A DNA stretch of 39,310 bases, taken from positions 1-39,310 of IMG/VR virus record IMGVR_UViG_3300046798_000133, one strand, 5' to 3'. Shown here piece by piece: positions 1 to 39,310 of this stretch (position 1 is its first letter; every line of letters starts with the position of its first letter). The notes below the pieces were generated by a model. The model was not told the origin of the DNA and searched no databases. It saw only the letters and a program-made list of their open reading frames with translations. Position numbers and translations under genes: made by a program. Origin of the DNA: a virus.

Positions 1-127
1 GGATTCGCTGGTACGACTCCAGCGCATCGAGATGCAGCCACGACGAGGTTCCGCCAATCTCAAACCCGGTATCCCCGAGCGCGTTGGTGCTGTCGAAGGT
101 CGTTCCAGCCACGTCAACGTTGACGCC
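1..127. repeat. Direct terminal repeat, left copy (contig circularisation overlap)
   Basis: These 127 bases are identical to 39184-39310 at the other end. The reading frame of the nozzle gene continues without a break across the join. The simplest reading is that the assembler wrote the same stretch twice when closing a circle, and 127 is a common assembly k-mer size. A genuine 127-bp packaged terminal repeat is possible but less likely, because it would lie inside a structural gene. Confidence 0.95.
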
Positions 128-2923
128 GTCGATGTCGATGGTGGCGTACTTTTGGGCCGGGAGACCGAGCGGCGTCGTCGGTGGTTCCACCCAATGGATT
201 GCGTCCAACGGCGAGTAGCCGCCGCCGTACTGGTAGATACTCCATGCGTCGAGCAGGTAGCTGTACGCGAGCGTGACGGATGCGGCCGTCAGGACGAACC
301 GGGCTTCTTGCTGATCTCCAACCATGACCGCCGCCGAGCACGCGTAGTTGTCGTATGCCGAGACGCCCGCGCCAATGTATTTCGTCGACAGGTCGCGACC
401 GAGCATCATCCAGCCGTTGGGGCTCTTGAAGATGACGCCGCCCGACGCCTCGGCAAGAATGCTGCGCGCATCAATGCATCCGTCTGGCGACTCCACGTCT
501 TGAGGGTCGCTGTACTGCTCGTAGCTTCCGTCGGGGCGCGGACCGGAGCCGTACATCACGTAATTGCGCTGGCCACAGAAGATGATGAGTTTCTCGTCGA
601 GCGCCGCCATTCCGACAATGCCGCCCGACTCAGCAGGCACGCGCTTGCGCAGCGCCGGGTTGAACATCAGGCCCGTGTTGGGCTGGAGTGGCTGAGAGTA
701 TTGGAAGGCCAGCGGGTCATCGGTCACGTCGAGAAACAGACGGTTCTGATGGATGCAGTGACACGAGCACGGACCGGGCGCGATGTTCGGAAGCGTAGAG
801 GTCGTCTGCGTGGGCTGAGAATAGAGAAGCTCACCGCGACGCAGACGGTCATCCGTGGCGCTCTGTCCGCCCACGGCGCCAATCGCCAACGTCAGCTGCC
901 TCGCGGTGGTCGTGTTGGTGGTGTTCGCCGTGAAACTCGGCACGACGCGGTAGAATGTGACGCCTCCCGCCTCGGTCATCCAGAGCGAAATGGTGACGCC
1001 GGTCTTCTGCGAGAGCAGCAGCGACGGAACGATGACCGTGACGATGTCAGTGGCGTTCGCGAACGTGAATTGAATCGCCGGAGATGGGGCGCTCTGGTGT
1101 CGCTGGCCAGCCGCGTCGGTCCACTCGTACGTTGCACACAGCGAATGCACACCCGCGGTGACGCTGCCTGTGCCTGGCGCGGTGACGGTGCAGTTGATGC
1201 CCTCCGGGTACATGAAGAACCCGTGCTCGGTGACGCGCACGCCGTCATACGAGTTGAGCGTGCCGACTCCAACAAAGGCGGACGGCCCGAGTTGTCCCCT
1301 GGCGGTCGGAATGGTCGTGTCCGTCCCGATGGTCAGCCGGCATAGCCCGACGGGCGTGACGTTGGTGGCCTGAACGGTCTGCAGCGACAGCCGCTCGAGC
1401 TGCGTCGTGTAGTACGCGCCCGTGAAGATGTCGGAGGCCACCGTCGAACACGGCGTCGAGAGCGTCGGCGCCGCGCCGCCCAGCGTCGTGTCCACGAGAC
1501 CCAACGAGCCGTAGAGAGCTCGCTCCAGCGGAATAGGGACGGTGCCGGTCGACGACAGTGCGCCGAAGTCGAGCAGGAACCACGAGTTTTGCGCGTTGGT
1601 GGTGAAGACCGCGCCAGTTGCCGACGAGAGAAAGAAATTCTCCAACACCCATACCGGCAGGAGAACTCGGGCGTTCGCCACGATGGGTTTACCGGCGATG
1701 AACGGCCCCTGTGGGCCTGCCGCGCGCGCGGCGTTGACGTCGAAGCACGCGCTCGAGATGGGCGTGTAGGCCGCGACCGCAACCGCGAGAGCGCTGGTTA
1801 CGGTGACGGTGCGAATGGGCACGAATGCGCCGCCTGCCACCGAATACGACGACTGTTGATCTGCGAACACCGCAACGTTGGCGCCGTTCAAGACCGTGAC
1901 GATGTGGCACCGACCGGCGACGCCCATCGCATAGCCGTCGAGTGAGGTGTGAATCGAGGTGGTGACAAATGCATTGCTGAATGTCCGCCCCGAGATTCCG
2001 CCGAAGCCGCCGCCTCCGCTCACCGCAACGAAGAACCCGCATGTCGCAGAATCAAAGGCACAGAGCGAGATGCCCTGAATCGTCGCCGTGGGGATTTGCG
2101 CCTGAAACATAATGCTCGCGGGGCCGTGGCCAACCGACGGGACCGTCCCGGTGCGAGTCACGTCGAGCGCAATCCCCGAGACGCCGCCGCCAGTGTAGCG
2201 GCAGGCTACTGTCGGTCGAGAGTTGAAAACGATGGCGTCAAAATTATCGACCGGAAGACTGGCGTCTCCTGCGATTAGCGAGACGGTGGCCCCAAGAACC
2301 GTCGGCGCCGACGTGGCGATGACATCGCACTGAAGCGACTGCACTGCGCCGTTGCCAACAATCCAGAAGACAAAGAACGCGTTGTCTGCGAACACGACGC
2401 GGGCCTGGCTTAGAAGGCCGGTGGCCGCGCCCACGCACTGCGTTGGCTGCATGACGGTGGCGCCCGTGCGACCGTCTGCAATCATGACCTTGACGGCAGG
2501 CAGGCTGAGGCTCGCTGCGTCCGCGTATTCGGTCCAGACGTGACAGACATAGCCGTCGCCGCACGCCATGTCTGGCGCGTCCTGAAAGCCGATGGTTCTG
2601 TTGACCTCGATTTTGGCGATTCCGAGATTCGAGACGGCGCCAGCGACCTGGTGAGTGGAACCCGCCCCAGCTGCGGCATAACTCCAGAGCCCGGTCTGCC
2701 CGTCGAGCACCAACAGCTCGCCGCCGCGGGTCGCCAGCGACGTCCCCGATCGGCCCACGAGCGCCGCGTGCCCGTCGCGAATCTTCGGAGTTCCATCCTC
2801 CGAAAGCGTCATGTTGTGCAACTCGGACCACTCGCCGGGCACGAGCATCTTCGCCTGTGTCTTGGTGTCTTGGCCTTTGTTGGCGAACTTCACGTCCACC
2901 GTCTGAAAGTCGAGCCCGCTCAT
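1..2923 (-). CDS. Tail nozzle/hub protein, N-terminal part (gene wraps over contig ends)
   Basis: The ATG at 2923-2921 overlaps the stop of the upstream gene as ATGA. The frame stays open to base 1 and continues at 39183 down to a TAG at 38858, giving about 1082 aa. Near the N-terminus, LVPGEWSELHNM followed by a stretch ending KIRDG resembles the start of podovirus nozzle proteins (T7 gp12, P22 gp10 class), which form the distal tail tube. Further on, YSYLLDAWSIYQYGG is typical of the same proteins. The gene follows the adaptor and a small neck protein, as expected for a short tail. Assignment rests on motif resemblance and gene order; the order and length support it well. Confidence 0.72.
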   Translation of the reverse strand, partial: MSGLDFQTVDVKFANKGQDTKTQAKMLVPGEWSELHNMTLSEDGTPKIRDGHAALVGRSGTSLATRGGELLVLDGQTGLWSYAAAGAGSTHQVAGAVSNLGIAKIEVNRTIGFQDAPDMACGDGYVCHVWTEYADAASLSLPAVKVMIADGRTGATVMQPTQCVGAATGLLSQARVVFADNAFFVFWIVGNGAVQSLQCDVIATSAPTVLGATVSLIAGDASLPVDNFDAIVFNSRPTVACRYTGGGVSGIALDVTRTGTVPSVGHGPASIMFQAQIPTATIQGISLCAFDSATCGFFVAVSGGGGFGGISGRTFSNAFVTTSIHTSLDGYAMGVAGRCHIVTVLNGANVAVFADQQSSYSVAGGAFVPIRTVTVTSALAVAVAAYTPISSACFDVNAARAAGPQGPFIAGKPIVANARVLLPVWVLENFFLSSATGAVFTTNAQNSWFLLDFGALSSTGTVPIPLERALYGSLGLVDTTLGGAAPTLSTPCSTVASDIFTGAYYTTQLERLSLQTVQATNVTPVGLCRLTIGTDTTIPTARGQLGPSAFVGVGTLNSYDGVRVTEHGFFMYPEGINCTVTAPGTGSVTAGVHSLCATYEWTDAAGQRHQSAPSPAIQFTFANATDIVTVIVPSLLLSQKTGVTISLWMTEAGGVTFYRVVPSFTANTTNTTTARQLTLAIGAVGGQSATDDRLRRGELLYSQPTQTTSTLPNIAPGPCSCHCIHQNRLFLDVTDDPLAFQYSQPLQPNTGLMFNPALRKRVPAESGGIVGMAALDEKLIIFCGQRNYVMYGSGPRPDGSYEQYSDPQDVESPDGCIDARSILAEASGGVIFKSPNGWMMLGRDLSTKYIGAGVSAYDNYACSAAVMVGDQQEARFVLTAASVTLAYSYLLDAWSIYQYGGGYSPLDAIHWVEPPTTPLGLPAQKYATIDIDGVNVDVAGTTFDSTNALGDTGFEIGGTSSWLHLDALESYQRI

Positions 2924-3384
2924 TGCTCGGCCAAGAACTCGAAGCTGAAGTTGATGTTCTCGCCGGCCGCGATGCTGTCGGGAAGAATGAAACCGTCAGG
3001 CTGAACGATGAGGTTCACGGTTGCGCCAGCCAACGAGTAGATGGTGCGAAAGTACGTGTACGCAATGGGCCGAGCGCCAGACGGCAGACGAGCAATCGAG
3101 AGCGCGATGGCGCCGGCAGTCGCGTTGGTCACTTTGCCGCGCACATGGCAGTAGCGAAAGCCATCAATGTGAAACTGTGGGCCCACGAAGGCATTGGCCA
3201 CGTATCCCGACGACAGCCCATTGAGCACGTCGAGGTTCGTCCATGCGGGCAGGCCGCCCAATAACGGCGTCCGCCCCAGCGCGGCGGCGATGGGCGCGAG
3301 CAGCGTCGACACGTTGTCTTGAACGCGCGATTGCTGTGGCTGACCGTCCGTCCGCAGCTTCGGGAACTGATTTGGAATCGTCAC
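2920..3384 (-). CDS. Small virion protein between adaptor and nozzle
   Basis: 154 aa starting at GTG 3384, directly after the TGA of the adaptor gene; its own stop overlaps the nozzle ATG. Residues 1-50 are polar and rich in Pro, Gln and Leu. The C-terminal half reads like beta-strands, with alternating hydrophobics and an FSFEFLAEQ end, as in small virion attachment domains. I do not recognise a named family. Its place between adaptor and nozzle suggests a head-tail joining or tail-decoration role. Confidence 0.7.
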   Translation of the reverse strand: MTIPNQFPKLRTDGQPQQSRVQDNVSTLLAPIAAALGRTPLLGGLPAWTNLDVLNGLSSGYVANAFVGPQFHIDGFRYCHVRGKVTNATAGAIALSIARLPSGARPIAYTYFRTIYSLAGATVNLIVQPDGFILPDSIAAGENINFSFEFLAEQ

Positions 3385-4098
3385 TCACCACCACCCATCG
3401 GCGGGGTTCGCCCACTCGTAGTACGGCTGACCGATGACGCGCTGGCCGATGAGCCACAACTTCGCCCCGTCGAGGCGATAGGCCATCATGGGCGAGCCGC
3501 GCCCGCGCGAGTCGACCATGCGCTGCGGGTTGCCGGCGTCGCGGTTCTCGGCCTCGGCGTCGAGTCTCGCCAGCAGTGCGGATTTCTGGCCTGCGAAGAC
3601 CGAGACATCAGACTCCTCTTTCGCGAGCGCCTTGATGCACGCGTCGGCCACGATGTACTGGTCCCAACCGTTGTTCACGAGCACGGCCGACAGCGGGTTG
3701 CCGGAGTCGAACACGGGCGGCGACGGAACATAGAGCAGCCGCACCGTCTGCCCGGCCGCAGGGATGCTCTGATTGCTGCCGCTGAATCGGTTGCGGTCGG
3801 CGAGCGTGAAGGGCTTGAGGGTCACCCACTGATTCGCCGAGCCGTATAGGACATCGACGCCAAGCAGCTTGAAGACGTCAGATGGCAGCGCGAAGTGGTC
3901 GTTGATGCCGTCGGTCGTGAACGTGTAGGGCGGGTCTTTGACGAAGTAGTCGCCGCTGAATGCTTGGACGATGAGCCCGTAGAGCTCGGCATAGGACTGC
4001 GCAATCATCGTCGTCCACTCGGGGTCCGAGATGAACGAGCTGTTGACGCTGTCGCTGGCCTGCTTGCAGCGATCAATCATTTGCGTGAGGGTCGTCAT
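3385..4098 (-). CDS. Head-tail adaptor protein (SU10 adaptor type)
   Basis: 237 aa. The N-terminal helical pattern is very characteristic of adaptors that sit under the portal ring of podoviruses: LTQMIDRCKQASDSVNSSF, then DPEWTTMIAQSYAELYGLI, then YFVKD. The C-terminal part contains RMVDSRGRG, and it ends in Trp-Trp. The ATG at 4098 overlaps the stop of the preceding HNH gene by one base (TGATG), so the endonuclease gene lies directly upstream. The family is common in environmental short-tailed phages. Confidence is high for class and moderate for the exact subfamily. Confidence 0.8.
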   Translation of the reverse strand: MTTLTQMIDRCKQASDSVNSSFISDPEWTTMIAQSYAELYGLIVQAFSGDYFVKDPPYTFTTDGINDHFALPSDVFKLLGVDVLYGSANQWVTLKPFTLADRNRFSGSNQSIPAAGQTVRLLYVPSPPVFDSGNPLSAVLVNNGWDQYIVADACIKALAKEESDVSVFAGQKSALLARLDAEAENRDAGNPQRMVDSRGRGSPMMAYRLDGAKLWLIGQRVIGQPYYEWANPADGWW

Positions 4099-4688
4099 CA
4101 GCCAGCCCGGGCGAGGTGACCGCCCACGCCCGAAGGCGGATAACCGGGCGCAGGCGATCGGTGAGACTGAAGGTAGCGCTCAGCCGCGAGCAGGCGTGCC
4201 GGGTCCTCTCGCATGAGGCCCAATGCCTTGTTGCAGTTTCCGCAAAGAAGTCCGCGCACGACGTTCGTCGCGTGGTCGTGGTCAACATGGAAATGTCGTT
4301 GCCCGGGGTCGTTGGTGTCACAGATGGCGCAGCGCCCGTCTTGCGAAGCAAGCATCGCGTCGAATTGTTCGACGGTAATTCCGAACATTCGTTTGAGGTG
4401 GCTTTTCCTTTGGGCCTTGTGCTGCCGGTCGGGGTTTGCTCGCGCCCACGCCCGCGCGGCCGCAATGGCCTCCGTGCGATTCGCGGCATAGGCGACTTTC
4501 CGGGCAGCCACGATGGCGCCCCGATTGCGCTCGGCGTGGGCGGCCTTCGATTCCCTGTCGGCTTCGGGATGTTTCATGACCCATCTCCTCCGGGCCTCGC
4601 GACGGGAGCACTGCTCGCAGTTCGGCGTGGGTGGGGAGTTCGCAAAAACATCCCCACCACATGCCGCGCAACTCTTCTTGGTGGTCAT
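4098..4688 (-). CDS. HNH endonuclease, recombination endonuclease VII type
   Basis: 196 aa. An N-terminal zinc ribbon (C7/C10 and C24/C27) is followed by a basic, Ala/Arg-rich helical region. The C-terminal endonuclease VII-type HNH core has CAIC at 120-123, HVDHDH at 134-139, VRGLLCGNCN at 144-153, then ALG. Family members cut branched DNA or act as free-standing homing endonucleases. I chose the ATG at 4688 because a promoter sits exactly 7 nt upstream; an in-frame ATG at 4730 has no ribosome-binding site and lies inside the promoter. The gene interrupts the structural genes, as homing genes often do, and carries its own promoter and inverted repeat. Confidence 0.85.
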   Translation of the reverse strand: MTTKKSCAACGGDVFANSPPTPNCEQCSRREARRRWVMKHPEADRESKAAHAERNRGAIVAARKVAYAANRTEAIAAARAWARANPDRQHKAQRKSHLKRMFGITVEQFDAMLASQDGRCAICDTNDPGQRHFHVDHDHATNVVRGLLCGNCNKALGLMREDPARLLAAERYLQSHRSPAPGYPPSGVGGHLARAG

Positions 4689-4695
4689 GAGGCTG

Positions 4696-4724
4696 AATGT
4701 ATCTTCTTCTGAAGATACTATCAA
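4696..4724 (-). promoter_or_regulatory. Predicted promoter of the endonuclease VII gene (leaderless geometry)
   Basis: On the minus strand, TTGATA (4724-4719) is followed by 17 nt and TACATT (4701-4696), then 7 nt and the ATG at 4688. Five of six bases match the sigma70 -35 consensus and four of six match the -10. The expected start site falls at or next to the ATG. The spacing equals that of the two promoters at 24177-24247. No Shine-Dalgarno sequence precedes the ATG. Confidence 0.6.
4699..4718. repeat. Perfect inverted repeat inside the promoter spacer
   Basis: Two 8-nt arms, GTATCTTC and GAAGATAC, flank a 4-nt loop. The repeat fills the spacer of the endonuclease promoter and touches its -10 box. 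As DNA it could be an operator. As RNA in read-through transcripts from upstream late genes it would form a hairpin just before the ATG and could block translation or end transcription. Which of these applies is not decided by the sequence. Confidence 0.75.
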
Positions 4725-4739
4725 ACTCATGTAAATTCG

Positions 4740-5393
4740 CTAGCTTGCGTCCTCTGACCACTCTACAAAATACCCCATCTGCATCGCGGGCGGGCCGTTG
4801 GCGCCGCCGCTCTGGCCGAGAATCATCGCCACTTCGACGATGTCGCTGGCGCCGCGCAGGACGATGTTCTGTCCGCCCACGCCGCCCTCGGGGTACATGA
4901 TGCTGTACGCGGTCGGGGCGTAGATCTGCACGGTCTCGGCGACGAGGTTGCCGGTGAGGTTCATCGTGGTGATGCATGACGTGGTGGCCGCGCCGGTCGC
5001 GAGCGACTGCGCCGCGGTGGTGTAGTGCTTGACGACCGCGGTGGCCGCGGCCGATCCCGTGTCCAGTTTCTGGACGGTCGGCGTGACGGCGGTGCCGCCC
5101 GTACCGAGCGCGGTGCCGCGCAGTAGGCAGAGGCCGACTGACGCGTTGGCGGTCGCCACCATCCACAGGCCGATGCGCGAGACGCGCACGGTCTTGGTGG
5201 CCGAGCCCACGATGCTGATGTACGTCAGCGGCGCAGTCGCGAACGGCGTGAAGATGGTCGAGACCCGGTAGGTCTGCCGGCCGTTGTCGAGCGACACGGT
5301 GGCGGCGTTGTTTCCGGCGAGGTCCGGCAGAGACCCGAACGGAGCGGCAGCGTTGTTGCCGTCCCGGGCGGTGACAGAGGTTGCGAGAGGCAT
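4740..5393 (-). CDS. Minor structural protein, capsid-associated
   Basis: 217 aa with a clear ribosome-binding site (AAGGAG, 9 nt before ATG 5393). The composition is rich in Ala, Thr, Gly and Val with few charges, and many short beta-strand-like segments are visible, such as YRVSTIF, TYISIVGS and VRVSRIGLWMVA. No signal peptide or catalytic motif is seen. It lies between other virion genes and the endonuclease insertion. A decoration, neck or tail-surface protein is likely; the exact role is unknown. Confidence 0.7.
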   Translation of the reverse strand: MPLATSVTARDGNNAAAPFGSLPDLAGNNAATVSLDNGRQTYRVSTIFTPFATAPLTYISIVGSATKTVRVSRIGLWMVATANASVGLCLLRGTALGTGGTAVTPTVQKLDTGSAAATAVVKHYTTAAQSLATGAATTSCITTMNLTGNLVAETVQIYAPTAYSIMYPEGGVGGQNIVLRGASDIVEVAMILGQSGGANGPPAMQMGYFVEWSEDAS

Positions 5394-5411
5394 GACGTTA
5401 CACTCCTTGGG

Positions 5412-5921
5412 TTACAGCAGGCCCAAAACGAGCCCGCCGATGGCGTTGAAGCCGGGTTGAAACTGCAACTGCAGGGTGCCCGTTGCGACGGGCGGAAACG
5501 GCGCGATGCTGGTGAGCACGACGGCCTGAATGGTGGTCGAGCCGACGCTGCCGTCGGACGCCTGAGCCTCGGCGCGCAGAACAAACACCGCGTCTGCTGG
5601 CTGGCCGGCGTAGGCGCCCGCGTTGCCGCCCGGGGTCGAGGGCGACGCGCCCGGCGTGGCGGGCGACTGAAACGAAGCCTTGAAGGTGTACGACACCGTC
5701 GAGCTCGCGCCGATGGTCGGATTGCCGAGCCCCATCGCCACTTGTGGCGTGAGGAAGTTCGGCTGTCCGATGGTGCACTCAGACTCGGTCGCCTCCGACA
5801 CCGCCAGCGAGCTGAGCGTGACGCTCGAGGCCGAGGTGTTGGTGATGTTCACCTGAAACGTCGCGGGACGGTTCGCCACGATGGTCGCGTCGATGAGCGA
5901 CATGGCGAGGGTCAGGGCCAT
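5412..5921 (-). CDS. Structural protein with Ig-like beta-sandwich, paralogue of next gene
   Basis: 169 aa starting MALTLAMSLIDATI. The pattern TFQVNITNTSASSVTLSSL looks like an Ig-like or CARDB-like beta-sandwich strand pair. The C-terminus (LQLQFQPGFNAIGGLVLGLL) matches in style the end of the 5923-6477 product (YLQFHVPADLVTGLVTGVL). The two therefore look like a diverged tandem duplication. ATG 5921 lies one base after the upstream stop. The role is probably a capsid or tail surface protein. Confidence 0.72.
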   Translation of the reverse strand: MALTLAMSLIDATIVANRPATFQVNITNTSASSVTLSSLAVSEATESECTIGQPNFLTPQVAMGLGNPTIGASSTVSYTFKASFQSPATPGASPSTPGGNAGAYAGQPADAVFVLRAEAQASDGSVGSTTIQAVVLTSIAPFPPVATGTLQLQFQPGFNAIGGLVLGLL

Positions 5922-5922
5922 T

Positions 5923-6477
5923 TCAGAGCACTCCCGTCACGAGGCCGGTGACGAGGTCGGCCGGAACGTGAAACTGCAGGTAGCCGCCCTGGTACGTCGG
6001 CGGAGAGGTCGGGTTGTACGAAATGGTGAGCCCCGCGCGGCCTGCCTCGTTCGCGCTGCCGTCGGAGCCGTACACCGTGGCGCCGACGAGAATCTGGGTC
6101 TGCGGCGGCTGCCCCATCTGCGGGTTGGCGGCCGGCGAGCCGACGATGGCCTGCCCGTAGAACGAGTTCATGCTCGCCGCGCTGCCGACCGCGACGGGCA
6201 TCGGCCCGAAGGCAATGGTGGAGAGCGCCGGAACGACCGTGGTCTGCCCCGGCGACGCGGCAGGCATCATCGGCGCGACGAGGCTGTTGAACGCAGCTCC
6301 GGTGACGGCGTTGTAGAACGCCATTTGAATCGCGGTCACGGCGACTGCGGTTGCGTTCGGGTTGTACACCGACAGCGTGGCCATCGCGGCGGGGCTCGAG
6401 CCGGTCGCGTTGGGCGCAGCCGTCGAGCCGGCCGTGTTGGTCGTGACGTTGAGCGTGATGTTGCAGGTGAGGCTCAA
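5923..6477 (-). CDS. Structural protein, Ig-like, TTG start
   Basis: 184 aa. The frame extends further upstream, but that extension is antisense-like, Arg/His-rich sequence overlapping the 6474-6977 gene. The sensible start is TTG 6477, which overlaps the upstream stop as TTGA. Translating from it gives MSLTCNITLNVTT, parallel to MALTLAMSLIDAT of the neighbour. A beta-rich middle part includes ATLSVYNPNATAVAVTAIQM. The C-terminal hydrophobic tail resembles that of the paralogue. Virion role inferred from context. Confidence 0.7.
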   Translation of the reverse strand: MSLTCNITLNVTTNTAGSTAAPNATGSSPAAMATLSVYNPNATAVAVTAIQMAFYNAVTGAAFNSLVAPMMPAASPGQTTVVPALSTIAFGPMPVAVGSAASMNSFYGQAIVGSPAANPQMGQPPQTQILVGATVYGSDGSANEAGRAGLTISYNPTSPPTYQGGYLQFHVPADLVTGLVTGVL

Positions 6478-6977
6478 GGCGCGGTCGAGTTCTGCAGCGT
6501 GAAAAGGAGGTTGATGCGCTCGCCGCTCGCGGGGTCGAGCGCGGTTGCGGTGGCCGACAGCAGCGCCACGCCGATGATGGAGCGGGCGGGGGTGCCGCTG
6601 TTCATGTTGGTGATGGTGGTGTTTTCGGCAACCTTGACGATGGCCGAGAGGCCGCCCGCGAGAGAGCCGAACCCATCCAGCGCCACGAGACGCTGGTAGG
6701 CGTCCTGGAGCGTCACGGTCCACAGACCCGCAGCCGTGCGCACCACGCTGAAGACGCCCTCGGCGCCCTGCGCGGCCTGCAGCGGGAACGCGGGACCGCC
6801 GCCGCTCGTCGGAGCCGCGGTGTACGTGCGCGCGACTGAGCTCGCCGGTGCGAGGCTCGGGTAGTTCCACTTCACCAGCGTCACCGCGCCGGCCGCAGCC
6901 ACCGTGACGGAGCAGTAGAGCCGCGTCTCACCCTTCAGGAGCGCGTATGACTTGTCGATGAAGCTGCGGTTGGCCAT
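6474..6977 (-). CDS. Conserved structural protein downstream of capsid gene
   Basis: 167 aa, AAGGAG ribosome-binding site 5 nt before ATG 6977. It begins MANRSFIDKSYALLKGETRL and contains GVFSVVRTAAGLWTVTL then DAYQRLVAL, a pattern I associate with small virion proteins beside capsid genes in uncultured short-tailed phages. No enzyme motif is present. It could be a capsid decoration or head-completion protein; function is inferred from position only. Confidence 0.72.
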   Translation of the reverse strand: MANRSFIDKSYALLKGETRLYCSVTVAAAGAVTLVKWNYPSLAPASSVARTYTAAPTSGGGPAFPLQAAQGAEGVFSVVRTAAGLWTVTLQDAYQRLVALDGFGSLAGGLSAIVKVAENTTITNMNSGTPARSIIGVALLSATATALDPASGERINLLFTLQNSTAP

Positions 6978-6986
6978 CGAAGCTCC

Positions 6987-8414
6987 TTACGCGCCGAAGG
7001 TGATCTGCGAGTTCCAGCCCGGCGCGCGGCAGCCGATGTTCCCGAAGTAGCCCACGCGGATTTCCATCGCGTCGGCATTCGAGATGCGGAAGAAGTCCTG
7101 CCCGTCGAGGTACTTCTTGATGTGCGGCACCGCGCCGCCCACCGAATACAGCTTCCACGTGTCGAGCTGCAGCAGCCAGCCGGTGTTCGCCTGGCACGAG
7201 TAGTCCGCATAGGACTCGATGTCGCCCATCGGTCCCTGAATGCGGATGCCGCGGAAGCCGACCACGGCGTTTTTCTCGTAGGAGACGAACTCGCGCCGAG
7301 CGCCGAGCGCCTTGTCGAGAGCCGCCTGCGTGCCGAAGCTGGTGAAGTGGTGCCGCGGGTCTCCGCCCTCGCGCGCCACGAGCATCGACGCATCGATGAG
7401 CGTCTCTTCGATGGCGGCCTGCGAGCCGGGGTACGCGAGCCCGAAGAGCCGCGTGTCGACCGAGCGGTTGACGCCGTAGAAGTTGTCACTCGACGTCGGC
7501 GCGGTGAGCGGCAGCCACGCGGCGAAGCCGGTCATCTTGGCGTTGTTGTCGCCCTGGCGGACGAGGAAGTCGTTGGCCGCCCAGCCGGTCGGCGTTCCGG
7601 CCGCGCCGCCTGAGACGGTCGAGACGGTGACCGCACCGGTCATCACGCTGCGGGCGATGACGTAGGCGAGCGCCGCGCGGGGCGAGCCGCCGTCGGTCGA
7701 GTTCGCCTGCAGCACCTGGTTGACGCTGAACTGGGCGATGTCGGCCGGGTTCGACAGGACGATGACGCCCGCGGTGATGGTGGAGATCTGCCCGACCGAG
7801 CCGGTCCCCGAGCGGTACAGCGCCGAGCTGGCCGACTTCGCCGAGCCCTGCAGCGCGCCGTCGACGACCGAAGTCGCCATCTTCATGAACGCGCCGACGT
7901 TGCTGCCCGAGGCGACGCGCGCCTGCTCCGAGATGGAGTGGATGGCGTAGTCGGGCCGCAGCGGCACCATGAACTCGACGAACTGATTGGGGGTCTGATT
8001 GAGCTGCGCCAGCGCGAAGTTCGAAGAGATGCCCTGGCCGACTTCCCAGACCGTCGGCACCGTGACGTATTTGCCCTCGGCGTCGGTGTCCTTGGGAATC
8101 ATCGCGAGCGCGACGTTTTTCTGCTCGGCGACGTTCTCGACCTTGGCGCCCTCGTAGTACTCCTTGAGCATCGGCTGCGCCGCAGCCATGTCCATGAAGG
8201 AAGCGAAGGCGGTCGCGTCGTCGTCGAGGCCTCGCGTCGCGAAGAGCAGGCCGATGAACTTCGAGCCGGAGAAGAACAGGACCGGCGCGGCCATCAGCCA
8301 CACGGTCAGCGGCGCGCCCCAGAGCGACACCGCAATCAGCAGCGCGAGAACGAAGTGCGCTGCGACGAAGCGGCCGAACGCTGATGCTGCCAGCCGAAGA
8401 AATTTGGAGCCCAT
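6987..8414 (-). CDS. Major capsid protein (HK97-like, by position and pattern)
   Basis: 475 aa, directly after the scaffold gene. GAGG lies 7 nt before ATG 8414. Residues from about 75 have the capsid-like series QPMLKEYYEG, a stretch of beta-strands, YAIHSISEQARVASG, and ALYRSGTGSVGQI with ITAGVIVLSNPADIAQF. Oddly, residues 17-55 are strongly hydrophobic (HFVLALLIAVSLWGAPLTVW and on), like one or two membrane segments, ahead of the expected capsid start. Either the N-terminus is cleaved, or the real start is an internal ATG such as codon 42. The capsid call rests on order (portal, scaffold, this gene) and pattern. Confidence 0.8.
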   Translation of the reverse strand: MGSKFLRLAASAFGRFVAAHFVLALLIAVSLWGAPLTVWLMAAPVLFFSGSKFIGLLFATRGLDDDATAFASFMDMAAAQPMLKEYYEGAKVENVAEQKNVALAMIPKDTDAEGKYVTVPTVWEVGQGISSNFALAQLNQTPNQFVEFMVPLRPDYAIHSISEQARVASGSNVGAFMKMATSVVDGALQGSAKSASSALYRSGTGSVGQISTITAGVIVLSNPADIAQFSVNQVLQANSTDGGSPRAALAYVIARSVMTGAVTVSTVSGGAAGTPTGWAANDFLVRQGDNNAKMTGFAAWLPLTAPTSSDNFYGVNRSVDTRLFGLAYPGSQAAIEETLIDASMLVAREGGDPRHHFTSFGTQAALDKALGARREFVSYEKNAVVGFRGIRIQGPMGDIESYADYSCQANTGWLLQLDTWKLYSVGGAVPHIKKYLDGQDFFRISNADAMEIRVGYFGNIGCRAPGWNSQITFGA

Positions 8415-8462
8415 CTCGAAGCCTCATGCGCCAGCGGCGCGGTGAGACGGGCCTTCTGCTCG

Positions 8463-9515
8463 TTACGCTTTGCCCTTTGCTGCCATCGCCTCGTGGTACT
8501 TGGCGATCGACCTCTTGAGACGTTCGTCGTCTGAGAGGAATTCGGGTGCGTCCGGTGGCGTGCTGCCCGTCAAGTCGTTGCTCAAGCTGCGGCGTCCCTG
8601 CGACAACGACTGCGGCAACGGGGACTGCTGCGACTGAGCTGCGACTGCGGCAACGGGTGAATGATTGCCCGGAGTTTTCGGCAATGTCAACTTCTCGCGG
8701 AGCTTGGGTGCGTATTTTTCTACCGCCGCCGTCTGTTCGCCGATGGCATACAAGTCGGCTTCGATGAGTTCGGCGGCCTCCTTGAATGAAAGCATTCGGC
8801 CCGGCACCACAACCTCGTTCGTCTCGGGGTCGCGCTGCGCGGTGTCGGCGTGCTCCGAAATCTGGCGCTGCAAGATGACTTGGGCGATGCGCTCGGGCGT
8901 CTTGGCGCGCCACGCGAGCAGCGGAAAGTCAGTCGTTGCCGTCTTGGCGAACTCGGACGCCTGCGCGGCGTGGGCGCGGAGTCTGGCGGCCTCGGCGCGC
9001 TGCGAGGCCTCGCGCTGCTCGTTCGCGCGCTTCTGTTCGCGTGCGTCGATTTCCTCGAGAATGCGCTTCTCTCGCTGGTCGGCGTCGTGTGCGACGCTGG
9101 CGGCTGTGGGCGCGCCACCGTTCGCGGCGAGCGTGTTCAACTCTTCGAGCGCCTTTTCGCCAAACAGCTCGCGCGCGGCAGCCAGCTTGTCGGCCTGCGA
9201 GAGTTTCTGGAGTCGGGCGTACTGATCGGCCGCCTTCAATTTCTCGCCGAAGCTCAACTTCTGCTGCTCGCGCTCACGCTCGGCCTGGCGCCGCGTGGTG
9301 ATGGCCTCGCGCTTGAGCGTGACTTCGCGCTTCTCGGCCTCGATGAGCTTGGCTTTGAGTTGCTCGACCTCGCTCGGCGCCGCGGGCGTCACGACGGCCG
9401 GAGCGGGCGTCGCGGTCTGCGTCGGCGTGCCGTTGACGGGCGCCGCCGTGCCGTTCTTCGGGGTGAACTGCGAGGGAACGACCGGTGAGGGTCCGCTGAT
9501 TCCGTTGGTGCTCAT
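8463..9515 (-). CDS. Capsid scaffold protein
   Basis: 350 aa from ATG 9515. An earlier in-frame start at 9536 would place the GAAAGGCGGA element inside the gene. After a Pro/Thr-rich head comes a long, highly charged helical region, about residues 47-210, with runs such as KREAITTRRQAEREREQQKL. The Pro/Ser/Gln-rich tail ends in a helix with DDERLKRSIAKYHEAM. This build is typical of assembly scaffolds that fill the procapsid and then leave. It sits between portal and capsid as scaffolds do. Confidence 0.8.
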   Translation of the reverse strand: MSTNGISGPSPVVPSQFTPKNGTAAPVNGTPTQTATPAPAVVTPAAPSEVEQLKAKLIEAEKREVTLKREAITTRRQAEREREQQKLSFGEKLKAADQYARLQKLSQADKLAAARELFGEKALEELNTLAANGGAPTAASVAHDADQREKRILEEIDAREQKRANEQREASQRAEAARLRAHAAQASEFAKTATTDFPLLAWRAKTPERIAQVILQRQISEHADTAQRDPETNEVVVPGRMLSFKEAAELIEADLYAIGEQTAAVEKYAPKLREKLTLPKTPGNHSPVAAVAAQSQQSPLPQSLSQGRRSLSNDLTGSTPPDAPEFLSDDERLKRSIAKYHEAMAAKGKA

Positions 9516-9518
9516 GTT

Positions 9519-9528
9519 TCCGCCTTTC
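9519..9528 (-). promoter_or_regulatory. GAAAGGCGGA translation-start element, scaffold gene
   Basis: GAAAGGCGGA ends 3 nt before ATG 9515. The same ten bases precede the genes at 14820, 17201 and 27964 by 3-5 nt. It differs from the consensus AAGGAGG by one base (A to C). Confidence 0.6.
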
Positions 9529-9853
9529 AGTAGCAATCTGAACAGCCTTGGTCGTAGCCAGCTTGAAACGAGTCGAGCGTTCCGAACGCCGCCGCCGCAA
9601 GCGCAGCATGCGAGAGACGTTCGGCCAGAATCATGATCGAATCGACGTCGCCGAGTTCTGCGGCCCGCTCGCGCAGTTTCTGTTGCGCCTTTCGAACCTC
9701 ATGCCACTGGTCGATTGGTGTCCATGCGTTTACGCCGAGCGGCAATCGACACGACGGGCACTTCGCTGGCGAGCTCGTGAGAACTTCGGTCAACCGATGC
9801 GCGCAGTGAGGGCAGAACGTCGGGTCATCCATCGCAGTGACGGCCTTCATCAT
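9527..9853 (-). CDS. Zinc-ribbon protein between portal and scaffold
   Basis: 108 aa from ATG 9853 (a second ATG follows at 9850). The N-terminal zinc ribbon CPHCAHR/CPSCRLPLG (Cys at about 14, 17, 32, 35) is followed by a helical region with QWHEVRKAQQKLRERAAEL and a Cys-containing tail CSDCY. The start lies 2 nt after the portal stop. A longer open frame upstream is the antisense-like shadow of the portal gene and is not used. A role in capsid assembly or as a small DNA/RNA-binding protein is possible; neither is shown. Confidence 0.68.
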   Translation of the reverse strand: MMKAVTAMDDPTFCPHCAHRLTEVLTSSPAKCPSCRLPLGVNAWTPIDQWHEVRKAQQKLRERAAELGDVDSIMILAERLSHAALAAAAFGTLDSFQAGYDQGCSDCY

Positions 9854-9855
9854 CG

Positions 9856-11805
9856 TCACGCCGCCGCCTGCATCTGGTCTCCCGGCACGTTCGGCACGAG
9901 GCCCGACGTCGGGCGCGGATTCGGCGCGGCCTGCGGCGGGCCCATGCCGGGGCCAAGCTGCGGCGCGGCCATCGCGGCGGGCATCGCCATCACAGTTAGC
10001 TCGTCGACCTGCATCGACCACGACATCAGGTCGCCCATGCGCTCTTCTTCGAGGTCGAGCGCGGCGAAGTGCGCGATGTATTCGGTGACCATCTCTTTGC
10101 AGAGCGTGAGGTCCATCCATGGCTCGGGCGGAGCGTACTCGCCGTCGTCGACGATGCCGTCGAGCGTCTTGGTGATGATGGTCTCCATCGCGTCGGCCAG
10201 CGTCTCGAACGCTTCGAGGTCGGGGAAGTCGAGCAGCTTTCGACCCTGGCGAATGCTGATGATGCCCGCGGCGATGTGCTCCTGAATTGTTTCCAGCCGC
10301 GCGCCCGGCTCCTTGGGCAGTCGCGACACCGTGTAGCACTGGAGCGTGAACTCGCTGCGCTTGAGCCCCTTCAGGTCGCCGCTGAAGTCGATTTCGTCGA
10401 ACGCGAGCTTGCCCGGCGCCTTCACCGCGTCGAGTTCGCCGCGCGCCGCCGCCTCGATGCTGATGGCGATGGTAATCTCCGCGAGCTGCAGCGCCGCCGC
10501 GTCGTACTGGCGCTGCGTCGTCTTGTGGCGGTCGGACTGCTGGTCTTCGAGCTCGCGCAAGCCGCGCCCTGACTCGATGCCGGGCGGCTTCTCGCCGCTG
10601 ACGGTCATTTCAGAGACGCCGAGCCGACGAAAGATGCGCTCGCGGATGCGCTCGGGGTTGGTAAAGAACCGCTCGTGAATGGGGTTCGGCACGAAGAACT
10701 GCGGCGGCGTGTCGCCCGCGTAGGCGATGCCGGTGCCAATATCGTTGTTGATGTGCTCTTCGACGATTTTGGAGCCGATTTTGTAGAAATACTTCAACAC
10801 GCCGGCCATGTGCATTGATTGCTGCACGAGCCGGAGTTCTTTGTTCAGCTCAATCTGGTCGCCCGCGCACTGTTCGACCGCGCTCTGGCTCCAGTAGCCG
10901 CCGCCCGTGGGAGGCGCGCACCAAGGCATCTTCGAGAACGGGAAAAACTCGTGCGCCCACGCCTCGGGCTCGAGCAGCATTGCGCCCGCGCCCGTGACGA
11001 GCGCGATGGCGTGCTTGCCGTCCGTGCGCTTGCCGTCGGGGCCCATCGCGCCCAGATGCCACGCCTCGATGACGCGCACGCGGTCGCTGATGGTCTGCTG
11101 CGGTGAGCCCGGCTTCTCGCTCACTGCCGCTTCGATGGCGGCCTTCTGTCCGGGGAACGCGGCCACCAACGCCTCGCGGTCGGCCGTCTTGTCGCGGAAC
11201 AGGTTTTGAGGTCGCCCGTACTGCGCCTCTTCGTCGTCGCACCACAACTCCATCGACGACACGCACTCGTAGCGGACCTTGCCGCCCACCACGTCGGCGT
11301 GAATGAAGCCATCGCCGTCGACAGCCGCGTCGCGAAACTGCAGCGGCATTAGGTCGTACGCTTTCTGCTCGAAGAATACGCCGTCGATGTACTTGTTCAG
11401 CCGCTTCGCCTTGCGCTGCTGCTTGTAGTTGCCGCCGCTGGTGAGGAAGTACGGGCGCGGCTTGTTCTCGCCAATCTTCGAGGTGGCCGTGTCGACCGCC
11501 GCCGCCGTGGCGTTGTCGCTCATGAAGCCGTTGCGCGCGGCGTTCGAAGACGACTGCATGCGCGCGCGGGCCTGTGCCTGAACGGTCGTCAGTTTTCGAT
11601 TGCCGTAGATGCTCTGGTTGATGACCTGCTGTCGGATGCGCGGCGTCTGCGCGTTCGTCAGCGTGTCGACCGCGTCTTTGATGGCCTTCGCGCAGTCGAC
11701 GCCGGTCTTGAGCCACCACTTCTTCGCGTCGTTGCGGCCGGGCGGCTCGCGCTTCGGGTTCGACTGTGACGGCAGCACAGGGCTGGGCGAATTGCCGCGG
11801 CTCAT
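9856..11805 (-). CDS. Portal protein
   Basis: 649 aa from ATG 11805, preceded by GAGGGCGGCGAAGAA. The portal forms the dodecameric DNA gate at one capsid vertex and docks the terminase. Visible features are a helical start (RIRQQVINQSIYGNRKL), a central beta-rich body with DGDGFIHADVVGGKVRYECV, and the aromatic/Pro loop WCAPPTGGGYWSQSAVEQ. These are followed by long helices (IELNKELRLVQQSMHMAGVL) and a C-terminal helical barrel ending in a Pro/Ala-rich tail. The length fits podovirus portals (600-750 aa). Its position between terminase and scaffold agrees. Confidence 0.88.
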   Translation of the reverse strand: MSRGNSPSPVLPSQSNPKREPPGRNDAKKWWLKTGVDCAKAIKDAVDTLTNAQTPRIRQQVINQSIYGNRKLTTVQAQARARMQSSSNAARNGFMSDNATAAAVDTATSKIGENKPRPYFLTSGGNYKQQRKAKRLNKYIDGVFFEQKAYDLMPLQFRDAAVDGDGFIHADVVGGKVRYECVSSMELWCDDEEAQYGRPQNLFRDKTADREALVAAFPGQKAAIEAAVSEKPGSPQQTISDRVRVIEAWHLGAMGPDGKRTDGKHAIALVTGAGAMLLEPEAWAHEFFPFSKMPWCAPPTGGGYWSQSAVEQCAGDQIELNKELRLVQQSMHMAGVLKYFYKIGSKIVEEHINNDIGTGIAYAGDTPPQFFVPNPIHERFFTNPERIRERIFRRLGVSEMTVSGEKPPGIESGRGLRELEDQQSDRHKTTQRQYDAAALQLAEITIAISIEAAARGELDAVKAPGKLAFDEIDFSGDLKGLKRSEFTLQCYTVSRLPKEPGARLETIQEHIAAGIISIRQGRKLLDFPDLEAFETLADAMETIITKTLDGIVDDGEYAPPEPWMDLTLCKEMVTEYIAHFAALDLEEERMGDLMSWSMQVDELTVMAMPAAMAAPQLGPGMGPPQAAPNPRPTSGLVPNVPGDQMQAAA

Positions 11806-11963
11806 TTCTTCGCCGCCCTCTTCTTCGTCGGCTTCCGGGCGCCCGACCACGGCGGCACGCAGCCACACAGCGGACACTCGCTACGCTTCTTCTGAAGTTC
11901 TTCGCGAACGCGCGCGTAGCGGAAGTTGATGACGCGCTCGAGATGTTCGCGGGCCGAAATCAC
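11802..11963 (-). CDS. Small zinc-knuckle protein before portal
   Basis: 53 aa from GTG 11963, which overlaps the upstream stop as GTGA and has GGAG 6 nt upstream; its stop overlaps the portal ATG as ATGA. A short helix (AREHLERVINFRYARVREEL) is followed by CPLCGC and a Lys/Arg-rich tail ending KKRAAKK. The two-sided overlap supports it as a translated gene. Nucleic-acid binding is likely from composition; function unknown. Confidence 0.6.
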   Translation of the reverse strand: MISAREHLERVINFRYARVREELQKKRSECPLCGCVPPWSGARKPTKKRAAKK

Positions 11964-12223
11964 TTCGGCTCCGGCGGCGGCGAACACGTGACGGGGTCAC
12001 AACCGTTGACGATGCACAGACCGTTCACGTGCTCGTCGTAGAGGTGATGACCGCAGCGGCACTTCTCGTCGACGACCTGCGCCGTCTTGGTCGGCTTCGT
12101 CGGCCCGGACTGCGGCTCGAAGAACTCAACGTCGAACCCATCGAAGCCGGGGTTCCACTTACACTTCGAGACGCCGCGGGCGCGCAGCTCGTCGAGCGCC
12201 GCAGTGAAGTCGGCGAGAGTCAC
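11960..12223 (-). CDS. Cys/His-rich small protein
   Basis: 87 aa from GTG 12223, overlapping the stop of the HNH gene as GTGA. The N-terminal half (FTAALDELRARGVSKCKW) is helix then beta. The C-terminal half contains CRCGHHLYDEH and CIVNGCDPVTC, a likely zinc site with Cys and His ligands, and the tail is Pro-rich. I do not recognise the family. The longer upstream frame is a shadow of the HNH gene. Confidence 0.6.
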   Translation of the reverse strand: MTLADFTAALDELRARGVSKCKWNPGFDGFDVEFFEPQSGPTKPTKTAQVVDEKCRCGHHLYDEHVNGLCIVNGCDPVTCSPPPEPK

Positions 12224-12696
12224 CGCGCCTCGACCTCGGCCGCGTCGTCGTGCGCGTGCGTCCAAGTGACTCCGCGAACTACGTTCGACACAGATGACGG
12301 GTCGACGCACAGGCGCCTCGCGACATCGGCCTGCGTCTCTCTGCCAGACCGGACGTTGGCCCTGATCTCTCGCACGATCGATGGAGTGAATTTTGCGTTT
12401 GGCTTCCGATTGCCATGGGCGGTTCGGCCTTTGAAATGCCGATCTGCGTTGTTGTCGGAGGCGGTCCCAAGAAACAGATGCCGCGGATTCACACATACCC
12501 GATTGTCGCAGCGATGACAGACGAAGAGGCCGGGCGGAATGGGCGCGACGAACATCTCGTAGGCCGTCCGATGCGCGAGCACCATCGGGCGTTGTTTCCA
12601 CACGCCATAGCCATTCCGGTGCATGGTTCCGCTCCACGCCCAGCATTCGTCATCAGATGCCGCGTTGACGCGTCGCATGAACTCGACTCGATTCAT
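12220..12696 (-). CDS. HNH endonuclease with C-terminal helix-turn-helix
   Basis: 158 aa from ATG 12696, with GAGG 4 nt upstream; earlier in-frame ATGs at 12735 and 12726 overlap the neighbour and look less likely. CWAWSG at 18-23 and the core PPGLFVCHRCDNRVCVNPRH (55-73), with H61, N70 and H73, fit the HNH_3 fold common in phage homing endonucleases. Residues 105-145 (IVREIRANVRSG through ADVARRLCVDPSSVSNVVRG) form a helix-turn-helix that would give DNA-site choice. It sits among small genes between terL and portal. It is similar in layout to the 23323-23754 product but lacks its N-terminal zinc ribbon. Confidence 0.88.
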   Translation of the reverse strand: MNRVEFMRRVNAASDDECWAWSGTMHRNGYGVWKQRPMVLAHRTAYEMFVAPIPPGLFVCHRCDNRVCVNPRHLFLGTASDNNADRHFKGRTAHGNRKPNAKFTPSIVREIRANVRSGRETQADVARRLCVDPSSVSNVVRGVTWTHAHDDAAEVEAR

Positions 12697-12715
12697 CGCG
12701 CCTCGGCGGAGTGGC

Positions 12716-12970
12716 TCAATGTACATGGGACCCATTCATCCGCTTGCAGCCGGGGAATTCGCACCAGACGGCGGCGTTGCGAAACGCTTCGGTCGTGCCG
12801 CGCGGGCCGTCGTAGCCTTTGATGAACTGGCGCATCAACTTTGCCTTGAGCCGCTTCTCGCTCGGCGTGTAGCTGCCGTCGTAGCGGCCCATGCGCCGAT
12901 GATGCGACTTGGTGTTGTCGCGCTTGAGCTTCGACGGGTCGCCGTTCTGGCGCGACTTCTCCTGATTCAC
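12716..12970 (-). CDS. Small basic protein, possibly shortened by HNH insertion
   Basis: 84 aa from GTG 12970, overlapping the upstream stop as GTGA. It is Lys/Arg-rich (SKLKRDNTKSHHRRMGRYDG, then EKRLKAKLMRQFIKGYDG) and ends CEFPGCKRMNGSHVH. The last residues have a possible C-x4-C...H-x-H metal site that stops right where the HNH gene begins. The natural C-terminus may have been longer before the endonuclease entered. Function not recognised. Confidence 0.58.
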   Translation of the reverse strand: MNQEKSRQNGDPSKLKRDNTKSHHRRMGRYDGSYTPSEKRLKAKLMRQFIKGYDGPRGTTEAFRNAAVWCEFPGCKRMNGSHVH

Positions 12971-13221
12971 CCCGTCACCAGCTTCAGCTTGTCTGGGATG
13001 ACGCTGGCCACCTGAATCGCCCGTTGCGTCGACTGCAGCCACTTCATCTTCCCGACGTCGAGAGACGAGCACGCCTGCTCGATCAGCTTGGCCGCCTCGG
13101 GCTGGTTGACGTACTCGTGCTGCAGCCGTCGCATGGCCGCCGCGAGCGCGTCTTGCGTCGACTCGACGATGGCGAGTGCGATTGCCTGTTGCGTGGTGAG
13201 TGAAAAGGAAGCGTCGGACAT
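12967..13221 (-). CDS. Small helical protein of unknown function
   Basis: 84 aa from ATG 13221, with GAGG just upstream. A GTG at 13263 in the same frame would add 14 residues but lacks a ribosome-binding site. The sequence is almost wholly helical (LTTQQAIALAIVESTQDALA, then MRRLQHEYVNQPEAAKLIEQ). The 84-bp stretch 13222-13305 ahead of it holds no gene, clear promoter or terminator that I can see. Function unknown. Confidence 0.6.
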   Translation of the reverse strand: MSDASFSLTTQQAIALAIVESTQDALAAAMRRLQHEYVNQPEAAKLIEQACSSLDVGKMKWLQSTQRAIQVASVIPDKLKLVTG

Positions 13222-13305
13222 GGGCCTCAGCGCGTCGTTGGGGTACGCGGGGCAGAGTGCCACGGCCCATTCAGAAAGTCGAATGATGGAGCGCGATGCT
13301 TAGGT

Positions 13306-13569
13306 TTAGCGAAGCTTCCCGTCTGGCGTGAAGGCGGGGCACTCGCCCTCGCCGTCGTGCCCATGGCCGACGTGGTCATCTGGCACGTCGCCGTCGCACC
13401 ACGGACAGGCATAGACGCCACGTGAACGATGCACGCCGTTCGGGTCTCCGACAGCGGCGATGAGTCCGCGCAGACGCTCGTTGTCGGCCTTGAGGCGCTC
13501 AATCTCGCCTCGCGCATCCGACAGCGCGAGCAGGTCGAGCGGGGCCGTGGAATAGCGATCGGTCGTCAC
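13306..13569 (-). CDS. Leucine-zipper plus Cys/His cluster protein
   Basis: 87 aa from GTG 13569 (GTGA overlap). Residues 13-40 look like a short coiled coil (ARGEIERLKADNERLRGLIA). A metal-binding end carries CPWCDGDVPDDHVGHGHDGE followed by a third Cys. The upstream extension of the frame is a shadow of neighbouring genes. A small dimeric zinc protein is likely; its role is unknown. Confidence 0.6.
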   Translation of the reverse strand: MTTDRYSTAPLDLLALSDARGEIERLKADNERLRGLIAAVGDPNGVHRSRGVYACPWCDGDVPDDHVGHGHDGEGECPAFTPDGKLR

Positions 13570-13994
13570 GGAATCGGATTCCCATCTGCGTCGAACGCAG
13601 GTGCTGCGAGCATCGCCGCGCGGTCGAGTCCCGGTCCCGGCAGCGTGTGCTTCAGCTGCACCGCGCCGACCGGGCCTTTGTTCGTCATCTTCTGCGCCTT
13701 GGGCGAGCCGACGAACGCGAGACACTCCGCGCCGAGCACGCACGGGTCCAACGGCGGCGGGTCGCCGGGCGCGCAGGTGCAGACGGGGCAGCGCGTGAGA
13801 GGCGCGGCGGGTTCTTGCCGTGGAGAGTCCATGCGCGGCAACTTTTGACCGGCACCCGCCGTGGCCGGAGACATCAGTCCGAGTTCGCCGAGAATGCGCA
13901 ACGTCTCCGTCGCCTTCTCGCCCAGCGCCTTCGCTTGGCGGATGGTGAGCGACTCCACTTCGTCGCGGAGGGCGGCGCGCTCTTCGTCGGTCAT
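13566..13994 (-). CDS. Cys-rich small protein
   Basis: 142 aa from ATG 13994 (ATGA overlap). The N-terminal 45 residues are helical (DEERAALRDEVESLTIRQAK). Then comes a Cys-rich middle (RCPVCTCAPGDPPPLDPCVL, plus a further Cys), likely a metal site. The C-terminal stretch is Gly/Ala/Pro-rich. No known family recognised. Part of the small-gene block between terL and portal. Confidence 0.62.
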   Translation of the reverse strand: MTDEERAALRDEVESLTIRQAKALGEKATETLRILGELGLMSPATAGAGQKLPRMDSPRQEPAAPLTRCPVCTCAPGDPPPLDPCVLGAECLAFVGSPKAQKMTNKGPVGAVQLKHTLPGPGLDRAAMLAAPAFDADGNPIP

Positions 13995-14203
13995 GAAGAC
14001 ACCGTGGCGTGGCGCCCATCACAAGCGCTCGCTTCGCTCGATGCGCTTTGCCAGAGCATCGAATACCACGATTGATTTCGTTTCTGGCCCTGACGCAGCT
14101 TGTAGCGCATGCGCGACGTGGCGCCCCGTCCCTTGGCTTGAATCGCCTTCGCGAATCGAACTTGGAGCCGCCCGTGCAACCCGAGCGCATGAATTTCGCT
14201 CAC
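13991..14203 (-). CDS. Small basic protein of unknown function
   Basis: 70 aa from GTG 14203 (GTGA overlap upstream, ATGA overlap downstream). It is strongly basic in the middle (KAIQAKGRGATSRMRYKLRQ), with aromatic residues near WYSML. Overlaps on both sides are the main evidence that it is translated. Function unknown. Confidence 0.52.
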   Translation of the reverse strand: MSEIHALGLHGRLQVRFAKAIQAKGRGATSRMRYKLRQGQKRNQSWYSMLWQSASSEASACDGRHATVSS

Positions 14204-14655
14204 AGGTCGCCGCGCGCCTTCCGCCTCGCGAAGTCCGCCGCGTCGAGGTCGACATCGGCCGCGTAGCGTTTCTTCTGCGCCTCCAGCTTCTTCACGTCGT
14301 CGACCATCTTCGCGAAGTGCTCGGCCTTGGCTTCGGGCGTCAGGCCGTCGGCCGCGAGCACGCGCGCGGTGAACTCCGCCATCCAGTCGAACGCATTGCC
14401 AATGGGGCGCGAGAGGTTGCTGCGGTCGCCGCCGTTCATCATCACTGCGGTGCGTGCCTCGCTCTGGTCGACGCGCCGCTGCAGCATCGCGACTTGCTGA
14501 CGCAGGCCGCGCTCTTCGTCTGTCGGCTTCTCGCTTTCGCGGTACGCCTCGCCCTTCGACAGTGCGTCACTGACGATGTCGCGGATGCGTTCGGCCTCGT
14601 TGACGAGCGTGCGGTCTGGCTCGGGCTTCGTGCGGCCGATGGTCTTGCCGTTCAT
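14200..14655 (-). CDS. Helical protein of unknown function downstream of terL
   Basis: 151 aa from ATG 14655, with GAGG 4 nt upstream inside the end of the preceding mini-gene. It is charged and helical throughout: EAERIRDIVSDALSKGEAYR, LRQQVAMLQRRVDQSEART, then KMVDDVKKLEAQKKRYAADV. A coiled-coil structural or packaging accessory role is plausible. I recognise no family. Confidence 0.62.
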   Translation of the reverse strand: MNGKTIGRTKPEPDRTLVNEAERIRDIVSDALSKGEAYRESEKPTDEERGLRQQVAMLQRRVDQSEARTAVMMNGGDRSNLSRPIGNAFDWMAEFTARVLAADGLTPEAKAEHFAKMVDDVKKLEAQKKRYAADVDLDAADFARRKARGDL

Positions 14656-14661
14656 GCGTCC

Positions 14662-14820
14662 TCACAGAGCAGGTCTTCGGGTAGGTGCGCGATGCTGTTG
14701 TCGGGTCGAGGCGCTGGCGTTGCGGTGATGCCTCGCCCTTGCTCGTACGGGTCTCTCGCGACCGCACAACGAGAGGTTTCCGACTGCGCCAACTTGGTGA
14801 GTCCGGTTGTCCGTCGCCAT
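14662..14820 (-). CDS. Short Arg-rich peptide downstream of terL
   Basis: 52 aa from ATG 14820, preceded by GAAAGGCGGA at 5 nt. The second half is very Arg/His-rich (RERPVRARARHHRNASASTR), which could be a nucleic-acid-binding tail or simply high-GC noise. The strong start element, and the next gene starting right after its stop, favour translation. Confidence 0.5.
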   Translation of the reverse strand: MATDNRTHQVGAVGNLSLCGRERPVRARARHHRNASASTRQQHRAPTRRPAL

Positions 14821-14825
14821 GTGCT

Positions 14826-14835
14826 TCCGCCTTTC
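14826..14835 (-). promoter_or_regulatory. GAAAGGCGGA translation-start element, 52-aa gene
   Basis: GAAAGGCGGA lies 5 nt before ATG 14820. Together with the four preceding bases it forms GACGAAAGGCGGAA, identical to the element before the 17201 gene. Confidence 0.6.
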
Positions 14836-14837
14836 GT

Positions 14838-16382
14838 CTACGAGATGAGGTCTACCACGTCCTGCTCGTCTTCGCGCTGACGCCTGCGCTCGGCAATCTC
14901 CTCTTGCAACATGCGCTCTTCCTCGGCTTCGCGGGCCTTGGCTTCCTCGGCAATCGCCTCGGGAGTACCCGGTTTGTGAACTACCTTCGGCGGCGTGAGG
15001 CCGTACTTGTCGAACGGCGTGAGGCCGACCGGCACCGTCAACATGTCGAACACCGCCGCCAGCGCGTCGACCTGGTCGTCGTGGCCGTCTTCGACGCCGG
15101 TGAAGTTGACGACCTCGGCCACGAACGCATCCACCCATGGGTAAGCCTTCGAGTCGGCCGGCACAAAGACGCGCCCGGCGTTCCACGCCGCGGCGACGGG
15201 CTGTGCTCGGACGAACTTGTCGCCGACCTTCGATGCGAGCGTCGACTCGAGCCACGTCAACTCGGGGTTGATGAGGTGAGCGACGCCCTTTTCCGTCGTA
15301 CTGACGTACCAGTGGGCGCGGGCGCCCGGATACTTCTTCCGCTGCTGCTCAACGAGCTCGACGAATGCCGGCGCTCGCAACTGCACGCGGATGACGTCGA
15401 CGATGTAGCAGTTGCCCGCCGCATCAATCAGCATCACGAGAATGACGCTGTAGTCGCTGCTCGTCTTTGCGCTGTACGCGACGTCGAGCCCGAAGCCGAC
15501 GCGGTACGACGCGGGCAGTTCGGTCCACGTCCACGGGTCGCCAAACACAGAGCCACCGCGCGGCCGAGGTTGCCCCATGTACAGCGACGCCCACGAATAG
15601 ACGCCGAGCTGCGCTTCGGTTTGTCGCAGCTGCTCGATGGGCCAGATATCGGGCCAGAAGCTCTCTCCCGCTGGCGAGATGGCGGGGATGTTGATGTGAC
15701 GCCAGCCCTTTGCGATGAGGCGCCCCGCCAAGTCGTCGGGATGCCACCGAGCCATGTTGACGATGATGGAGCGCGGGCGCTTCGCTTTCGGCGACGACGG
15801 ATTGCGCCGCGTGAAGAGCGCGTCGTTGAACCAATCCCATACGCGGTCGCGCTTGAGCATCGACTCTGCGTCGGCGCGGTCCTTGTGTGGGTCGTCGACG
15901 ATGGCGAAGTCAGCGCCCTGGCCGGTGATGCCCTCGCCGACGCCGCGCGCGATGACGCCACCGCCGTCGGGCGTGCGCCAGTCGGTGACGCCTTTCGACA
16001 GAAGCCTCAGTCCGCTGCGCTCGGCGAGCACGAGACCCTTGCGCGACTTTGATCGCGCCTGCGTCGCGTTGTAACTCGCGTAGACGAGTTCCCAGTCGGG
16101 ATGCCGCCCGAGCATCCACGAGAGCGAATGCAGAAGCGTCTCCGTCTTCCCGCCGCGCGGCGGACTGCTGCAGACCAACAACACCTCTTCGCCGCGGTTG
16201 ATGCGCTCGATTTCCACGAGCAGTTCGGTCAGATGTCGCGGCGGCACGTAGTTCGGCGAGACGCGGAGAAGATGTTGCTCGAGCGTCTCCTGGAGCGGCG
16301 CAGCGACGAGTCGCTCAAGCGTCCGGCGCGCCGAGTTCCAGTCCGGTGTCCGAAGCTCGGGCGGGGTGGGCGGCTTGTTCAC
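14838..16382 (-). CDS. terL: Terminase large subunit
   Basis: 514 aa from GTG 16382 (GAGGTGA 6 nt upstream). The ATP-driven motor packages DNA into the prohead and its nuclease domain cuts the concatemer. Walker A is SSPPRGGKT (72-80) and Walker B is FAIVDD (159-164). The RNase H-like nuclease shows GLDVAYSA (D300), SSDYSV (D310) and GHDDQVDAL (D435, D436, D439). The C-terminal tail is a charged helix (AREAEEERMLQEEIAERRRQ). The start overlaps the upstream small gene by 68 bp. Length and motifs are complete. Confidence 0.95.
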   Translation of the reverse strand: MNKPPTPPELRTPDWNSARRTLERLVAAPLQETLEQHLLRVSPNYVPPRHLTELLVEIERINRGEEVLLVCSSPPRGGKTETLLHSLSWMLGRHPDWELVYASYNATQARSKSRKGLVLAERSGLRLLSKGVTDWRTPDGGGVIARGVGEGITGQGADFAIVDDPHKDRADAESMLKRDRVWDWFNDALFTRRNPSSPKAKRPRSIIVNMARWHPDDLAGRLIAKGWRHINIPAISPAGESFWPDIWPIEQLRQTEAQLGVYSWASLYMGQPRPRGGSVFGDPWTWTELPASYRVGFGLDVAYSAKTSSDYSVILVMLIDAAGNCYIVDVIRVQLRAPAFVELVEQQRKKYPGARAHWYVSTTEKGVAHLINPELTWLESTLASKVGDKFVRAQPVAAAWNAGRVFVPADSKAYPWVDAFVAEVVNFTGVEDGHDDQVDALAAVFDMLTVPVGLTPFDKYGLTPPKVVHKPGTPEAIAEEAKAREAEEERMLQEEIAERRRQREDEQDVVDLIS

Positions 16383-16629
16383 GGCGCTTCACCTCGGCCA
16401 AGAGTTCAGCATCCGACGCATCGGCCAAGTCAAACGCCTGCTCGCGCGGCTTGCCGATGCCGTAGTGGAGAACCATCTCGCACGCCTTGACCGACACGGC
16501 CGGGTTGTCTTTGTCTTCGACGTGCTCGAGCAGTCTTGCCATCGCGCGCGGGCAGCTCGTTCGCGCGAGGCGTTGAATTTCCGCCTTGAGCGGCGAGGCG
16601 GGCCGGGCCTGGTGCGCGTGCGTTCCCAT
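16315..16629 (-). CDS. Candidate terminase small subunit
   Basis: 104 aa from ATG 16629 (GAGG 2 nt upstream). It is helical, with NPAVSVKACEMVLHYGIGKP at about residues 42-61, a pattern seen in small proteins before terL, then an acidic-to-polar tail (DASDAELLAEVKRREQA). It overlaps terL by 68 bp. Position is the best argument for a DNA-recognition subunit. It lacks an obvious helix-turn-helix, so the call is tentative. Confidence 0.55.
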   Translation of the reverse strand: MGTHAHQARPASPLKAEIQRLARTSCPRAMARLLEHVEDKDNPAVSVKACEMVLHYGIGKPREQAFDLADASDAELLAEVKRREQAAHPARASDTGLELGAPDA

Positions 16630-16662
16630 TTCCTCAAAACGGCCTTTGGCGTCGCGGCATTG

Positions 16663-17001
16663 TCACTCCGCGTTCAACTTCACTTCGCGCACGTTCGCGC
16701 GGTCGACGAACACCGTCTCAAGCCGCCTCTTGCCGCCCTCGGCGAACGTCTTCGACAGCAGAAAGCCGTCATAGGTCTCGCCATCCTTGAGCGCGCGCGC
16801 CGAGCCGTCCCACAGCAGCTTCGCCGGCCGAATGTCGATGCCCGCGCCGAGGCGCGTGACGGCAGCGGGGCCGATGTCGCTCGCGGCGCTCTCGATGCCG
16901 CCCGCGAAACTGACGGCATGCACGAACGTCACGCGCGCGATGCGCGGCTTCTGCGACTGCTCGGTGGGCTTCGTGTTCTGCTGCGGCTGCGTCTGGCTCA
17001 T
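16663..17001 (-). CDS. Conserved-looking phage protein, unknown function
   Basis: 112 aa from ATG 17001 (ATGA overlap). After a Gln/Pro/Thr-rich start comes a compact beta-rich body: RIARVTFVHAVSFAGGIESA, then KLLWDGSARALKDGETYDGF and VFVDRANVREVKL. No catalytic motif is evident. It lies two genes upstream of terL and may be a packaging accessory; that is inference. Confidence 0.6.
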   Translation of the reverse strand: MSQTQPQQNTKPTEQSQKPRIARVTFVHAVSFAGGIESAASDIGPAAVTRLGAGIDIRPAKLLWDGSARALKDGETYDGFLLSKTFAEGGKRRLETVFVDRANVREVKLNAE

Positions 17002-17201
17002 GATTCCTCGGGGGTGAACAGGCCCGCCGCCTGCGCGCGCTGCAGGATGCCCTGCACGGTGGCGCGGTGAGCGTCGCCCGTGTGCGGCGCGCGGATGTCG
17101 TTGGCGAGCTCGGCGAAGAAGGCCTGCGACCTGACGGCGCTGACGTCCTCGCTCGCGGCTTTCATCGCGTTGAACAGGCTGTTGACTTGCGTTGGCGCCA
17201 T
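16998..17201 (-). CDS. Small helical protein, unknown function
   Basis: 67 aa from ATG 17201; ATG 17204 directly before it abuts the start element and is less likely. The product is alpha-helical (SLFNAMKAASEDVSAVRSQA) with FFAELANDIR in the middle. It follows the GAAAGGCGGA element and overlaps the next gene as ATGA. Function unknown. Confidence 0.6.
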   Translation of the reverse strand: MAPTQVNSLFNAMKAASEDVSAVRSQAFFAELANDIRAPHTGDAHRATVQGILQRAQAAGLFTPEES

Positions 17202-17204
17202 CAT

Positions 17205-17214
17205 TCCGCCTTTC
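17205..17214 (-). promoter_or_regulatory. GAAAGGCGGA translation-start element, 67-aa gene
   Basis: GAAAGGCGGA ends 3 nt before ATG 17201, or directly at ATG 17204. The 14-base context GACGAAAGGCGGAA is identical to that at 14826-14835. Confidence 0.6.
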
Positions 17215-17247
17215 GTCAGCAACCGTACCCGTTTCAGCCCCGTGTTG

Positions 17248-17457
17248 TCACGCGCGCAACTTCCGCAACTCCGCCATCACCGCGTTGCCGCCCCAGTCGT
17301 TGCTCAGTCGCGCGTAGACGATGCGCATCACCTCATCGAGCACGACGTCGTTGCTCGCCATGACGTCGGCACGCGAGACGGCCACGCGTCGACCGTTGCG
17401 CTTGGCGGCGGTGAGCAGTGCATCGCGCGCCTTGTCGGCGAGGTCGTCGCTGGTCAT
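17248..17457 (-). CDS. Small helical protein
   Basis: 69 aa from ATG 17457 (ATGA overlap). Sequence such as LADKARDALLTAAKRNGRRV and VVLDEVMRIVYARLSNDWGG is helical and mildly basic. The in-frame extension to 17586 is antisense-like and not used. Function unknown. Confidence 0.57.
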   Translation of the reverse strand: MTSDDLADKARDALLTAAKRNGRRVAVSRADVMASNDVVLDEVMRIVYARLSNDWGGNAVMAELRKLRA

Positions 17458-17648
17458 CGCTCGAACCCCCGCAGCGAGACTTGCTTGCCGCGCCATGCCG
17501 TCATGAGAATTTGCGTCACGAAATTGAGCCGGGCCTGCGCTCGCATTTTGTCGTTGCGCGTCACCGTGACGGCCTTCTCGATGCACTCTTTGAGGTACGA
17601 AATCTCGGCGTTGGCCTCGCGCAGTCGGCGCTCCACGTCGGTCGTCAC
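17454..17648 (-). CDS. Small coiled-coil protein
   Basis: 64 aa from GTG 17648 (GTGA overlap). It is helical, with ERRLREANAEISYLKECIEK near the N-terminus and a hydrophobic/basic C-terminus (NFVTQILMTAWRGK). No family recognised. Confidence 0.57.
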   Translation of the reverse strand: MTTDVERRLREANAEISYLKECIEKAVTVTRNDKMRAQARLNFVTQILMTAWRGKQVSLRGFER

Positions 17649-17995
17649 GTCGCCCGCCCCAGCGCAGCGGCGATGTTCGCCTCGGTGCGCGCCGCGTTTC
17701 TCTCGACCACCGCGCGCCAGTTCACGAAGCCCACCACGCGCAGCGCGTCGGCCGGCGTCAGCACCACATGCACGGGCCAGCCGCGGCGGCGGAAGTCGGC
17801 CTGCCGCTTGTTCGGAGCGGTCTTCGCGCGAGCTGCAGCGGCGCTCGACTTGACCTCCATGAGGAACACGCGGTCAACACGCAGCACCAGCAGGTCGAAC
17901 GGCGCCCCGTCGATGCGCTCGACGCTGCAGCCGCATCGCTCCAGCGCGGCCACGATGACGGGCTCGATGTCGTCGCGTTTGTTCGCGCGCCTCAC
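17645..17995 (-). CDS. PD-(D/E)XK nuclease, Holliday-junction-resolvase-like
   Basis: 116 aa from GTG 17995. APFDLLVLRVDRVFLMEVKS (31-50) gives the catalytic series D34...E47-x-K49, followed by KRQADFRRRGWPVHVVLTPA, which has the conserved core of small VRR-NUC/Hjr-type nucleases. Such phage enzymes resolve branched DNA before packaging. Length fits the family. It overlaps both neighbours by 4 nt. Confidence is good for fold and moderate for substrate. Confidence 0.75.
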   Translation of the reverse strand: MRRANKRDDIEPVIVAALERCGCSVERIDGAPFDLLVLRVDRVFLMEVKSSAAAARAKTAPNKRQADFRRRGWPVHVVLTPADALRVVGFVNWRAVVERNAARTEANIAAALGRAT

Positions 17996-18303
17996 CGGCC
18001 CCTCGCCTTCGGCAGCGGTTTGCGGAGGTCGAGCAGGTCGTCGAGTTGCTCGCCGATGATTTGCGCCTCGATGTTGCTAAGCCTCAGCCCGGCCGCGAAC
18101 ATACTGACGTCCGTGATTCGCTTCTCGGCCAACCGCACCCGCCGCTTCAGCTCGTCCGCCGACTTCGCCAGCGCGAGAACGGCGAACAGGTCTTGGACGT
18201 TGAGGCGCACGCCTTCGCGAATCTCCCAAATCGCGCTTGAGTCTTTCGTGAACCATCCACTGTCGCAGAATGCCTCCACCCGCTTCAGCGCTGCGTTGCT
18301 CAT
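17992..18303 (-). CDS. Helical protein, unknown function
   Basis: 103 aa from ATG 18303 (ATGA overlap; AAAGGCGAAGCG precedes it, a near match to the start element seen elsewhere). Central helices include LNVQDLFAVLALAKSADELK then RRVRLAEKRITDV, and the tail is basic. No recognisable domain. Confidence 0.57.
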   Translation of the reverse strand: MSNAALKRVEAFCDSGWFTKDSSAIWEIREGVRLNVQDLFAVLALAKSADELKRRVRLAEKRITDVSMFAAGLRLSNIEAQIIGEQLDDLLDLRKPLPKARGR

Positions 18304-18536
18304 CGCTTCGCCTTTCTCGGCTCGCCCACAGCCTCGCGCGATTCGAACGACCACAACTCCGTTTCCAACTCACCGACTTCCTCGCAAAGACGTCGCGCGT
18401 TCTCGCGCATCTTCTCTGGCAGCAAGTCGGCGATGCTGCGGACAACATCAAGGCCGAGACGCGCGCCTCGCAAGGCCTCCAGCGCAAGCCCGAGACGAAG
18501 ACCAACACGGCGGATGTGCAGCTCGTTCGATTTCAC
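18300..18536 (-). CDS. Small helical protein, unknown function
   Basis: 78 aa from GTG 18536 (GTGA overlap). LGLALEALRGARLGLDVVRS is followed by MRENARRLCEEVGELETEL, a likely helical hairpin. The longer open frame upstream is the antisense-like shadow of the 18745-19503 gene. Function unknown. Confidence 0.55.
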   Translation of the reverse strand: MKSNELHIRRVGLRLGLALEALRGARLGLDVVRSIADLLPEKMRENARRLCEEVGELETELWSFESREAVGEPRKAKR

Positions 18537-18748
18537 GCGCCCTCCGGCTTCGTGCAGTCGCGAATATCGACGACGTCCACCCACCCGGCGCCGAACTGAT
18601 TCTCGGCCTCGACCATCGCGCGGCGCTGCGCCTCGCCCCAGTCTCGATGACGCGAGTAGAGCGCCCACTTTGTCTCGTCGTCCTTGCGCCTGACGCGCAC
18701 CTGAACCGGGTACGCGCGACGTCGCCACGACTGGTCGACTTTCTTCAT
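18533..18748 (-). CDS. Small basic protein, unknown function
   Basis: 71 aa from ATG 18748 (ATGA overlap). Beta then helix: YPVQVRVRRKDDETKWALYS, then RDWGEAQRRAMVEAENQFG, ending VDVVDIRDCTKPEGA. The fold pattern is compact, but I do not recognise a family. Confidence 0.57.
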   Translation of the reverse strand: MKKVDQSWRRRAYPVQVRVRRKDDETKWALYSRHRDWGEAQRRAMVEAENQFGAGWVDVVDIRDCTKPEGA

Positions 18749-19503
18749 GGAGTCTCCGGCTTCGCGCAGTCGGGGCAGTTGTGCTTCGGCACGTCATGAA
18801 TGCACAGTGCGAACCGATTTGGCTTCGCCTCCGTCGTCGCGCGCTGCGCCTCGGTGTGCTCGCGCACGTTCCTGTCGTCGGGGTACGTCGGCGCCTCCGT
18901 CGTCGCGGGCGCGGGGCTGGCGAGGGCGCGAATGGCATCAGCGGCGTCTCGCAAACCGCGCGCCCATGCCTGCCTTGCGCCGTGGTCAACAATGGTCGTC
19001 GGGGGTGCGACATTCACGATGCTTTGCAACGCCTCTTCCAGCGCCTTCGCGTGCAACGCCGAGCGAATCTTCTCGACGACGCTTGAGCCGACGCTGTCCA
19101 CGTCGAAGTCAACGCCGAACGACAGCGCGAGTCCTCCGTAGAACGCCTGCTCGGATTCTCGGCGAACGCGGGCGTCGTGCTCGGCGAGCGGCACCTCCAG
19201 CATCGGCTGAAAGCAGTTCTCACCGCGCACGTGCATCACGCAGCACCGCACAGCGTCGAGTCGTTCGGCAGCTCGAATGTCCTCATCGCGCTCTTCGATC
19301 CACCTCTCAACGTCGGCCGCGGTGGCGGCGAGAGTTGAATTGATGAGCGCAGGCAGTTCGCATGCGCATTGGTCTTTGTAACCCTCGCAAACGTCGCCGT
19401 TGTCGTCGGTCTCGTGAAGGTTCTCGTCGTCGATGAGCGCGTCAGCGACCCTCTTGAACGCCTCCACCAGCATCGCGACTCGCGCCTCTTCGAAGTCGGT
19501 CAT
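18745..19503 (-). CDS. Early-region protein with C-terminal zinc cluster
   Basis: 252 aa from ATG 19503 (ATGA overlap). The N-terminal part is acidic and helical (FEEARVAMLVEAFKRVADAL). Around residues 40-50 lies CEGYKDQCACE, and the end reads CIHDVPKHNCPDCAKPE, a Cys/His cluster. Middle helices carry charged residues (RWIEERDEDIRAAERLDAV). The composite, low-complexity build resembles Ead/Ea22-type accessory proteins, which differ widely among phages. Function unknown. Confidence 0.6.
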   Translation of the reverse strand: MTDFEEARVAMLVEAFKRVADALIDDENLHETDDNGDVCEGYKDQCACELPALINSTLAATAADVERWIEERDEDIRAAERLDAVRCCVMHVRGENCFQPMLEVPLAEHDARVRRESEQAFYGGLALSFGVDFDVDSVGSSVVEKIRSALHAKALEEALQSIVNVAPPTTIVDHGARQAWARGLRDAADAIRALASPAPATTEAPTYPDDRNVREHTEAQRATTEAKPNRFALCIHDVPKHNCPDCAKPETP

Positions 19504-20120
19504 GGCTTGTCTCCGCGCAGCACGGCGTCGACGATGGCGGATAGTCCGCTGCGCTCGGGCGCGGCGTCGTACACGGCCAGCGCGAGTCGCCGCCCGAACT
19601 CGCGCAGCGCGCTGTCATCGGCGCGGTGCCGTTCGAGCGTCGCCGTTGCTGAGCGAATGCGGTCGTAGATTGGCCGGTAGTGGTCGAAGAACCGGTCGGT
19701 GGTCGCGGCGATTTTATACGCCTCGCCAACCTCTGCCAGCGCCCCGCGCAACGCCTGCTCCCGCGCCTGCGCGGCGGCGATAAAGCCGAGCGCGTCGCCC
19801 TTGATGCCAAGCGTCGAGCAAATGCGGTCGTAGGCATCGGCCTTCGCGGTGCGCTCGGTCAGGCCCGCGCGGAACGCGTTCGCGTCCGCCAGCGCCTTGC
19901 GCGCCTCGTCAAGCGCAGTCTCGGCGGCGTGCCGCTTCTTGAAGTCGCCAGAGCGCTCGCAGAAGTTCGCCCAGTGCGCGTCGCGCTCCGCCGTCAGCCG
20001 CCGCACCTCGGCGACGAGCGTTCGCGCCACGGGCGTCATGTCCGCGCAGCTCTCGATGTACGGCTCTGAGTCGTTCGCGTCGCAGGTGATTTCAATCGCC
20101 TTCAGCTCGTCATCCGTCAT
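19500..20120 (-). CDS. Coiled-coil accessory protein, Ead/Ea22-like in build
   Basis: 206 aa from ATG 20120 (ATGA overlap). The N-terminus (MTDDELKAIEITCDANDSEP) leads into long charged helices (LVAEVRRLTAERDAHWANFC, then ETALDEARKALADANAFRAG). This layout is common in phage early-region proteins of unknown role. No enzyme motif seen. Confidence 0.6.
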   Translation of the reverse strand: MTDDELKAIEITCDANDSEPYIESCADMTPVARTLVAEVRRLTAERDAHWANFCERSGDFKKRHAAETALDEARKALADANAFRAGLTERTAKADAYDRICSTLGIKGDALGFIAAAQAREQALRGALAEVGEAYKIAATTDRFFDHYRPIYDRIRSATATLERHRADDSALREFGRRLALAVYDAAPERSGLSAIVDAVLRGDKP

Positions 20121-20380
20121 GGCTTCCTCGCAAGCTCAGCGCGCAGGTCGTCGGCCATCGCGACGGCGTATGCAACTCGCCGCTGATCGCTCGGGTCGAA
20201 TCGCAGGTCATTCGCGCTGTCGCGCGACACCAGCGCCGCCAGAATGGTCGCGGCGGTTTGCTCGCGCTGGTGCTCCGCGAGTTTTGTGAACCATGTGACG
20301 TCAGCAGCCTGACCCCATCTCGCCTTGCCGGCCGCCACCATCGCCGCGTACTCCTCCGTCGTCACTGCCTCGTCCATCAC
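20117..20380 (-). CDS. Small protein downstream of the helicase loader
   Basis: 87 aa from GTG 20380 (GTGA overlap with the loader stop; an ATG follows at once at 20377). Helical: TEEYAAMVAAGKARWGQAAD and HQREQTAATILAALVSRDSA. Unknown function. Confidence 0.57.
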   Translation of the reverse strand: MMDEAVTTEEYAAMVAAGKARWGQAADVTWFTKLAEHQREQTAATILAALVSRDSANDLRFDPSDQRRVAYAVAMADDLRAELARKP

Positions 20381-21231
20381 TTGCCACCTCCGGTTTCGCG
20401 CTGTCCGCGCATGCTCGCTTCATTGGTGCTGATGATGACGCCCTCATTGATACGATCGACGAGGCGCGTACCCAGCCAGTCCCGCAGCTCGCCCGTCGTG
20501 CGGTTGGTGGTGACGATGGTGCGGCGGTTCTGCGCGTGCCGCTGCGTCAACACGTCGTCAAGCCACGCGCGCCACGCGGCGCGCTTCTCGTTGCGCTGCT
20601 CGCCCTCGCCCATGTCGTCGAGCACGAGCACGCCGGCCTGCGTCGTTCGCCAGCGGTACTCTTCGGCCTCCATGCCGTAGAGCGCCGCCTCCGAGCGCTT
20701 GAGGCACTGCACGAAGCGCGGTCCGAAGCCACGCATCAGCAGCTGGTGAGCCGCCCACGTCGCCGCCTGCGTCTTGCCGCATCCGGGCGGGCCGGTGAGC
20801 GTCAGGCACCACGTCGTTCCGTCCTTGAGCCAATCGCGGGTCGACGTGAAGCACACCGTGTCGCGCAGCTCGCGCAGGCACCGCGCGACCAGCGTCTCAC
20901 TGAAGCCGGCGATGCGCATTCGCTCGGCGGCGAAGGCTTCCGGCCCGTAGCGCTCCGAAAACAGCCGCGCCTCTTCGGCCTGCGCCTCGGCGCGCAGCTC
21001 GAGCCACTTCGCCGCGTTGTCGGGGTTCGCGTACTCCCACGCCTCGACGGCGGCTTCGTGGGCGTCGAGCGCCTTGCGGTCGCCCTTGATGCACGCGGCG
21101 GCCACGAGCGCCGCCCTCATGCCGAGCGACGGCCGGCCGAGCGCGACCATTTGCGCGTCGAGCTCGACCTGGCGCGGCGAGTAGCCGGGCGCGAGCGGGC
21201 GCAGGTGTTCCGGGATTTCGAGGCGGCTCAC
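20377..21231 (-). CDS. DnaC/IstB-like AAA+ helicase loader
   Basis: 284 aa from GTG 21231 (GTGA overlap). AAA+ ATPase: Walker A GPPGCGKT (147-154), Walker B VLVLDDMG (201-208), sensor-1-like IVTTN (239-243) and an arginine near RLVDRI (256-261). DnaC and phage homologues load the replicative DnaB helicase at the origin. The gene directly follows a predicted initiator, giving a lambda O/P-like pair. The first 120 residues are helical and would contact helicase or initiator. IstB of transposons has the same fold, but no transposase is present here. Confidence 0.88.
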   Translation of the reverse strand: MSRLEIPEHLRPLAPGYSPRQVELDAQMVALGRPSLGMRAALVAAACIKGDRKALDAHEAAVEAWEYANPDNAAKWLELRAEAQAEEARLFSERYGPEAFAAERMRIAGFSETLVARCLRELRDTVCFTSTRDWLKDGTTWCLTLTGPPGCGKTQAATWAAHQLLMRGFGPRFVQCLKRSEAALYGMEAEEYRWRTTQAGVLVLDDMGEGEQRNEKRAAWRAWLDDVLTQRHAQNRRTIVTTNRTTGELRDWLGTRLVDRINEGVIISTNEASMRGQRETGGGK

Positions 21232-22007
21232 AGGAGGGTTCTCCCTTCGGGACGTGGGGTGGTGGGTTCATCGCGGCGCTGACTCGCCGTCTGCTCGCCT
21301 CGGCCTACGAAGCGCGGAAACTCAATGCGGAACTTCGCCAACGTGCTGATCGTCGGGTACTTCGAATCCAGCGCTCGGTCCCACGCTGCCAACACCGTCG
21401 GCTCAACGCCGAGCTTCAACAGCCGCCTGACTTCAGCGTCTTCGCGTCCGTAATCGAACGGGTACTCAACACCGCGCTTCCGCCTGAAGGTCTCGATGAG
21501 CGCGGTTCTCATCGGGATGTGGCGAGGGTCGACCGGCTTCACCGCGGCCGCGCGCTTCTTGCGCGCCGCGGGAAAAGCTTCTTCTTTCTTAATCTCCGTC
21601 TCCGTCTCCGTCTCCGTCTTCCGCGCCGGGTTGGCGCCGGTTGACGGCACGCGGTCTCCAGAGAACGCAGGCTTAGACTTCCAGCGATGGTTTTTTTCCC
21701 ATGTCCGACGGTAGCGATCGAGTCCGCGCACGCGCAGCTTCGGGGCTGTCGCGACGAAGCCCACCCGCTGCAGTTCGGTCATCAGCCGGGCCGTCTCGGC
21801 GACCGGCCACGACACCGCGGCCGCGACGAGCTCGGCATCACCGTGCACCTCGCCAGCAAAATCTCCCTCGGCGCTCATCTCGAGCGCCCACGTCCACAAC
21901 GCGATGGCCATACCGATGCCCTGGGGTTCCGGCACGCCGAGCAGGCGCCCAAGAAGCCGCGCCCGCGTCTGTCCGTCGGCGTCGACCTGAATCCAAGGCA
22001 GTCGCAC
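21228..22007 (-). CDS. Replication initiator / replisome organiser (lambda O or DnaD-like)
   Basis: 259 aa from GTG 22007, with GGAGG 9 nt upstream; an in-frame extension to 22103 overlaps the neighbour and is not used. The N-terminal domain (RLPWIQVDADGQTRARLLG, ALWTWALEMSAEGDFAG, ETARLMTELQRVGFV) has a winged-helix pattern like phage replisome organisers. Then comes a linker of Thr-Glu repeats and Lys/Ala (EIKKEEAFPAARKKRAA), and a C-terminal helical domain with YGREDAEVRRLLKLGVEP. The gene pairs with the downstream helicase loader. The linker DNA carries a hexamer array. Confidence 0.72.
   Translation of the reverse strand: MRLPWIQVDADGQTRARLLGRLLGVPEPQGIGMAIALWTWALEMSAEGDFAGEVHGDAELVAAAVSWPVAETARLMTELQRVGFVATAPKLRVRGLDRYRRTWEKNHRWKSKPAFSGDRVPSTGANPARKTETETETEIKKEEAFPAARKKRAAAVKPVDPRHIPMRTALIETFRRKRGVEYPFDYGREDAEVRRLLKLGVEPTVLAAWDRALDSKYPTISTLAKFRIEFPRFVGRGEQTASQRRDEPTTPRPEGRTLL
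21595..21618. repeat. Four tandem TCCGTC hexamers inside the initiator gene (origin candidate)
   Basis: TCCGTC occurs four times in direct tandem, encoding a Thr-Glu run. A pyrimidine-rich, AT-richer stretch (21576-21594) flanks one side, and a run of seven T lies at about 21688. Lambdoid phages keep their origin iterons inside the O gene at the equivalent place. Length and copy number here are modest, so this is a candidate only. Confidence 0.35.
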
Positions 22008-22008
22008 G

Positions 22009-22254
22009 CTACGCCGCCTCCCGCGCGCGAACGGTGCGCGCCCGCCGCTCACCCGCATTGAGCGCATCCCGCACCGCCAGCCGCAGCTGCCGCTCGGCCG
22101 CATTCAGCAGCCGCAGCGCGAGCTCCACCCGCATCGACACGTCGGCATCGCGGTGGTACCGCACGCCCGCCAGGCCGGTCGACGTGCGAGCCCCTCGCGT
22201 GCGGGCGATGGCCGACGCGAGCGAGTAGCGGCGGGTGGGGTTGCGGCGGGTCAT
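22009..22254 (-). CDS. Small Arg-rich protein before the initiator
   Basis: 81 aa from ATG 22254 (ATGA overlap). Arg/Ala-rich (MTRRNPTRRYSLASAIARTR), then helical ELALRLLNAAERQLRLAVRD. It ends 2 nt before the initiator start. Nucleic-acid binding suspected from charge; otherwise unknown. Confidence 0.55.
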   Translation of the reverse strand: MTRRNPTRRYSLASAIARTRGARTSTGLAGVRYHRDADVSMRVELALRLLNAAERQLRLAVRDALNAGERRARTVRAREAA

Positions 22255-22328
22255 GGCGCGGCCCTCAATTCGCGGCCGCACTGCTCGCACGCAATCGTCT
22301 GATTGGGCCTTCGGTTGGGTGGCTTCAT
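22251..22328 (-). CDS. 25-aa zinc-knuckle mini-protein
   Basis: ATG 22328 encodes 25 aa with CEQCGREL near the end. Its stop overlaps the next ATG as ATGA, like the neighbours. Half a zinc ribbon is present, so it could bind metal only as a dimer. Too short to be sure. Confidence 0.4.
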   Translation of the reverse strand: MKPPNRRPNQTIACEQCGRELRAAP

Positions 22329-22332
22329 GGCG

Positions 22333-22437
22333 TCACGCACCACGCCATGAGCCGCACCGGCCAGCGCAGGCGCGTGCGGTGGCGAGGTGGAAGGCGAGGC
22401 AGAAGAGCCACCAGCGCCAGAGGGGGCGCGGGGTCAT
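22333..22437 (-). CDS. 34-aa Trp-rich hydrophobic mini-protein
   Basis: ATG 22437 overlaps the upstream stop as ATGA. The N-terminus (PLWRWWLFCLAFHLATARAC) is hydrophobic and Trp-rich, like a short membrane or signal segment; two further Cys follow closely. It fills most of the 179-bp gap between 22254 and 22434 together with the 25-aa gene. Confidence 0.38.
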   Translation of the reverse strand: MTPRPLWRWWLFCLAFHLATARACAGRCGSWRGA

Positions 22438-23195
22438 GGCGACACCAGGTCAAGCGGCTGCTGGCAAACCGGACCACACTCGATCGCGTCGTCGGGCGCA
22501 TCGGCGTCGAGCGGCAGTTCGTCGAGAAAGCAGCGAATCGCGCGCCGCTTGCCGTCGACGCGTTCTTCGCCAAGGCGCACTAGGCGCACGCCGAGCAGGC
22601 GAGACCGCATCGCCCGGCGCGCGAAGACCTCAGGGAAGAGACGTCGAACGCGGTTCCAGTAGCCGGGGCTGGAGGCCTTCACGCACCCGATGCAGTTGTT
22701 GTGGTCGAACCCCAGTGCGTACATCGCCGGCAGCTCGATGCCGACCTTGCGCACGATGCGACGGCAGTCCGCCTCGCGCACGTGCTGGTCGATGAGAATC
22801 CATTCGACGTGAAGCGCGGGGTTGTTCTCTTCGAAGAGATCGGCGCGGTCCTGCTCATCGAAGCCGTAGCCGAAGATGTGAATGTCGTCGCGGCGCTGCC
22901 ACGCCTCGCGCGGAAGCTTCTTCAGCTCAGTCGTGCAACGAGCGCCCGCGACGCCGGCCATGTAGCGAGTCCCCTCAAACACCTCATCGACGGTGGCGTA
23001 CTTGTCCGACCGAATCAGTGTGAACGTGCGGCCGACCCATCGCTCAACGTCGGCCAGAAAGCGCGCATTGTCGGGATGCTCGTCGCGACTTGTGTCGCAG
23101 TAGACGACCTCGCACGCGTTGCCGTACTTCTCTACGGCCAACTTCGCCGCCACTGCGGACGGGGCGCCGCACGAGAACCACGCCACGCGCCTCAC
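22434..23195 (-). CDS. PAPS-reductase-like PP-loop protein
   Basis: 253 aa from GTG 23195 (GTGA overlap). Adenine-nucleotide alpha-hydrolase fold: AWFSCGAPSAVAAKLA (5-20) stands where canonical PAPS reductases have SGGKDS. Then EVVYCDTSRDEHPDN (29-43) and GARCTTELKK (84-93) follow the family order. NNCIGCVK (C168, C171) and ECGPVC (C240, C244) could bind an Fe-S cluster or zinc. Phage members are usually annotated as sulfotransferase/reductase but their substrate is not known; a nucleic-acid or sulfur-transfer role is possible. It lies in the early leftward operon beside an HNH gene, not in a sulfur-assimilation cluster. Confidence 0.75.
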   Translation of the reverse strand: MRRVAWFSCGAPSAVAAKLAVEKYGNACEVVYCDTSRDEHPDNARFLADVERWVGRTFTLIRSDKYATVDEVFEGTRYMAGVAGARCTTELKKLPREAWQRRDDIHIFGYGFDEQDRADLFEENNPALHVEWILIDQHVREADCRRIVRKVGIELPAMYALGFDHNNCIGCVKASSPGYWNRVRRLFPEVFARRAMRSRLLGVRLVRLGEERVDGKRRAIRCFLDELPLDADAPDDAIECGPVCQQPLDLVSP

Positions 23196-23326
23196 GAGCG
23201 CCCCTCCACTGTGTCGACCTTGTGTGGGACCGCGAGCCAACGCGCGCTATTCCGTGCTACTTCAGAGGGCGCAACGACGGCCTCGACGTAGGGTCTGGGC
23301 TTCCTAAGACAACGTTCGCGGGTCAT
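23192..23326 (-). CDS. 44-aa protein, unknown
   Basis: ATG 23326 overlaps the HNH stop (ATGA) and its own stop overlaps the PP-loop gene start (GTGA). The product is basic at the N-terminus (MTRERCLRKPRPYVEAVVAP). Supported mainly by the two-sided overlaps. Confidence 0.45.
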   Translation of the reverse strand: MTRERCLRKPRPYVEAVVAPSEVARNSARWLAVPHKVDTVEGRS

Positions 23327-23754
23327 GCGGCCTCCGAGCGAATCGGCTCGCCGCGAGCCGCACGGTAGCGGCGCAGCATGTTCTCGGCGCCCGTCACGAT
23401 CTCGAGGTGCGCCGGGTTGCAACAGCACTTCATGCGGCAGACGTGGTCGAGCTGCATGCCGGGCGGAATGGGTCCGCGCTCAAGTTCGAACGCGAACCGA
23501 TGCGCGAGCACCATCGACGCATCGGCTCGACAGAAGAAGCCGTAGCCACCGGTTTGCCAGCCGCCAGCCCAAAGCCAACAACCGGTGTTCGGCTCTGGCG
23601 AAACGAACGACCAGAAACGCTCGACCTCGGTTCTTGCGTAGTACTCGCCAGCCGGTCGACAGACGCCGTTGATGCGCATTTGCGAGTAGTGCGTTGAACA
23701 CAGGCCGCGCGCGCAATGCGGCTTCCCACATCCCTCGAACGAACAAATCCTCAC
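23323..23754 (-). CDS. HNH endonuclease with N-terminal zinc ribbon
   Basis: 143 aa from GTG 23754 (GTGA overlap upstream, ATGA downstream). The zinc ribbon C4-C9...C14-C19-H22 is followed by CWLWAG (59-64), GYGFF (70-74) and HRFAFE (85-90). The core PPGMQLDHVCRMKCCCNPAH (97-116) has H104, N113 and H116, the HNH_3 layout with Cys ligands. It could be a homing endonuclease or a nuclease used in DNA entry or packaging. Full 4-nt overlap on both sides means it is well integrated into the operon rather than a recent loose insertion. Confidence 0.88.
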   Translation of the reverse strand: MRICSFEGCGKPHCARGLCSTHYSQMRINGVCRPAGEYYARTEVERFWSFVSPEPNTGCWLWAGGWQTGGYGFFCRADASMVLAHRFAFELERGPIPPGMQLDHVCRMKCCCNPAHLEIVTGAENMLRRYRAARGEPIRSEAA

Positions 23755-23960
23755 GACCACACCTCGACGAGCGGCGCATGCCACGCCTCGCGGCGCCAAG
23801 AGCCGCCGCGCAGCGTCCAGTAACCAGCACAGCCGCGCTCGGCGTAGGGCCGCACACACCAGCGACGCGCGCCAACGGCGATGAGCGTCCCGGCGCACTG
23901 CGGGCACGACTCGGTGAGCAGGTCGCTTGCGACGGGAAGGGGAAGGGCGGTGGAGATCAC
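23751..23960 (-). CDS. Small zinc-ribbon protein
   Basis: 69 aa from GTG 23960 (GTGA overlap). CPQCAGTLIAVGARRWCVRP and a later CAGYW make a small zinc-ribbon pattern like those that check templates or bind single-stranded DNA. Second gene of the leftward operon. Function unknown. Confidence 0.62.
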   Translation of the reverse strand: MISTALPLPVASDLLTESCPQCAGTLIAVGARRWCVRPYAERGCAGYWTLRGGSWRREAWHAPLVEVWS

Positions 23961-24169
23961 GCCGACCTCCGCGCGCGCTTCGGCTCCGGCAGCCACGACT
24001 CCACCGGCACCAATCCGCCCGTAACCTGCTCGATGCGCACGGCGACCTCCAGCGATGGTTTCTTGCCGTCGCCCAAGAAAACGTAGACGGCCTGCCGCGA
24101 CGCGCCAATCTTCTTGGCGAACTCGGCCACGGGTTGATGCGACTGCTCCAAGTAGTCTTTCAGCTTCAT
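23957..24169 (-). CDS. Cro/CI-like HTH regulator (first leftward gene)
   Basis: 70 aa from ATG 24169; an upstream in-frame start at 24268 would run through the promoter and is rejected. Residues 1-35 (MKLKDYLEQSHQPVAEFAKK then IGASRQAVYVFLGDGKKPSL) form a lambda-repressor-like helix-turn-helix with recognition helix around SRQAVYVFL. A short C-terminal part (VRIEQVTGGLVPVESW) could dimerise. It faces the rightward operon across an 85-bp control region, as Cro does, and likely binds there. No peptidase domain is present, so it is Cro-like rather than a cleavable CI. Confidence 0.85.
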   Translation of the reverse strand: MKLKDYLEQSHQPVAEFAKKIGASRQAVYVFLGDGKKPSLEVAVRIEQVTGGLVPVESWLPEPKRARRSA

Positions 24170-24176
24170 GTCGAAC

Positions 24177-24205
24177 AAGGTACAGATTCTTGGTCGGCAA
24201 GTCAA
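24177..24205 (-). promoter_or_regulatory. Predicted leftward promoter
   Basis: Minus-strand TTGACT (24205-24200), 17-nt spacer, TACCTT (24182-24177), then 7 nt to ATG 24169. The -35 matches five of six consensus bases and the -10 three of six. No ribosome-binding site lies between -10 and ATG, so the mRNA would be leaderless. Confidence 0.62.
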
Positions 24206-24215
24206 TGTCGATTGA
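24202..24215. promoter_or_regulatory. Candidate operator between the divergent promoters
   Basis: TCAAT-GTCG-ATTGA is a perfect 5-bp inverted repeat with a 4-bp centre. It overlaps the leftward -35 box and ends 3 bp before the rightward -35 box, so one bound repressor could affect both promoters. It is the natural site for the adjacent Cro-like protein. Single site only. Confidence 0.5.
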
Positions 24216-24218
24216 TGC

Positions 24219-24247
24219 TTGACAAGGTCGGTTGACGCGTGCATTAT
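24219..24247 (+). promoter_or_regulatory. Predicted rightward early promoter
   Basis: TTGACA (perfect -35, 24219-24224), 17-nt spacer, CATTAT (four of six, 24242-24247), then 7 nt to ATG 24255. The only purine-rich bases before the ATG are GGTGG, too close for a normal ribosome-binding site. A second TTGAC lies inside the spacer at 24232. Confidence 0.68.
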
Positions 24248-24254
24248 GGTGGTC

Positions 24255-24485
24255 ATGAACGCAAACAACGAAGCGGCGGGCGGGGCGAAGAAGACGACTC
24301 CTCAGACGGCGGACGAGATGATTGCGGCGCTGACCGCCAGCCTTGCGGCGCTCGGCCGGAAGTACCTCGGCCCTTGCTACGAGCACTGCACGATGGCGGA
24401 CGGCTCCGTCCGCCTCGTCCGCATCGAACTGTGGAGCGTCAACGGCGAGCGCTCATTCGGCCGGATTCTGGAGGTGCTCTCGTGA
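24255..24485 (+). CDS. First rightward early protein, unknown function
   Basis: 76 aa from ATG 24255; the in-frame start at 24219 lies on the -35 box. The N-terminus is polar, then helical (ADEMIAALTASLAALGRKYL), then beta-like (SVRLVRIELWSVNG). The first gene of a phage early operon often acts on host takeover; nothing in the sequence shows it here. Confidence 0.65.
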   Translation: MNANNEAAGGAKKTTPQTADEMIAALTASLAALGRKYLGPCYEHCTMADGSVRLVRIELWSVNGERSFGRILEVLS

Positions 24486-24727
24486 GCCGATTCCTCTTCA
24501 TGGGCGCGCAACGGGACCCGGAGTTCGACGAGATTGAGGCGCGCGGCATTACGCGTATCTACGACGGCACCGGGCGCGGCTACGACGGTGGCAAGCGCGA
24601 CGAGTTCTCGTGCCCGTGCTGCGGCGTCGGGACCGACAGCAGCGAGTGCGACGAGTGCCGCGCGGCCGAGTGCGGCGAGCAGGACGACTACGCCGGCTGC
24701 CTCGCGAAGAAGGCGGTGTCGCGATGA
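24482..24727 (+). CDS. Small zinc-ribbon protein
   Basis: 81 aa from GTG 24482 (GTGA overlap). CPCCGVGTDSSECDECRAAE plus two later Cys give a zinc ribbon in an acidic context. The N-terminus (FLFMGAQRDPEFDEIEARGI) is beta/helix. Unknown function. Confidence 0.6.
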   Translation: MSRFLFMGAQRDPEFDEIEARGITRIYDGTGRGYDGGKRDEFSCPCCGVGTDSSECDECRAAECGEQDDYAGCLAKKAVSR

Positions 24728-24951
24728 GTCTCACCGCCAAGCAAATGAGGGCGGCGCTCCGGGCCGAGTTGGCCAAGTGTGAAGCCATCTCGGTTGAGCG
24801 TGATGTGGCATTGGCGGCCCTGAAGGTCGCTCTGCCTGGATCGCTGTCGTGGGAGGCCGCCATGAAAGAGGCCGAACGGCTGGCCTTTGAGGCGAACTCG
24901 GCGGCGTTTCAGATGGTCGGCGCCGTCAAGTTCTGTCTGGAGGGCAAATGA
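24724..24951 (+). CDS. Small helical early protein
   Basis: 75 aa from ATG 24724 (ATGA overlap). Helical throughout: LTAKQMRAALRAELAKCEAI and SWEAAMKEAERLAFEANSAA. Unknown function. Confidence 0.57.
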   Translation: MSLTAKQMRAALRAELAKCEAISVERDVALAALKVALPGSLSWEAAMKEAERLAFEANSAAFQMVGAVKFCLEGK

Positions 24952-25157
24952 CCCGCCTTCTCCCAGACGCCCGCGACGTCGCCGACCTGCTCCGCATCGA
25001 GCAGGAAGAAACCGCCGCCGCCCTCGAAGACTACCGCAACACGTGCCGCGAATGCGGTCAGCGCACCGACGACCACGCCCGCGACTGCACGGTGCTGGCG
25101 GAGAACGAGGCAACGCGCGCCGATGACCTGCGCGAGATGGCGGGAGGTGACGAGTGA
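24948..25157 (+). CDS. Small Cys/His protein
   Basis: 69 aa from ATG 24948 (ATGA overlap). Acidic, with CRECGQRTDDHARDC as a likely metal site between two helices (VADLLRIEQEETAAALEDYR and ENEATRADDLREM). Unknown function. Confidence 0.58.
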   Translation: MTRLLPDARDVADLLRIEQEETAAALEDYRNTCRECGQRTDDHARDCTVLAENEATRADDLREMAGGDE

Positions 25158-25444
25158 GCGCGGCCGAAGAGAAACGCCGCAAGCGCATGGCCGAGGAAGA
25201 CGCGGCGATCGAGGCGAAGGGCATCAACGCCGTGTTCGCCGCAGTGATTGACCGCGAGCGCGGCGGCTTCACGCTCGGCGTCTGCAAGAAGGACGAGAAG
25301 GGGTACCACCCGTACAACCGCGCGCGGTGCTGGACGACGTTCGAAGCAGCTCAAGAAGAGGCGATGTTGCTCAACGAGCGGATGGGGCTGACTCGAAAAG
25401 AGGCCTTCATCATCATCGCGTCGACGATGGGCGGTTCGCGATGA
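25154..25444 (+). CDS. Early protein, compact alpha/beta, unknown function
   Basis: 96 aa from GTG 25154 (GTGA overlap). A basic helix (EEKRRKRMAEEDAAIEAKGI) is followed by GGFTLGVCKKDEKGYHPYN and a helix (FEAAQEEAMLLNERMGLT). The beta part followed by a helix looks like a small DNA- or protein-binding domain. Not recognised. Confidence 0.6.
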   Translation: MSAAEEKRRKRMAEEDAAIEAKGINAVFAAVIDRERGGFTLGVCKKDEKGYHPYNRARCWTTFEAAQEEAMLLNERMGLTRKEAFIIIASTMGGSR

Positions 25445-25656
25445 CCGCGCTCGAACTGAGGACGTACCTCAACACTCTGCCGGCCGAGCAGCTGACGAAA
25501 GAAGTGAAGGTGCTGGTGCCGGCGTCGGACCACTCGTACCGCGTGGCCCACGCAGACCTCGTCCGCGTGGCCCGGTACGGGCGCACCGAATACTCCGAAC
25601 TGCCGCTGATCGACGGCGAGCAGGGCGTCGAGATCGACGGGCTGGTGATTCAATGA
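25441..25656 (+). CDS. Small acidic early protein
   Basis: 71 aa from ATG 25441 (ATGA overlap). TALELRTYLNTLPAEQLTKE then VKVLVPASDHSYRVAHADLV. The N-terminal LRTYLNTLP pattern recurs in small phage early proteins of unknown role. Confidence 0.58.
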   Translation: MTALELRTYLNTLPAEQLTKEVKVLVPASDHSYRVAHADLVRVARYGRTEYSELPLIDGEQGVEIDGLVIQ

Positions 25657-25880
25657 CCGCCGCCCACCGCCTCACCGAATCCGAGGGCGCCCGCGTCGAA
25701 GCGAAGCGCCTCCTGCGCGCCCTCGCAGGCAGCGCCGAGGTGCGCCGCGCCAACGACGCCGCGTTCGCCGAGACGCGCGCGTTGCCGGCGTTCCACCCCG
25801 ACACGCAGGGGGCGTTCGCTCGGTCGCTCGGGCTGCCCGCGAAGCCGAAGCACGTGGAGGCCGACGATGTCGCCAAGTGA
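25653..25880 (+). CDS. Small early protein, unknown
   Basis: 75 aa from ATG 25653 (ATGA overlap). Helical and charged (SEGARVEAKRLLRALAGSAE), then a Pro-containing tail (GLPAKPKHVEADDVAK). No domain recognised. Confidence 0.55.
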   Translation: MTAAHRLTESEGARVEAKRLLRALAGSAEVRRANDAAFAETRALPAFHPDTQGAFARSLGLPAKPKHVEADDVAK

Positions 25881-26058
25881 AGCCCGCATGCAGCTCGCGC
25901 GCTGCATCGAACGCATGGGCGCAGCATCGGCCGCGCTGGAGAAGAAGGTCAGCGACGAGAACCTCAGGGCGATGGTGGACGCCGCGCAGGATGCCAGCAA
26001 GGCACATGCGGAGTTGCTGCTCGCGGCGCTCGCCCGCGCGAAGGCGGGGCGGAAATGA
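25867..26058 (+). CDS. Small helical early protein
   Basis: 63 aa from ATG 25867, overlapping the previous gene by 14 bp. Single helical hairpin: EARMQLARCIERMGAASAAL and VDAAQDASKAHAELLLAALA. Unknown function. Confidence 0.55.
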   Translation: MSPSEARMQLARCIERMGAASAALEKKVSDENLRAMVDAAQDASKAHAELLLAALARAKAGRK

Positions 26059-26216
26059 CCGACCTCGACGAACTGGTGCGCCTCGCCACGGTCGCGCGTG
26101 ACGCGGCGTCGCGGCTGGAACGGCAGCTCGCGCTCAACGCCATGAACGTCATCATTAAGCGGCTGGCCGCGAGCGACACGACGCGGCTGGCGATGGGGAC
26201 GGTGAGCCGTGGCTAA
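26055..26216 (+). CDS. 53-aa helical early protein
   Basis: ATG 26055 overlaps the previous stop (ATGA), with GGCGGAA just upstream; the gene stops at TAA 26214-26216, 8 bp into the exonuclease gene. Helical: DLDELVRLATVARDAASRLE. Function unknown. Confidence 0.5.
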   Translation: MTDLDELVRLATVARDAASRLERQLALNAMNVIIKRLAASDTTRLAMGTVSRG

Positions 26217-26895
26217 GTGGCTGCCCAGGGACGCTCTTTCTTTCGACGTCGAGACCACGGGCGTAGACGTCTTCAACGACCGCATCGTCACCGCGTGCGC
26301 CGTGCTCGTCGGCAAGGCGGGCGCGCGCTTTCGCGGGCGATGGCTGCTGAATCCGGGCGTGCCGATTCCGGCCGAAGCGACGGCGATTCACGGCATCACC
26401 GACGAGAAGGCGCGGCAAGACGGCGTGGCGCCCGAGCACGCGCTGCCCGCGGTTCGCCAGACGCTGAACGATGCGCGGCTCGAAGGGTTACCGCTGATCA
26501 TCATGAACTCCAGTTTCGATCTGACGCTGCTGCAGGCAGAGCTCGAACGCTACGAAATGGAGCCGCTCGTCATCGGCCCCGTGCTCGACCCACTCGTCAT
26601 CGACCGGGCGCTCGACCCGTACCGCAAGGGCAAGCGGACGCTGTCTGCGCTCGCGCAGCACTACGGCGTGAAACAAGACGGCGCGCACTCCAGCGACGGC
26701 GACGCGCTGACGGCGGCGCGCATCATCTGGAAGCAGGCGCAAGAGCCGCGCATCGCCGGGCACACGCTCGAGGAAATGCAGGCGTGGCAGCAACGGCAGC
26801 ACGCCGAATGGGCCGGGCAGTTCGAGGTCTACCTACGCCAGCAAGGGCGACCCGAGGCGATCAACCGCGACTGGCCGGTGAGGACGGCGGCATGA
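26209..26895 (+). CDS. DnaQ-like 3'-5' exonuclease
   Basis: 228 aa from GTG 26209. DEDDh exonuclease fold: Exo I SFDVETTG, then a region with AIHGITDEKA, Exo II IIMNSSFDLTLL, and Exo III GAHSSDGDALTAARI with the catalytic His. This is the epsilon-subunit/RNase T family. No DNA polymerase gene is present, so it probably trims DNA ends or assists recombination with the neighbouring YqaJ/RecT pair rather than proofreading a phage polymerase. The C-terminal extension is helical (LEEMQAWQQRQHAEWAGQFE). Confidence 0.86.
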   Translation: MAKWLPRDALSFDVETTGVDVFNDRIVTACAVLVGKAGARFRGRWLLNPGVPIPAEATAIHGITDEKARQDGVAPEHALPAVRQTLNDARLEGLPLIIMNSSFDLTLLQAELERYEMEPLVIGPVLDPLVIDRALDPYRKGKRTLSALAQHYGVKQDGAHSSDGDALTAARIIWKQAQEPRIAGHTLEEMQAWQQRQHAEWAGQFEVYLRQQGRPEAINRDWPVRTAA

Positions 26896-27095
26896 AACGA
26901 GAGAGCGAAACCGTTCCGTGCGACACGTGCAGCGAGCCAACAACGTTCACCGGTACGAGGCGCTGCAACAACTGCTACGAGGTCGAGGGGCGAATCTCGA
27001 CATACCTTCGCAGCGCAAGGGGCCGCAGTCTTGTCAGGGCTCGCATGGCAATGGCCTCGCGCAACGCCCGGGTCGCGAAGCGAGACAGCAAGTGA
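26892..27095 (+). CDS. Small zinc-ribbon protein
   Basis: 67 aa from ATG 26892 (ATGA overlap). CDTCSEPTTFTGTRRCNNCY is a four-Cys zinc ribbon, followed by a basic helix (ARGRSLVRARMAMASRNARV). It lies between two exonucleases and may bind DNA with them; inference only. Confidence 0.62.
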   Translation: MKRESETVPCDTCSEPTTFTGTRRCNNCYEVEGRISTYLRSARGRSLVRARMAMASRNARVAKRDSK

Positions 27096-27961
27096 GCCTC
27101 AGCGACGAGCAGCGAGCAATGCGCCGCACCGGCCTCGGCGGTTCCGAGACGGCTGCTCTCTTTGGCCTCGACAAGTTCAAGCGCCCCTTCGATGTGTACA
27201 TGGCCAAGGTCGACGGGTGGGAGCCCGAGCAGAACGACGACATGCTGCGCGGCGAGTGCCTCGAAGACGGCATCGCGCGGTGGTACGGCAAGAAGCACGG
27301 CGTTGAAGTCCAGAACCTCGACCAGACGCTGCGCCACAAGACGCGCCCGCTCATTCTCGCGACGCCAGACCGGCTCTTGACGACGGCGCTGGGTGGAACC
27401 GAACTGCTCAGCATCAAGGCGCCGCGCAACGCCGACGAATGGGGCGAGGACGAAACGCAGGACTTCCCGGCGCGCGCGAACATTCAGGTTCAGCAAGAGG
27501 CCGCGGTGCTCAAGTCGCTGGGTTGGACGCTGGCCGGTGCGTGGATTTGCGCGCCCGTGTGGGGCGAACTGCGGCGCTACCCGGTGCGGCTCGACGACGA
27601 GCTGCAAGAGCGCATCATGGCGGGCGCCGAGAAGTGGTGGGCGAAACATGTCTCCCCGAGGATGCCCCCGCCCATCGACGGCGGCGACGGCGCGCGGCGC
27701 TGGCTGCTGTCGAAGTTTCCGCACGCCGAGGGCAAAGAGAAGGTCGAGGCGTCGCTCGCGCAGGAGGCCCTTGCGGTCGCGCTTCGCGACGCCGAGCGAA
27801 CGGCGGACGAGGCGACCGAGGTCTACGAGACGGCGAAGGCGCGCGTCATCGAGTCGATGGGGACGGCCTACGGGCTGACGGGCAGCTTCGGCAGCATCAC
27901 CTACTACGACAACCAGTACGGGAAGCGCTCATTTCGGGCGCGGTGGAAGAAAGGCGGATGA
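27092..27961 (+). CDS. YqaJ-family exonuclease (lambda-Exo-like)
   Basis: 289 aa from GTG 27092 (GTGA overlap). RTGLGGSETAALFG (12-25), MLRGECLEDGIARWYG (51-66) and LATPDRLL (89-96, D93) follow the family order; the usual Gln-rich IQVQQEAAVL is at 131-140. In the E-x-K motif the expected Glu is Ser107 (LLSIKAP, K109). A Glu sits three residues earlier (TELL). The family digests one strand of double-stranded DNA to feed single-strand annealing. Directly followed by recT, as in many phage recombination modules. Active-site change noted separately. Confidence 0.85.
   Translation: MSLSDEQRAMRRTGLGGSETAALFGLDKFKRPFDVYMAKVDGWEPEQNDDMLRGECLEDGIARWYGKKHGVEVQNLDQTLRHKTRPLILATPDRLLTTALGGTELLSIKAPRNADEWGEDETQDFPARANIQVQQEAAVLKSLGWTLAGAWICAPVWGELRRYPVRLDDELQERIMAGAEKWWAKHVSPRMPPPIDGGDGARRWLLSKFPHAEGKEKVEASLAQEALAVALRDAERTADEATEVYETAKARVIESMGTAYGLTGSFGSITYYDNQYGKRSFRARWKKGG
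27949..27958 (+). promoter_or_regulatory. GAAAGGCGGA translation-start element, recT
   Basis: GAAAGGCGGA lies 5 nt before ATG 27964, inside the 3' end of the exonuclease gene. An in-frame ATG at 27958 overlaps the element and is less likely as a start. Confidence 0.6.
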
Positions 27962-27963
27962 AC

Positions 27964-28767
27964 ATGGGCAGCGAAATCGTGAAGTCTCCGGTGGATTCTC
28001 TCGGCGAGTTTCTGAGGGCGAACAAGAACAAGGTGACGTCGGCGCTTAACGACGCCATCGACTTCGAGCGCTTCGCGGCGGTGGCGATGAACACGCTGCG
28101 GCGCACGCCGGGGCTGGCGAAGTGCTCGCCCGCCTCCGTGCTCGACGCGGTGAACCGCTGCGCCGAACTCGGGCTGGAGCCAGGCGGGCCGCTCGGGCAC
28201 GCGTACCTGATTCCGTTCGGCTCGGAGTGCGTGCTCGTGGTCGGCTTCAAGGGCTACCTCCATCTGATGTTCAGGAGCGGCGGCCTCCGCGACGCTCAGG
28301 CCCACGTCGTCTACGAGAACGACAAGTTCATCGGAAACTTCGGCACCGAACCGCGCATCGAACACACCATCGGCTTCGGCAAGCGAGGCAAGCCCATCGG
28401 CGCTTACTGCGTGCTCCGCTACGTCAACGGCGGCTCGCACATCGAGGCCATGAACATGGACGAACTGAAGGCGGTTCAGAATGCCTCGCGCGCCGGAACC
28501 GCTGGCCCGTGGGTCGACTGGTGGGCTGAGATGGCGAAGAAGACGGTGCTGAAGCGGGCGGCGAAGTGGGGGCCGACCGGGAGCAACCTCGAGCTGATGG
28601 CGAAGGCGGCTGAGTACGACGGCGATACGGTCGACGGCAGCGTCATCGCCAACCCGAAGCCGACGCCGCCGAGTCAGTCGACTCACGCGCTCGTCAGCGA
28701 GAACGGCGTCTCTGCGACTCTCGACAACACCGACAAGGTGAAGAACTCCGTCCCCGCCGAAAGCTGA
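27964..28767 (+). CDS. recT: RecT-family single-strand annealing protein
   Basis: 267 aa from ATG 27964. RecT hallmarks are VLDAVNRCAELGLEPGGPLG, then AYLIPFGSECVLVVGFKGYL, and GAYCVLRYVNGGSHIEAMNM with the SR...GPW motif. The protein coats single-stranded DNA and pairs complementary strands. Together with the upstream YqaJ exonuclease and DnaQ-like enzyme it forms a recombination module. The C-terminal tail is low-complexity (TPPSQSTHALVSENGVS), as in other members. Length is normal. Confidence 0.92.
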   Translation: MGSEIVKSPVDSLGEFLRANKNKVTSALNDAIDFERFAAVAMNTLRRTPGLAKCSPASVLDAVNRCAELGLEPGGPLGHAYLIPFGSECVLVVGFKGYLHLMFRSGGLRDAQAHVVYENDKFIGNFGTEPRIEHTIGFGKRGKPIGAYCVLRYVNGGSHIEAMNMDELKAVQNASRAGTAGPWVDWWAEMAKKTVLKRAAKWGPTGSNLELMAKAAEYDGDTVDGSVIANPKPTPPSQSTHALVSENGVSATLDNTDKVKNSVPAES

Positions 28768-28779
28768 CCTTCCCCGAGC

Positions 28780-28820
28780 CCGCCGCCGAGCGTCACTCCC
28801 CCTCCCAAGCTCGGCGGCGG
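28780..28820 (+). terminator. Strong hairpin after recT (possible attenuator or terminator)
   Basis: CCGCCGCCGAGC pairs perfectly with GCTCGGCGGCGG across a 17-nt pyrimidine-rich loop, a 12-bp GC-rich stem. Only three T follow further on, so it does not look like a classic intrinsic terminator. It could pause transcription, protect recT mRNA ends, or be a partial terminator before the methyltransferase genes. Confidence 0.55.
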
Positions 28821-28844
28821 TGCTCACTTTCTGGAGACACGAAC

Positions 28845-29054
28845 ATGGCAACGATTCGACAGGTGATCGACGGGCTTGAAATACTCGCGAAGTACGGCAA
28901 CGGCGCGGCGCAGCACGTCATGGGCGAACACGACGTGATCTACGGCGCCGAGGACGTAGTGCGCGACACGCTCACGGCCGAAGACGCGGCGGCGATGAAG
29001 GCCGCGGGATGGCATTGGGACGACGAGTGTGAATCGTGGTCGAGGTTCACGTGA
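28845..29054 (+). CDS. Small acidic protein, unknown
   Basis: 69 aa from ATG 28845, with GGAG 8 nt upstream. TIRQVIDGLEILAKYGNGAA, HDVIYG, and GWHWDDECESWSRF give a compact acidic domain like small phage proteins of unknown role. First gene after the hairpin. Confidence 0.6.
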   Translation: MATIRQVIDGLEILAKYGNGAAQHVMGEHDVIYGAEDVVRDTLTAEDAAAMKAAGWHWDDECESWSRFT

Positions 29055-29134
29055 TCCCCGCCCACGCCACGCTGCCCCTCGCCGAATTGGAGCGCCTGCT
29101 GCGCCAGCCGGTGCGCGTTGAGGTGGGGCGGTGA
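29051..29134 (+). CDS. 27-aa mini-protein
   Basis: GTG 29051 overlaps the upstream stop (GTGA), and its own TGA overlaps the methyltransferase GTG (GTGA). The peptide contains LPLAELERLLRQPVRVEVGR. Perfect coupling at both ends suggests real translation, perhaps only to couple the two neighbours. Confidence 0.4.
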   Translation: MIPAHATLPLAELERLLRQPVRVEVGR

Positions 29135-29784
29135 GCGCGATCGCAGACATGTTCCCGGAGGTCGAGCCGTACAACGGCAACGCCGACGACAATCAGCGCT
29201 ACACGATTCGTCGCGCGCGTGATTGGTGCAAGCACATGGCGGTTGTCGCCGAGTGGACGATCGACGCCGCCGCGTGCCGCGAGGTCCACCAAGCGCCGCG
29301 CTGGTACGGACTTGATCACGATCGCCCCGACAGTCGCAACGGACTCGTGGCGCCATGGTTCGGCGACGTGTTCTGCAACCCGCCGTGGTCGGACATCGAC
29401 CCGTGGCTCGTGAAGGCGTGGCGGGCATTCTCATCGGTCGCCGCCGAACAGCGCCACGCGCTCAAGCTGCCGATGCTGACGAGTGTGTCTATGTTGCTTC
29501 CGGGTGGTCGCACGCACCGCGACTGGTGGCGCGAGTACGTCGAGGACGTGCGCGATGGCCGCGTCTCGCGATCGCTCGATCGACTGCTCGGCGAGGCGCC
29601 GGGCGCGAGGCTGACGACCTACAACCCGCCCGAGCGCTTCCCGTATGGCGGCCCCGGCAACCCCGAGGGCGTCGGCGTGCCCGAGCCGAACTTCACCAGC
29701 GTGCTGCTCGTCTGGCGACGCGTCGGGGCCGAGCCGCCGCGCCGACCGAAGAGGGAGAACATGCGAATCAAGGACATGCCATGA
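29131..29784 (+). CDS. DNA N6-adenine methyltransferase (phage Dam type)
   Basis: 217 aa from GTG 29131. WTIDAAACREVHQAPRWYG (42-60) and GDVFCNPPWSDIDPWLVKAW (78-97) match the phage Dam family; NPPW (83-86) is the catalytic tetrad. The family methylates adenine in phage DNA, often to avoid host restriction. The C-terminal part carries NPPERFPYGGPGN, as in relatives. The FxGxG-like cofactor motif is not obvious, which is usual for this short family. Confidence 0.85.
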   Translation: MSAIADMFPEVEPYNGNADDNQRYTIRRARDWCKHMAVVAEWTIDAAACREVHQAPRWYGLDHDRPDSRNGLVAPWFGDVFCNPPWSDIDPWLVKAWRAFSSVAAEQRHALKLPMLTSVSMLLPGGRTHRDWWREYVEDVRDGRVSRSLDRLLGEAPGARLTTYNPPERFPYGGPGNPEGVGVPEPNFTSVLLVWRRVGAEPPRRPKRENMRIKDMP

Positions 29785-29921
29785 GACTTCTTCGCCGCCT
29801 CGCCTGCTGGATGGGAATTCACGAGTTGCCCGTCGGCGTGACGCACGCGCGCTCCATCGTCTGGTGTTGTCGGCAGTGCGGGCAACTGGTGCCGGGCGGC
29901 ATGGGCGTGGGGCGGCGATGA
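29781..29921 (+). CDS. 46-aa zinc-knuckle protein
   Basis: ATG 29781 overlaps the methyltransferase stop (ATGA). MRLLRRLACWMGIHELPVG then CCRQCGQLVPGG. Short Cys/His proteins of this look are frequent in phages and plasmids; role unknown. Confidence 0.55.
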   Translation: MRLLRRLACWMGIHELPVGVTHARSIVWCCRQCGQLVPGGMGVGRR

Positions 29922-30181
29922 CGCTCTTTGAACACGCCGCCGCCGTGCGCCGGTTCTGGTCAACCATCGGCACGAAGAAGATTCTCCCGAAGCTGAGCGC
30001 CGAGGGCGAGGCGCTTCTCGCGGCGATTGAGCGCGTGCCTGACGGCGTGCTGGTGTCGCGGGCGGCGCTGGAGCGGTGGCGCGACGGCTGTTGGTGTGAC
30101 GATCGCGACGGCAACTGCAACCCGCCGCACAACGCGAACTGCGAGCGGTGCGCGGAGATTGCCGCGCTGCTCCGCGGCTAG
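29918..30181 (+). CDS. Last rightward gene: Cys-rich small protein
   Basis: 87 aa from ATG 29918 (ATGA overlap). The N-terminal helix-rich part (PKLSAEGEALLAAIERVPDG) is followed by a Cys-rich end (DGCWCDDRDGNCNPPHNANC plus one more Cys). It ends at TAG 30181, sharing CTAG with the stop of the convergent gene. Unknown function. Confidence 0.6.
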   Translation: MTLFEHAAAVRRFWSTIGTKKILPKLSAEGEALLAAIERVPDGVLVSRAALERWRDGCWCDDRDGNCNPPHNANCERCAEIAALLRG

Positions 30182-30426
30182 AGCTTCTTCCCCATCGCAA
30201 ACCCCGCCGCGAGGCCGATGACAACGCCGATCACAACCCCCGCGCCCGCCGCGATGGCCGTCCACTTGGCGTTGTCCGCGTTGCAGTCTTTCAGGTCTTT
30301 CGCGCACGTAAGACAGGCCACGGCCTCGGGTTCGGTCATCGGCACGAGCTCGGCCTTTGTGGGCGCGTCGGATGGGTCGGCGAACGCGAGCGACGACGCG
30401 AACAGCAGGGCGAGTGCGAGTTTCAT
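30178..30426 (-). CDS. Last late gene: exported small membrane protein
   Basis: 82 aa from ATG 30426 (ATGA overlap). A signal peptide (MKLALALLFASSLAFA, cleavage after AFA) is followed by a periplasmic part with three Cys (ACLTCAKDLKDC). A C-terminal membrane segment (IAAGAGVVIGVVIGLAAGFA) ends GKKL. No lipobox. It may be a lysis accessory such as a spanin substitute, given the neighbouring holin and lysin; not recognised as a known spanin. Confidence 0.65.
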   Translation of the reverse strand: MKLALALLFASSLAFADPSDAPTKAELVPMTEPEAVACLTCAKDLKDCNADNAKWTAIAAGAGVVIGVVIGLAAGFAMGKKL

Positions 30427-30569
30427 GGTTTCCCTTCCTTCTTGCGCCGCTCAACCTCGGCCTCGGCCTCTTTGCGGTTCTCTTCGTGCTTCGCGTCGGC
30501 CTCGCGCTTTCGGGCGCCGCTGACGAAGGCGACCACGGAGTTGAAGGCGTTGAGCAGGGACTCGAGCAT
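30423..30569 (-). CDS. 48-aa lysis-region protein
   Basis: ATG 30569 shares one base with the lysin stop (TGATG). An N-terminal amphipathic segment (MLESLLNAFNSVVAFVSGAR) precedes a highly charged helix (KHEENRKEAEAEVERRKKEG). The build resembles small inner-membrane-associated lysis helpers. Tentative. Confidence 0.5.
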   Translation of the reverse strand: MLESLLNAFNSVVAFVSGARKREADAKHEENRKEAEAEVERRKKEGKP

Positions 30570-31000
30570 CAGTCGTCGATGTTGATGAAGAACGTCGGAT
30601 GAACGCCCTCGCCGAAGCTGCGCGACATAGGCGCGCGCACGAAGTTGCTGCGGCCGGCCGCGCTCACACAGAGCACGCCCGGCGTGGTCGGCAGCGACTC
30701 GACGCACACGGCGATGTGTCCGTGCTCGGTGCCTTGAATGATGGCCACCGCATCGCCGCCCGCGTTTGCGACTGCCAGCGTCTCGTCATGCGTCGACTTG
30801 CGCCAGCCCAGCGCCACGGCCCGCGGCGAGCTGAACCAATCGTAGAGCTCGTTCGCGCTCATGTTGAGCGGGATGACGTGGCCGCGCATCCCGAGGAAGG
30901 CGCATGCGTAGACGTTGCAGAACGTCGTGTGGCCTTGCGCGATGAAATTGCGGTGGGCGTCGAGGCAGGCGGCGACGTCGAGTTGGCGATTGATGCTCAT
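30569..31000 (-). CDS. Endolysin, CHAP/NlpC-like amidase candidate
   Basis: 143 aa from ATG 31000 (ATGA overlap). The pattern TFCNVYACAFLG (Cys28), GGDAVAIIQGTEHGHIAVCV (His95) and a C-terminal AAGRSNFVRAP fits the Cys-His peptidoglycan hydrolase fold. It has no signal peptide, so it would need the holin upstream. A single domain without a wall-binding module suggests a Gram-negative-type wall. Inferred from motif and neighbours. Confidence 0.7.
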   Translation of the reverse strand: MSINRQLDVAACLDAHRNFIAQGHTTFCNVYACAFLGMRGHVIPLNMSANELYDWFSSPRAVALGWRKSTHDETLAVANAGGDAVAIIQGTEHGHIAVCVESLPTTPGVLCVSAAGRSNFVRAPMSRSFGEGVHPTFFINIDD

Positions 31001-31311
31001 GGTTTGCGCCACCCGGTGCTGGCGCCCAGCATTCCGCCAAAGAAGACAGAGCCGATGGTGGCGACCTTCACGACCCACCGCGGCACGTCCGGGTCTCCGG
31101 CCACGACGCTGGCGACCGCTCCAGACAGAATGAAGCCAGCAAACAACCATGGCGTCAGCCTCGGCGGTATACGCGGCTTGCCGATGCCCTGTTCAAACAG
31201 CTTGCGCTGCACATACTGCGCGGTGACGGGGAAGTGGCTCGGCGTCTTGTCGAGCGAGAGCGGCGCCGAATCGTTCGGCGGTCGCGGCGATGGTCGGGGC
31301 GCGTCAGTCAT
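30997..31311 (-). CDS. Holin candidate (two membrane segments)
   Basis: 104 aa from ATG 31311. The N-terminal 50 residues are polar and Pro-rich. They are followed by two membrane segments, PWLFAGFILSGAVASVVAG and VVKVATIGSVFFGGMLGAS, with a short loop and a basic end (GWRKP). The two-TM layout directly upstream of the lysin gene fits a class II holin. Overlaps the upstream gene by 8 bp. Confidence 0.66.
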   Translation of the reverse strand: MTDAPRPSPRPPNDSAPLSLDKTPSHFPVTAQYVQRKLFEQGIGKPRIPPRLTPWLFAGFILSGAVASVVAGDPDVPRWVVKVATIGSVFFGGMLGASTGWRKP

Positions 31312-31501
31312 CGAGGTCCAACCCCTGCGCCTTGAGCAGCAGTTCGACCGCCTGTCCGGTCAGTCTTGCCTGTACGGCGATGAAGTTGAGCAGTTCTGCC
31401 TGTTCATTGAATCGGCGCTCGACGTACTCGCGCAGGTCATCGTGCTCTGCCTTACTGGCGTGCGGCGCTTTGCCGTTGGGCTCGGGCGACGCGTCGGCCA
31501 T
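31304..31501 (-). CDS. Small coiled-coil protein before holin
   Basis: 65 aa from ATG 31501. Helical: HDDLREYVERRFNEQAELLN and QARLTGQAVELLLKAQG. Similar small helical proteins are common in lysis regions. Role unknown. Confidence 0.57.
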   Translation of the reverse strand: MADASPEPNGKAPHASKAEHDDLREYVERRFNEQAELLNFIAVQARLTGQAVELLLKAQGLDLDD

Positions 31502-31503
31502 GG

Positions 31504-31746
31504 TCAGGTCTCCAGGCCGTTCTGCTTGCGCAACTCCGTCAGCGCCGTCGCCGTCATGTTGTCGAGCAGCGTCGTGCCGGCAGGGTACGACTTCGTGGCA
31601 GCAAGCTGGTTGGTGAAGCCAGCGCCGTCATCCACCGTGCCGTTCGCGGTCACGACGTAGGAGCCGTTGGTCTGCACGAGAACCGTGAAACTGGTGGCCT
31701 TGGCGTTCGCAGCGAGCAGCGTGACGGTCTTGTTGGTCAGGGCCAT
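31504..31746 (-). CDS. Small virion-like protein
   Basis: 80 aa from ATG 31746 with AAGGAG upstream. Beta-rich, Thr/Ala/Asn-rich (SFTVLVQTNGSYVVTANGTV) and a C-terminal helix (MTATALTELRKQNG). Probably a small tail or fibre accessory protein, by composition and place after the fibre gene. Confidence 0.6.
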   Translation of the reverse strand: MALTNKTVTLLAANAKATSFTVLVQTNGSYVVTANGTVDDGAGFTNQLAATKSYPAGTTLLDNMTATALTELRKQNGLET

Positions 31747-31756
31747 GGGCTGCTCC

Positions 31757-32431
31757 TTAGAAGGCGATTGCGATGCATGCGATGACGTCGTTCGCGCCCC
31801 AGTTGCCCGACACGCCGCCGCTGGTGTAGTTGCCGATGACGGCGGTGGTCGTGGTCGAAGAGATCATCTTCGTCTGGGCGTGGTTCGCGTCGTTGGTGGT
31901 GATGTTTTGGCAGAGCACAACCCAGCCAGTCGCTGCGGCAGGCAGGCCAATCGTGCCCGACGCGCTCGCGGCTCCGGTGTTGACAGTGAACGCGATGGAG
32001 CCGTTACTTGCGACGACTGACGCGCCCGCGCCGAATCCCGCCGAGATGGTCGGCGCGGTGTTATAGACGGCGTTGGCGGTGACGCCGTATTTCGCATTCG
32101 CGGCAAGCGCAATCGTGTTGCCGACGGTAGTTCCACCGCTAAGCGTGATGGCTCCCGTAGCGCCGTTCACGTTGAAGTTGTTGTTGCCAGCGGCGAGCGT
32201 GCCCGTGACAGCCACGCCGGCCGCGCCGGTTCCCGCGAACGTGACGGTGGTGCCGTCGCTGCTCACGAAGTCGTTGGCCGAGGAGCTGAACTTGATGCGC
32301 GCGCCCGTGACGAGGGTGATTGCATTGAGCGCCGCCGCCTGCGTGAGCGAAATGCTGCGCGCGACGATGTCTTGGCCGATGAGGCTCGCAACGCTGAATG
32401 CGTTCTTGAGCCCCTGGAAGCCGAAGCTCAC
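31757..32431 (-). CDS. Putative tail fibre / tail-surface protein
   Basis: 224 aa from GTG 32431 (GTGA overlap); the open frame above this is a shadow. The N-terminal helix is followed by repeated beta-strand sequence rich in Gly, Ala, Thr and Asn (DGTTVTFAGTGAAGVAVTGT, then NNNFNVNGATGAITLSGGTT), as in trimeric fibres. The C-terminal GNWGANDVIACIAIAF is typical of a small fibre tip domain. A likely receptor-binding or fibre component; the receptor cannot be guessed. Confidence 0.68.
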   Translation of the reverse strand: MSFGFQGLKNAFSVASLIGQDIVARSISLTQAAALNAITLVTGARIKFSSSANDFVSSDGTTVTFAGTGAAGVAVTGTLAAGNNNFNVNGATGAITLSGGTTVGNTIALAANAKYGVTANAVYNTAPTISAGFGAGASVVASNGSIAFTVNTGAASASGTIGLPAAATGWVVLCQNITTNDANHAQTKMISSTTTTAVIGNYTSGGVSGNWGANDVIACIAIAF

Positions 32432-32955
32432 AGAAGCTCCCAGCACACGAGCGAAGCCGTTCCGCTCGCTGAAATCCACTGCAGCCAACCCTGCGTCGAC
32501 AGCATCACCAGCTCGCGCACGTCGCCTGCGTTCATCGGCACGCCGGGGAAGGTGTTCACGACGGGCGGCACGGTGGCCGTAGAGGCGACGGTCCAGTAGC
32601 GACCGTCGTTCACCAGCGGCGACTCCGATGGCATCAGGAAGCCCGCGGCGATTGCGTGCACCAGGTAGACGCGCCCCGCCATTGAGCCGATCAGCGGCCT
32701 CGTGAAGCCGTCAGCGGCGACCGGCGTCACGGCAAAAGGAGTCGCGGTGGTGAGGTTGTTGACCGCCGCGCCGGTCGAGGTGAGAACGCCGCTCGCGGGT
32801 TGAACGCCGAGCAGCGTCTGCATGGTGGCGCTCGGATTGCCCGGCACCAATTGCCCCTGGCCCAGCCCAGGGAACGGCGGAAACATCGGCGCCCCGTTGA
32901 GCTGCGTCAGGAGCGTTTTCTCTGCGGCGGGCCGCGCCGGGTTCGTGGAGCCCAT
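32428..32955 (-). CDS. Minor virion protein next to fibre gene
   Basis: 175 aa from ATG 32955. Gly/Pro/Thr-rich, with strands such as VYLVHAIAAGFL and RELVMLSTQGWLQWI, ending SLVCWELL. This looks like a small tail-surface or fibre-attachment protein. Not recognised by family. Confidence 0.6.
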   Translation of the reverse strand: MGSTNPARPAAEKTLLTQLNGAPMFPPFPGLGQGQLVPGNPSATMQTLLGVQPASGVLTSTGAAVNNLTTATPFAVTPVAADGFTRPLIGSMAGRVYLVHAIAAGFLMPSESPLVNDGRYWTVASTATVPPVVNTFPGVPMNAGDVRELVMLSTQGWLQWISASGTASLVCWELL

Positions 32956-33146
32956 CAGCGACCTCCGCCCAGCGCCTTGGCGAACTCGCGCAGGCGGTCG
33001 GTTTCGGCCTGCTGCGTGGATTCGTCGGAGACCTCTTCCGGCATCTCGTGTTCGCCCGACTCGCCACCGAGCGCCATGCCGTCATCGTCGACAGCGCCGC
33101 CGCAGCTGAGGCACATTCCATTTTCGTGATGTTTGGCGCCGTTCAT
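32955..33146 (-). CDS. Small acidic zinc-knuckle protein
   Basis: 63 aa from ATG 33146 (AAAGGA upstream). CLSCGG and an acidic helix (EMPEEVSDESTQQAETDRLR), ending EFAKALGGGR. The N-terminus has HHENGM, giving possible His ligands. Function unknown. Confidence 0.55.
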   Translation of the reverse strand: MNGAKHHENGMCLSCGGAVDDDGMALGGESGEHEMPEEVSDESTQQAETDRLREFAKALGGGR

Positions 33147-33167
33147 TAGGTCCTTTCTAACACTATT

Positions 33168-35552
33168 TCAGGCCGTCTTTTCCATCTCCCGCCGCTGTCC
33201 GGGGGTCGCCATGCGGTTCGCGTCTCCGAGCTCGGCGCCCTCGGTCGCCGCGCCCATCTGCTCGCTCGGCTTGCCCACCGCGCCCGCGATGGCGCGCTGA
33301 TTCGCCGCGATCGCCTCGGGCCGCGTAGTGCCGTCCGCCGACACGCCGGACAGCAGCGAGAGCATCAGCCGCGCGCGGTAGGACATTTTCTCGCCGCTCA
33401 CCAACCGCTCGAGCGCGCGCGTCTTGACGTGCTCAGCGAACGCAGGGAAGACCGCGCGCACGGCATCGAGCGTCGGCCGCGTCAGCGTCCCGCGCGCGGC
33501 ATGGCGAAGCAGGCTTATGGGATCCTGAACCGCTTCGAGCTTGAGGCCGAACGCGTGCCGCTCGGTCTGCGTCGGCACCCACTCTTTCGCGAGCGGGCCG
33601 GGCTTTGGCGGCGTCTCGGCCTGACTGGCGAGGTAGGCGACGGCGCGGTGAGCGGTCGCGGTCATCGCCGCCGACACGGCCGGGGCGACGGCGCCGAATG
33701 CGGCGAGGTTCTTTGCTGAGCGGTCGAGCAGCGCCTGCGGGTCGGTCGCGAGGTTGCGAATCTCATCGACGCGGCGGCGGTGTGCCTCGGTCGACTCCTG
33801 ACGCATCCGCTTGGCGCCGAAGTCCTGCGTATTCAGCACCGCGGGCCGCGCGGGCGGCTTCGTGCCCTTGACGACGTGCTGCAGCCCTTCGTCGACGGCC
33901 CGGTCATGCTCGGCGAGCGCCGCGTGCGTCGCGGCGATGTCGGTGGCGCGCGCGAGCGACGCCGCGTGTTCGTCGGGCGCCTCGGGCCGGAGACCGGCGA
34001 GCTGTGCGCTGGCGGCATAGGCCGGGTCAACCTGTGCGGTGACGATGTGCTGGGCAAGGGCGAGCTCGGGCGACCGCTGGGCGGCGAGCATCAACGCCGG
34101 GCCGTAGGCGCCCAGCTTCGGCGCGGTCGTCGGCAGCGTCGCCGCGAATGAGGCCGCGACGGCCTTCATGGCGGGCGACTTCGAGAGGCGGTCGGCGGTC
34201 TGCGCAATGATGGCGGCGCCGTGTTCGCGCAGCAGTTTCGTTCCGAGTCCGCCGATGAGGCCGAACGGATGAACTCCGCCGAGTCCGATGGAAGAGGCGA
34301 TGTCGACGAGGTTGAACGATGTTCCGCGTCCCGCGCCAGTTCCCGCCAACCGCTCAGCGGTCTTGAGCGAGCCGTAGAGTTTCTTCGTGTCGAGGAATGC
34401 TTGACCCTCAGCGCCGAGCGCCGGAACCAACTGGCGATCGACCTCAGACCGAGCGAAGCCAGCCAGTCGACGCTTGAGTCCGAGCGCCAAGTCGTCTTCG
34501 GCCGCGCCGCGCGAGAACTTCGCCGCCGCCTGAAGGTCTTGCTTCCATTTGTCGAGCGCGCGCCACGTGCCGAGCTTCGGGTCCGTCGCGATGTCTTCGA
34601 GCGCGGTGCGCGCTTTCTTGAGCGACGGGCCGATCGCCTCGCGCTCCAGCGGGCTCAGGTCTGCGATGTGCTGATCAAGGCCTCGCAGCGCAGCGGCGAA
34701 GTCTGGCCTCGACGCCTTGTCGGCCGCGTCGAGAAACGCGCCCTTCGCCGGGCCGACCTTTGCGACGTCGGCGGCGATGGATTTCTCCATTGCCTCGGGC
34801 GACAACTTGAGGTGGCCGCGCTCGCGAACCGTCGCGATCGCATCCTCAATGTCGGCGTCGCTGTATTTGCGCAGCTCCTTGGCCGTGTTGCGAAACGCCT
34901 TCAGCGTCGCGTGGTCCGCCACGTCGTCGAGCGCCGACTGGCCGCCCTTGATGACCGTCGAGAGTTTCGGCAGTAACCTCGCCGCGCCCTCTTCGATTGC
35001 GCCGCCCACGCCGCCGCCGAGCGAGCCGAGCACCGCGCCGAGCCCAGCGCCCGCGATGAGCTTCTCCGCCGTCAACTGCGTGTCGCCCAACGCCGCGTCG
35101 CTGACGGTGTTCCCGGCGCCATAGAGCGTGCCGATGACACCGCCGCTCAGCGCTTTCTGTCCGAGGCGACCGAGCGTCGTTGCGGCACGCGTCCCTTCAA
35201 TGGCGGGCGCCAGCTTGTTGAGCGGTGACGCGACCATGCCGGCGAACTCGCCGACGCCTGCCGCGATAGGGCTTTCTTCCATCGCCTTGAGCACCGCCGC
35301 CTTCGTCTCGTGCGGCTGCGTCGCGCCGACGTAGGCGCCGTAGCCGCCAGCGGTCGTGCCCTGTAGCGCGCCGAGTCCGAGCGCATTGACGATCGGCGCC
35401 GCTTCGGCCGCAGCGCCCTTGACAGATTCCATCGCCGTCGGGCCGCTGCCGTCGTCGAGGCGCCAGCCGTCTTTCTGCGCCGCCATCCAGTCTTCGGGCG
35501 AGCCGTCGAACACCATGCGCTCGCCCTTGGGGCCAATGACGGGCGTGCTCAA
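33168..35552 (-). CDS. Internal virion / DNA ejection protein (794 aa)
   Basis: 794 aa from TTG 35552, which overlaps the upstream stop as TTGA; an ATG at 35516 is an alternative. An N-terminal small domain (EDWMAAQKDGWRLDD) is followed by Gly/Ala-rich hydrophobic stretches (ALGLGALQGTTAGGYGAYVG and GAGLGAVLGSLGGGVGGAIE) that could span membrane, then long charged helices (RERGHLKLSPEAMEKSIAAD onward) to the end. This composition is typical of proteins that leave the capsid with the DNA and form a channel. Position downstream of the 1099-aa protein agrees. Confidence 0.68.
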   Translation of the reverse strand: MSTPVIGPKGERMVFDGSPEDWMAAQKDGWRLDDGSGPTAMESVKGAAAEAAPIVNALGLGALQGTTAGGYGAYVGATQPHETKAAVLKAMEESPIAAGVGEFAGMVASPLNKLAPAIEGTRAATTLGRLGQKALSGGVIGTLYGAGNTVSDAALGDTQLTAEKLIAGAGLGAVLGSLGGGVGGAIEEGAARLLPKLSTVIKGGQSALDDVADHATLKAFRNTAKELRKYSDADIEDAIATVRERGHLKLSPEAMEKSIAADVAKVGPAKGAFLDAADKASRPDFAAALRGLDQHIADLSPLEREAIGPSLKKARTALEDIATDPKLGTWRALDKWKQDLQAAAKFSRGAAEDDLALGLKRRLAGFARSEVDRQLVPALGAEGQAFLDTKKLYGSLKTAERLAGTGAGRGTSFNLVDIASSIGLGGVHPFGLIGGLGTKLLREHGAAIIAQTADRLSKSPAMKAVAASFAATLPTTAPKLGAYGPALMLAAQRSPELALAQHIVTAQVDPAYAASAQLAGLRPEAPDEHAASLARATDIAATHAALAEHDRAVDEGLQHVVKGTKPPARPAVLNTQDFGAKRMRQESTEAHRRRVDEIRNLATDPQALLDRSAKNLAAFGAVAPAVSAAMTATAHRAVAYLASQAETPPKPGPLAKEWVPTQTERHAFGLKLEAVQDPISLLRHAARGTLTRPTLDAVRAVFPAFAEHVKTRALERLVSGEKMSYRARLMLSLLSGVSADGTTRPEAIAANQRAIAGAVGKPSEQMGAATEGAELGDANRMATPGQRREMEKTA

Positions 35553-38500
35553 CGGAGACCCCGCGCCGAACGCTCATTCTTCACGGAGTCGATGATGATT
35601 TGCTTCACGCGGTCGAGCTTTGCCCGCTTCGTCCCTTCGAGAGAGAAGACGGCCTTCGGGTCGCCGATGGCCTCTTCCAGCAACGCCTTGTCGCCTGGGC
35701 CAATCTGGCCAAGCTTGTTGATGTCCTTCATCTTCACCACGAGCTGTGCGGTGTCGGTGTCCAGCCGCGCGGCATCGGAACCCACGTGCTGATTGAACGC
35801 CGTCTTGCCGGGGATAGCGCTCTGTGTGGCCTTGAGCGTGCCTTCGATGCTGTCGATGAGCCCGAGCGCGTCCTTTGCCGCCGACGTCACGTCGCCGACC
35901 GACTTGCGCTCGCCCTCGCTCAGGCCGCCCTTCGCGCTGGCCGCCGTAGCCGCGATGTTGAGTTGTTGGTTCTTGACGCGGTTCTCGAACGTCTGCTGCT
36001 CGGCCATCTTCGTCTTGTCGATGGCGCCGCCGCGCAGTGCCGCCGCGAACGCCTGCCCCTTGGCCTTGGCGATCGGTTCGTTCGTCGCCGCAACTATCTT
36101 CTCGGCGCGCAGAGCCGCCGCGTCGAGCGCCGCCGCCTTGGCGAGCTCGGTTGCCGCGATGTCGTCGTGCCCGGCCTGGCGCGCCATGTCGTAGTACGTC
36201 TGCGCGGCCTGAAGCTTCTGGGTGCCCTTCTTTAGCCGCAGCTCGTGCTGCGCCTTCTGGGCCTCAATGTCACGGTCGATGGCCTGATTCATCATCACGG
36301 CCGACTTGTTGATGCCGTCGGGTCCGGTGCCGGCCGCGCCGAGCGCGAGTCCGATGATGCCGAGCACTTTCTGCCCGGTGTTGCGCGACGCCCAGAAGCG
36401 GCCGGGGTCGACGTTCGCGTCGATGCGGTTGAACTCTTCCTGTGCCGCCGTCCATCGGGTCATTGCCTCGGACGTCTGTTGCCGCGCGCGGTCGTGCGCC
36501 GCCTTCATGTCGAGTTGCGCCGCCTGAATCGCGGACTCGCGCGCCGCGATGCCTGCGACTTCGGCGCGTGCCTTGCCGACCTCGGCTTCGGTATTGGCCT
36601 CGTTCGCGAGTTGCGCCTCGTTCGCCGCGAACCCCTCCTCGAGCCCATGCGACGGGGGCAGCGAGACGCCGCCGCCGATCGGCCTCGCGGCCGGCGCTGG
36701 CGGCGGAGCTTCGTCTTTCGCTGGCGCAGCGTCTGGCGCCTTGATGCCATTGGGCAGCGGCTTCGCGGCGTCGGCTGCCTCTTGGCGCGCGACGACAGCG
36801 GGCGCGGAGAAGCCGACGCCGAGCACGGGGTCGTAACCCGGAGGCTTGGCCATGGCCCGAGCGAGCCCGCTGCCCTCCATGAAGCCCATGGCTGGGGGCG
36901 CGGCCTGCGGTTGGTATGAGGCGGGAACAAGCGCGGCCGCGCCAGCGTCGACGCCAGGGCCAGGCGTGTAGAGCGGCGGCACATAGCCAGCCGGAACTCC
37001 GCTCGCGTCGACCTCTCCACCCCCGGCAAAGCGCGGCACCGACGCCGTCAGGCTGCGTGCGAATTCGGCCAACCGCTCTTGCGTGCTCGGCTCGCGCTTC
37101 GCCGTCTTGGCGTGCGGCTGGTACTCGTCGCCCGTCTCCTCTTCGTAGGCGCGCCGACGGCTCTCGCCCCTCTCCTGCTCGGCGGCGCGGCGGGAGATGA
37201 ACTCGCGCTCCGTCTCCAGTTTCTCTCCGCCCGGCCCGCGCGCGGTGATTTTGCCGCCGTCCGCGTAGCCGATGGTGCCGCCGTGGGCCTTGAAGTCGGG
37301 GTCCGAGCCGCCGAGGTCGGCCGGGCCGCCGCGGTCGCCGCTGTAATCCGAAAGCTCGCCGCTGTCCCACGTCGACATGTCAGAAGAACCGCCGCCGCCC
37401 TTGCCGCCCGCGCCAGCAAAAGCCGTTGCGGCCTGTCCCGCGCCACTGAACAGCCCGCGCATCGCCGCCTGCTGTTCGACGCCAATGCCAAGGTTCGTCA
37501 TCGTATTGCGCCACGCGGCCTCTTGCTGTGCCTGCGCGAGCGACAGTTCTTGCCCGCGAGCCGTGCTGAGTCGCTTGCCGAGAGCGTTCTGTCCCGATTC
37601 CTGTTCCTTGGCCTTCTGAACCGCGGCCTCCGCACCGCCCGCCTGGGCCGCTTCCGCGCCGCTCGCGATCCGCGCTTCCGCAGGCGCGCCGCCCTGCATG
37701 CCCTTCGCGATCGCCGCGTCGGAGGCATTCGTCAGCATCTGAGGGGCGACGGACGGGCCGCCGCCGTTCGCGCGCGCGCGCTGCATTTCGGCGAGTTGAT
37801 TCCCTGCCACGCGCGTCTGCGCGAAGTTGCCGGTGTCGAGGATGCCGCCGTTCTTGACGGATGGAGCCTGAACGTCGCCCTCAAGCCCGAACATGTCGAA
37901 TGAGCCGGGGCGAGGTCCGGTCGGGTCGACGTCGCCGGGTTTCCACGGGCGGTTGAGCTCGGCTTCGTATGGGCTGACGTCGCCACCGTCGGCCATGCCG
38001 GCGCCGCCTGAGCGGGCGTGACTCGCGTTGAGCGTGCGCACGAACTCCGCGGCGGCCTCTGGGTCGTGCGCGATGGAGCGCGGCAGCACGACTTCTCCCG
38101 GCGATAGCTTTGCCGAAACGATGTCGTTCGCTTCGTCGTCGCCGAAGACCTTCGGCTTGCCGGGAACCTCGCCACCCTTTGACAGCCCCGCGCCGGCCGA
38201 CACGCCCTGTCCGACGCCGCTGGCGTACTGCCCGGCATTCTTCGTCGCCTGTTGCTTCAGCAGCAGATTCGTCTGACGCAAGCCCGAGCCCGCATTGGCC
38301 GCCGCCGTCGCTTGCCCGATGTCCTGCGCGCCTTGACCCGAGATGAGTTGGTCGAGCTGGTCTTGGGCGCTCAACTTTGACTGCTCACGGAGAATGTTGG
38401 CCTGACCCGCCGCGCGCTGATCGACGCCGCCCTGCGCGGTGGCGATTCCGCGCTCCGAACTGCCGTAGTCTGTGCCGGGGCTGCTCGAGCCGAGCGCCGT

Positions 38501-38848
38501 CGCGGCATCCCGCCCCCGAGTAGTCGCCTCCTGCAGCGTCTTCTCCCATGCGCCCGAGCCGGTCGACGCCTGCTGCTGCAGCGTCGCGAGGAAATCCGAC
38601 GTCTGTTGCCGCTGGAAGTCCGCCTGGCCGGTGTCGAGTTGAGCGCCTGGTGCGCTGTTGTTGAGACGAGAACCGGTAAACGTATTCCCCTGTGGGCTGT
38701 TCGGGTCGGAGAGCGGAGTCGGACCGAGATAGCGGGCGGTGTCCGCGCTGCTCTCCTGTGCGTCCGCGTCGTCGCTGATGGGCTCATTGGGGCCATAATG
38801 GCGGCCCTTGTTCGAAGTCCAACCGCCGTCGGGAGTGAACTGACCCAT
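35549..38848 (-). CDS. Large internal virion / ejection protein (1099 aa)
   Basis: 1099 aa from ATG 38848 (GAAGAGA upstream). N-terminal Gln/Ala-rich helices with repeats such as AAANAGSGLRQTNLLLKQQA. A domain with SAKLSPGEVVLPRSI is widespread in podovirus virion proteins, and several GGxV/GGEV spots (RFAGGGEVD, ADGGKITARG) follow. A C-terminal part has a short hydrophobic stretch (VLGIIGLALGAAG) and long coiled coil (AIDRDIEAQKAQHELRLKKG). Size, order next to the nozzle and the 794-aa gene, and lack of enzyme motifs fit an internal core protein. No lysozyme domain seen. Confidence 0.7.
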   Translation of the reverse strand: MGQFTPDGGWTSNKGRHYGPNEPISDDADAQESSADTARYLGPTPLSDPNSPQGNTFTGSRLNNSAPGAQLDTGQADFQRQQTSDFLATLQQQASTGSGAWEKTLQEATTRGRDAATALGSSSPGTDYGSSERGIATAQGGVDQRAAGQANILREQSKLSAQDQLDQLISGQGAQDIGQATAAANAGSGLRQTNLLLKQQATKNAGQYASGVGQGVSAGAGLSKGGEVPGKPKVFGDDEANDIVSAKLSPGEVVLPRSIAHDPEAAAEFVRTLNASHARSGGAGMADGGDVSPYEAELNRPWKPGDVDPTGPRPGSFDMFGLEGDVQAPSVKNGGILDTGNFAQTRVAGNQLAEMQRARANGGGPSVAPQMLTNASDAAIAKGMQGGAPAEARIASGAEAAQAGGAEAAVQKAKEQESGQNALGKRLSTARGQELSLAQAQQEAAWRNTMTNLGIGVEQQAAMRGLFSGAGQAATAFAGAGGKGGGGSSDMSTWDSGELSDYSGDRGGPADLGGSDPDFKAHGGTIGYADGGKITARGPGGEKLETEREFISRRAAEQERGESRRRAYEEETGDEYQPHAKTAKREPSTQERLAEFARSLTASVPRFAGGGEVDASGVPAGYVPPLYTPGPGVDAGAAALVPASYQPQAAPPAMGFMEGSGLARAMAKPPGYDPVLGVGFSAPAVVARQEAADAAKPLPNGIKAPDAAPAKDEAPPPAPAARPIGGGVSLPPSHGLEEGFAANEAQLANEANTEAEVGKARAEVAGIAARESAIQAAQLDMKAAHDRARQQTSEAMTRWTAAQEEFNRIDANVDPGRFWASRNTGQKVLGIIGLALGAAGTGPDGINKSAVMMNQAIDRDIEAQKAQHELRLKKGTQKLQAAQTYYDMARQAGHDDIAATELAKAAALDAAALRAEKIVAATNEPIAKAKGQAFAAALRGGAIDKTKMAEQQTFENRVKNQQLNIAATAASAKGGLSEGERKSVGDVTSAAKDALGLIDSIEGTLKATQSAIPGKTAFNQHVGSDAARLDTDTAQLVVKMKDINKLGQIGPGDKALLEEAIGDPKAVFSLEGTKRAKLDRVKQIIIDSVKNERSARGLR

Positions 38849-38857
38849 TGTTCTCTT

Positions 38858-39310
38858 CTAGCCCACCGTCTGGGCTGCAGGTAGCTTGCGGACGCCGCGC
38901 TTGATGCCGACTTCCAGCGCGAGCGCCTGTAGGCCGGAGATTCTGTTTGCGGCGGGCGACGCCGGGGTCTCGGACCACTTGAAGCGCATTGACTTGCACT
39001 TCTGGAACCGAAGCTTGTGCCTGAAGTCCAGAGTTGTGTTGAGTCCTCCGAGCGTCACGGTGCCGCACGGCACGGAGATGGAGTAGTAGTTCGGGTTGGA
39101 CGTCGCGTCGGAGTCGTCGAAGTAGAAACCAATCACGAGCGTGCTGTTTGGGTTGGTCGCCGAGAATGAGAAGTAGGCGCGGCGGATTCGCTGGTACGAC
39201 TCCAGCGCATCGAGATGCAGCCACGACGAGGTTCCGCCAATCTCAAACCCGGTATCCCCGAGCGCGTTGGTGCTGTCGAAGGTCGTTCCAGCCACGTCAA
39301 CGTTGACGCC
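38858..39310 (-). CDS. Tail nozzle/hub protein, C-terminal part (continues at 2923)
   Basis: The frame enters from the other contig end (base 39183 joins base 1) and stops at TAG 38858. LESYQRIRRAYFSFSAT, a beta-rich part with FYFDDS, and RFQKCKSMRFKW then GLQALALEVGIKRGVRKLPA match the conserved end of podovirus nozzle proteins. Any apparent start inside this piece, such as GTG 39295, is an artefact of the cut. The full gene is about 1082 codons. Confidence 0.8.
   Translation of the reverse strand, partial: GVNVDVAGTTFDSTNALGDTGFEIGGTSSWLHLDALESYQRIRRAYFSFSATNPNSTLVIGFYFDDSDATSNPNYYSISVPCGTVTLGGLNTTLDFRHKLRFQKCKSMRFKWSETPASPAANRISGLQALALEVGIKRGVRKLPAAQTVG
39184..39310. repeat. Direct terminal repeat, right copy
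   Basis: Identical to 1-127; this copy should be removed when the circle is closed. Confidence 0.95.

Follow-up and report, generated by a model that had tools for sequence, protein, structure and literature searches.

A divergent promoter region with two predicted leaderless first genes as the probable early-transcription hub of a two-operon phage

Can the two first genes of a phage both be expressed without a leader, and what would such an arrangement control? This question is raised by the viral record IMGVR_UViG_3300046798_000133, which we analysed over its whole length of 39,310 nucleotides (the window). A Cro-like gene and a gene for a 76-aa protein diverge here from 85 bp of DNA (24170–24254). 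A preliminary description had placed a promoter so close to each start codon that both transcripts would begin at the ATG, and had read the pair as a phage master switch that would hint at efficient translation of leaderless mRNA in the host and might link switching to ribosome state.

The order of −35 box, 17 nt, −10 box, 7 nt and ATG was confirmed exactly on both strands (Table 1), and the two −35 boxes stand back to back, 13 bp apart. Promoters were scanned with an E. coli sigma70 matrix of approximate frequencies from general knowledge, which may not be those of the host; the chosen promoter scored 8.2 for the Cro-like gene as compared with 5.1 for the next distinct site, and 11.2 as compared with 3.7 for the 76-aa gene. 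The claim that no ribosome-binding site precedes either start was also borne out: the energy of pairing with the anti-Shine–Dalgarno (anti-SD) sequence was +0.4 kcal/mol for the Cro-like gene and a weak −2.8 kcal/mol for its partner, as against a median of −6.1 kcal/mol for the 55 other called genes, 78% of which pair at −4.0 or better. The latter figure rules out leaderless starts as a general habit of this phage.

Table 1. Coordinates of the genes, promoters and candidate operators discussed in the text.
Feature	Position	Strand	Details
Cro/YdaS-like regulator, 70 aa, heads leftward operon, predicted leaderless	23957..24169	(−)	PHROG_35 and Cro-structure profile matches; no SD
Cro-like gene promoter	24177..24205	(−)	TTGACT 24205-24200, 17 nt, TACCTT 24182-24177, 7 nt, ATG 24169
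Candidate operator 1, CTTGGTCGGCAAG	24189..24201		In cro promoter spacer; imperfect palindrome around GTCGG; weak
Candidate operator 2, TCAATGTCGATTGA	24202..24215		Perfect 5-bp arms; overlaps cro −35
Candidate operator 3, CAAGGTCGGTTG	24223..24234		10/12 match to operator 2, 20 bp away; within rightward promoter
First rightward gene promoter	24219..24247	(+)	TTGACA 24219-24224, 17 nt, CATTAT 24242-24247, 7 nt, ATG 24255
76-aa orphan protein, heads rightward (recombination) operon, predicted leaderless	24255..24485	(+)	Coding score
Second HNH_3 endonuclease gene	23323-23751	(−)	HNH_3 match
PAPS reductase-like gene, replication operon	22434-23240	(−)	phrog_424, 7.6e-46
HNH_3 endonuclease gene with C-terminal HTH	about 12180-12650	(−)	HNH_3 match
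Endonuclease VII family gene, third leaderless-type, between structural genes	4098..4688	(−)	PF02945, 9e-23; anti-SD pairing −0.8 kcal/mol
Endonuclease gene promoter	4696..4724	(−)	TTGATA 4724-4719, 17 nt, TACATT 4701-4696, 7 nt, ATG 4688

Eight sites on the two strands of the window scored at least 8. Three of these have an ATG 5–8 nt downstream, each with a spacer of exactly 17 nt and a gap of exactly 7 nt, which falls within the 5–8 nt range taken as the leaderless criterion; the remaining five are antisense or lie within genes. Dinucleotide-shuffled windows (n = 300) contained on average 0.017 sites with such an ATG, with a maximum of 1. Because the cut-off of 8 was set after the two reported sites had been seen, it is the third site (ATG 4688, minus strand) that serves as independent evidence. 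Bacterial TA-led (leaderless) genes, which are common in some phyla, carry, some 10 bp ahead of the start codon, a −10-like signal (Zheng et al, 2011; PMC3160421). The closeness of this signal to the start codon is shared by the genes described here; that survey, however, concerned host genomes, whereas here the signal is confined to the unit-heading genes of one phage. The third site belongs to a gene of the endonuclease VII family, which has its own 17/7/ATG promoter inside the structural operon and is possibly a mobile gene that brought its own leaderless promoter with it.

On the rightward side, the predicted leaderless start was read from a single sequence, as sequence and profile searches with the 76-aa protein returned no homolog, no family and no helix-turn-helix (HTH) match. 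Two further in-frame codons precede ATG 24255, namely ATG 24246, which lies inside the −10 box, and GTG 24249; both are 5′ of any start site expected from the rightward promoter. Alternatively, the rightward RNA may start at 24254–24255 and be translated from Met22 (ATG 24318) behind a leader of ~63 nt, which would leave only the Cro-like gene leaderless. The SD-like pairing before Met22 (−5.0 kcal/mol versus −2.8 before ATG 24255) fits such a start, but codons 1–21 lie inside the best-scoring coding frame and the distance between ATG 24255 and its −10 box is identical to that in the cro and endonuclease genes. We consider initiation at Met22 unlikely and retain ATG 24255 as the predicted start.

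To what these promoters lead can be followed through the whole genome. The two ends of the record (1–127 and 39184–39310) are identical over 127 bp and a 1082-aa frame reads across their junction; despite the linear class given to the record, we conclude from this that it represents a complete genome of about 39,183 bp. Every called gene belongs to one of two operons that diverge from the region between the Cro-like and 76-aa genes and converge near 30,180. The leftward operon begins with the Cro-like gene, an HNH gene, and genes for a PAPS reductase, a replication initiator and a DnaC-like loader, and runs on round the genome, through genes for terminase, portal, capsid and tail, as far as 30,178. 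The rightward operon consists of the 76-aa gene, small orphans, and genes for a DnaQ-like exonuclease, a RecE-like exonuclease, RecT and a DNA methyltransferase. Nearly all transcription of the phage appears to start from this one 85-base divergent promoter region.

Searches of the complete genome for a tyrosine integrase (PF00589) and a resolvase (PF00239), in which the positive controls worked, found neither, and no CI-like repressor or S24 peptidase was found. An HTH_3 search of the genome for a second regulatory HTH matched cro and an HNH protein, the latter in its tail, and nothing else. Because a CI-like repressor, integrase, resolvase and S24 protein are missing from a complete genome, the description of the region as a master switch in the lysis–lysogeny sense is not supported, and a hub of early transcription that serves two operons describes it better. 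Lysogeny or maintenance of a plasmid type is conceivable for this phage. We also considered a true lysis–lysogeny switch with the 76-aa protein in the role of CI, as a repressor that went unrecognised, since its gene faces the Cro-like gene and many relatives carry an HTH repressor at that place. However, the 76-aa protein matches no HTH or other family, the complete genome has no integrase, resolvase or S24 protein, and the gene leads a recombination operon (DnaQ, RecE-like exonuclease, RecT), which is the place of lambda PL rather than of cI. Such a switch is very unlikely, and we continue with the hub.

The product of the Cro-like gene matches the PHROG_35 transcriptional repressor family (3e-7), and its family profile matches the solved phage Cro structures 8co2, 8c7k and 3bd1 (about 1e-6 for 8co2 and 8c7k); an HTH of the Cro/YdaS type is thus present by profile. 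Its match to YdaS (PF15943; 5.7e-4) reaches 20.1 bits with a gathering cut-off of 30, and we therefore refer to the protein as Cro/YdaS-like rather than as a formal member of the YdaS_toxin family.

Scans of viral contigs with RecT, portal and DnaC found no near relatives of the phage. Its portal protein had no match among known phages, its terminase and RecT matches (~30–40% identity) were spread over many hosts, and no tRNA genes were found in it. In the absence of near relatives and of homologs of the 76-aa protein, the comparison with relatives covers the Cro side only. Homologs of the Cro-like protein (~27–41% identity) were collected from viral contigs, named phages and 783 genome draws of Pseudomonadota; a scan of genome contigs with a two-sequence alignment gave a single locus. 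For each homolog the 60 nt upstream of the start codon were scanned, and the end of the best promoter was recorded. Of the 20 viral loci counted, which do not include the window or the four loci examined first, 10 had this end 5–8 nt before the start codon (p 1e-7); the viral set had been inspected by eye before the rule was settled. The genome loci had not been so inspected, and 26 of 56 had the end in this range (p 2e-16); the shuffled expectation was 6–7% across the two sets. When pooled, 36/76 homologs fit, as opposed to 5/121 control genes, drawn from six annotated phages as well as from the window (Fisher 3e-13), and after clustering at 50% identity 21/54 homologs still do so. About half of the homologs depart from the 5–8 nt rule, and some of them (L011, L021 and L063) have clear SD leaders. 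The distance from −10 box to ATG, for which variation among related phages had been named as a point against leaderless starts, therefore does not refute them on the Cro side.

The same scan was applied to 16 more distant Cro genes, mostly of the lambda/P22 type from gammaproteobacterial phages. Only one was leaderless-like, the best promoters lying mostly 21–34 nt upstream and most genes having an SD, in many cases a strong one, whereas the cI genes of the same switches were leaderless-like in 5 of 16 cases, as expected from lambda cI. It follows from these two fractions that the scan can discriminate and that the predicted leaderless Cro start is a trait of a short subfamily, in which the protein begins directly at the HTH (MKLxxYL). 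That all phage Cro genes are leaderless is ruled out by the single case among these mostly gammaproteobacterial switches. At least seven independent relatives (L009, L013/L014, L025, L031, L039, L046 and L054, of which L031 is Microcystis phage Mae-JY35, PP438426) are predicted to be leaderless on both sides. In these relatives, the divergent gene encodes an HTH repressor, with its best promoter 5–8 nt before a start codon and little or no SD.

Open frames of ~400–540 codons in Pseudomonadota genomes begin with the same Cro/YdaS-like domain (L055, L068, L071, L075, L077, L078, L080, L081 and L091), and most of these frames likewise have their best promoter ending 5–8 nt before the start codon.

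The relatives also bear on the possibility that the called sites are not true promoters and that the genes are read, with normal leaders, from an upstream promoter of a phage-specific or other sigma factor. The E. coli origin of the matrix lends this some weight, but no sigma70 site near the genes is stronger than the called ones, the cro start has no SD, and the position of the best site is kept in remote homologs of other genomes. We regard an upstream promoter as quite improbable. With its geometry confirmed, its Cro side kept in distant relatives and other genes of the phage without this feature, the pair of leaderless first genes holds as a prediction.

Three candidate operators are found in and next to the promoters. 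The repeat formed by the second and third is barely above chance and not significant on its own (p about 0.08); at this value the operators were dropped as statistical evidence and kept as candidates. We propose that the RNA from each of two promoters of the host sigma70 type begins no more than two bases from the A of the ATG, and that the Cro-like and 76-aa genes would be translated from leaderless or near-leaderless mRNA, with the genes behind them mostly using SD sequences. The Cro-like protein probably binds the candidate GTCG-centred sites overlapping both promoters and would, after an early burst, repress its own and the divergent operon. As the repeats are only marginally above chance, this repression step is inferred from the behaviour of Cro/YdaS (PMC8630535). 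The leader is most likely missing because, in this compact design, some 40 bp accommodate operator, promoter and start codon, and leaderlessness would be an inherited trait of the short Cro/YdaS subfamily. We conclude that the 85-bp region is probably an early-transcription hub with two leaderless first genes and Cro-like repression of both operons. Upstream of cro in five relatives (L009, L010, L020, L024 and L031), clear palindromes are found, for example TACCAATTTGGTA and TCACCAAAATGGTGA, between the −35 and −10 boxes; these are likely to be Cro operators.

The arrangement has counterparts in known phages. In the immB region of PY54, a telomere phage of Yersinia, a repressor gene and cro diverge, and 5′ RACE found for cI and for cro a single leaderless mRNA starting at the AUG (PMC4488713). 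PY54 differs in that it encodes a CI repressor and, as a temperate phage, has a plasmid prophage state, whereas here there is no CI and a 76-aa orphan leads the recombination operon. In CP-933P of E. coli O157:H7, the Cro-like YdaS faces the repressor PaaR2, operators overlap both promoters, and paaR2 is leaderless, the N-terminus of its protein having been sequenced (PMC8630535). YdaS is the nearest Pfam match to our Cro-like protein, as the phage Cro structures are its nearest solved relatives; in CP-933P, however, the repressor alone and not ydaS was reported to be leaderless (PMC8630535), while here the Cro-like gene is predicted to be so. Because PY54 cI and cro and CP-933P paaR2 are leaderless in phages of enterobacteria, an unusual host is not required. 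The suggestion of a host that translates leaderless mRNA well thus keeps the hint given by the third leaderless-type gene and loses its necessity.

The classical leaderless mRNA is that of lambda cI; lambda cro carries both a leader and an SD, and cI–rex separates PL from PR. Here too, a Cro-like gene heads the replication operon and recombination genes head the opposite one. In contrast to lambda cro, the Cro-like gene is predicted to be leaderless, and the two promoters resemble PR and PL placed back to back without the cI region, so that they touch.

Accounts of leaderless switch genes in phages usually treat them as a peculiarity of lambda cI. The sequence comparisons suggest that leaderless expression of cro is the recurrent condition in one Cro subfamily, and that several unrelated phages and prophages have switches that are leaderless on both sides. 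The double arrangement is already known, having been proven in PY54, and appears here to be common to distant relatives of the Cro-like regulator. A broader reading, which we offer tentatively as possible but doubtful, is that short Cro/YdaS regulators are leaderless throughout their lineage, in phages of Alphaproteobacteria, cyanobacteria and others and on one or both sides of the switch, and that all promoter-bearing unit-heading genes of the present phage are leaderless, with early expression tracking the 70S/30S balance. The lineage would then mirror lambda, in which leaderlessness is confined to cI. Leaderless initiation does not need the usual 30S pathway; were all of these unit-heading genes leaderless, early expression as a whole would respond to the balance of 70S against 30S initiation. 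These loci would provide natural, easily cloned switches for asking whether leaderless initiation makes phage decisions sensitive to the state of the ribosome.
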